Below, one piece after another: positions 1-32,766 of a stretch of DNA of 32,766 nt. Below the pieces are notes generated by a model, which did no database searches, had not been told where the DNA came from, and was given only the letters and a program-made list of their open reading frames with translations. The stretch covers positions 1-32,766 of the forward strand of contig CASFVA010000055.1 in NCBI GenBank assembly GCA_949298075.1, read 5' to 3'. Source of the stretch: an uncultured Lentisphaeria bacterium (lineage in GTDB: Bacteria > Verrucomicrobiota > Lentisphaeria > Victivallales > Victivallaceae). How positions within the stretch are numbered: position 1 is the first letter of the stretch; every line of letters begins with the position of its first letter. The translations under genes and the position numbers were made by a program.

Positions 1-169
1 CGTTGCACATCAGCGGCACCGCCAGCGCCGGCCAGCAGGACCAGTAGGTGGACATGCGATAACTGCCACCGCAGAGTTTGTAAACGTAGGCAACTCCGAT
101 CCAGACCGCCAGCAGACTGACGGCGTCGACCGCCGCCAGCAACAGAACGCGAAGTCGGGCATTGAACAT
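1..169 (-). CDS. Polyprenyl-phosphate sugar transferase, N-terminal part (partial)
   Basis: This gene starts at 169 and runs off the left edge; only the first 56 codons are visible. A GGAGG ribosome site at 176-180, 6 nt before the ATG, fixes the start. The protein opens with a hydrophobic segment (residues about 6-27), then a short loop and a second segment beginning with a YWSCWP stretch. This resembles the N-terminal membrane region of WbaP/exopolysaccharide polyprenyl glycosylphosphotransferases, which load the first sugar phosphate onto undecaprenyl phosphate. The catalytic domain is outside the window, so the family call is tentative. It lies 21 nt downstream of a GT39-like glycosyltransferase gene on the same strand, which fits a polysaccharide or glycoconjugate role. 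Confidence 0.5.
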   Translation of the reverse strand, partial: MFNARLRVLLLAAVDAVSLLAVWIGVAYVYKLCGGSYRMSTYWSCWPALAVPLMCN

Positions 170-190
170 AATAAACCTCCAGACCAAAAC

Positions 191-1771
191 CTACAATCCG
201 GTCAATTTATGCCGGGACATCTGCCGCCATAAAACGTAATTCCGGCCCCGGAACTTCACGGCTTCGACCGGCTCATAACCGGCGCCGGACAGGTCCGTAG
301 TCCCGGCCTGCTCCAGCCGGTAATCCGGCGGCGCTGCCGGATTGCCGACCGTTTTGCCGGCACTGCCGCCGGCCACAACGCCCAGAATCGGAATTGCCGG
401 ACTCCACACGACAGGAGTCATTCCGGTTCCGGCCCGGTAAACCGGGGTGGATTCGCGGCGGATCCGGTCCGCCAGATGCAAAACCGTTTTCCGGCGCATT
501 CTCAAATCCGTATTCAAGTAGTCTTTAAGTTTGTCCTGGAGCGCATCGGAATAGAGCAACAGCAACAGTCCGGCTCCGACCGTTTTCAGCCAGGGTTTCC
601 AGGCCGGTTTACGGAGATTCATCCATTGGAAGACGGATCGGACCGCCAGGGCCGTCCAGCCCAGCTCCAGGGCCGCCGCCGGCAGCAGGTAACGTTTGGA
701 AACATAAATATAGCGGTCAAAAATTATGATTTGAGCGATAATGGCGGCGGCATGACCCAGAAAAACCGCCAACAGCACCGTTTCCGGGGTCTGCCACTGC
801 CGGTGCCGCCATCGCCAGATGATGACCGCTGCCGCCGGCAGCAGATAATACCAGAGCATCCCTTTGAAGAACGACGAGAGGAAGTCCGGCCAGTCCGCGG
901 TGTTCCAAATGTTGACCAGTCCTGCGCATTCGGTCCTGGAATCAGCAGTTGCGGATTCGGATACCGCCGGCTGCGGTTCAGCGGCGTCAATGGCCGTCAT
1001 GGCGTCAGCATGTCCTGTTTCCGCGCCGAACTTGCCCAGCACATATGCCGGAATTCCCAGATTTCTGGCCATTATCGCAAAACGGAAACTCGGTACTGCA
1101 TAACCGTTAAACCGGTAATTTGCTGCCAACACCGGCAAAATCATGGCCAGCGCCATGATTCCGGCGACAATGGTACGCCAGGGAAAACGGCGGGCCGCAA
1201 GGTCAAACCCCAGAATGGCTCCCCCGAGCAACAGCACAATCAACACGCTGTCATCCCGGACCATCACCATCAAGGCCCCGGCGACGCCGTATTCGAGAAA
1301 ACCTCGCCAGCGGGCGCGTTCCTGCCAGACTGTAATCAAAGCCAGCACCGCCCAAACCAGAAACAAACCTTTCAGACTTTCACGCAGTCCGGTGGTGGCC
1401 AGGTCGAGCAGGTCGGAGGAAAACAAAAACAGCACTCCTCCGATTTTGGCAATCTCCGGATCAAACACCCGGCGCAACAGAGAATAAAGCGGGAACAACG
1501 TAAGGGCAAAAGCGGCCGCCGATACCATCTGGGCGGCGACAATTCCGGTGCCGCCGGTCAGCCACATGACTGCGCCGATCAGCATCGGAAAAAGTGGCGG
1601 AACCCGCAACCAGAACAGCTGTTGCCAATCGCTGTTGATCATGGCCTGCGCCATGGGAATGTACCGGCTTGCAGTATCCCGGTACGGCATATCGTCGAGC
1701 CAGATCAGTGGCAGCAGCAGCACCCATGATACCGCAAACAGCTTGAAAACAAATGACAGCCGACAACTCAT
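191..1771 (-). CDS. Membrane glycosyltransferase, GT39/ArnT-like
   Basis: A 526-residue polytopic membrane protein. It resembles GT39/GT-C glycosyltransferases (PMT/ArnT type), which use polyprenyl-phosphate sugars as donors on the outer face of the inner membrane. The first hydrophobic segment is followed by a loop with DDMPYRDTASRY, the usual place of the acidic catalytic motif in GT-C enzymes. About ten further hydrophobic segments follow, then a roughly 110-residue hydrophilic C-terminal tail. I chose the ATG at 1771 because GGTGG lies 5 nt upstream; a GTG at 1780 with AAAGGTG before it is an alternative. The gene begins 36 nt after mraY and precedes a sugar-phosphate transferase, so the three probably form one unit. 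Substrate and acceptor cannot be read from the sequence. Confidence 0.65.
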   Translation of the reverse strand: MSCRLSFVFKLFAVSWVLLLPLIWLDDMPYRDTASRYIPMAQAMINSDWQQLFWLRVPPLFPMLIGAVMWLTGGTGIVAAQMVSAAAFALTLFPLYSLLRRVFDPEIAKIGGVLFLFSSDLLDLATTGLRESLKGLFLVWAVLALITVWQERARWRGFLEYGVAGALMVMVRDDSVLIVLLLGGAILGFDLAARRFPWRTIVAGIMALAMILPVLAANYRFNGYAVPSFRFAIMARNLGIPAYVLGKFGAETGHADAMTAIDAAEPQPAVSESATADSRTECAGLVNIWNTADWPDFLSSFFKGMLWYYLLPAAAVIIWRWRHRQWQTPETVLLAVFLGHAAAIIAQIIIFDRYIYVSKRYLLPAAALELGWTALAVRSVFQWMNLRKPAWKPWLKTVGAGLLLLLYSDALQDKLKDYLNTDLRMRRKTVLHLADRIRRESTPVYRAGTGMTPVVWSPAIPILGVVAGGSAGKTVGNPAAPPDYRLEQAGTTDLSGAGYEPVEAVKFRGRNYVLWRQMSRHKLTGL

Positions 1772-1807
1772 GACAACCACCGGACACCTTTGGCAAAAGA
1801 GTTGTGA

Positions 1808-2899
1808 TCAGCGCAATTTCAACGTGGCGACAGCCAGCAGAGCAAAGACTCCGGCCAGTATCCAGAAGCGGACCACAATCTGGGTTTCAGTCCATCCTTT
1901 GTGCTCGAAGTGGTGATGAATCGGGGCGCAGAGAAAGATTCGCCGTCCGGTCAGCTTGAAACTGGCCACCTGCAGAATAACCGAAACCGCCTCCATGACA
2001 AAAACTCCACCGACCAGGATCAGCAGAATCTCCTGGCGGACCAGTACGGCGAGCAGTCCGACCGCTCCGCCCAGGGCCAGGCTGCCGGTATCGCCCATGA
2101 ACATCGCTGCCGGATAACAGTTGTGCCACAGAAAGCCGATGCAGGCGCCACAGACCGCTGCTCCGAACACCATGGCCTCGCCGGCGCCGGGAATGTATGG
2201 AATCAGCAGATATCCGGCGAAAATCCGGTGTCCCATCAGATAGGCGAATCCGGCATAGGTCAGTGTGCAGAAGATGGTGCAGCCGGCGGCCAGTCCATCC
2301 TTGCCGTCGGTGAGGTTGACGGCGTTGGAAGAACCGACGATCACCACGACAGCGAAGGCGTAACACCACCATCCGGTGTAAACCGGGTCTTTGACGAAGG
2401 GAATCATAAGCTGGTTGAGATGGCGTCCGGCCACGCTGTCGCACGAGAGCACCCAGACCGCCAGCGCGGCCACGATGAACTGGCCCAGCAGTTTACAGCG
2501 CCCGGGCAGACCGTCGCGACGTTTGTAAACGACTTTGAGAAAGTCATCAACAAAGCCGATCAGGGCGAACGCGGCCGTGCTGACGATCAGCACCAGCGGA
2601 ATCGTCTGATTGACGGAGGTCCAAAGCAGAGCGGCGACCGTTACGGCTCCGATCAGCAGAATTCCTCCCATGCAGGGGGTCCGGTTTTTCTCTTTGTCGA
2701 TGAACTGCGGATCGACCAGTCCGGCCAGGCGTTCCGCCGCCTGGACATTGAGGCGCCGCAGCAGTCGGGCGGTCCGGCCGCCCAGCAGCACCACCAGCAG
2801 AAAGGCGGTCAGGGCGGCGCCGCCAGCCCTGAAAGTTACATATTCGAACAGACGCAGGACCCCGCAATGGTCACTCAGAAAAGAAAGAAAATACAGCAT
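1808..2899 (-). CDS. mraY: Phospho-N-acetylmuramoyl-pentapeptide-transferase
   Basis: MraY transfers phospho-MurNAc-pentapeptide from UDP to undecaprenyl phosphate, giving lipid I of peptidoglycan synthesis, in the cytoplasmic membrane. The 363-residue length is normal. Visible family motifs are TPCMGG (74-79), the paired aspartates of GFVDDFLK (D118, D119), NLTDGKDGLA (195-204), FMGDTGSLALGG with the catalytic-site Asp at D270, and APIHHHFE with the histidine triad at 328-330. About ten membrane segments are apparent. The lysine at 200 replaces the leucine common in this motif. GGAG lies 7 nt before the ATG, and a TTGATA/TATATT promoter is just upstream. The gene sits outside a division/cell-wall (mur-fts) cluster, next to polysaccharide-type glycosyltransferases. 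Confidence 0.95.
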   Translation of the reverse strand: MLYFLSFLSDHCGVLRLFEYVTFRAGGAALTAFLLVVLLGGRTARLLRRLNVQAAERLAGLVDPQFIDKEKNRTPCMGGILLIGAVTVAALLWTSVNQTIPLVLIVSTAAFALIGFVDDFLKVVYKRRDGLPGRCKLLGQFIVAALAVWVLSCDSVAGRHLNQLMIPFVKDPVYTGWWCYAFAVVVIVGSSNAVNLTDGKDGLAAGCTIFCTLTYAGFAYLMGHRIFAGYLLIPYIPGAGEAMVFGAAVCGACIGFLWHNCYPAAMFMGDTGSLALGGAVGLLAVLVRQEILLILVGGVFVMEAVSVILQVASFKLTGRRIFLCAPIHHHFEHKGWTETQIVVRFWILAGVFALLAVATLKLR

Positions 2900-2937
2900 T
2901 GTTTTGCTCCGGCTCCACCAAAAATCTCCACTCCGAA

Positions 2938-2966
2938 AATATATACTTAAAATGGAGATTTATCAA
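2938..2966 (-). promoter_or_regulatory. Promoter of mraY
   Basis: On the minus strand TTGATA (2961-2966) and TATATT (2938-2943) are separated by exactly 17 nt. The expected start of transcription is about 32 nt before the mraY ATG. The -35 box lies inside the 3' end of the upstream integrase-fragment gene. Confidence 0.7.
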
Positions 2967-3216
2967 TACCGCCGGGCACTTTTCTTTGAGTTCCGAACTG
3001 GAAAAGCCGGGCCAGGTGGGCGCAGGCCCGCTGATGAAGCCGGGCCGCCCGGTTTTTAGCCATGAGCTCGGCTTCCATGGCACGCGCGGCGGAGAGATCA
3101 GAAGTACCGAGATTGACGGTTGTCGTGGCGTATTTCAACGTACCGTCCGGTCTGGCGACCACCGTCCGGAAATAGGCGTGCCAGAAACCTGATTTGCCGC
3201 GCTTGCGCAGGGCCAT
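2947..3216 (-). CDS. Tyrosine recombinase N-terminal fragment (89 aa)
   Basis: This small protein opens with MALRKRGKSGFWHAYFRT and continues with a GTLKYATTTVNLGTSD segment, two short strands and then an Ala/Arg-rich helix (about 45-72). That is the layout of the N-terminal arm DNA-binding domain of phage-type integrases. No core-binding or catalytic (R-H-R-Y) domain follows, so it is either a truncated integrase or a stand-alone DNA-binding relic. The ATG lies 4 nt after the stop of the upstream membrane-protein gene. Its GGGGAG ribosome site overlaps that gene's last codons, so translation is probably coupled. The family call rests on pattern recognition only. Confidence 0.55.
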   Translation of the reverse strand: MALRKRGKSGFWHAYFRTVVARPDGTLKYATTTVNLGTSDLSAARAMEAELMAKNRAARLHQRACAHLARLFQFGTQRKVPGGIDKSPF

Positions 3217-3220
3217 GTTT

Positions 3221-4438
3221 TCACTCCCCGGCAGACGGTCCGGACGACGGGCGGCCGGACCGGTGCAGCAGCACCACCCACGGCGCCGCCAGCAGCGGAA
3301 TGGTGATGAGGTTGAAAACCGCCCAGATTTCCCGGGCGCCGAGATGAATCGGAAAGACTGGATTGTACAGAATCGCCAGCAGAATCAGCGGCAGTTTCAG
3401 CCCGGCCGGAATCCGCCAGCCGACCGGACCGGCCAGCGCCGCGCAGGTGGTAATGCGCAGGAATACATAAAAGCCGGTACTCCATTTGCCTGACAGCGCC
3501 ATTGCCAGCAGCACCATGGACATCACAGTCAGGCCAAGTAAGATTTTCTGAAGCTCGCTGAAGGCGCCAAACGCCGCCCGGATCCGCCCAGCAAGAGTCG
3601 CAATCTTATGAATATTGGAAAACAACAAAACCAACAGGCAGACCACTGCAACCACAACCCATAACGACACAATAAATACAAGCCGATATTCGGTCTGCTT
3701 CGCCTTTTTCTGTTCGGCGCGCTGCTGTTCGAGCCGGGCCTGTTTCCGCTGTTCGAGTTTGCGCAGTTCAAGGTAGGCTTCGCCTCCGGTGAGCTGCCGC
3801 CCGAAAACCTGCCGGGTGATCTCTCCGAAGGCGGCTCTGATTTCCCGGCTGGGCCGGTGAAACTGGTTGGAAAACCATTTCACCGCCACCTCGGTCATCA
3901 CCGCTTCGGCCAGTTCATTGTCATCACTGCCGTCAAGGCCGTAGGCCCGGGCATGCGCCACCCGGTTCTCCGGCCGGATCAGGCTCAGCGGCTCACTCAG
4001 CAGCGCATTGCGCATGCTCCGACTGTTGTTTCCGCCCAGAAAAGCAAGTTCGCTGGCCGGTCTCACGGCCCCGGGTATCGCAAACCGGTATTTAATGGGG
4101 CGCGGCTCTCCCGGCGGCGGAGCCGGATCTTCCGCCGCGGCCGGGAGAGCCGGAGCCGGATCAGCGGCGGCCGGCAGTTCAAGGCGGGGAACCGCCGCCG
4201 GGAGACCGGGATCCGGAAACCGGAACGACCTGGATAAAATAATTTCATCAGGAATGACGGGGACTTGAATTTGGGACGATGGTTCCTGCTGGCCGCGACT
4301 TACCGCATATACGGGGAGAACAGCCAACAAAAACACCCCCACCATCATCCAGACGGCCAGCAGAATGATTATGCCGGCGTTGATTTTTTCACGGGCTTGA
4401 AAGTTGTTGTTGTCTTCAGCGCGGCATTCTTCTTTCAT
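3221..4438 (-). CDS. Membrane protein of unknown function with proline/alanine-rich linker
   Basis: Unrecognised 405-residue protein. A charged N-terminus and one membrane segment (about 20-45) are followed by a Pro/Ala-rich stretch with repeated PAAA/PAPAL/PAPP units (about 65-120). Next come a soluble helical region and a strongly charged Arg/Lys/Gln/Glu segment likely to form a coiled coil (about 220-245). Then come a membrane hairpin and three or four closely spaced C-terminal membrane segments. The last part (FYVFLRITTC, then LYNPVFPIHLG near the end) resembles small membrane proteins of the DUF6804 type, which suggests a fusion. The start at 4438 is preferred because GGAGG lies 5 nt before it; a GTG at 4462 has no such site. 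The first 16 codons overlap the left copy of a 34-bp direct repeat. It is coupled to the 89-residue integrase fragment downstream. Confidence 0.6.
   Translation of the reverse strand: MKEECRAEDNNNFQAREKINAGIIILLAVWMMVGVFLLAVLPVYAVSRGQQEPSSQIQVPVIPDEIILSRSFRFPDPGLPAAVPRLELPAAADPAPALPAAAEDPAPPPGEPRPIKYRFAIPGAVRPASELAFLGGNNSRSMRNALLSEPLSLIRPENRVAHARAYGLDGSDDNELAEAVMTEVAVKWFSNQFHRPSREIRAAFGEITRQVFGRQLTGGEAYLELRKLEQRKQARLEQQRAEQKKAKQTEYRLVFIVSLWVVVAVVCLLVLLFSNIHKIATLAGRIRAAFGAFSELQKILLGLTVMSMVLLAMALSGKWSTGFYVFLRITTCAALAGPVGWRIPAGLKLPLILLAILYNPVFPIHLGAREIWAVFNLITIPLLAAPWVVLLHRSGRPSSGPSAGE
4394..4427 (+). repeat. 34-bp direct repeat, left copy
   Basis: The sequence from GGCTTGAAAG to CGGCAT matches 5447-5480 at 32 of 34 positions, in the same orientation. 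This copy lies inside the beginning of the 405-residue membrane-protein gene. The two copies bracket the AT-rich cassette. The similarity ends sharply on both sides. Confidence 0.75.
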
Positions 4439-4508
4439 TTTCTCCTCCGGCTTGAACTCCACATTGGATATGGCGCGAATAACGCGGCTTCTTGTTTCAG
4501 CTGGAATA

Positions 4509-4889
4509 TCAATACCGCCTCCTTAACATTTCTATATGCTCCAGCTCGCATATCGCTTCAAAATCACCAGCGGCGGCACGATCTCTAAGAAACAAATACG
4601 GATTCATTCCTGGGCATATAAAAAAACTACACAGCAAAAAGTATGCTATCGAATAAACAACGAACCATATTGAACCGAAACGAATCAGGAATATTCCTGC
4701 GATGATAAAATTTGTAAACATGCATTGCGAGCAAAGCCAACTTTGCATTTCTGCCCCAATATTCCATCGAATGGCATTATAATATTTTGCATAAGCTTTA
4801 TCGACCTTGCGATAAATGAAATAAGGCATAATAATCGCGAACATATTATAAATCACAATAGGAACAGATATGCATAGCCATATAATCAT
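4509..4889 (-). CDS. Hypothetical membrane protein of the AT-rich cassette (126 aa)
   Basis: Unrecognised protein with a long hydrophobic N-terminal segment (about 2-26), a basic loop (YRKVDKAYAKYY), and two hydrophobic segments (about 54-72 and 74-95). A soluble, charged C-terminal tail of about 30 residues follows. The likely topology is three membrane spans with a cytoplasmic tail. The ATG at 4889 is chosen; an in-frame TTG at 4892 is directly before it, and no clear ribosome site is visible. It begins 7 nt after the stop of the 47-residue hydrophobic protein, so it is probably translated from the same message as the XRE regulator upstream. Base composition is much more AT-rich than the neighbouring genes, which suggests transfer. 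Confidence 0.6.
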   Translation of the reverse strand: MIIWLCISVPIVIYNMFAIIMPYFIYRKVDKAYAKYYNAIRWNIGAEMQSWLCSQCMFTNFIIAGIFLIRFGSIWFVVYSIAYFLLCSFFICPGMNPYLFLRDRAAAGDFEAICELEHIEMLRRRY

Positions 4890-4896
4890 CAATGTG

Positions 4897-5040
4897 TCAA
4901 GATTTTCTTTTTTTTAAGCAGACACACAAAACAATAAACGTCACATTAAGCAAAATAGTAAATAAAAATCGCAATGGTCCGAAAAGTAGAAAAAGAAGTG
5001 TCAAAGGGAAAATAAAAATTGACCGCAAAATACTTTTCAT
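4897..5040 (-). CDS. Small hydrophobic protein of the AT-rich cassette (47 aa)
   Basis: A short gene that is easily missed. It reads MKSILRSIFIFPLTLLFLLF at the start, continues hydrophobic to residue 42, and ends in KKRKS. It is a one- or two-span membrane peptide with basic residues at both ends. Its ATG (5038-5040) overlaps the TGA of the XRE regulator (5037-5039) in an ATGA arrangement, and the next gene starts a few bases after its stop. This tight packing is the main evidence that it is real. Function is unknown. Small hydrophobic peptides beside an XRE regulator can be toxins, holin-like proteins or membrane subunits, but nothing here decides. Confidence 0.6.
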   Translation of the reverse strand: MKSILRSIFIFPLTLLFLLFGPLRFLFTILLNVTFIVLCVCLKKRKS

Positions 5041-5375
5041 TTCTTCAGTACTTTCATGACTTTGATTTTCTCTTCAGCGGTCAAAGTCTCGTCGTCAAGT
5101 ATTTTGTTTATGACATCATCATTGGCAAATGATACTCCGCCTCGAATCTGAATTGCATTGTCGCCTGCAAACTGAGCACCGTTCAAACTGATTTCCGCTT
5201 TTGGAAACAACTTAAACAGCGTCTCTAACTTCATAGATTCCACCTTGCGTTTGCCTGATAAAAGATTGTTTATATACGGATTGGTTACCTTAGCCCGGTC
5301 TGCTATCTCTTGCTGGGTAGTGCCACTTCGCCATTCCCGCATCAATTCTTCTCTAATTTTTTCGTAGATGTTCAT
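5037..5375 (-). CDS. XRE/Cro-CI family transcriptional regulator
   Basis: A 112-residue protein with a helix-turn-helix at about 20-50: TTQQEIADRAKVTNPYINN is followed by LLSGKRKVESMKLETLFKLFP. This is the usual XRE/CI fold, in which the second helix reads DNA. The C-terminal half (FANDDVINKILDDETLTAEE, then a lysine-rich helix) is short and probably serves for dimerisation. The ATG at 5375 follows GGGAGG with 11 nt spacing; a GTG at 5387 is a weaker alternative. It is the first gene of the AT-rich cassette and overlaps the next gene by 4 bp. Two TTTATTAAA boxes upstream are plausible operators, so it may control its own cassette. Confidence 0.8.
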   Translation of the reverse strand: MNIYEKIREELMREWRSGTTQQEIADRAKVTNPYINNLLSGKRKVESMKLETLFKLFPKAEISLNGAQFAGDNAIQIRGGVSFANDDVINKILDDETLTAEEKIKVMKVLKK

Positions 5376-5411
5376 GCCATATATCACCTCCCTTCCAGTC
5401 TGAATTTATCA

Positions 5412-5443
5412 CTTTTATTAAAAAAACAAGTTCTTTATTAAAT
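5412..5443 (-). promoter_or_regulatory. Tandem boxes upstream of the XRE regulator
   Basis: TTTATTAAA occurs twice in the same orientation at 5414-5422 and 5434-5442, 20 bp apart, which is two helical turns. They lie in the 70-bp AT-rich leader of the XRE gene, where a TGATAAATT extended -10-like element is also visible on the minus strand. Operator function is inferred from position. Confidence 0.35.
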
Positions 5444-5446
5444 CCA

Positions 5447-5480
5447 GGCTTGAAAGTTGTTATTGTCTTCAGCACGGCAT
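5447..5480 (+). repeat. 34-bp direct repeat, right copy
   Basis: Matches 4394-4427 at 32 of 34 positions. This copy is the exact right-hand border of the AT-rich DNA and falls within the gene remnant at 5447-5673. The remnant's reading frame through this copy differs by one from the frame used through the left copy. Confidence 0.75.
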
Positions 5481-5673
5481 CTTTGACCACCGGATCAATG
5501 TCCGGCTTTACAGCGATTCCATTCCCGTAACGGCAGAGGACCGGCGCCGGATCCATGACATCAAACTTGTCCTCGGCCGACAGATTGGATTTCAAAATCT
5601 TATCGTTGATGTTTTCAGCGATCTGACTGCGTTTTAACAAAAACCGCTGATTCCAGTTGCGACCATCAGGATA
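5447..5673 (-). pseudogene. Gene remnant cut by the AT-rich cassette
   Basis: Reading leftwards from 5673, just after a TGA, an open frame gives DGRNWNQRFLLKRSQ, then a KILKSNLSAEDKFDVMDP segment, then VVKDAVLKTITTFKP. It then enters the AT-rich DNA and stops by chance at 5353. There is no good start codon (only a TTG at 5640), and the composition changes abruptly at 5447. The same frame through the left repeat copy would continue FKPVKKSTPA and stop. I read this as the internal or C-terminal piece of an older gene, interrupted when the cassette arrived. The family was not recognised. Confidence 0.4.
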
Positions 5674-5735
5674 TCACGGTATGGCATTCTTCCCGGATTA
5701 TCGCGGACCGGCAACCGCCGCCGGGACGGACATGC

Positions 5736-6035
5736 TCATTCCCCGGGATAGCAGACCAGATTGAACCGGTTGTCCCATCGGATGTTCTCATAGACATCGG
5801 TGGCGGGCTTATCCAGCAAAACCCGCTGATAATCGGCATCCTTGCACAGCATCAGCACGGGCAGCATGAAGCACGGTCCGATAATCGGAGTGTAGAACGC
5901 CGCCGCCGTCCAGCCCGATTCTGCATATTTCCGATCCACCTCTTTGAAAGTGGTTTCGCAACCGTCACATATGCAACCGGTGAAAGTAACCGTCGCCAGT
6001 GTTGCCGCCAGCACAGCAGGGATGAGCTTTTTCAT
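5736..6035 (-). CDS. Small putative lipoprotein (99 aa)
   Basis: A short exported protein beginning MKKLIPAVLAATLATVTFTGC. The lysines, the hydrophobic core and the FTGC box (C21) suggest a lipoprotein signal, although phenylalanine at the -3 position is less usual than leucine. After the cysteine come a CDGCETT segment, a hydrophobic stretch (about 45-60, with two prolines) and a polar C-terminus ending near NLVCYPGE. The start is set by the signal peptide; the ribosome site (GGCGGG) is weak. The open frame extends 52 codons upstream, but that extension overlaps the glycosyltransferase gene and does not look like protein. It lies 82 nt downstream of the family 2 glycosyltransferase. Function unknown. 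Confidence 0.6.
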   Translation of the reverse strand: MKKLIPAVLAATLATVTFTGCICDGCETTFKEVDRKYAESGWTAAAFYTPIIGPCFMLPVLMLCKDADYQRVLLDKPATDVYENIRWDNRFNLVCYPGE

Positions 6036-6117
6036 TTTTTCCCGCCGGAAAATTTTGAAAAAACAGAAATCCAACATGCCGCCGCAATCGCCTGGTTGCG
6101 GAGCAGGATCCAGTTGT

Positions 6118-7533
6118 TCAGGCCGAGCGGCGACAGCCGGAATCCGCTTCGGGCGACCGTCCCTCAACCAGCACGTCTCCCACCGATTCAACCGGCCGGC
6201 CCCGCCGCCGCAGTGCCCGGCTGCCCCAGCTGGAATCTCCGACGGTGAGAAAGCAATAGGGAATCATCCAGAACAGAAAGAAGAAGTTGAACACCGAAAA
6301 GGTGTAACCCCAGATCATGTCCCGGCCCCGCCGGTGCACCGCCAGGTATACCAGCGCCGGAATCGTACCCCAGATGATCGTGGTCCAGGCCATGCTGCTG
6401 AGAAAGGACAGCGGCGCCAGCACCGCCCCCGCCGCCAGGAACGGCAGCAGAAACACCGGCGCCAGCAGCAGCATCGTCTGCATGATGACGTTGAACTGAA
6501 CCGCCAGGGCAAACCAGCCGACCCGGAAAAAGGCGAAACGGTACATCGAAAATGTTTCCCGCACATCCCCGCGACACCAGCGCATGTACATCCGGCACAG
6601 CCCGCCGAACGTCGCCGGCACCCGGGTCCGGGCCACGGCGTTGCGCTGATAAACCACCCGGAAGCCGGCTCTGAGCAGGCGTGTGCTCAGCGCCCGGTCC
6701 TCGCCGATGCCGGCCGGCCTTCCCAGAAAAGTCTGATTGACCCATTCTCCCAGAAACGGCAGCAGCGCTTCCCGGCGGTAGGCGCTCAGCGCACCCGGGG
6801 TGCAGAAGACGGTCCGCATGAGGCTCTGGGTCGCCCGGACAATCTCAAAGTTGAATGCGAAACTCACTTCCAGCAGCCGCGGCAGCGCCCCGTCTCCGGG
6901 ATTGCCCACCCGGATGTTGCCGGCCACTCCGCCGACCGCCGGATCCGTCAGCGGCGTCACCAGACGGCGCAGGGCCGCCGGCTCCACTTCCGAATCGCTG
7001 TCGACCGTCACGACAACCTCGCTGCGCGAATGCAGGACCCCGTGATGGAGCGCCCGGCGCTTGCCGCCGTTTTTTTCCAGCCGGACCGCTGTCACCCGTC
7101 CCGGCGGTGCGGCTTCCGCCGCCGCTGAAATCCATTGCCAGGTATCGTCAACGCTGCCGTCGTCAATGGCGATAATGTGCAGTTTGTCCGCGGGATAGTC
7201 GCTGGCCAGAACGCTGTTGAGCGCCTTCAGCACGGCGCGCCCCTCGTTGTAAGCCGGAATGATGACCGTGCAATCCGGCAGTTCGGCGTCTCCGGCTCCC
7301 GGCCGGGACCGGTAGCAGCCGAAAGCGAGCACCAGCAGCAATCCGAGATAGCAGACCGAAAACAGAAAAAACACTCCGCCGGCCACCATCAGCCAGCCGT
7401 GATCCATGCCGATCAGGCTCACCCATCGGAAGTCCGCCTGACCGCAGCCGAGGCAGACCGCGATCAGCAGCAGGGTCGCCACCTTGATGGCGGTCAGGCG
7501 GCGCGCGGCGGCGGATGGCGGATTCTGGTTCAT
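6118..7533 (-). CDS. Membrane-bound family 2 glycosyltransferase (processive type)
   Basis: A 471-residue inner-membrane enzyme of the PgaC/NodC/hyaluronan-synthase/BcsA type, which polymerises or adds sugars from nucleotide-sugar donors. Two N-terminal membrane segments (about 15-35 and 47-72) precede a GT-A domain starting at VIIPAYNEG. Nucleotide-binding DDGS (124-127), the metal-binding VDSDS (D178, D180), the catalytic-base GED (277-279) and the RMYMRW motif (R318-W319), equivalent to Q/R-x-x-RW, are all present. Three to four C-terminal membrane segments follow. The product cannot be told from the sequence. No deacetylase or other polymer-synthesis partner is adjacent. It is transcribed divergently from argB. 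Confidence 0.8.
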   Translation of the reverse strand: MNQNPPSAAARRLTAIKVATLLLIAVCLGCGQADFRWVSLIGMDHGWLMVAGGVFFLFSVCYLGLLLVLAFGCYRSRPGAGDAELPDCTVIIPAYNEGRAVLKALNSVLASDYPADKLHIIAIDDGSVDDTWQWISAAAEAAPPGRVTAVRLEKNGGKRRALHHGVLHSRSEVVVTVDSDSEVEPAALRRLVTPLTDPAVGGVAGNIRVGNPGDGALPRLLEVSFAFNFEIVRATQSLMRTVFCTPGALSAYRREALLPFLGEWVNQTFLGRPAGIGEDRALSTRLLRAGFRVVYQRNAVARTRVPATFGGLCRMYMRWCRGDVRETFSMYRFAFFRVGWFALAVQFNVIMQTMLLLAPVFLLPFLAAGAVLAPLSFLSSMAWTTIIWGTIPALVYLAVHRRGRDMIWGYTFSVFNFFFLFWMIPYCFLTVGDSSWGSRALRRRGRPVESVGDVLVEGRSPEADSGCRRSA

Positions 7534-7610
7534 CGGTTCTCCCCGGGCCGGCCAACTGCTGTGCCGGACTTCGCTGATGGTTGCTGATTGGTTTCTGCGG
7601 CTTGATTCTC

Positions 7611-7639
7611 AATATATCACGCGAAAGTTGCGATAAAAT
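7611..7639 (-). promoter_or_regulatory. Possible promoter of the family 2 glycosyltransferase
   Basis: TATATT (7611-7616, minus strand) matches the -10 seen at other genes here, 78 nt before the start codon. The -35 at 17-nt spacing is poor (ATTTTA). Confidence 0.4.
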
Positions 7640-7688
7640 TGCCGGAAGATTACAAATTGGCAATCTTGGCGCTTTTTTGCGATTTTAC

Positions 7689-7717
7689 TTGCGCCGGACC
7701 GGTTCGGGAGTTATATT
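7689..7717 (+). promoter_or_regulatory. Promoter of argB
   Basis: TTGCGC (7689-7694) and TATATT (7712-7717) are spaced by exactly 17 nt. The predicted start of transcription near 7724 leaves a leader of about 50 nt. Confidence 0.65.
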
Positions 7718-7776
7718 TTACCCCGGATTAAGGCAACTGACAGCAATCGGATATTCCCGGGGAGATGTTCCACACC

Positions 7777-8664
7777 ATGAAAGATCTGATTTACAAGGCG
7801 GATGTGCTGGTAGAAGCGCTGCCTTTCATTCAGCGTTTCCGCAACTCGCTGATGCTCGTTAAATTCGGCGGCAGCGCCATGGAGAATCCCGACCTGGTCG
7901 CCGGAGCCATGCGCGACGTGGTCATGCTTGAGGCCATCGGCATCCGGCCGGTGGTGGTGCACGGCGGGGGCAAGGCGATTTCGGCCGAACTCAAGCGCCA
8001 GAACATTCCCGTGAAGTTCGTAAACGGTCTGCGCTACACCTGCGAACGGACCATCAGGGTCGTGGATGACGTGCTGCACAACCAGGTCAACCGCGAACTG
8101 GTCTGCCTCGGCAGCCGGGCCGGCGGCAGCCTGGTCGGCGTTTCAGGCAAAACCGTGCTCAAGGCGCGCAGAACCGGCTCGGTCGATCCGGTCACCGGCA
8201 AGAGCGAGGATGTCGGATTTGTCGGCGAGGTTATCGGTGTGAATCCCACTCCCATCCTGGACGTGCTCAATTCCGGCGCGATTCCGGTGGTGACGCCGCT
8301 GGGCATGGGGGCCGACGGCCAGATTTACAACATCAATGCCGATACCGCCGCCTGTCGGATCGCCGAGGCGCTCCATGTCCGCAAACTGGTTTTCATCAGC
8401 GACGTGCCGGGAATCCTGGCTGACTGCAAGGATGAAAGTTCCGTCATTCCCACCATCCGCACCGACGAAATCGAAGATCTCATCCGCCGCGGCGTACTCT
8501 CCGGCGGCATGCTGCCCAAAATCGCCGGCTGCGTCGCCGCCCTTGACAGCGGAATCAACAAGGTTCACCTCATCGACGGCCGGCTGAAGCATTCGCTGCT
8601 GCTGGAAATTTTCACCGCGACCGGAGTCGGTACTCAGATTGTCCGTCCTGATTCGGTGATGTGA
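7777..8664 (+). CDS. argB: Acetylglutamate kinase
   Basis: ArgB phosphorylates N-acetylglutamate in the second step of arginine synthesis, in the cytoplasm. Family hallmarks are KFGGSAM near the N-terminus (phosphate-binding Lys-Gly-Gly), VVVHGGGK with the substrate-binding Gly-rich loop, the NGLRYT segment, NINADTAA, and GGMLPKIAGC with the second catalytic lysine. The 295-residue length is normal. An ATG at 7765 immediately abuts the GGGGAG ribosome site and is unlikely to be used. The ATG at 7777, 12 nt from it, is chosen but is not ideal. There are no other arg genes nearby. The next gene starts 3 nt after its stop, so the two are co-transcribed. Confidence 0.93.
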   Translation: MKDLIYKADVLVEALPFIQRFRNSLMLVKFGGSAMENPDLVAGAMRDVVMLEAIGIRPVVVHGGGKAISAELKRQNIPVKFVNGLRYTCERTIRVVDDVLHNQVNRELVCLGSRAGGSLVGVSGKTVLKARRTGSVDPVTGKSEDVGFVGEVIGVNPTPILDVLNSGAIPVVTPLGMGADGQIYNINADTAACRIAEALHVRKLVFISDVPGILADCKDESSVIPTIRTDEIEDLIRRGVLSGGMLPKIAGCVAALDSGINKVHLIDGRLKHSLLLEIFTATGVGTQIVRPDSVM

Positions 8665-8667
8665 CCG

Positions 8668-9231
8668 ATGATCCCCGATTCCATCGTTCTGGCCGGCATC
8701 AAGCACTGCGGCAAAAGCGCCATCGGCCGCGAGCTGGCCGGACGGCTCGGTGTACCGTTTCTGGACTCCGACGTCGAACTGCTCCGGAAAGCCCCGCCGG
8801 GAGCGGAGTCGGTGCGCGGACTCTACCGCCGGCTCGGCGCCGACGGCTTCCGCCGGTTTGAGGCCGAAGTCATCGCTGCGCTGGCGGCGGCGCCCGCGCC
8901 CCGGGTTCTGGCCCTGGGCGGCGGCGCCGTCGAAAATGCCTTCATCGCCCCCGAAACCCTGAGGCGGCTGGGAGAACTGGTCTGGCTGGATCTTCCGGAT
9001 GAAGTCGCCTTTGCCCGAATCGCGGCCGAGGGGCTGCCGCCGTTTCTCGAGACCGCCGCCGACCCCGCGGCGGAATTCCGCCGGATCAACGACCGGCGGC
9101 GGGAAGGATTCCGGAGGATTGCGGCGCTTCGGTTTGAACCCTCCCCGGATGAGACTCCGGAGGGAAACGCCATGGCTCTGCTGGCCCGGCTTGAGCGGCC
9201 GCCGGAGCCGGCGGTCAACGCGGTTGTTTAA
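8668..9231 (+). CDS. Shikimate kinase-like protein
   Basis: A 187-residue P-loop kinase close to AroK/AroL, which phosphorylate shikimate in aromatic amino acid synthesis. The Walker A loop is GIKHCGKS (10-17). The FLDSD segment (D33, D35) matches the Mg2+/shikimate-binding DxD, FRRFEAEV (R62, E65) matches the FRxxE substrate motif, and LALGGGAV (84-86) matches the GGG motif. The lid region is unusual: where shikimate kinases carry an RPLL-like motif, this protein has GLPPFL. Substrate specificity is therefore less certain. It starts 3 nt after argB. Its last 17 bp overlap the 3' end of rsmB on the opposite strand. Confidence 0.75.
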   Translation: MIPDSIVLAGIKHCGKSAIGRELAGRLGVPFLDSDVELLRKAPPGAESVRGLYRRLGADGFRRFEAEVIAALAAAPAPRVLALGGGAVENAFIAPETLRRLGELVWLDLPDEVAFARIAAEGLPPFLETAADPAAEFRRINDRRREGFRRIAALRFEPSPDETPEGNAMALLARLERPPEPAVNAVV

Positions 9232-10429
9232 CCAGTCGGGCCGCGAACGCCCCGTCGGAACCGGGGCCGGGCAGCAGCCGGCTTTGGGCGGTCAGCTCAA
9301 ACTCCGGATGCCCCTCCAGAAAGGACGCGATCCGGAGCTCATTTTCATCGGGATCAATGCTGCATGTACTGTAAATCAGCCGGCCGCCGGGAGCGGTCAG
9401 CCGGGCGGCTTCGGCGAGAATGTGCTCCTGCAGTTTGCCGATTTCGGCAAGCCCGGAATCCGAAAACCGCCAGAGCGCGTCGGGGCGGCGCCGGAACACC
9501 CCGGTGTTGGAGCAGGGTACGTCCGCCAGAATGTAGTCAAATTCTCCAGTCAGCATTTCCGGTGCGGCGGTGACGGTCCGGTGTTGCAGTCCCCGGAGCC
9601 GGAAGTTGGCGGCGGTGAGCCGCTGGCGGGCCTCCGAGCGGTCGGCGGCGACAAGTTCGGCTCCGCCGGGCAGGGCTTCGGACAGCATCAGGGACTTGCC
9701 ACCGGGCGCGGCGCAGAGATCCAACGCCCGCCGGACGCCGCGGAGATCGTCCAGTGAAGGCGCCAGCGAGGCGGCGGGATCCTGAATGTAGAGCCGGCCG
9801 AGACGGAAATCCTCCGAATTCAGCACCGCTTCCGGCGCGGCGCGGAAAAACCGGTATCGCCCCGGCGACGGAATCGCGTCACAGTCAAACCCCGGCATGA
9901 ACTGGTGTTCCATTCGGAACGTAAATTCCGGTTCCGTAAGAAAAGCCGCCGTCAATTGCGCCAGTTCTGCGGAGTTGAAAATCCGCCGCCAGCGGCGCAG
10001 CACCGGCGGCGGCAGCACCTGTTCCGGAATTTCCGGCGCCGTCGGCCGTTCACGTACCGCCCGGCGCAGCACCGCGTTGACAAAACCGGCCGCCCGGCGC
10101 CCTGCCGCAGCGGCCGCCGTTTCCACCGCGACGTTGACAGCCGACTCCGGAGCAATGGCGCTTTGAAAATGGATCTGGGTCAGCGCCGCTTCGAGCAATC
10201 GCCGCACTTCCGGAGCCGGCCGACGCGCCGCCAGCTCCGCGATTCTGGCGTCGATGAACCGCCGCCGACGGTAAAAGGTGAGCAGCAGATGCGACAGGGA
10301 ACGGCGCAGCCCGGGACCGGCGGCATCAAGCCGGTCGTCCAGCGTGACCCTTCCGGAATCCACCGCCGCGATTGCGGCGACCGCCGCTTCGAGCAGCCGG
10401 CCGGAACTGCCGGAAAATGCCGGTTTCAT
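9215..10429 (-). CDS. rsmB: 16S rRNA (cytosine-967-C5)-methyltransferase
   Basis: RsmB methylates C967 of 16S rRNA. The N-terminal NusB-like helical domain (about 8-130) precedes the Rossmann methyltransferase domain with the SAM loop LDLCAAPGGKS (239-246), DVPCSNTG (303-310, C306) and IYSTCSIDPDENE with the catalytic cysteine C356. The two-cysteine layout is that of RNA m5C methyltransferases of the RsmB/Nop2 family. The 404-residue length is slightly shorter than the E. coli enzyme. Its start overlaps the end of hldD by 4 bp, so it is the last gene of the acyltransferase-lptD-hldD operon. Confidence 0.9.
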   Translation of the reverse strand: MKPAFSGSSGRLLEAAVAAIAAVDSGRVTLDDRLDAAGPGLRRSLSHLLLTFYRRRRFIDARIAELAARRPAPEVRRLLEAALTQIHFQSAIAPESAVNVAVETAAAAAGRRAAGFVNAVLRRAVRERPTAPEIPEQVLPPPVLRRWRRIFNSAELAQLTAAFLTEPEFTFRMEHQFMPGFDCDAIPSPGRYRFFRAAPEAVLNSEDFRLGRLYIQDPAASLAPSLDDLRGVRRALDLCAAPGGKSLMLSEALPGGAELVAADRSEARQRLTAANFRLRGLQHRTVTAAPEMLTGEFDYILADVPCSNTGVFRRRPDALWRFSDSGLAEIGKLQEHILAEAARLTAPGGRLIYSTCSIDPDENELRIASFLEGHPEFELTAQSRLLPGPGSDGAFAARLVKQPR

Positions 10430-11406
10430 TCGTCGCCGAGATGCCGGTTCGGACCCAGATAGTGGTCGAAATAATCAGCCACCGCCACGGTCATCGGCGT
10501 CGGTTCCCGGTCGTAACCCGCGGCCCGGAGTTTGGCCATGTTGGCGCAGGTGTAATACTGGTAACGGTCGCGCAGGGTCTCGGGCATGTCGATGTATTCA
10601 ATCCGGCACGGTCGCTTGAGCGCGGCGAAAGCCGCCGCCGCCAGCTGGTTCCAGCTTTCCGCCCTGCCGCTGCCGACATTGAACAGTCCGGCGAGGTTGT
10701 CGCGTCCGAACAGCCAGACTACGATGTCGGCCGCATCTTTCACATAGAGGAAATCGCGAAGCTGCTCGCCGTCGGCGTACTCCGGACGGTAGGACTTGAA
10801 GAGCTGCAGAACCCCTGTGGCCGTGATCTGCTCGAAAGCGCGCATCACCACGCTGCGCATGCCGGCCTTGTGAGCTTCGTTCGGTCCGTAAATATTGGAA
10901 AATTTGCATCCGACCAGCCGGTCGAGATATCCCCGCCGCCGGGCCCACAGGTCGAACAGCTGCTTGGAGTAACCGTACATGTTCATCGGACGCAGCTCGT
11001 GAATGCGGCTCTCATCGTCATCATAACCGCACGAACCGTCGCCATAGGTGGCGCAGCTTGACGCATACACCATGCGGATGTGATGCCGGATGCAGTATTC
11101 GGCCAGCTCGCAGGTGTACTTGAAGTTGTTGTCGATCAGGTAGCTGGCGTCACGTTCAGTGGTTGAGGAACAGGCGCCGAGGTGAAACACTCCCTCGATT
11201 TTCCGTCCGTCCGGAACTCCCGCAGCCAGCGCGGCGCGGAATTTGTCTTTTTCCTGGTAGTCGGTGAATCGCAGCGGTGCGAGGTTCTTCCACTTGTCGG
11301 ACTCGCCCAGATGATCCACGACCAGAATGTCGTCGATTCCCATCCGGTTGAGCTGCCACACGATGGCGCTGCCGATCAGGCCGGCGCCTCCGGTTACGAT
11401 GTACAT
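10426..11406 (-). CDS. hldD: ADP-L-glycero-D-manno-heptose 6-epimerase
   Basis: HldD (RfaD) converts ADP-D-glycero-manno-heptose to the L-glycero form used in the LPS inner core. The NADP-binding GGAGLIG loop is at 6-12, followed by the YASSCATYG segment and the catalytic MYGYSK (Y144, K148). The substrate region GPNEAHKAGMRSVV and RDFLYVKDAAD are characteristic of this epimerase rather than of GalE. The product has 326 residues. The ATG at 11406 is chosen because AAGGAA lies 7 nt upstream and the Rossmann strand begins at once; 13 upstream codons are open but unlikely. It follows lptD after 78 nt and overlaps rsmB by 4 bp. It shows that this organism makes heptose-containing LPS or another heptosylated glycan. 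Confidence 0.9.
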   Translation of the reverse strand: MYIVTGGAGLIGSAIVWQLNRMGIDDILVVDHLGESDKWKNLAPLRFTDYQEKDKFRAALAAGVPDGRKIEGVFHLGACSSTTERDASYLIDNNFKYTCELAEYCIRHHIRMVYASSCATYGDGSCGYDDDESRIHELRPMNMYGYSKQLFDLWARRRGYLDRLVGCKFSNIYGPNEAHKAGMRSVVMRAFEQITATGVLQLFKSYRPEYADGEQLRDFLYVKDAADIVVWLFGRDNLAGLFNVGSGRAESWNQLAAAAFAALKRPCRIEYIDMPETLRDRYQYYTCANMAKLRAAGYDREPTPMTVAVADYFDHYLGPNRHLGDE

Positions 11407-11444
11407 GATGTCGTTCCTTTTGGTTGTCGCGGAACACCGCATCA

Positions 11445-11473
11445 CCGCCGGCCGCCTCCGGAGCGGCCGGCGG
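11445..11473 (-). repeat. GC-rich inverted repeat between lptD and hldD
   Basis: CCGCCGGCCG (11445-11454) and CGGCCGGCGG (11464-11473) are perfect 10-bp arms around a 9-nt centre. No T-tract follows in the direction of transcription, so it is not a classical intrinsic terminator. It may affect message stability or partial termination between the two genes. Confidence 0.55.
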
Positions 11474-11484
11474 CCGGTTCGCGT

Positions 11485-14082
11485 TCAGAAGCGGCTGTCC
11501 AGCATCATCCGGTTCGCCCGGTTGAGCATGTTGTTCTGCACGCCGCCCAGTTCGGGTTCAAGCCCGGTCAGGCGGGCCTGAACCGAGAAAGAGGTGTCCC
11601 AGGTGCCGCTGGAGTTGCAGTCATCCTCATGCTCGAAACTCAGCATGCCGATCAGTTCCCAGCAGTGGAAGCGGCGCAGCAGCATGAAGGAAATGTCCGA
11701 CATGTAGCCGCGCACCACGTCGTAACTCATCGAGACCGCGCCCATGGTCCGCCGGTCTGGCGTAATCGGGAAGCTGGCGCCTAAAGTGAAATCTTCCTCA
11801 TACTCCGAACTGTAGGCGTTGAAGTAACTGCCGGCGTCGATCTGAGTCAGGGTCGAGCCCATCGAGTAGGCGCTGCGCGAACGGTAGCCCCGGTTGTAAT
11901 TATAGGAAAAATTGAGGTTCACATCCTCAATCGGCTGGTAATTGAGCGAGATGTTCCAGCGGTTGAGCCAGCGCAGTCCGAGTCCGGTCACGCCGACGTT
12001 CCGGCCGTTGCGGTAGGTGTCGGGCACGCCGTCGTTGTTGCCGCCGATGTCCACCAGGAACTGAGTGGAAAGCGTGAAGTCCTTGATGGGCGAAGTCCGG
12101 ATGATCGTGCCCAGGGCCCCGACATGGTTGAATTCGCGCTCGGGATCCCGGTTGAAGTGGATGTCCAGGAAATTCTCCATGGAGAAGTATTCCCGCAGCC
12201 GGCTGCCGTTTCGGGTCTGGAGGCGGTTCTCCAGGCCGAGGCGCACGAAATTCATTTCGTCGATCCGGTCGACATCGTCAAAGTAGTAGAGATACTTGCG
12301 GTCCACGTTGGGGTTGCTGATGTAAGTGTAGTTCAGATAGGGACGCATCACGTGGCGCAGTCCGTCCAGCCCGAGGAACCGGCTGCGGACGTTTTGCCAG
12401 GTGTTGTGGATCTTGGTGGAGGCCTCAAAGCCCAGCTCCCCGGCGAACCGCACCCGGCTGCCGCCGTCGTGATCGTAGTTGACCAGATCGGGCAGACCGG
12501 AGGACTGCGGATTGGCGGCGGTGAACATCCGGAGCAGGTCGTCGGTGGTGACCGGATTCTCCGACGAATTGGAATACGCCGTCAGTTTGAAGCCAGCCCG
12601 CGGCACCAGGGTGAACCATTTGGAGCGGATCGGATAGTACAGAAAGTGGGTGGTGTCAAACCGGAAAGCCTCGTAGTCGCGCAGCTCGCTGTTGCGGTAG
12701 CGCGAGGGTTCGTCGAAATCAATCCACTTCATCCGCATGTAGTCAGCGGTCATGTCGCCCTGGTAATAGATCCCGGTCCCGAAGAGTTCCTGCCGCGGGG
12801 CATCCAACCGGACTTCGGGCAGTTTTTCGACCGTGCTGAAGTATTTGACCACCCGCGGACGGAAGTAGAGCGCGGCGCTCAGGTGGTCAAACTGCTGTTC
12901 CAGCGCGGCGTAGGTCGCCGGCTGCGGATCCGCGTCATAGCGGTTGCTGTAGAAGTCCCGGAGAAAATAGTAGTCGCTCACATATTCGAATGCGCCGCGG
13001 AAATCCAGCCGGGGGGTGATGTGGGTGAGGTTGCTGACCCGGAAGTCGTAACGGCCGTGCGGAACATCGAGACGGTAAAGGTCGTAGTCGTCGGTTTCAT
13101 AGGGGCGCAGATCATAGATGCTGTAGGCGAAAATTTCCGTCCGGCTCTTTTCCGTCACAAATTCCGCGTCGAGGCCGTAGCCGAAGCCGCGCTTCTCATA
13201 CCAGTCGCCGCGCAATTTGGCCGAACTGTAGGGATAATCCAGGAAAGTGAAGCGCTTGTACATCGACAGGTAGTAGCCCCAGTCGCTCTGTTTGCCGAAC
13301 TGGGTGCCGAACAACCCCGGAGATTCGTCCTTGGGCTTGTAGAAAACCGGCAGCCAGAGTACCGGCACCCCGTAGATCCGGGCGGTGCCGTTGGTCAGCA
13401 GCACCGTGTGGTCACCCGGATCGGTGTCGATATTGTCCACTCCGTAAAATTCGGTGCGATGGGGGGTCAGGGTAATGGTTCCGGCGCCGATGGAGTAGTG
13501 GGCGTTGTCGAACTCCAGATAATTGCAGGCGCTGATTTCGGCGTCCCTCACGGTGATGATGCCGTCGGGGTTGCGCTCGCCCGATTTCGCCCGGCAGACG
13601 AAGGTCTTGAACTTCATCTGCGCCTCGTCGAAGCGGAAATAGCCGCTCCTCAGGTTGCCGACCAGTCGCTCGGCCCGGATGTTGTCGCCGATGCTGGTGG
13701 TTTTGACGTTGATGGTTTTGTCTCCCCAGACGCTGCCGGAAATTCCGGTGACGCTGACCAGAATGTTCGGCGCCTGTTCCAGTTCGGCGAGCCGTTCGAG
13801 CGAGACCTTTCCCTGCATGGCGACGTGGCGCAGCAGGCGGATGTTGCCGGCGGCTTCGATGTCGCGGCTTTCGAGATTGACCACCGCCTGATCGGCGTAA
13901 ATTTCAAACTCGCCGAAGGAAATGTGAACGTTGCCCTTGACGGAGATGTTTTTGCCGGTGACACTCCAGCCGTCGGCTTTGATGCGTTTGAATTCCTCAA
14001 ACCGGAGCCTGGCGGCATCGATCGCCGTCGCTGACAGCGTCAGCGCGGCGGCGGCAATGAGTCCTGTGCGAAAAATCCGCAT
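11485..14082 (-). CDS. lptD: LPS-assembly protein LptD
   Basis: LptD is the outer-membrane beta-barrel that, with LptE, inserts LPS into the outer leaflet. The 865-residue protein has a Sec signal peptide (about 1-23, ending near AIDA), an LptA/OstA-like jelly-roll region (about 25-200), and the conserved YGVPVLWLPVFYKPKDES entry to the barrel at about 237-254. A long Tyr/Arg/Asp-rich barrel follows and ends in a terminal phenylalanine, the usual outer-membrane signal. It has exactly four cysteines: C163 and C186 in the N-terminal part, C807 and C822 near the end of the barrel. The ATG at 14082 overlaps the TGA of the acyltransferase gene; GGGAG lies 10 nt upstream. No lptE is recognisable in the window. 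Confidence 0.9.
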   Translation of the reverse strand: MRIFRTGLIAAAALTLSATAIDAARLRFEEFKRIKADGWSVTGKNISVKGNVHISFGEFEIYADQAVVNLESRDIEAAGNIRLLRHVAMQGKVSLERLAELEQAPNILVSVTGISGSVWGDKTINVKTTSIGDNIRAERLVGNLRSGYFRFDEAQMKFKTFVCRAKSGERNPDGIITVRDAEISACNYLEFDNAHYSIGAGTITLTPHRTEFYGVDNIDTDPGDHTVLLTNGTARIYGVPVLWLPVFYKPKDESPGLFGTQFGKQSDWGYYLSMYKRFTFLDYPYSSAKLRGDWYEKRGFGYGLDAEFVTEKSRTEIFAYSIYDLRPYETDDYDLYRLDVPHGRYDFRVSNLTHITPRLDFRGAFEYVSDYYFLRDFYSNRYDADPQPATYAALEQQFDHLSAALYFRPRVVKYFSTVEKLPEVRLDAPRQELFGTGIYYQGDMTADYMRMKWIDFDEPSRYRNSELRDYEAFRFDTTHFLYYPIRSKWFTLVPRAGFKLTAYSNSSENPVTTDDLLRMFTAANPQSSGLPDLVNYDHDGGSRVRFAGELGFEASTKIHNTWQNVRSRFLGLDGLRHVMRPYLNYTYISNPNVDRKYLYYFDDVDRIDEMNFVRLGLENRLQTRNGSRLREYFSMENFLDIHFNRDPEREFNHVGALGTIIRTSPIKDFTLSTQFLVDIGGNNDGVPDTYRNGRNVGVTGLGLRWLNRWNISLNYQPIEDVNLNFSYNYNRGYRSRSAYSMGSTLTQIDAGSYFNAYSSEYEEDFTLGASFPITPDRRTMGAVSMSYDVVRGYMSDISFMLLRRFHCWELIGMLSFEHEDDCNSSGTWDTSFSVQARLTGLEPELGGVQNNMLNRANRMMLDSRF

Positions 14083-14930
14083 CACTCGGCATCTCCCGGA
14101 GTTGGCGCCGGCGGCGCGGTTGCCAGACCCTCGGCCGCCCGCCAGGCGTTGACGCGCGCCGCGATGAAATCGACGACGGTCTGCTGCTGTTCGGATCCGT
14201 TGCCTGTGATGGTGAGCGCCGGTGCGAATTCAAACCAGACCGCGCGCTCCGGCCGCACCGGACCGAGATCTCGAACCAGGGAACCGGTGGCGACCAGGTC
14301 GGTTTTGAGCGCGAACGGCAACACCGGAACTCCGGCGGATTTGGCGAGCTTCACCCCGATGGTGTTGAAGTGGTCAGGCCGGAAGTACTCGCTCCGGGTC
14401 GATTGGGGGAAGATGATGAGCGAACGTCCGGACTCCAGAATTTTCCGGCCGTCGGCCAGCACCTTGCGGAGGTCGTCGCGGGGATTGCTCCGGGTTACCG
14501 GAATCGCCCCCAGAGACCGCAGAATGTCGCCGAAATACGGCACCTTCATCAGCGACTCCTTGACTACAAAGGAAAAGTCGACATAAGGACGGATGACGGC
14601 GTGAAGCAGCCCGCATTCGAGCAGACTCATATGGTTGCCGACCAGCACCGCCGGCCGTCCGTCAAGCTCCCGCAGATGGTTGAGCCCGCGCAGGTGAATG
14701 CGGCCGCCGCAGCGCTCCACCAGATCGATGTTCCGGTTGGAGAGCGCCATCTGGGTCGCGGCGTCGAGTTTCCCGCGGCGTCCGGCAAGTCCGGCGATGC
14801 AGAAGGTTCGGAAATTGTCGAAGTAAAAATACCACCGGCTGCGGCCCGTCAGCCTGAAACCGGTCGCGACCGGAAGTGACTCCGGGGTATCGTAGCGGTC
14901 CAGACCTTCGAACCGATATTTGAAATCCAT
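14082..14930 (-). CDS. PlsC-family lysophospholipid-type acyltransferase
   Basis: A 282-residue protein of the PlsC/LPLAT superfamily, which transfers acyl chains to glycerolipids or related lipids at the inner membrane. Motif I reads NHMSLLE (H100, E105), an HX4E rather than the common HX4D. The later motif reads FPQSTRS (174-180), where the usual EGTRS has a glutamine and a serine. IPVTRSNPRDD matches the arginine-containing motif II. There is no clear long membrane anchor. It is the first gene of the lptD-hldD-rsmB operon and is coupled to lptD, which suggests a lipid connected to LPS assembly. Acceptor and donor are unknown. Confidence 0.8.
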   Translation of the reverse strand: MDFKYRFEGLDRYDTPESLPVATGFRLTGRSRWYFYFDNFRTFCIAGLAGRRGKLDAATQMALSNRNIDLVERCGGRIHLRGLNHLRELDGRPAVLVGNHMSLLECGLLHAVIRPYVDFSFVVKESLMKVPYFGDILRSLGAIPVTRSNPRDDLRKVLADGRKILESGRSLIIFPQSTRSEYFRPDHFNTIGVKLAKSAGVPVLPFALKTDLVATGSLVRDLGPVRPERAVWFEFAPALTITGNGSEQQQTVVDFIAARVNAWRAAEGLATAPPAPTPGDAE

Positions 14931-14992
14931 AATATGCAGAAATCCTCAAGCGCCAGTCCGGACGGTTCCGGAAATTAATCATATCCGACCTT

Positions 14993-15021
14993 AATATAAC
15001 ACCTTTGCCGGATAATTGCAA
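14993..15021 (-). promoter_or_regulatory. Promoter of the acyltransferase-lptD-hldD-rsmB operon
   Basis: On the minus strand TTGCAA (15016-15021) and TATATT (14993-14998) are 17 nt apart. It lies in the 115-nt gap after rsmG, with a leader of about 55 nt before the acyltransferase ATG. Confidence 0.7.
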
Positions 15022-15045
15022 TCCGCCGCGGTTTTTCCTTTTTCC

Positions 15046-15702
15046 TCAGTCGGCGCTGCCGACGACAAAAAGCCGGCGTCCGGCGCCTTCCGGCAGCTCA
15101 AATTCCGGGGTTGCGCTCCAGCGCCAGCCGGGAGTCTGCGCGGCGAGTCCGGCGAGCTCCTCCGCCGCCTGCCCCGGTGTTTTGTAGAAGATGAAACGTC
15201 CTCCGGGGCGGCGCGGAAACCGCGAGCACTCCCGCCACAGCCGGCCCGTCGCGGCCACCGCCCGGGCGGTCACCAGGTCGAACCGGCATTGAAATTCCCG
15301 GCGGCGGTTCAGCTCCACCGCCCGACCTTGAACGGCGGTCAGCCGGGGCAGCCCCAGTTCCGCCGCCGCCCGGGCGACAAAGCCGGCTTTTTTGCCGGTG
15401 GAGTCGATTGCGGTGATCCGCCAGTCCGGAAACGCCGCCGCCAGTACTATCGAGGGGAAACCGGCTCCGCAGCCGATGTCGGCCACTTCCGGCGCCGCCG
15501 TCGCAAGCTCGGGAAAACTCCGGACCAGCGCCAGCGAATCGGCCACATGCTTGATGGCGAACTCCTCCGGAGAAACGATCCGGGTCAGATTGTGGATGGC
15601 GTTTTCAGCGCAGAGCAGACGGTGGAATTCCTGCATCCGGCGGAGAAAATCCGCTGCGTCCGGTACGCCGCACCCGGCCGCAAAATCCGTCAGCTCAAAC
15701 AT
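15046..15702 (-). CDS. rsmG: 16S rRNA (guanine-527-N7)-methyltransferase
   Basis: RsmG (GidB) adds the N7 methyl to G527 in the 530 loop of 16S rRNA; its loss gives streptomycin tolerance in many bacteria. The 218-residue protein has the family signatures NLTRI (38-42), KHVADSLAL (51-59), the SAM-binding VADIGCGAGFPS (73-84), AIDSTGKKAGFV, GRAVE and FDLVTARAVA. The ATG at 15702 has GGGGAG 5 nt upstream. The much longer open frame upstream is only an overlap with the neighbouring gene. It overlaps the end of the preceding membrane-protein gene by 8 bp and ends the lptF-tatD operon. No gidA/parA/parB genes, its frequent partners, are nearby. Confidence 0.92.
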   Translation of the reverse strand: MFELTDFAAGCGVPDAADFLRRMQEFHRLLCAENAIHNLTRIVSPEEFAIKHVADSLALVRSFPELATAAPEVADIGCGAGFPSIVLAAAFPDWRITAIDSTGKKAGFVARAAAELGLPRLTAVQGRAVELNRRREFQCRFDLVTARAVAATGRLWRECSRFPRRPGGRFIFYKTPGQAAEELAGLAAQTPGWRWSATPEFELPEGAGRRLFVVGSAD

Positions 15703-16249
15703 CGCCGCTCCCCGGACGCAATGCCGCTGCCAGCGTGGCCGCCGCAATTCCCGCTGCGAACAGCCAGAAAAATCCCGCCGCCGCCCGGCTCCAGTTCCGG
15801 TGCGCGGCACCCAGCCGCAGCCAGTCCCGCAGTGTACAGGGGCGTCCGGAAATCCAGATGCCGGCAATGCCCACCGCCCAGGCCCCGACCGTCAGCGCGG
15901 CCGCGCCCGGCAGCCGGCAGTCGAAGGCCAGATGAATGACCTCGTAGGCACCGAGGATTGCCAGCCCCGCCGCCGCCCGGGCTGCCAGGTAGTCAAGATA
16001 GAACCAGCAGAGCACCGGCAGTCCCAGCGCCAGCACCGGCAGCCAGTTCTGCAGAAAGGCGGGCGACACCACCAGCGCGTGGGGCACGCACATCAGCAGT
16101 GTCACCCAGCCGGCGACGAGCCCGAAAAACCGGTTGCGGCAGAAACGCTCCGCCGCGCCGAGGCGCTCCGGGGCGAGCCGCCAGGCCGCGGTTCCCGTGA
16201 GAATCAGGCCGACGCAGACCGCGGCGTTGATGATGTACAGCCGGGTCAT
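15695..16249 (-). CDS. Hypothetical polytopic membrane protein (184 aa)
   Basis: Unrecognised protein with about five or six hydrophobic segments: residues 1-24, 42-63, 68-85, 90-108, 117-134 and 158-178, joined by short Arg-rich loops. No catalytic or binding motif stands out. It overlaps tatD by 4 bp at its start (ATGA) and rsmG by 8 bp at its end, so it is translated within the lptF-tatD-rsmG operon. This tight placement is strong evidence that it is a real gene. High arginine and alanine content matches the neighbours, so there is no sign of recent transfer. Confidence 0.7.
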   Translation of the reverse strand: MTRLYIINAAVCVGLILTGTAAWRLAPERLGAAERFCRNRFFGLVAGWVTLLMCVPHALVVSPAFLQNWLPVLALGLPVLCWFYLDYLAARAAAGLAILGAYEVIHLAFDCRLPGAAALTVGAWAVGIAGIWISGRPCTLRDWLRLGAAHRNWSRAAAGFFWLFAAGIAAATLAAALRPGSGDV

Positions 16250-17085
16250 GACAATTCCTCCGCCGGAACCGGCTCCGGAATCCGGAAGAACCTCCGGGCA
16301 TTGGCGGTGGTCAGCGCGGCAATCCGGTCGACGGGGACGCCGCGTTCGGCCGCGATTCTGGCCGCGATCAGAATCAGATAGCCGGGGTGGTTTTGCTCAC
16401 CCCGGTGCGGAACCGGCGCCAGATAAGGGGAGTCGGTCTCGATCAGCAGCCGGTCGTCCGGAATCACCCTGAGCACCTCGCGGATGTTGTCGGCCCGGCG
16501 GAAAGTCACCATGCCGGTCACGCCGCAGCAGGCGCCCAGCTCCAGAAAGCGCTCCGCCCAGGCCGGGGTCCCGGCAAAGCAGTGGATGACGAAGCGTCCC
16601 CCCGCCGCCGCGAAGGGGGTCAGCAGCGCCGCCGCGTCGCGGTAGGCGTCGTCGGAGCCGTCGCGGTCGCGCAGATGGATGATCGCCGGACGGTTCCACT
16701 CCAGCGCCAGGCCGAGAAACACCTCCAGCACCCGGCGTTGAAGCGTCCGTTCGGAGTGATCGTAGAAGTAATCCAGCCCCAGTTCGCCCACCGCCGCCAG
16801 CCGGGGATGGGCGCGGAATTCCGAGAAGTCGGCGGGGGACTCCAGGTGGTCTCCGGCCTGGTGCGGATGCACCCCGGCGGCGAACCAGGCGTCCGGAATC
16901 ACCTGCGCGAACTCCATGGCGCGGCGGCTTTCGAGGTAGTCGGCGCCGCAGGCCAGCAGTTCCAGCCGGTCGACCGTCCCCGGCTCGCACTGGGGCGGCA
17001 CGGCCAGGCTGGCGCGTACGTTGTTCATGAATTCGACCGGCGAGGTTTCGCCGTAGAAGTGAAAATGAGTGTCGAACAGTTCCAT
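16246..17085 (-). CDS. TatD-family metal-dependent hydrolase
   Basis: TatD proteins are TIM-barrel metallohydrolases, with DNase or tRNA/deacylase activity reported for members. The metal ligands are all visible in this 279-residue product: DTHFHF (H7, H9), GELGLDYF (E101), IIHLRD (H137), VIHCF (H168) and ETDSPYLAP (D218). The GVHPHQ segment also fits the family. The start at 17085 is chosen because the first barrel strand begins immediately; an ATG at 17109 is possible, and neither has a clear ribosome site. It lies about 57 nt after the lptF/lptG-type gene and overlaps the next membrane-protein gene by 4 bp. Confidence 0.9.
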   Translation of the reverse strand: MELFDTHFHFYGETSPVEFMNNVRASLAVPPQCEPGTVDRLELLACGADYLESRRAMEFAQVIPDAWFAAGVHPHQAGDHLESPADFSEFRAHPRLAAVGELGLDYFYDHSERTLQRRVLEVFLGLALEWNRPAIIHLRDRDGSDDAYRDAAALLTPFAAAGGRFVIHCFAGTPAWAERFLELGACCGVTGMVTFRRADNIREVLRVIPDDRLLIETDSPYLAPVPHRGEQNHPGYLILIAARIAAERGVPVDRIAALTTANARRFFRIPEPVPAEELS

Positions 17086-17142
17086 AAGCTGGCGGCCGCC
17101 CTGCGGCATCAATTAAGTTACTGGCCCGAAGGCGGCTTCTCC

Positions 17143-18474
17143 TCAGTTGCGGTCAAAGACTATCCGCCAGACGCCGTAAACGATGAAGGCCAGCGTCGGC
17201 GCCAGTCCGGCAAAGACCGGATTGATGACTCCGCCCTTGCCCAGCACCAGAAACACCTGGGCGATCACGATGTAAACCACGATCACCAGCACCGCCGAAA
17301 TGATCGCCAGCATGCTGCCGGTCCGTTCGTTCTTGGTGGCCAGCGGAATGCCGAGAAACACCGCCAGAAAACACGACCACGGAAACGCAATCCGGTAGAA
17401 GAACACCGTGCGGTAAATCGCCCGGATTTTTTCCGGCATGCCGGGGTTGCTGTGCAGAATGTCCCAGATCACCACGGTCGAAAGTTCGTCCTTTTCCTTG
17501 ATGGCGTTCATGATGTCCTGCGGTGATTCCGGAATGTCGGCGGCGGAAAAATTCAGCTGCCTGTACTTGAGATCGGGATGCATGGTGGAGGTTCCGCGCA
17601 CCGCCTCCACCCGCTCGTCATCGCGGTCGTAGCTTACAAAGGTGCCGTCGTAAAAACTCCAGTCGCCGGTATCGGGATCATGCCGGACCCGGGCGGCGTA
17701 GAAGTCCATTTTGCGCCCCCGGAGCTCGTCAAACACCTCCTTGCGGACCGAGCGGGCCGAGAGAATCCGGTCGGCCTTGGCGCCGAACACTTCGCGGACC
17801 CTCTCCTCAAAACCGGGGGTGCCGGGCAGGCCGATGAGCTGTTCGATGGCTGCTTCGTTCCAGAAGGTTTTGATGGTGACGTTGTTTTCGGTCTCGGCTC
17901 CGGAAAAGGTTTCGAACAGCCAGTGGCGCTGGAGGTCGCTGCTGCGGTAGGCCAGCATGTGCTGAGTGTTCCGCCGTTTCTGGGTGGCGCGGTCGTAGAT
18001 GGCGCCGGCGGTCTGTTCGCACTGCGGCACGATGAATTCATTGAGGCAGATGTTCACGAACGTCACCACCGCGCCGGCGGCCAGAATCGGCAGTCCGCAG
18101 CGGAAGAGTGAAACCCCGGAGGCCCGCATCGCCGTGACTTCCATGTTTTTTCCGAAGATCGCCATGGTCCACATGCAGCCCAGCAGCATGGAAATCGGCA
18201 GCACGAACCGGATGTTGCCCGGCAGTTTCGCGGCGAAATAAGCGATGGCGTCACGCCAGGACGCCCCCGCTTCAAGGAAATCGGAAATATCGCTGTAGAT
18301 GTCACCCAGCAGAAACAGAATGATGAACACCAGCAGCAGAATGCTGTATTTGACCAGGAATTCCCGCAGAATGTACCAGTCCAGATGCCACAGCGGGAAC
18401 CAGCGCCGCGGCAGCCGGGCGAGGTCCTCGTATCGCAGTTGATGGTGTTGGTTTGCCGTTTCCATGATTGACAT
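17143..18474 (-). CDS. LptF/LptG-family LPS export permease
   Basis: An inner-membrane permease of the YjgP/YjgQ family, which with LptB extracts LPS from the inner membrane and passes it to the periplasmic Lpt bridge. The 443-residue protein has the family plan. Membrane segments lie at about 35-57 and 90-112, followed by the EVTAMRASGVS coupling-helix motif and a third segment (128-147). A large periplasmic jelly-roll domain (about 150-345) follows, then three C-terminal segments containing FFYRIAFPWSCFLAVFLGIPLA. Whether it is LptF or LptG cannot be told, and no second permease gene is here. A predicted -10 box ends only 3 nt before the first ATG (18474), so the ATG at 18465 may be used on a nearly leaderless message. 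It heads the operon with tatD and rsmG. Confidence 0.88.
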   Translation of the reverse strand: MSIMETANQHHQLRYEDLARLPRRWFPLWHLDWYILREFLVKYSILLLVFIILFLLGDIYSDISDFLEAGASWRDAIAYFAAKLPGNIRFVLPISMLLGCMWTMAIFGKNMEVTAMRASGVSLFRCGLPILAAGAVVTFVNICLNEFIVPQCEQTAGAIYDRATQKRRNTQHMLAYRSSDLQRHWLFETFSGAETENNVTIKTFWNEAAIEQLIGLPGTPGFEERVREVFGAKADRILSARSVRKEVFDELRGRKMDFYAARVRHDPDTGDWSFYDGTFVSYDRDDERVEAVRGTSTMHPDLKYRQLNFSAADIPESPQDIMNAIKEKDELSTVVIWDILHSNPGMPEKIRAIYRTVFFYRIAFPWSCFLAVFLGIPLATKNERTGSMLAIISAVLVIVVYIVIAQVFLVLGKGGVINPVFAGLAPTLAFIVYGVWRIVFDRN

Positions 18475-18476
18475 AT

Positions 18477-18505
18477 AATATAGCCCGGCCCCCCGGTTAT
18501 GCCAG
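18477..18505 (-). promoter_or_regulatory. Promoter of the lptF operon
   Basis: CTGGCA (18500-18505, minus strand), 17 nt, then TATATT (18477-18482). The predicted transcription start is about 18470, inside the annotated start region of the permease gene, and there is no ribosome site. Confidence 0.5.
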
Positions 18506-18543
18506 CGGATCCGGCGTTTTTTTGGCGATTTTATGAATCCTGC

Positions 18544-18572
18544 TTGCAGAGTCTCCCTTCCGGTGTTATATT
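18544..18572 (+). promoter_or_regulatory. Promoter of the MATE transporter gene
   Basis: TTGCAG (18544-18549), 17 nt, then TATATT (18567-18572). The leader is about 60 nt long and contains an intrinsic terminator. Confidence 0.65.
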
Positions 18573-18589
18573 AAAGATTCCAATATAAC
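18565..18589. promoter_or_regulatory. Palindromic operator candidate over the MATE promoter
   Basis: GTTATATT (18565-18572) and AATATAAC (18582-18589) form perfect 8-bp arms around a 9-bp centre. The left arm contains the -10 box and the centre contains the expected transcription start, so a dimeric repressor bound here would block initiation. No cognate regulator is identified. Confidence 0.45.
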
Positions 18590-18593
18590 CAGA

Positions 18594-18618
18594 GTCGGCC
18601 GTTCCGGCCGGCTTTTTT
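18594..18618 (+). terminator. Intrinsic terminator in the MATE leader
   Basis: GTCGGCCG (18594-18601) and CGGCCGGC (18605-18612) pair over 8 bp (one G-U) around a TTC loop and are followed directly by six T. It lies between the predicted promoter and the start codon at 18640. No plus-strand gene ends upstream, so it would act as an attenuator. Confidence 0.6.
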
Positions 18619-18639
18619 GTCAGAACCCCGGATTTTTTC

Positions 18640-20085
18640 ATGTCGCGACCTGTCAAGACACCGACTCCGCCCCCCGGCAGCATGGCCGAGGTGGTGCGGA
18701 TTGCCCTGCCGCTGGTGCTGGCTTCCAGCGGCAACGCCCTCAATATTTTCACGGACCGGGTCATGCTGGCCCGCTACTCCGACGTGACGATGGCCGCGGC
18801 GTTTCCGGCCGGCCTGACGCTGTTTTCGCTGGCGTGTCTCTTTTTCGGCACGATCGGTTATACCGGCAGCTTTGTCGCCCAGTACGTCGGTGCGCGCCGG
18901 TTCCGCCGGGTCGGCGTCGCGGTCTGGCAGGGGATCTTTCTCGCACTGATCGGCGGCGTGGTGATGGCCCTCACCGGACTGGCGGCGCCATTGATGTTCA
19001 GATGGTTCGGGCATGCCCCGGAAATCCAGGAACTGGAGGTGGTTTACTACCGGATTCTGGCCAATTGGATGTGGGTCAATCTCGTCTCGTGCGCCCTCTG
19101 CAGCTTCTGGGGCGGCCGGGGTAAGACCTGGATGGTGATGTGTTTCAACTTCATCGTGACTTTGCTCAACATTCCTTTCAACTACCTGCTGATTTTCGGT
19201 CACCGGTTTGAACTGCCCGGCGGCTGGGTGGTGGCGTTTCCCGAACTGGGGATCGCCGGAGCCGCGTGGGGAACCGCACTTTCCGGATTGTGCGGAATGC
19301 TGTTCCTCACCGCCGGATTTTTCAGTCCGGGGGCGCGCAAAGTCTACTCGACGGCCTCCAGAATCGTCGATTTCGCCCTGTTTCGGCGGCTGCTCTTTTT
19401 CGGAACGCCCAGCGGAGTGCAGTTCTTCCTGGACCTGGTTTCCTTCAACACCTTCGTCGTTTCGCTCGGACGCATCAGCGTGGAAGTGCTGACCGCTTCC
19501 GGCATCGTTTTCTCCATCAACTCACTGGCGTTCACCCCGATGATCGGCGTCGGACAGACCACGGCGATTCTGGTCGGACAGTCGATCGGAGCCGGTGACA
19601 TTCCGCATGCGACCCGGTCGGTTTCCAGCGCCCGGAAGCTGGTGATCGGATACATGGGATTCATGTCGATCTTTTTCCTGTTTTATCCGGATCCGCTCTT
19701 TGCGCTTTTCAGCGTCAGCAAACCCGAAGTGCTGCATCTCACCCGGTTCATGCTCTATTTCATCTGCGTTTATCTGATTTTCGACGGTCTGTTCATCGTC
19801 CACGGCAACGCGATCAAAGGCGCCGGCGACACCCGCTTTTCCATGTGGGTGGGCACCCTGATGTCGCTGGGGGTCTACGCGCTGCCCTGCGTCGGCGTCT
19901 TTCTGCTGGCTGAACTGCCGGCGGTCAGCGCCTGGCTCGGTGACCGGCTGCCCCGGGTCATGCTGTGGGCGATGTGGCTGATCTGCGTGGTCTATGTGAT
20001 TTCCATCAGCATCATCTTCTACCTGCGCTACCGCGGCGGCAAATGGAAGAGCATGCGCGTGATCGAGGACGCCCCGGACCAATGA
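18640..20085 (+). CDS. MATE-family efflux transporter
   Basis: A 481-residue inner-membrane protein of the MATE (NorM/DinF) family, which exports cationic drugs or metabolites in exchange for Na+ or H+. Two six-helix halves are visible. The first begins at MAEVVRIALPLVLASSGNAL and includes MLARYSD and the FVAQYVGARRF loop. The second begins near FRRLLFFGTPSGVQFFLDL and includes VGQTTAILVGQSIGAGD, the equivalent loop, and HGNAIKGAGDTRFSMWVG. A charged, arginine-rich tail ends the protein. No ribosome site precedes the ATG at 18640; an ATG at 18682 is an alternative. It is a lone gene with a regulated-looking leader, divergent from lptF and convergent with an AraC regulator. Confidence 0.88.
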   Translation: MSRPVKTPTPPPGSMAEVVRIALPLVLASSGNALNIFTDRVMLARYSDVTMAAAFPAGLTLFSLACLFFGTIGYTGSFVAQYVGARRFRRVGVAVWQGIFLALIGGVVMALTGLAAPLMFRWFGHAPEIQELEVVYYRILANWMWVNLVSCALCSFWGGRGKTWMVMCFNFIVTLLNIPFNYLLIFGHRFELPGGWVVAFPELGIAGAAWGTALSGLCGMLFLTAGFFSPGARKVYSTASRIVDFALFRRLLFFGTPSGVQFFLDLVSFNTFVVSLGRISVEVLTASGIVFSINSLAFTPMIGVGQTTAILVGQSIGAGDIPHATRSVSSARKLVIGYMGFMSIFFLFYPDPLFALFSVSKPEVLHLTRFMLYFICVYLIFDGLFIVHGNAIKGAGDTRFSMWVGTLMSLGVYALPCVGVFLLAELPAVSAWLGDRLPRVMLWAMWLICVVYVISISIIFYLRYRGGKWKSMRVIEDAPDQ

Positions 20086-20106
20086 CGGCCGGACCCCGAA
20101 GCCCGT

Positions 20107-20877
20107 TCACAGAGTATTGATGTGGCCCGGGGCGTGGATCGCCCGGTATTCCGAGGGTGTGAGTGAAAAGCGCCGCTTGAACTGGCGCCGGAAATAGGCG
20201 ATGTCGTTGAATCCGTTGGCAAACGCGGCCTCCTTGATGGAGCCGGTGCCGTCCCGCAGCTCCCTGGCCGCGTGTTCAAGCCGGATTTCGTTGAGCATGG
20301 CGATGACCGAACAGCCGTAACGCCGGCGGAATTCCCGTCCCAGATAGTCGGCGTGGCAGTGCAGTTCGCGGGCGATGGCGGCGGTTGACAGGTTGTCGCA
20401 GTAACGCAGTTCAAGGATCCGATGCGCCGTCTCAGCCCGGCGGATGGCGACGCCGGCTTCGGTTTCGGCGGTACTCCGGGTGGTTTCGAGCAGCAGGATC
20501 CGCCAGAGCAGTCCGCAGACGGCGGCGTGATCCGGGTGGCGTTGTTCCGAGAGCAGTAGGGCGAAGTAGTCCGCGAAGCGTTCCCGCCGGGCCGCCGGGC
20601 CGTATTTGGGACATCCGCCGGGGCGCTCCCCGGTGAAATGCCCCCAGAAAAACGCCAGATCCGGCGGATAATCGGCGCTGCCGGCATGGCGCAGCCCGGC
20701 GTCGAGAAACAGAAATTCCCCCGGAAGCACCGTAAAACGCCGTCCGGCCTCGCAGATGTTCAGCCGTCCGGACACCACGAAAATCAGTTCATTGGAGTCC
20801 AGCGTCCGGGCCGGATGGCGTCCCCGGCCGCGTGAAATGAATTTTCCCCCATTGAGAAAACCGATATTTTCCAGCAT
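20107..20877 (-). CDS. AraC-family transcriptional regulator
   Basis: A 256-residue regulator. The N-terminal part (about 1-100) is a cupin-like sugar-sensing domain, with HPARTLDSNELIFVVSGRL and FTVLPGEFLFLDAGLRH as its recognisable strands. The C-terminal pair of helix-turn-helix motifs (about 155-245) ends with the family signature: IKEAAFANGFNDIAYFRRQF, then KRRFSLTPSEYR. It is divergent from the GH127 arabinofuranosidase gene with a 155-bp shared promoter region. The natural inference is that it controls that gene in response to an arabinose-type sugar. The GGGAG ribosome site is 13 nt from the ATG, longer than usual. Confidence 0.9.
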   Translation of the reverse strand: MLENIGFLNGGKFISRGRGRHPARTLDSNELIFVVSGRLNICEAGRRFTVLPGEFLFLDAGLRHAGSADYPPDLAFFWGHFTGERPGGCPKYGPAARRERFADYFALLLSEQRHPDHAAVCGLLWRILLLETTRSTAETEAGVAIRRAETAHRILELRYCDNLSTAAIARELHCHADYLGREFRRRYGCSVIAMLNEIRLEHAARELRDGTGSIKEAAFANGFNDIAYFRRQFKRRFSLTPSEYRAIHAPGHINTL

Positions 20878-20904
20878 AAGTCGGAATTGTCTCCCTTTTT
20901 CAGT

Positions 20905-20932
20905 AATTTAGCTCCTTGTCAAAAAATTGCAA
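20905..20932 (-). promoter_or_regulatory. Promoter of the AraC regulator
   Basis: TTGCAA (20927-20932, minus strand) and TAAATT (20905-20910) are 16 nt apart. It overlaps the opposite-strand promoter of the GH127 gene. Confidence 0.45.
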
Positions 20933-20944
20933 GGGGTCTATGGT
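20916..20944 (+). promoter_or_regulatory. Promoter of the GH127 gene
   Basis: TTGTCA (20916-20921), 17 nt, TATGGT (20939-20944). The weak -10 suits an activator-dependent promoter. The predicted leader is about 80 nt. Confidence 0.45.
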
Positions 20945-21032
20945 ATGAACACGGCGGTTTTCAACCGGATCCGCGAAGTCCCGGGGTTCCGGACGCCGCC
21001 GGATGATGCTGTAGAAAAACTGGAGGTTTATC

Positions 21033-22874
21033 ATGAACAAGTTCACCCCGTCTCCCCTGGGAGCCGCCCGGCTGCGCGACCGGGTGCTCGCTCCGCGGAT
21101 CACCGCCTGCCGTGAGGTGACGATCCCCTCTTCACTGCGCCGCTGCGACGAAACCGGACGGCTGGCGGCTTTCCGGCTGGAGTGGAAACCCGGCATGCCG
21201 AATCCGCCGCACCGTTTCTGGGATTCCGACGTGGCCAAGGTACTCGAAGGCATGGCCTATATGCTCAGGCTCGCTCCCGATCCCGCCATGGAGGCGGAAC
21301 TGGAACGACTGATCGCGCTGGTGATTTCAGCCCAGCAGCCCGATGGCTATCTCAACACCCGCTACACGGTGGTGGAGCCGGAACTGCGCTGGGTCAACCT
21401 CGGCATCAACCACGAACTCTATTGCGCCGGGCATCTGATCGAAGCGGCGGTGGCGCATTTTGAAGTCACCGGCCGGCGCAACTTTCTCGACGCCATGTGC
21501 CGTTATGCCGACTACATCGCGACGGTGTTCGGACGCGGTCCGGGGCAGAAACGCGGTTATCCCGGCCATGAGGAGCTGGAACTGGCGCTCTGCCGGCTGG
21601 CCCGGGTCACCGGCAATCCCAAATATTCCGATCTGGCCGCTTATTTCGTCAACGAACGCGGCCGGTCGCCCAACTATTTTGCGGAAATTGAGCACAGCGT
21701 TCCGGCCGAAAAGCTCTACCAGGAACAGGCCCACCTGCCGGTGCGCGACCAGCATGAGGCGGTCGGACACTCGGTCCGGGCGGTCTACCTTTACTGCGGC
21801 ATGGCCGACGTCGCGGCGGCCACCGGCGACGCCGGACTGATGAAGGCCTGCGAAGAACTGTTTGACGACATCGTCTCTTCAAAAATGTACATCACCGGCG
21901 GCATCGGTTCGCTGCGGGAAAACGAACGCTTCGGCGTGAGTTATCAGCTTCCCAACGACAGCGCCTATGCCGAGTCCTGCGCGGCGATCGGACTGGCGCT
22001 CTTCGCCCGCCGGATGCACAACCTCACCGGCGACGGCAAATACATGGACGTGCTGGAGCGGTCGCTCTACAATGGCATCCTGAGCGGACTCGGACTCACC
22101 GGCGACGTTTATTTCTACCAGAACATGCTCGAAGTCAATGAATGCTCTCCCTATGACCGCACCCGGGTGCCATGGTTCAGCTGTTCCTGCTGTCCCACCA
22201 ACTTCTGCCGGTTCCTGCCTCAGCTCGGCACGCTGGCCTGGTCGGTGCGCGAGGGCGAACTGCGGCTCAATCTGCCGGCGGCCGCCGACTACGATGACGG
22301 ACGCTGCCGCTTTGAAGTGCGCGGCGGCTATCCCTATGACGGCCGGATTGCCATCACCTGCCGCTGTACCGGCAGTTTCGCTTTCAGTCTGCGCATTCCG
22401 GGGTGGTGCCGCCGGTTCACACTCCGGTTCAACGGGCGGCGACTTCGCGCCGCCGCCGAGCGCGGTTACGTCACGCTTGAGCGCGACTGGCAGCCGGGCG
22501 ACCGGATTGAACTCGAACTGGCCATGCCGGTGGAAGTGGTTCGGGCGGCGGCTCCGGTCCGGGCCGACGCCGGTCGGGTGGCGCTCACCCGCGGACCACT
22601 GGTTTACGCCGTGGAATCTGCTGACAATCCCGGCGGTTTCCATCAGCTTCTGGTTGACGCCAGATCCGGATTCACCCTCGGATCCGTGAAAGGATTGCCT
22701 GCCGGAACCGTGGCCATCCGCGGCCGCGGCCGTCGTGAAATTCTGAATTCCGACGCCCTGTACACCACGAACCGTCCGAAGTTCCGGTCCTGCCGGTTCA
22801 CGGCGGTCCCCTATGCCCTGTGGCAGAACCGCGGCGAAGGCGAGATGGCGGTCTGGTTGCGCGAGTGGTTCTGA
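21033..22874 (+). CDS. GH127 beta-L-arabinofuranosidase-type glycoside hydrolase
   Basis: A 613-residue enzyme of family GH127 (DUF1680). The characterised member HypBA1 removes beta-L-arabinofuranose using a zinc-bound cysteine nucleophile. The equivalents of its Glu322, Glu338, Cys340, Cys417 and Cys418 are visible as E298, E314 and C316 (AYAESCAAIG) and C386-C387 (FSCSCCPTNF). The N-terminal alpha/alpha barrel carries PPHRFWDSDVAKVLEG, QQPDGYLNTRY and HELYCAGHLIEAAVAH, and a C-terminal beta-sandwich follows from about 410. There is no signal peptide, so it probably acts in the cytoplasm on imported oligosaccharides. GGAGG lies 6 nt before the ATG. Substrate could also be another plant-type arabinoside. 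Confidence 0.9.
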   Translation: MNKFTPSPLGAARLRDRVLAPRITACREVTIPSSLRRCDETGRLAAFRLEWKPGMPNPPHRFWDSDVAKVLEGMAYMLRLAPDPAMEAELERLIALVISAQQPDGYLNTRYTVVEPELRWVNLGINHELYCAGHLIEAAVAHFEVTGRRNFLDAMCRYADYIATVFGRGPGQKRGYPGHEELELALCRLARVTGNPKYSDLAAYFVNERGRSPNYFAEIEHSVPAEKLYQEQAHLPVRDQHEAVGHSVRAVYLYCGMADVAAATGDAGLMKACEELFDDIVSSKMYITGGIGSLRENERFGVSYQLPNDSAYAESCAAIGLALFARRMHNLTGDGKYMDVLERSLYNGILSGLGLTGDVYFYQNMLEVNECSPYDRTRVPWFSCSCCPTNFCRFLPQLGTLAWSVREGELRLNLPAAADYDDGRCRFEVRGGYPYDGRIAITCRCTGSFAFSLRIPGWCRRFTLRFNGRRLRAAAERGYVTLERDWQPGDRIELELAMPVEVVRAAAPVRADAGRVALTRGPLVYAVESADNPGGFHQLLVDARSGFTLGSVKGLPAGTVAIRGRGRREILNSDALYTTNRPKFRSCRFTAVPYALWQNRGEGEMAVWLREWF

Positions 22875-22885
22875 GCCGACGCCTT

Positions 22886-23380
22886 TCAGATGATCAGGGC
22901 GGCGTGCCAGGCGGCGAGCTTTTCAGCATAAGTCAGCCGGGCCGCGGCCGGGCTGGTTGATGGGAGCACCACGACTTCCGGCGTCAGGTCCGGATAAAAC
23001 CGCCGGAGGTACCCTCCCGCGGCGCTGCCGTTGCAGCAGATCCGGACGATGCCGGGACACTGTTTCAGCAGTCCGGGCAGATCGTTGGGCCGGGGCCGGC
23101 GGATGGCCGGATCAAGGCTTCCCCGCCGTTCGCACGTCGCCAGAATGTCCCAGAGGGCGACGCCCTTCCGACGCAGGGCGGCGAGCCGTTCCGGATAGTC
23201 CAGCGCGGCGTCGATATTCAGCACGTCGGCGATGATCCGCCAGAATACGTTGTGCCGGAATGCGTAGTACTGCCGGCGTCGCAGTGATTCCGCCCCCGGC
23301 ATTGAGCCGAGGATCAGCAGTCGTGCCCCGGCATCGGCGCTGGGCGGAAACGACCGGCAGTTCTCCGATGGTTCGTTCAC
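22886..23380 (-). CDS. Mug-like DNA glycosylase (hypoxanthine-DNA glycosylase type)
   Basis: A protein of about 164 residues in the uracil-DNA glycosylase superfamily, closest in pattern to the hypoxanthine-DNA glycosylase group, which removes deaminated bases. LILGSMPGAESL is motif 1, followed by RQYYAFRHNVFWRII, the mid-region VALWDILATCERRGSLD, and the C-terminal LPSTSPAAAR, which matches the LPSTSPA-type motif 2. The start is uncertain. The GTG at 23380 with GGTGAG 8 nt upstream is chosen; a GTG at 23392 overlaps the stop of the preceding regulator. The end-to-start contact with the GntR-type gene suggests co-transcription without an obvious functional link. Confidence 0.75.
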   Translation of the reverse strand: MNEPSENCRSFPPSADAGARLLILGSMPGAESLRRRQYYAFRHNVFWRIIADVLNIDAALDYPERLAALRRKGVALWDILATCERRGSLDPAIRRPRPNDLPGLLKQCPGIVRICCNGSAAGGYLRRFYPDLTPEVVVLPSTSPAAARLTYAEKLAAWHAALII

Positions 23381-23388
23381 GGGGCCGC

Positions 23389-24420
23389 TCACCGGTGGCG
23401 CAGCGACATGCCGCTGATGTAATTCATCGGAATGCGGTAGTCGTTGCACAGCAGTTGTTCGCGGCGGACCGCCCGGCGCATTTCAAACAGCAGTTTGCGG
23501 ATGACCCGGGCGCTGTCGCGCAGCATGCAGTCAAGCTGCTGGCCGCTGCCCTCCATGAACTGCAGCCAGTCGGTGGTCAGAATCCGGTAGTCCCGGCCGG
23601 GGCGCCGGCCGAGGTCCAGCAGCCGGCCGATCAGCTGGTAGCTGAGAATCCGGGTTGAGGTGAAATAGAGCCGTCCCGGACGCAGAATCCGCTCCGGCCA
23701 GGCTGTGTGAATTTTGGGGCAGTCATCATAAGACAGCAGCACGCAATCTTCGATTTCGGTTCCGAAGGCCCGGGCCCCGGCTTGGAATCCGCTCAATTTG
23801 AGGTGGTTCTGCGGCTGTTCCCGGAATCCTATGTAGGTTACCGGCTCCGACTGGCCGGCCAGGATTTCCGCCGCCCGGAAGCAGGTGGCGAAATGGTCCA
23901 CCCCCACCGCCGGAAACACCCCCGGCAGCGGACTGAAATCCCAGAAAATCAGCGGTATTCCCTGCCTTTTCAATTCGAGAAATCCCTGCGACAGCTCCGT
24001 CACATAATGGGGAAACGCGAACACTCCCTCGAAGCGGTCGTTGATCAGCCGCATAATCAGCCGGTTCTGTTCCTCTCTGGTGTGCGGCATGGTGAAAAAC
24101 GACAGGTCGATGGAATAGCTGGACGAGAGGGCGAAGAACAGTTCCGTGTAAAAATCCTCGACGGTGCTGACGATTTTGGCGTTGTTGCAGCAGAACGCCA
24201 CCCGGTACCGCCGGGCGTCTCCTCCGGGCCGGCCGGGCCGCACGAAATAGCCGCTGCCGCGCCGGCACTCGAGATAACCGCGGGCGGTGAGTTCCTGAAG
24301 GGTTTTGTGGATCCGGCTTTGGGGAACACCGTATTCGACGGCCAGTTTGCGCTCGCTGGGCAGGCGCGATTCCACCGGATAAATGCCCTGTTCGATGCGG
24401 TCCTTTAGGATTTCAAGCAT
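23389..24420 (-). CDS. GntR-type regulator with LacI-like sensor domain
   Basis: A 343-residue regulator. Residues 1-65 form a GntR winged helix (RLPSERKLAVEYGVPQSRIH, then LQELTARGYLECRRGSGYFV). Residues about 72-330 resemble the periplasmic-binding-protein fold of LacI/AraR-type regulators, which sense sugars: FEGVFAFPHYV, GIPLIFWDF, VGVDHFATCFRAAEIL. This architecture is typical of AraR/LacI-GntR hybrid repressors of carbohydrate use, though no sugar gene is adjacent on the same strand. The ATG at 24420 has GGAAG 5 nt upstream. A palindrome overlaps its own promoter, which suggests autorepression. Confidence 0.85.
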   Translation of the reverse strand: MLEILKDRIEQGIYPVESRLPSERKLAVEYGVPQSRIHKTLQELTARGYLECRRGSGYFVRPGRPGGDARRYRVAFCCNNAKIVSTVEDFYTELFFALSSSYSIDLSFFTMPHTREEQNRLIMRLINDRFEGVFAFPHYVTELSQGFLELKRQGIPLIFWDFSPLPGVFPAVGVDHFATCFRAAEILAGQSEPVTYIGFREQPQNHLKLSGFQAGARAFGTEIEDCVLLSYDDCPKIHTAWPERILRPGRLYFTSTRILSYQLIGRLLDLGRRPGRDYRILTTDWLQFMEGSGQQLDCMLRDSARVIRKLLFEMRRAVRREQLLCNDYRIPMNYISGMSLRHR

Positions 24421-24434
24421 GGTGCTTCCGTAAA

Positions 24435-24456
24435 TTGATTCAGCCTGTTAAATCAA
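24435..24456. promoter_or_regulatory. Operator candidate upstream of the GntR-type gene
   Basis: TTGATT (24435-24440) and AATCAA (24451-24456) are perfect 6-bp arms with a 10-bp centre. The right arm overlaps the -10 box and the centre covers the predicted transcription start. Autoregulation by the GntR-type protein is inferred. Confidence 0.45.
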
Positions 24457-24483
24457 TATACACCGGTTCCCGGGGCTTTTCAA
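24455..24483 (-). promoter_or_regulatory. Promoter of the GntR-type regulator
   Basis: On the minus strand TTGAAA (24478-24483), 17 nt, TATATT (24455-24460). Confidence 0.65.
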
Positions 24484-24529
24484 ATCACTGCCGGCAATGA
24501 TAAAAAATGGTTTTTTTCAGAAAAAGGAT

Positions 24530-24558
24530 TTGACATCGGAGTTATTAGGAATTATATT
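24530..24558 (+). promoter_or_regulatory. Promoter of perR-rubrerythrin
   Basis: A consensus TTGACA (24530-24535), 17 nt, TATATT (24553-24558). It is the strongest promoter match in the window. Confidence 0.8.
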
Positions 24559-24560
24559 TA

Positions 24561-24579
24561 AATAGTAACAAAAACTATT
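24561..24579. promoter_or_regulatory. Operator candidate of perR-rubrerythrin
   Basis: AATAGT (24561-24566) and ACTATT (24574-24579) form a 19-bp inverted repeat with a 7-bp AT-rich centre, directly after the -10 box and over the predicted transcription start. The size and AT content suit a Fur/PerR-family box, though it does not match the Bacillus PerR box exactly. Confidence 0.55.
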
Positions 24580-24590
24580 AGGTGAATGAA

Positions 24591-25043
24591 ATGACTGCCG
24601 CCACTGTAAATGCCGATTTTGATGCGTTCTGCGCCGTCCGCAATCTGAGGCGTACGACCCAGCGCATGGTGATTTTTGGCATTATGAACGGCAACCGGCA
24701 CCATCCATCGGTTGAAGAGGTCTGGGCGGAGGCGCGGCGGTCGCTGCCGTCGCTGTCGCTCGACACGGTTTACCGGATTCTGCAGGAGTTTCATGACGGC
24801 GGACTCTTCGGATGTCTGCCCAAGTACGAGAAAGTCCGTTTCGACGGCAACCGTGCGCCGCACGGTCACTTCATCTGCCTGGAATGCGGAGAAATCACCG
24901 ATTTTGAGTTGAGGGACGGTGTGGATCTGACTGCCGGACTGCCAGATGGGGTCCGGGCGGAACATCAGGATGTGCGGATTTCCGGGATTTGCCGGCGGTG
25001 CGCCGGAAAATATAATCAAAACAACAGGGAGTGTGTGAAATGA
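24591..25043 (+). CDS. perR: PerR-like peroxide-sensing repressor (Fur family)
   Basis: A 150-residue Fur-family repressor. The winged helix (about 15-85) contains [20 protein letters not shown] and [13 protein letters not shown]. The metal-sensing residues fall at the same numbers as in Bacillus PerR: H37, D85 (RFDGN), H91 and H93 (HGHFIC) and D104 (EITDF). Aspartates at 85 and 104 favour PerR over Fur. The structural zinc site is C96xxC99 and C134xxC137. PerR with Fe2+ is inactivated by peroxide oxidation of the sensing histidines. The ATG at 24591 follows AGGTGA; an in-frame GTG at 24582 is possible. It overlaps the rubrerythrin gene by 4 bp, the expected target. Confidence 0.82.
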
Positions 25044-25576
25044 GCATCGACAAGAATTCCAAGACCGCCGCCAATCTGGCCTACGCGTTTGCCGGAGAGT
25101 CCCAGGCGCGCAACAAGTACACCTATTTCGCCAGCGTCGCCCGCAAAGAGGGTTACGAGCAGATTGCCGCGATCTTCGAGGAGACCGCCAACAACGAGAA
25201 GGAGCACGCCAAACTCTGGTTCAAGGCGCTGGACGGCATCGGCAACACCATGCAGAACCTGGCGGCGGCCGCCGCCGGCGAGCATGAGGAGTGGACCGAA
25301 ATGTACAAGAATTTCGCCGCCGAGGCCGAGGCCGAGGGATACACCGACCTGGCCCGCCAGCTGGCGCGGGTGGCCGACATCGAAAAGCACCACGAGGAGC
25401 GCTATCGCAAACTGCTGGCCAATATTGAGAAGGGCGAAGTCTGGGTCAAGGCCGGTCCGCGCCGCTGGATCTGCCGCAACTGCGGTCATGTCTACATCGG
25501 CGACAAGGCTCCGGAAGTCTGCCCGACCTGCAAGCATCCCAAGGCCTTCTTCGAAATCGAGGCCGAGAACTACTGA
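25040..25576 (+). CDS. rbr: Rubrerythrin
   Basis: A 178-residue non-haem iron peroxidase that detoxifies hydrogen peroxide in anaerobes using electrons from NAD(P)H via rubredoxin. The N-terminal four-helix di-iron domain has E20, the first ExxH (E53, H56), acidic ligands in the third helix (about 95-99) and the second ExxH (E115, H118). The C-terminal rubredoxin-like domain has [10 protein letters not shown] (C145, C148) and [13 protein letters not shown] (C161, C164). Its ATG overlaps the perR stop (ATGA), with GGGAG 8 nt upstream inside perR. A strong intrinsic terminator follows at 25597. Confidence 0.95.
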
Positions 25577-25596
25577 CGGAATCCCCGGCGTCTTAC

Positions 25597-25639
25597 GGCC
25601 GTCCGCACCGGATGAAATCCGGTTACGGGCGGCCTTTTT
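25597..25639 (+). terminator. Intrinsic terminator after rubrerythrin
   Basis: Outer arms GGCCGTCCG (25597-25605) and CGGGCGGCC (25626-25634) pair with one wobble and enclose a perfect CCGGAT/ATCCGG inner stem. Five T follow. Confidence 0.85.
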
Positions 25640-25718
25640 CTGAAGTCGGCTTCCGGGAGCCGAATTGATTCCGGAGGCGGGTGAAATTCCCGCTTAACAC
25701 GAGGCGCAACAGGCTGCC

Positions 25719-25746
25719 CGCCGCTCCCTGACTCCGGAGCCGGGGC
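25719..25746. repeat. 28-nt repeat, copy 1
   Basis: Begins CGCCGCTCCCTG and ends GGAGCCGGGGC. It matches copy 2 at 25 of 28 positions. Confidence 0.65.
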
Positions 25747-25779
25747 GCGACTCCTCCGCAAAGATTCTGCGAAGTTCGA

Positions 25780-25807
25780 CGCCGCTCCCTGTCTTGGGAG
25801 CCGGGGC
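25780..25807. repeat. 28-nt repeat, copy 2
   Basis: Begins CGCCGCTCCCTG and ends GGAGCCGGGGC, 61 nt from copy 1 (start to start). It forms a perfect 6-bp stem with a 6-nt loop. Confidence 0.65.
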
Positions 25808-25816
25808 AGGTCCGGT

Positions 25817-28800
25817 TCAGGCGTTGACCGGGCGCGGCATCCGGCGGGGCGGCGCAACGCAGGGTCTGGGATTGATCCGGTAGCGGTCCGGACCCAGCAG
25901 GGCGTCGATTCTGGCCAGCAGCGCGGCCGTCACCCGGATCCGGGATTTCAGCGATTCCACGAAAACCACCGAGTCGTCTTCGCGGACGACGCAGATCATC
26001 AGCCGGGCGTCACCATCGTTTTCAGCGCAGACCGCCGCCAGTTCCCGGAGGTGTTCCCGGTTGCAGTCGGCGGCGAAGACGTGCAGATACAGTTCACTGG
26101 TGTAAAGTTCGGGCGCTTCCGTCAGCGGATGGATCTGCTCGACCATGATCCTGGGATTTTCGGAGGGATCCCGGCGGCTTACCGTCGCCTCGATCACCAC
26201 CTGAGTCCCGGGAGCGGTTGGCGTGCCGGATTCGCGGATCGCCGCCAGGGCCCGTTCATAGACCATGCATTCGCAGGAGGCGTCGAGGTCCTCCAGCTGC
26301 AGAACAGCGAACTGCTTGCCGGAGTTTTTTCCGAACTTCAGGGTGAATCCGGAGATCATGCCGGTCAGGCGCACCGCGTCGCCGTCCTTGAATTCGGACA
26401 GTCGGCGGATCGGCGTGCCGAAAACACGCACGATGGCGGCGTTGCGGTCGAGAGGATGACCCGAGACGTAAAATCCGAGCAGTTCCTTTTCGCTTTTGAG
26501 AATCTCCTCCCAGTCGAATTCCGGAATGTCGGGAATTTCCACTGAAAGCGCCCCGGGATTGTCCTCCTCTCCGAGCAGGTCGAAGAGCGAACCCTGCCCG
26601 GCCGCCTTGTCGCGGGCGCGACCGGCGGCGAAGCTCATCATCTGATCGGAGACGGCCAGCAGCTGCGACCGGCGCAGTCCCAGCGAATCGAGAGCGCCGG
26701 CCCGGATGAGATGCTCGATCATCCGGGAGTTGAGTTCCGTACCGCAGCGTTCGCAGAAGTCCAGGAAGGTCGCGAACCGTCCTTCGCTCTCGCGGCTGCC
26801 GATGATTTTGGAGGCGGCCGTTTCGCCGAATCCCTTGATCGCGCCCAGTCCGAAACGGATGGCGCCGCGGTCCACGGAGAAGCTGATGCCGCTGGAGTTG
26901 ATGTCCGGCGGCAGAATCCGGATTCCCATTTCCCGGCAGGCGTTGATCAGGAAGGCCAGCTTTTCGGAGTTTTCGATTTCGCTGGTCAGCACCGCCGCCA
27001 TGAACTCCACCGGATAGTTGGCCTTGAGATAGGCCGTCTGGTAGGAGACAATGCCGTAGGCGGCTGAATGCGACTTGTTGAATCCGTATCCGGCGAAAAG
27101 TTTGATTTTCTCCCAGATCTGGGCGGCCTGTGCCTCAGGGATCCGGTTGGTTTCGGCGCAGCCCCGGATGAATTTGTCACGCTGTTCAAGCATGACGTGT
27201 TCCTTTTTCTTGCCGATGGCGCGCCGGAGAATGTCTGCTCCGCCGAGGCTGAATCCGGCCAGCGCCTGCACGACCTGCATAATCTGCTCCTGATAGAGCA
27301 TGATGCCGTAGGTTTCACTGAGAAACTCCGCCATTTTCGGGTGGTCGTACTCGATGGGCACCTCACCCTTCTTGCGTTTGATGAAGTCGCCCATGAACTG
27401 CATCGGTCCCGGCCGGTAGAGCGCCACCAGCGCGATGATGTGTTCGACGGTGTCAACGCCGAAGTTGCGGCAGAGGTTCTGCATGCCGCTGGATTCCAGC
27501 TGGAACACCGCGATGGTGTCGCCGCGCCGGAGCATGTCGAAAGTTTTCTGGTCGTCGAGCGGCAGACGGGAGAGGTTGATGTCGACGCCGTGCTGCTCTC
27601 TGATCATGTCGAGGGCGTTGCGGATGATCGTAAGGGTGCGCAGTCCCAGGAAGTCCATTTTGAGCAGACCGAGGTTTTCGCAGGGTTCCTTGGGGTACTG
27701 TACGACCATGTCGCCCTGGGCGCTGCGCGACAGCGGCACGAGATTGTCCAGCCGCTGGTCGCCGATGATGACGCCGGCGGCGTGGACTCCGGCCTGGCGG
27801 TTGAGTCCCTCCAGCACCCGGGCGTATTTGAAAACCCGGGCCACGTCGGGATCGGATTCGATGAGCGCCCCCAGCTCGGTGTTTTCCTTGACCGCCTTGT
27901 CGATGGTCATTTTGAGTTCGTCGGGGATCATTTTGGTCAGCCGGTTGCCGCGTTCGAAATCGAAGCCGAGGACCCGGGCGACGTCCTTGACGACCGCCTT
28001 GGCCTTGAGCTGGCCGTAGGTGCAGATCTGGGCGACGTTGTCGAAGCCGTATTTCTGGCGGACGTATTCGATCACCTCGCCGCGGCGCTTTTCACAGAAG
28101 TCGATGTCGAAGTCGGGCGGACTGACCCGCTCCGGGTTGAGGAAGCGCTCGAACAGCAGATTGTAGCGCAGAGGATCAATGTCGGTGATGAGCATGAGAT
28201 AGGCGACAATGCTGCCGGCGCCGGAACCGCGCCCGGGACCGACCGGCACGCCGTGCTCCTTGCCGTAGCGGATGAAGTCGCTGACCACCATGAAATAAGA
28301 GCAGAATCCGGTGCGTTCGATGACGCCCAGTTCATAGTCCATGCGCTCGATGACCGCCTTTTCGCGGTCGCTGAGGTCAGTTTTGGTCCGGGCGTCGAAG
28401 TCGTAGCGCATCGGCAGGTTGTCCAGGCAGACGTTGCGGAGCGTTTCGCGGGTCGGTGTGGAGCCGTCGGGCAGATAAAAGACCGGATAGTGGTTGGCGC
28501 CGTAGTCGAACTTCATCGAACAGCGTTCGGCGATGGTGACGGTGTTGGCAATCGCTTCGGGATAGTCCCTGAAGATGGCTTTCATCTCCTGCGGACTTTT
28601 GAAGTAGAACTCCGGGGCGGGGAACCGGAAATGCTTTTCGTCGTCGAGCCGCGCCCCGGTCTGGATGCAGAGCATGACCTCGTGCGCCTCGTGATCTTCC
28701 TGACGCATGTAGTGGACGTCGTTGGTGGCCACCAGTCCGAGCCCGTGTTTGCGGGCCAGTCCGGCCAGCGGGGCGATAACGGCGCGCTCCTCCTCCATGC

Positions 28801-29341
28801 CGTGGTCCATGATTTCGATGAAAAAATTTTCCCGGCCGAAGATGTCGGCGTACTCCAGAAGCGCGTGTTCGGCGGCGGCGGGGTCGTTGTTGAGCAGGCG
28901 GCGGGGGATTTCGCCGGCGATGCAGGCGGACAGGGCGATCAATCCCCCGTGGTATTCGCGCAGCAGTTCCTTGTCGACCCGCGGTTTGTAGTAAAGTCCG
29001 TTGCGGTAGGCTTCGCTGATGAGCTTGCAGAGGTTGTGGTATCCCTGCTGGTTTTCGCAGAGTAGCACCAGATGGAAACCCTTGATGAAGTCCACCGTGG
29101 GATTGCGGTCGAACCGGGTGGTGGGCGAGACATAGGCTTCGCAGCCGATGATCGGATTGATGCCGGCTCCCGAGAGCACGCGGTGAAACTCCTCGGCGCC
29201 GCCGAGATAACCGTGATCGGTGATGGCGCAGGCCGACATTTCCATTTCACCGGCCAGTTTGGCCAGTCCGGCGGCGGTGCAGGCTCCGTCAAGCATGCTG
29301 TAGTGGGTGTGCAAATGCAGATGAACAAAATCCGCCGGCAT
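25817..29341 (-). CDS. dnaE: DNA polymerase III alpha subunit
   Basis: The replicative polymerase catalytic subunit, 1174 residues, the usual DnaE1 length. The N-terminal PHP domain begins FVHLHLHTHYSMLDG and has AITDHGYLGG. The polymerase palm contains GPGRGSGAGSIVAY and PDFDIDF with catalytic aspartates near 410 and 412, followed by the KMDFLGLRTL segment with the third. A tandem HhH region and an OB-fold (VRLTGMISGFTLKFGKNSG) lie in the C-terminal third. The ATG at 29341 is chosen because the PHP domain starts at once and AAGGAG precedes it by 10 nt; 22 further upstream codons are open but not protein-like. It stands alone, divergent from gap. Confidence 0.96.
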   Translation of the reverse strand: MPADFVHLHLHTHYSMLDGACTAAGLAKLAGEMEMSACAITDHGYLGGAEEFHRVLSGAGINPIIGCEAYVSPTTRFDRNPTVDFIKGFHLVLLCENQQGYHNLCKLISEAYRNGLYYKPRVDKELLREYHGGLIALSACIAGEIPRRLLNNDPAAAEHALLEYADIFGRENFFIEIMDHGMEEERAVIAPLAGLARKHGLGLVATNDVHYMRQEDHEAHEVMLCIQTGARLDDEKHFRFPAPEFYFKSPQEMKAIFRDYPEAIANTVTIAERCSMKFDYGANHYPVFYLPDGSTPTRETLRNVCLDNLPMRYDFDARTKTDLSDREKAVIERMDYELGVIERTGFCSYFMVVSDFIRYGKEHGVPVGPGRGSGAGSIVAYLMLITDIDPLRYNLLFERFLNPERVSPPDFDIDFCEKRRGEVIEYVRQKYGFDNVAQICTYGQLKAKAVVKDVARVLGFDFERGNRLTKMIPDELKMTIDKAVKENTELGALIESDPDVARVFKYARVLEGLNRQAGVHAAGVIIGDQRLDNLVPLSRSAQGDMVVQYPKEPCENLGLLKMDFLGLRTLTIIRNALDMIREQHGVDINLSRLPLDDQKTFDMLRRGDTIAVFQLESSGMQNLCRNFGVDTVEHIIALVALYRPGPMQFMGDFIKRKKGEVPIEYDHPKMAEFLSETYGIMLYQEQIMQVVQALAGFSLGGADILRRAIGKKKEHVMLEQRDKFIRGCAETNRIPEAQAAQIWEKIKLFAGYGFNKSHSAAYGIVSYQTAYLKANYPVEFMAAVLTSEIENSEKLAFLINACREMGIRILPPDINSSGISFSVDRGAIRFGLGAIKGFGETAASKIIGSRESEGRFATFLDFCERCGTELNSRMIEHLIRAGALDSLGLRRSQLLAVSDQMMSFAAGRARDKAAGQGSLFDLLGEEDNPGALSVEIPDIPEFDWEEILKSEKELLGFYVSGHPLDRNAAIVRVFGTPIRRLSEFKDGDAVRLTGMISGFTLKFGKNSGKQFAVLQLEDLDASCECMVYERALAAIRESGTPTAPGTQVVIEATVSRRDPSENPRIMVEQIHPLTEAPELYTSELYLHVFAADCNREHLRELAAVCAENDGDARLMICVVREDDSVVFVESLKSRIRVTAALLARIDALLGPDRYRINPRPCVAPPRRMPRPVNA

Positions 29342-29387
29342 AAAAAAACTGCTCCTTGACTGTAAATATGGTTCAGAAACCCGGTGA

Positions 29388-30737
<1,350 letters not shown>

Positions 30738-30780
30738 CCGGTTGAGACCGGTTCCGCTGAACAGGCGGATTTCCCATGAG

Positions 30781-30806
30781 GGGCGGGCTTGACGCCCGCC
30801 CTTTTT
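30781..30806 (+). terminator. Intrinsic terminator or attenuator between gap and pgk
   Basis: GGGCGGGC (30781-30788) and GCCCGCCC (30794-30801) form a perfect 8-bp stem with a 5-nt loop, followed by five T. No separate promoter of the window's type was seen before pgk, so partial read-through is likely. Confidence 0.85.
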
Positions 30807-30857
30807 CATCATCCGGCAGGAGGATCGGCCGTCAAGCGATCCCGAGGAGGAGTTGTC

Positions 30858-32111
30858 ATGAATAAGAAAACCTTGCGTGATGTTGATCTCAAAGGCAAGA
30901 AAGTTTTAATGCGCGTTGACTTCAACGTGCCGGTCAAAGGCGGAGTCATCAAGGACGACACCCGGATTCAGGGGGCGCTGCCCTCGATCAAATATGTGCT
31001 CGAGCATGGCGGCAGTCTGATTCTGATGAGCCACCTGGGCCGTCCGGACGAAAAAGGCATTACGGCTGACACCTCGCTGAAGATCGTGGCCGACTATCTG
31101 GGCAAACTGCTGGGCAAACCGATTGTGTTTGCGGCGGACTGTGCGCAGGCCGATGCGGAAGTTGCCGCGATGAAGCCCGGCGACATTGTGATGCTGGAGA
31201 ACACCCGCTATCATTTGGAAGAGCAGGCCAAGTGCAAGCAGAAGGACGGCGAGTCCGACGCTGATTTCAAGGCCCGCAAGGCGGCGCTGAAAGCGCAGCA
31301 GCAGGTTCTGGCCGAGAAGCTGGCTTCCTATGCCGACATCTACTGCAACGATGCGTTCGGGACGGCGCACCGGGCCCATGCCTCGACGGCGGTCATCACC
31401 AAGTATGTGCCGGTTTCAGTGGCCGGATTTCTGATGGAAAAGGAGATTGAGTACCTCGGCAATGCGGTGGAGCATCCGGTGCGTCCGTTTGTGGCGATAC
31501 TGGGAGGAGCGAAAGTATCCGACAAGCTGGCGGTGGTCCGCAACCTGCTGAGCAAGGTGGACGTGCTGATCATCGGCGGCGGCATGGCCTACACTTTCCT
31601 GAAGGCCGAGGGTCACGAAGTGGGTGCTTCGCTCTGTGAAGTCGATCAGCTGGATTACGCCCGCGAGATGATTGCGATGGCCAGGGAGCGCGGAGTGAAG
31701 TTCCTGCTGCCGGTGGACAACATTGCGGCGGATAAATTTGATCCTGAAGCCAATACCAAAGTGGTCGGCGACGACATCCCGGCGGGCTGGATGGCTCTGG
31801 ACATCGGCCCGGAGACGGTGAAGCTTTACAGCGAGGCGATTGCCACGGCCAAGACGGTGGTGTGGAATGGTCCGATGGGCTGCTTTGAGATGGAAAAATT
31901 CGCGGCGGGCACCTTTGGCGTCTGCAAGGCGGTGGCCGGCGTCAAGGCGCGGGGCGGAGTTTCGATCATCGGCGGCGGCGACAGCGTGGCGGCGGTGAAC
32001 AAGTCCGGACTGGCGGCGGAAATGAGCCACATTTCCACTGGCGGCGGAGCTTCTCTGGAGTTTCTTGAAGGCAAGGAGCTGCCCGGAGTGGCGGCGCTGT
32101 GCGACAAATAA
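30858..32111 (+). CDS. pgk: Phosphoglycerate kinase
   Basis: Transfers phosphate from 1,3-bisphosphoglycerate to ADP, directly after Gap in glycolysis. The 417-residue product has [10 protein letters not shown] and DDTRI near the N-terminus, LMSHLGRP (the substrate-binding signature), [20 protein letters not shown] (nucleotide-binding lysine), WNGPMGCFE and the C-terminal GGGDSVAAV. The ATG at 30858 has a GAGGAGG site 6-7 nt upstream; earlier open codons cover the terminator and are excluded. It lies 120 nt after gap. A strong terminator follows. Confidence 0.97.
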
Positions 32112-32140
32112 ACCGTTTGTGCGGCAGTCGAACATCTGGA

Positions 32141-32173
32141 GGGAACCGGAAACAGGTCCGGTTCCCTTTTTTT
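32141..32173 (+). terminator. Intrinsic terminator after pgk
   Basis: GGGAACCGGA (32141-32150) and TCCGGTTCCC (32157-32166) form a perfect 10-bp stem with a 6-nt loop, followed by seven T. Confidence 0.92.
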
Positions 32174-32233
32174 GTTTTCCGGCCGGGTGGACGGCCGCTG
32201 CCGGCGCGGAGAGGGACAAGGACGGCTTCGGAC

Positions 32234-32262
32234 TGGAAATTTCGAAACCGAGGCATTATATT
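32234..32262 (+). promoter_or_regulatory. Possible promoter of the glyoxalase gene
   Basis: TATATT (32257-32262) is present 32 nt before the start codon; the -35 at 17-nt spacing is poor (TGGAAA). Confidence 0.45.
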
Positions 32263-32294
32263 TGCTGCAGCAATCAACTGAAGGAGGAGAAGAT

Positions 32295-32660
32295 ATGAAA
32301 TTCCGGATGGTGCACAACAACTTCAATGTGCTTGATCTTGCCAGGAGTCTGAAATTCTATCGTGACGCCTTTGATATGAAGGAGGTGCGGCGGATTGAAG
32401 CGAAGGACGGGAGCTTCATCATCGTCTATCTGGAGGACGGGAACAGCTCTCACCAGCTGGAACTGACCTGGCTACGCGACCGCAAGGAGCCGTACAATCT
32501 CGGAGACAATGAATTTCACCTGGCATTCAAGGTCGATGATTATGAAGCCGCCCACGCCCGCCATGAAAAGATGGGCTGCATCTGCTACGAAAACCCCGAG
32601 ATGCACATCTACTTCGTAAACGATCCCGACGGCTACTGGCTTGAAATACTTAGTGCCTGA
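32295..32660 (+). CDS. gloA: Glyoxalase I-type VOC protein (lactoylglutathione lyase)
   Basis: A 121-residue protein of the vicinal-oxygen-chelate fold. Glyoxalase I converts the methylglyoxal-thiol adduct to a lactoyl thioester, protecting against a glycolytic by-product. The metal ligands expected for bacterial GlxI (H5, E56, H74, E122 in E. coli) have equivalents at H7 (VHNNF), E56 (HQLELT), H75 (EFHLAF) and E117 (YWLEIL). FNVLDLARSLKFY and DPDGYWLE are typical. The ATG at 32295 has AAGGAGGAG upstream. It follows gap-pgk but has its own promoter-like element and terminator. Whether the thiol is glutathione is unknown. Confidence 0.85.
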   Translation: MKFRMVHNNFNVLDLARSLKFYRDAFDMKEVRRIEAKDGSFIIVYLEDGNSSHQLELTWLRDRKEPYNLGDNEFHLAFKVDDYEAAHARHEKMGCICYENPEMHIYFVNDPDGYWLEILSA

Positions 32661-32709
32661 AAATAATTTATAATTCATTTATTTTAAATATTTTATAATT
32701 TATAAATCA

Positions 32710-32753
32710 GCAGATGTTCTTGCCTTTTTATGGAGAATATCTGCCGCTTTTTT
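32710..32753 (+). terminator. Intrinsic terminator after the glyoxalase gene
   Basis: GCAGATGTTCT (32710-32720) and AGAATATCTGC (32734-32744) form an 11-bp stem with one G-U pair and a 13-nt loop, then CGC and six T. The 50 nt before it are almost pure A/T with repeated ATAATTTATAA. Confidence 0.75.
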
Positions 32754-32766
32754 GCCCTTATTTCCG

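Follow-up and report, generated by a model that had tools for sequence, protein, structure and literature searches.

Genes and composition of the locus

The window, by which we mean the whole stretch of 32,766 nucleotides analysed, is the complete contig C55 of a 2.3-Mb Lentisphaeria-related MAG in 75 contigs, and its genus was sampled with 34 genomes. It carries an intact XRE regulator gene, two short frames, a membrane protein gene with a DUF6804 domain and a truncated tyrosine integrase gene, lying in and beside an AT-rich island (Table 1). The GC content of the island is 37.3%, against 60.1% for the whole contig, and the lowest value found elsewhere was 0.534 (n = 2,903 sliding windows, each 1,019 nt long and moved in steps of 10, outside 4100-5800). 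The composition of the island is therefore not a matter of chance, and the original prediction of tightly packed frames in DNA richer in AT than its surroundings of about 60% GC was correct in coordinates, spacing and composition.

Table 1 Features of the locus (positions in the window).
Feature	Position	Strand	Basis or remark
Truncated tyrosine integrase gene	2947-3216	-	Family match over about 73 codons from the start, remainder missing
Membrane protein gene, 413 aa, C-terminal DUF6804 domain (3290-3529)	3221-4462	-	PF20619
Left copy of 34-bp direct repeat	4394-4427	.	32/34 identical to 5447-5480
AT-rich island	4428-5446	.	GC 0.373
126/127-aa frame, C-terminal part of broken membrane protein gene	4509-4889/4892	-	L034 homology
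47-aa frame, probable N-terminal part of broken gene	4897-5040	-	Position only
A8 run (coding strand), point where the frames part	4908-4915	-	The contig has a single other A8/T8 run
Intact XRE (CI-like) regulator gene, 112 aa	5037-5375	-	Pfam HTH_3, E 6.8e-6
Scar of other XRE genes: L039-like C-terminus, then L032_1/L040-like C-terminus	5447-5640	-	
Right copy of 34-bp direct repeat, within XRE scar	5447-5480	.	32/34 identical to 4394-4427

The 34-bp direct repeat that flanks the island, not mentioned in the original prediction, is the sole same-strand pair of 34-mers that similar in the contig. By eye, one minus-strand frame of the left copy, which lies before the DUF6804 gene, resembles the XRE end present in the right copy. 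Neither Rfam families at the gathering threshold nor tRNAs were found; promoter-like sites numbered 6 (3.0 +/- 1.9 expected) and terminator-like sites 2 (4.3 +/- 2.1 expected).

The integrase remnant was recognized by profile, with 2998-3216 matching integrase positions 1-73 of 374 (E 2e-32); nothing else in the MAG reached E 1e-15. It resembles the integrase of locus L034 in G172, a genome of the same family as the host of the window (80% over 71 aa, E 2e-37), and the L034 integrase itself matches PHROG 1 (E 4.5e-32). The integrase of a prophage lysogeny module is thus represented in the window by this remnant. It is cut after about 73 residues, and short scars of two other XRE C-termini lie at 5447-5640; we read the locus as a decayed prophage remnant next to an MraY-like gene. 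Phage structural or packaging genes were not noticed among the listed frames of the window, most of which were read without a profile search.

The MraY-like gene (PF00953; the name MraY is our own reading) adjoins the remnant. Between the remnant and a glycosyltransferase gene lies a small lipoprotein-like frame of 99 aa (5736-6035, minus strand), which matched nothing in Pfam or NCBIfam. An empty chromosomal site was sought by comparing the MraY-like and glycosyltransferase genes across the genus; in G030, the closest relative for both, they lie on separate contigs. Upstream neighbours of the MraY-like gene differ among L133-L135, and in L132 antisense frames alone could be made out, so that no empty site was obtained for comparison.

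Two frames behind a phage-type regulator

The original prediction described a CI-like regulator followed by membrane proteins. The first element is a regulator of phage type, judging by its homologues and their neighbours. Its homologues are 76% identical in L032, 65% in L033 and 50-51% in L034, and an XRE-like protein (E <= 1e-6) occurs in 14/197 class genomes, that of the window included; the surroundings were read for eight of these loci and later also for further integrase loci. Among viral contigs, neither the XRE protein of the window nor its clade had a tblastn-confirmed match. In padloc, the regulator gave weak HTH matches (best E 0.0017), capH among them (E 0.0073).

The two frames downstream of the regulator had been read as separate genes, which comparison with L034 did not confirm. 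In the window, the 47-aa frame overlaps the XRE gene by 4 bp and is separated from the 126/127-aa frame by 7 nt (from its ATG) or 4 nt (from its TTG). In L034, one uninterrupted gene of 179 aa covers the same span, with the same 4-bp overlap with its XRE gene and a length of 540 nt, against 532 nt for both window frames combined. The 127-aa frame matches residues 70-168 of this membrane protein (38% over 101 aa, E 2e-18). Conversely, the L034 protein as a lone query finds the window locus (E 2.4e-11), its sole match at E 0.001 among 387 phylum genomes. A Shine-Dalgarno sequence is absent before the 127-aa frame and present for the XRE gene, whose ATG start sits 3' of GGAGGTGAT, and for the DUF6804 gene, likely to start at the ATG at 4438 behind GGAGGAG. 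The assignment of the 47-aa half is based on its position, because its residues do not align significantly with the N-terminus of the L034 protein (709/2000 shuffles score as high). A Kyte-Doolittle scan predicted two membrane segments in the 127-aa frame, one fewer than the three spans counted originally.

We conclude that a single gene, now broken, most probably accounts for both the 47- and the 127-aa frame. The idea of a free-standing 47-residue toxin was likewise not supported: no significant homologue of the frame was found (weak matches below cut-off, E 0.021 in Pfam and 0.35 in PHROGs), it stands where the L034 gene has its N-terminal part, and the frame after it lacks a Shine-Dalgarno sequence. 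A separate, conserved toxin gene with its own antitoxin was thus not recognized here, which corrects the otherwise plausible view that the AT-rich patch encodes a "tiny toxin".

Two readings would nevertheless keep the frames in use. In one, the locus is a complete three-gene unit, with a self-regulated XRE gene, a separate 47-residue membrane peptide acting as toxin or signal, and a membrane partner. Both frames are open, the 4-bp overlap with the XRE gene would permit coupled translation, and the absence of a significant alignment between the 47 residues and the N-terminus of the relative agrees with a distinct peptide; yet the single L034 gene across the same span, the lack of a Shine-Dalgarno sequence before the 127-aa frame and the lack of any 47-aa family match past the cut-off make this reading very improbable. 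In the other, the gene is split and still alive, slippage or phase variation at the A8 run yielding the full protein in some cells, which would be compatible with the prophage-module reading developed below. The frames do part at this run, one of only two of its kind in 32.8 kb, but breaks in the integrase and in a second, neighbouring XRE gene fit plain decay; the searches brought up no closer relative in which the run could be compared, and an assembly or sequencing error in the MAG is a possible cause of the split. We regard a living split gene as decidedly unlikely.

The split-gene family is small. The 127-aa query gave matches in 10/60 related genomes at E 0.1, the best beyond its own genome at E 0.0024, in a set that did not contain G172. 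A two-row profile (A1) found 5/197 class genomes at E 0.01, namely the window's own, G172 and three at E 0.003-0.005 whose matches hold internal stops. Among the genomes searched, the window and G172 are the only credible members, and no tblastn-confirmed match was found in viral contigs.

The interval between repressor and integrase in related loci

A check for co-occurrence elsewhere, which the original prediction had proposed, did not refute it: the genes recur together in L034, although the split-gene family turned up in no genome besides this one and that of the window. In L034, the integrase, a 115-aa DUF6804 protein, the 179-aa membrane protein and the XRE regulator follow one another in the same order as in the window, and the element carries a replication O-like gene on its divergent side (E 2e-13). 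In IMG/VR, seven matches to the integrase family came up, of which five were strong (E 1e-94 or better) and two weak; L043 is the contig of L040, and L044 and L045 have the same frames in their shared stretch. L044, a 31-kb contig, joins the module to phage genes: XRE, a 115-aa DUF6804 protein and the integrase are followed by genes for terminase small subunit (PHROG 606, E 3e-20), terminase large subunit and head-tail adaptor (PHROG 332, E 6e-112), the terminase-large gene being a candidate for which the terminase large subunit (PHROG 2, E 2e-24) ranks third, after PHROGs without known function. Divergent genes stand beside the repressor in L034 and L044; none was recognized beside the XRE gene of the window.

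We then considered the interval between the XRE and integrase genes, hereafter the slot. A profile scan of 33 sequences detected both genes in 11, the window and ten loci; the slot count refers to nine distinct loci, the window and L045, which repeats L044, being left out. The uncounted sequences had XRE only (L036, L037), neither gene (L069-L071) or integrase only (n = 17: L040-L043, L046-L048, L058-L061, L063-L068). In 9/9 distinct loci, one or more proteins predicted to be membrane-bound or secreted are encoded in the slot, and a membrane gene in this interval, as expected for superinfection exclusion, is found both there and in the window. A membrane or signal segment was predicted in 14/16 slot genes, against 7/62 ORFs within 3.5 kb on the divergent side (6/62 at a stricter threshold), the spans coming from a Kyte-Doolittle scan, the control ORFs possibly including non-genes and the loci being related by the manner of their finding. 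The GC content of the slot is lower than that of the integrase in 9/9 loci. These data show that, in temperate phages of Lentisphaeria-type hosts, the interval from repressor to integrase is a slot for varying membrane proteins.

Four of the integrase-only loci were inspected (L040, L042, L063, L064). L040 has an XRE gene missed by the profile, then a 6-span gene and the integrase; L042 runs from the contig edge through DUF6804 to the integrase; L064 has an HTH-like frame followed by a one-span zinc-ribbon-like protein. L063, an integrase locus with no detected XRE, falls outside the slot pattern, with a 137-aa frame without predicted span adjoining the integrase. DUF6804 is the slot type in the window, L034 and L044 (over the curated cut-off) and in L042 (by alignment); the L033 match was over the cut-off in one search and absent from the hmmscan listing. 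By eye, a second type ends in an FSKENY motif (L035, L039, L040): the membrane proteins encoded last before the integrase are of unequal length and share a C-terminal FSKENYxKT-like motif and the last span. Zinc-ribbon-like membrane proteins, also read by eye, occupy the slots of L038, L062 and L064.

The 413-aa protein of the window exceeds the cut-off of Pfam PF20619 (DUF6804), a family with no assigned function (E 3.1e-9 and 5.5e-10; 37.3 bits against a cut-off of 27), and matches its positional counterpart in L034 (37% over 101 aa, E 4e-25). Within the genus, matches to it were found in 2/34 genomes, its own and G002. At E 0.001, DUF6804 occurs in 11 of the 197 genomes of the class, 9 of them over the cut-off, with 12 matches in total, and in 0/14 control genomes. 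An integrase lies near 5/12 matches (the window, L033, L034, L149 and L141, where it is on the other strand), and none was detected by profile within about 1.5 kb of 6/12 (L138, L139, L140, L143, L144 and L147, the last below the cut-off); a further sub-cut-off match, L148, was left out of this tally. The seven IMG/VR loci with DUF6804 comprise the contigs of L042, L044 and L045 together with the new L153 and L154-L156, the latter three alike. Given this tally and the IMG/VR loci, the link between DUF6804 and lysogeny modules is partial; the family, so far without assigned function, thus gains a partial phage-lysogeny context. A search of the literature on the name DUF6804 returned no paper. 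Structure predictions were of low confidence, with a mean pLDDT of 56.1 for the L034 membrane protein and 61.7 for DUF6804.

Three further DUF6804 loci were read individually. L155 has a LexA/CI-like regulator frame within about 1.2 kb of the match (by eye). In L138 (G124, 1459-2756), an XRE gene, a 146-aa four-span protein and a 106-aa DUF6804 protein follow in tight order, in a fetched stretch without integrase. In L144 (G140, 1135-2285), an AT-rich gene for a seven-span DUF6804 protein of 259 aa directly precedes a HigA-like XRE gene (by eye), the pair sitting between GC-rich chromosomal genes.

Among 50,697 deposited phage records, none matched the L034 integrase or the window XRE (E limit 1e-5 each), the L034 179-aa protein (E 0.1) or the L044 DUF6804 protein (E 0.01). 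Since no deposited record matched and no paper on DUF6804 was found, the protein families are, as far as these sources go, undescribed; the architecture is already known.

Proposed function and its alternatives

Genes between integrase and repressor have been studied in phages of other hosts. In the Streptococcus thermophilus phage TP-J34, the order is int - ltp - orf3 - CI, with cro on the other strand, and Ltp is a superinfection-exclusion lipoprotein (PMC3952083). The resemblance to the window module, a gene for a small membrane-tethered protein between repressor and integrase on the repressor strand, is one of position; Ltp is a lipoprotein from a different host, and the window copy is decayed. 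The lactococcal Sie2009 and SieF7/2AB proteins (Tuc2009, LC3, TP901-1) were shown to protect against other phages; they are membrane-associated and likewise encoded by one or two genes between integrase and repressor, whereas same-slot genes of Dub35A, when expressed, conferred no resistance (PMC7693887). Here too the likeness is positional, the window families having several predicted spans, unlike lactococcal Sie. In lambda, rexAB are co-transcribed with cI. According to PMC6426596, lambda rexA-rexB and Sbash gp30-gp31 are lysogenically expressed genes that include a four-span membrane protein, and an abortive mechanism resembling lambda Rex was proposed for Sbash; the four-span proteins of Butters (PMC7542560) and Sbash (PMC6426596), expressed in lysogens, can take part in defence. 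The lambda and Sbash pairs combine a cytosolic partner with a membrane protein, unlike the window, where no cytosolic partner was recognized.

We propose that the locus is, with fair probability, a decayed temperate-phage lysogeny module with membrane exclusion cargo. The XRE gene would be the prophage's repressor-type regulator; behind it, toward the integrase, would have stood a membrane protein gene, now apparently split into the 47- and 127-aa frames, then the DUF6804 membrane gene and finally the integrase, now cut to about its first fifth. In an intact relative, the genes of the module would be expressed in the lysogen together with the repressor, and their products, lodged in the membrane, would most likely keep the DNA of other phages from entering or make their growth abort, which would be superinfection exclusion. 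Phage exclusion, one of several options offered by the original prediction, is supported as an option, homologues and neighbours placing the unit in a prophage lysogeny module. Slot proteins are candidates for new exclusion systems. Membership in a described defence or Sie family was not found with padloc or PHROGs: in padloc, the membrane frames of the window, the 413-aa protein and the 179-aa protein of L034 went unmatched and a different slot protein was matched weakly (E 0.016), and PHROGs at E 0.01 gave no match for the slot proteins of L034, L044 and L040. Counting against this explanation are the lack, in either membrane family, of a member with experimentally established function, these padloc results, the exceptional L063, the partial DUF6804-integrase link, the positional assignment of the N-terminal half of the split gene and the negative result for Dub35A.

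It is possible, though we doubt it, that the cargo of the lysogeny module has another job, altering the cell surface by lysogenic conversion or serving in stress or colonisation. Several types that seem unrelated to one another are found among the slot proteins, and a few begin, by eye, like zinc-ribbon proteins or lipoproteins; a single shared slot function is therefore not proven; their position and membrane character, on the other hand, agree with Sie genes that have been tested. An origin outside phages, as a chromosomal XRE-membrane operon acquired by phages later, would account for the XRE, 4-span and DUF6804 genes of L138, whose fetched stretch has no integrase, but in the window the integrase fragment and the repressor scars directly adjoin the module, and we consider such an origin extremely improbable. 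Returning to the favoured reading of a decayed lysogeny module, the scars also bear on how it was assembled. The XRE scar contains a 23-aa stretch at 61% to the L039 regulator (E 0.001) and stretches of 18-20 aa that match L032 and L040 at 75-89% (E 4e-5 to 5e-5), with E 2e-8 in pairwise comparison. Together with the 34-bp repeat, these repressor ends point to modular exchange. The simplest history would be that a resident repressor gene received an XRE-membrane module at its 3' end, which is now duplicated. Slots of L032, L033, L034 and L039 contained no counterpart of the 34-bp pair.

In a tree of the regulators, the window XRE groups with L032_2 and L033_1, with L062_1 on a long branch (support 96/99). 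A second XRE gene stands directly upstream in L032 and L033, and the XRE scar takes that place in the window, so that 3/3 short-branch members lie behind another XRE gene or its scar. For the long-branch member, L062, the profile detected no second XRE, which is weak evidence of absence because the profile fails to detect the L032_1/L040 type. One could picture stackable immunity cassettes, a phage acquiring, behind the repressor it already has, an XRE gene from elsewhere together with the membrane protein belonging to that gene; the window would then be a fossil of such an insertion, with the 34-bp duplicate of the repressor end bracketing the module and the broken membrane gene perhaps controlled by slippage as well. 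If this unlikely scheme were true, a lysogen would gain membrane exclusion and, through the added repressor, immunity to a second phage group in a single step. Between groups, the last 26 alignment columns of the XRE proteins are the most conserved (aa identity 0.58; HTH part 0.39, linker 0.26). The notion that XRE ends serve as recombination joints at the DNA level was dropped: residue by residue, codon identity at identical residues was not raised (K 85/146 vs 29/50; E 28/54 vs 25/52; L 23/88 vs 34/148; I 11/42 vs 26/82), leaving the scars of the window as its sole support.

L033 (5667-6858, G002) carries three XRE genes in tandem, followed by a membrane gene and the integrase, and L032 carries two; such tandems could be stacked immunity or leftovers of exchange. 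Tandem repeats also occur within slot genes, at L033:5338-5409 (21 nt), L032:5325-5447 (63 nt) and L039:6318-6407 (45 nt), with units divisible by three, suggesting variation in the length of the cargo proteins.
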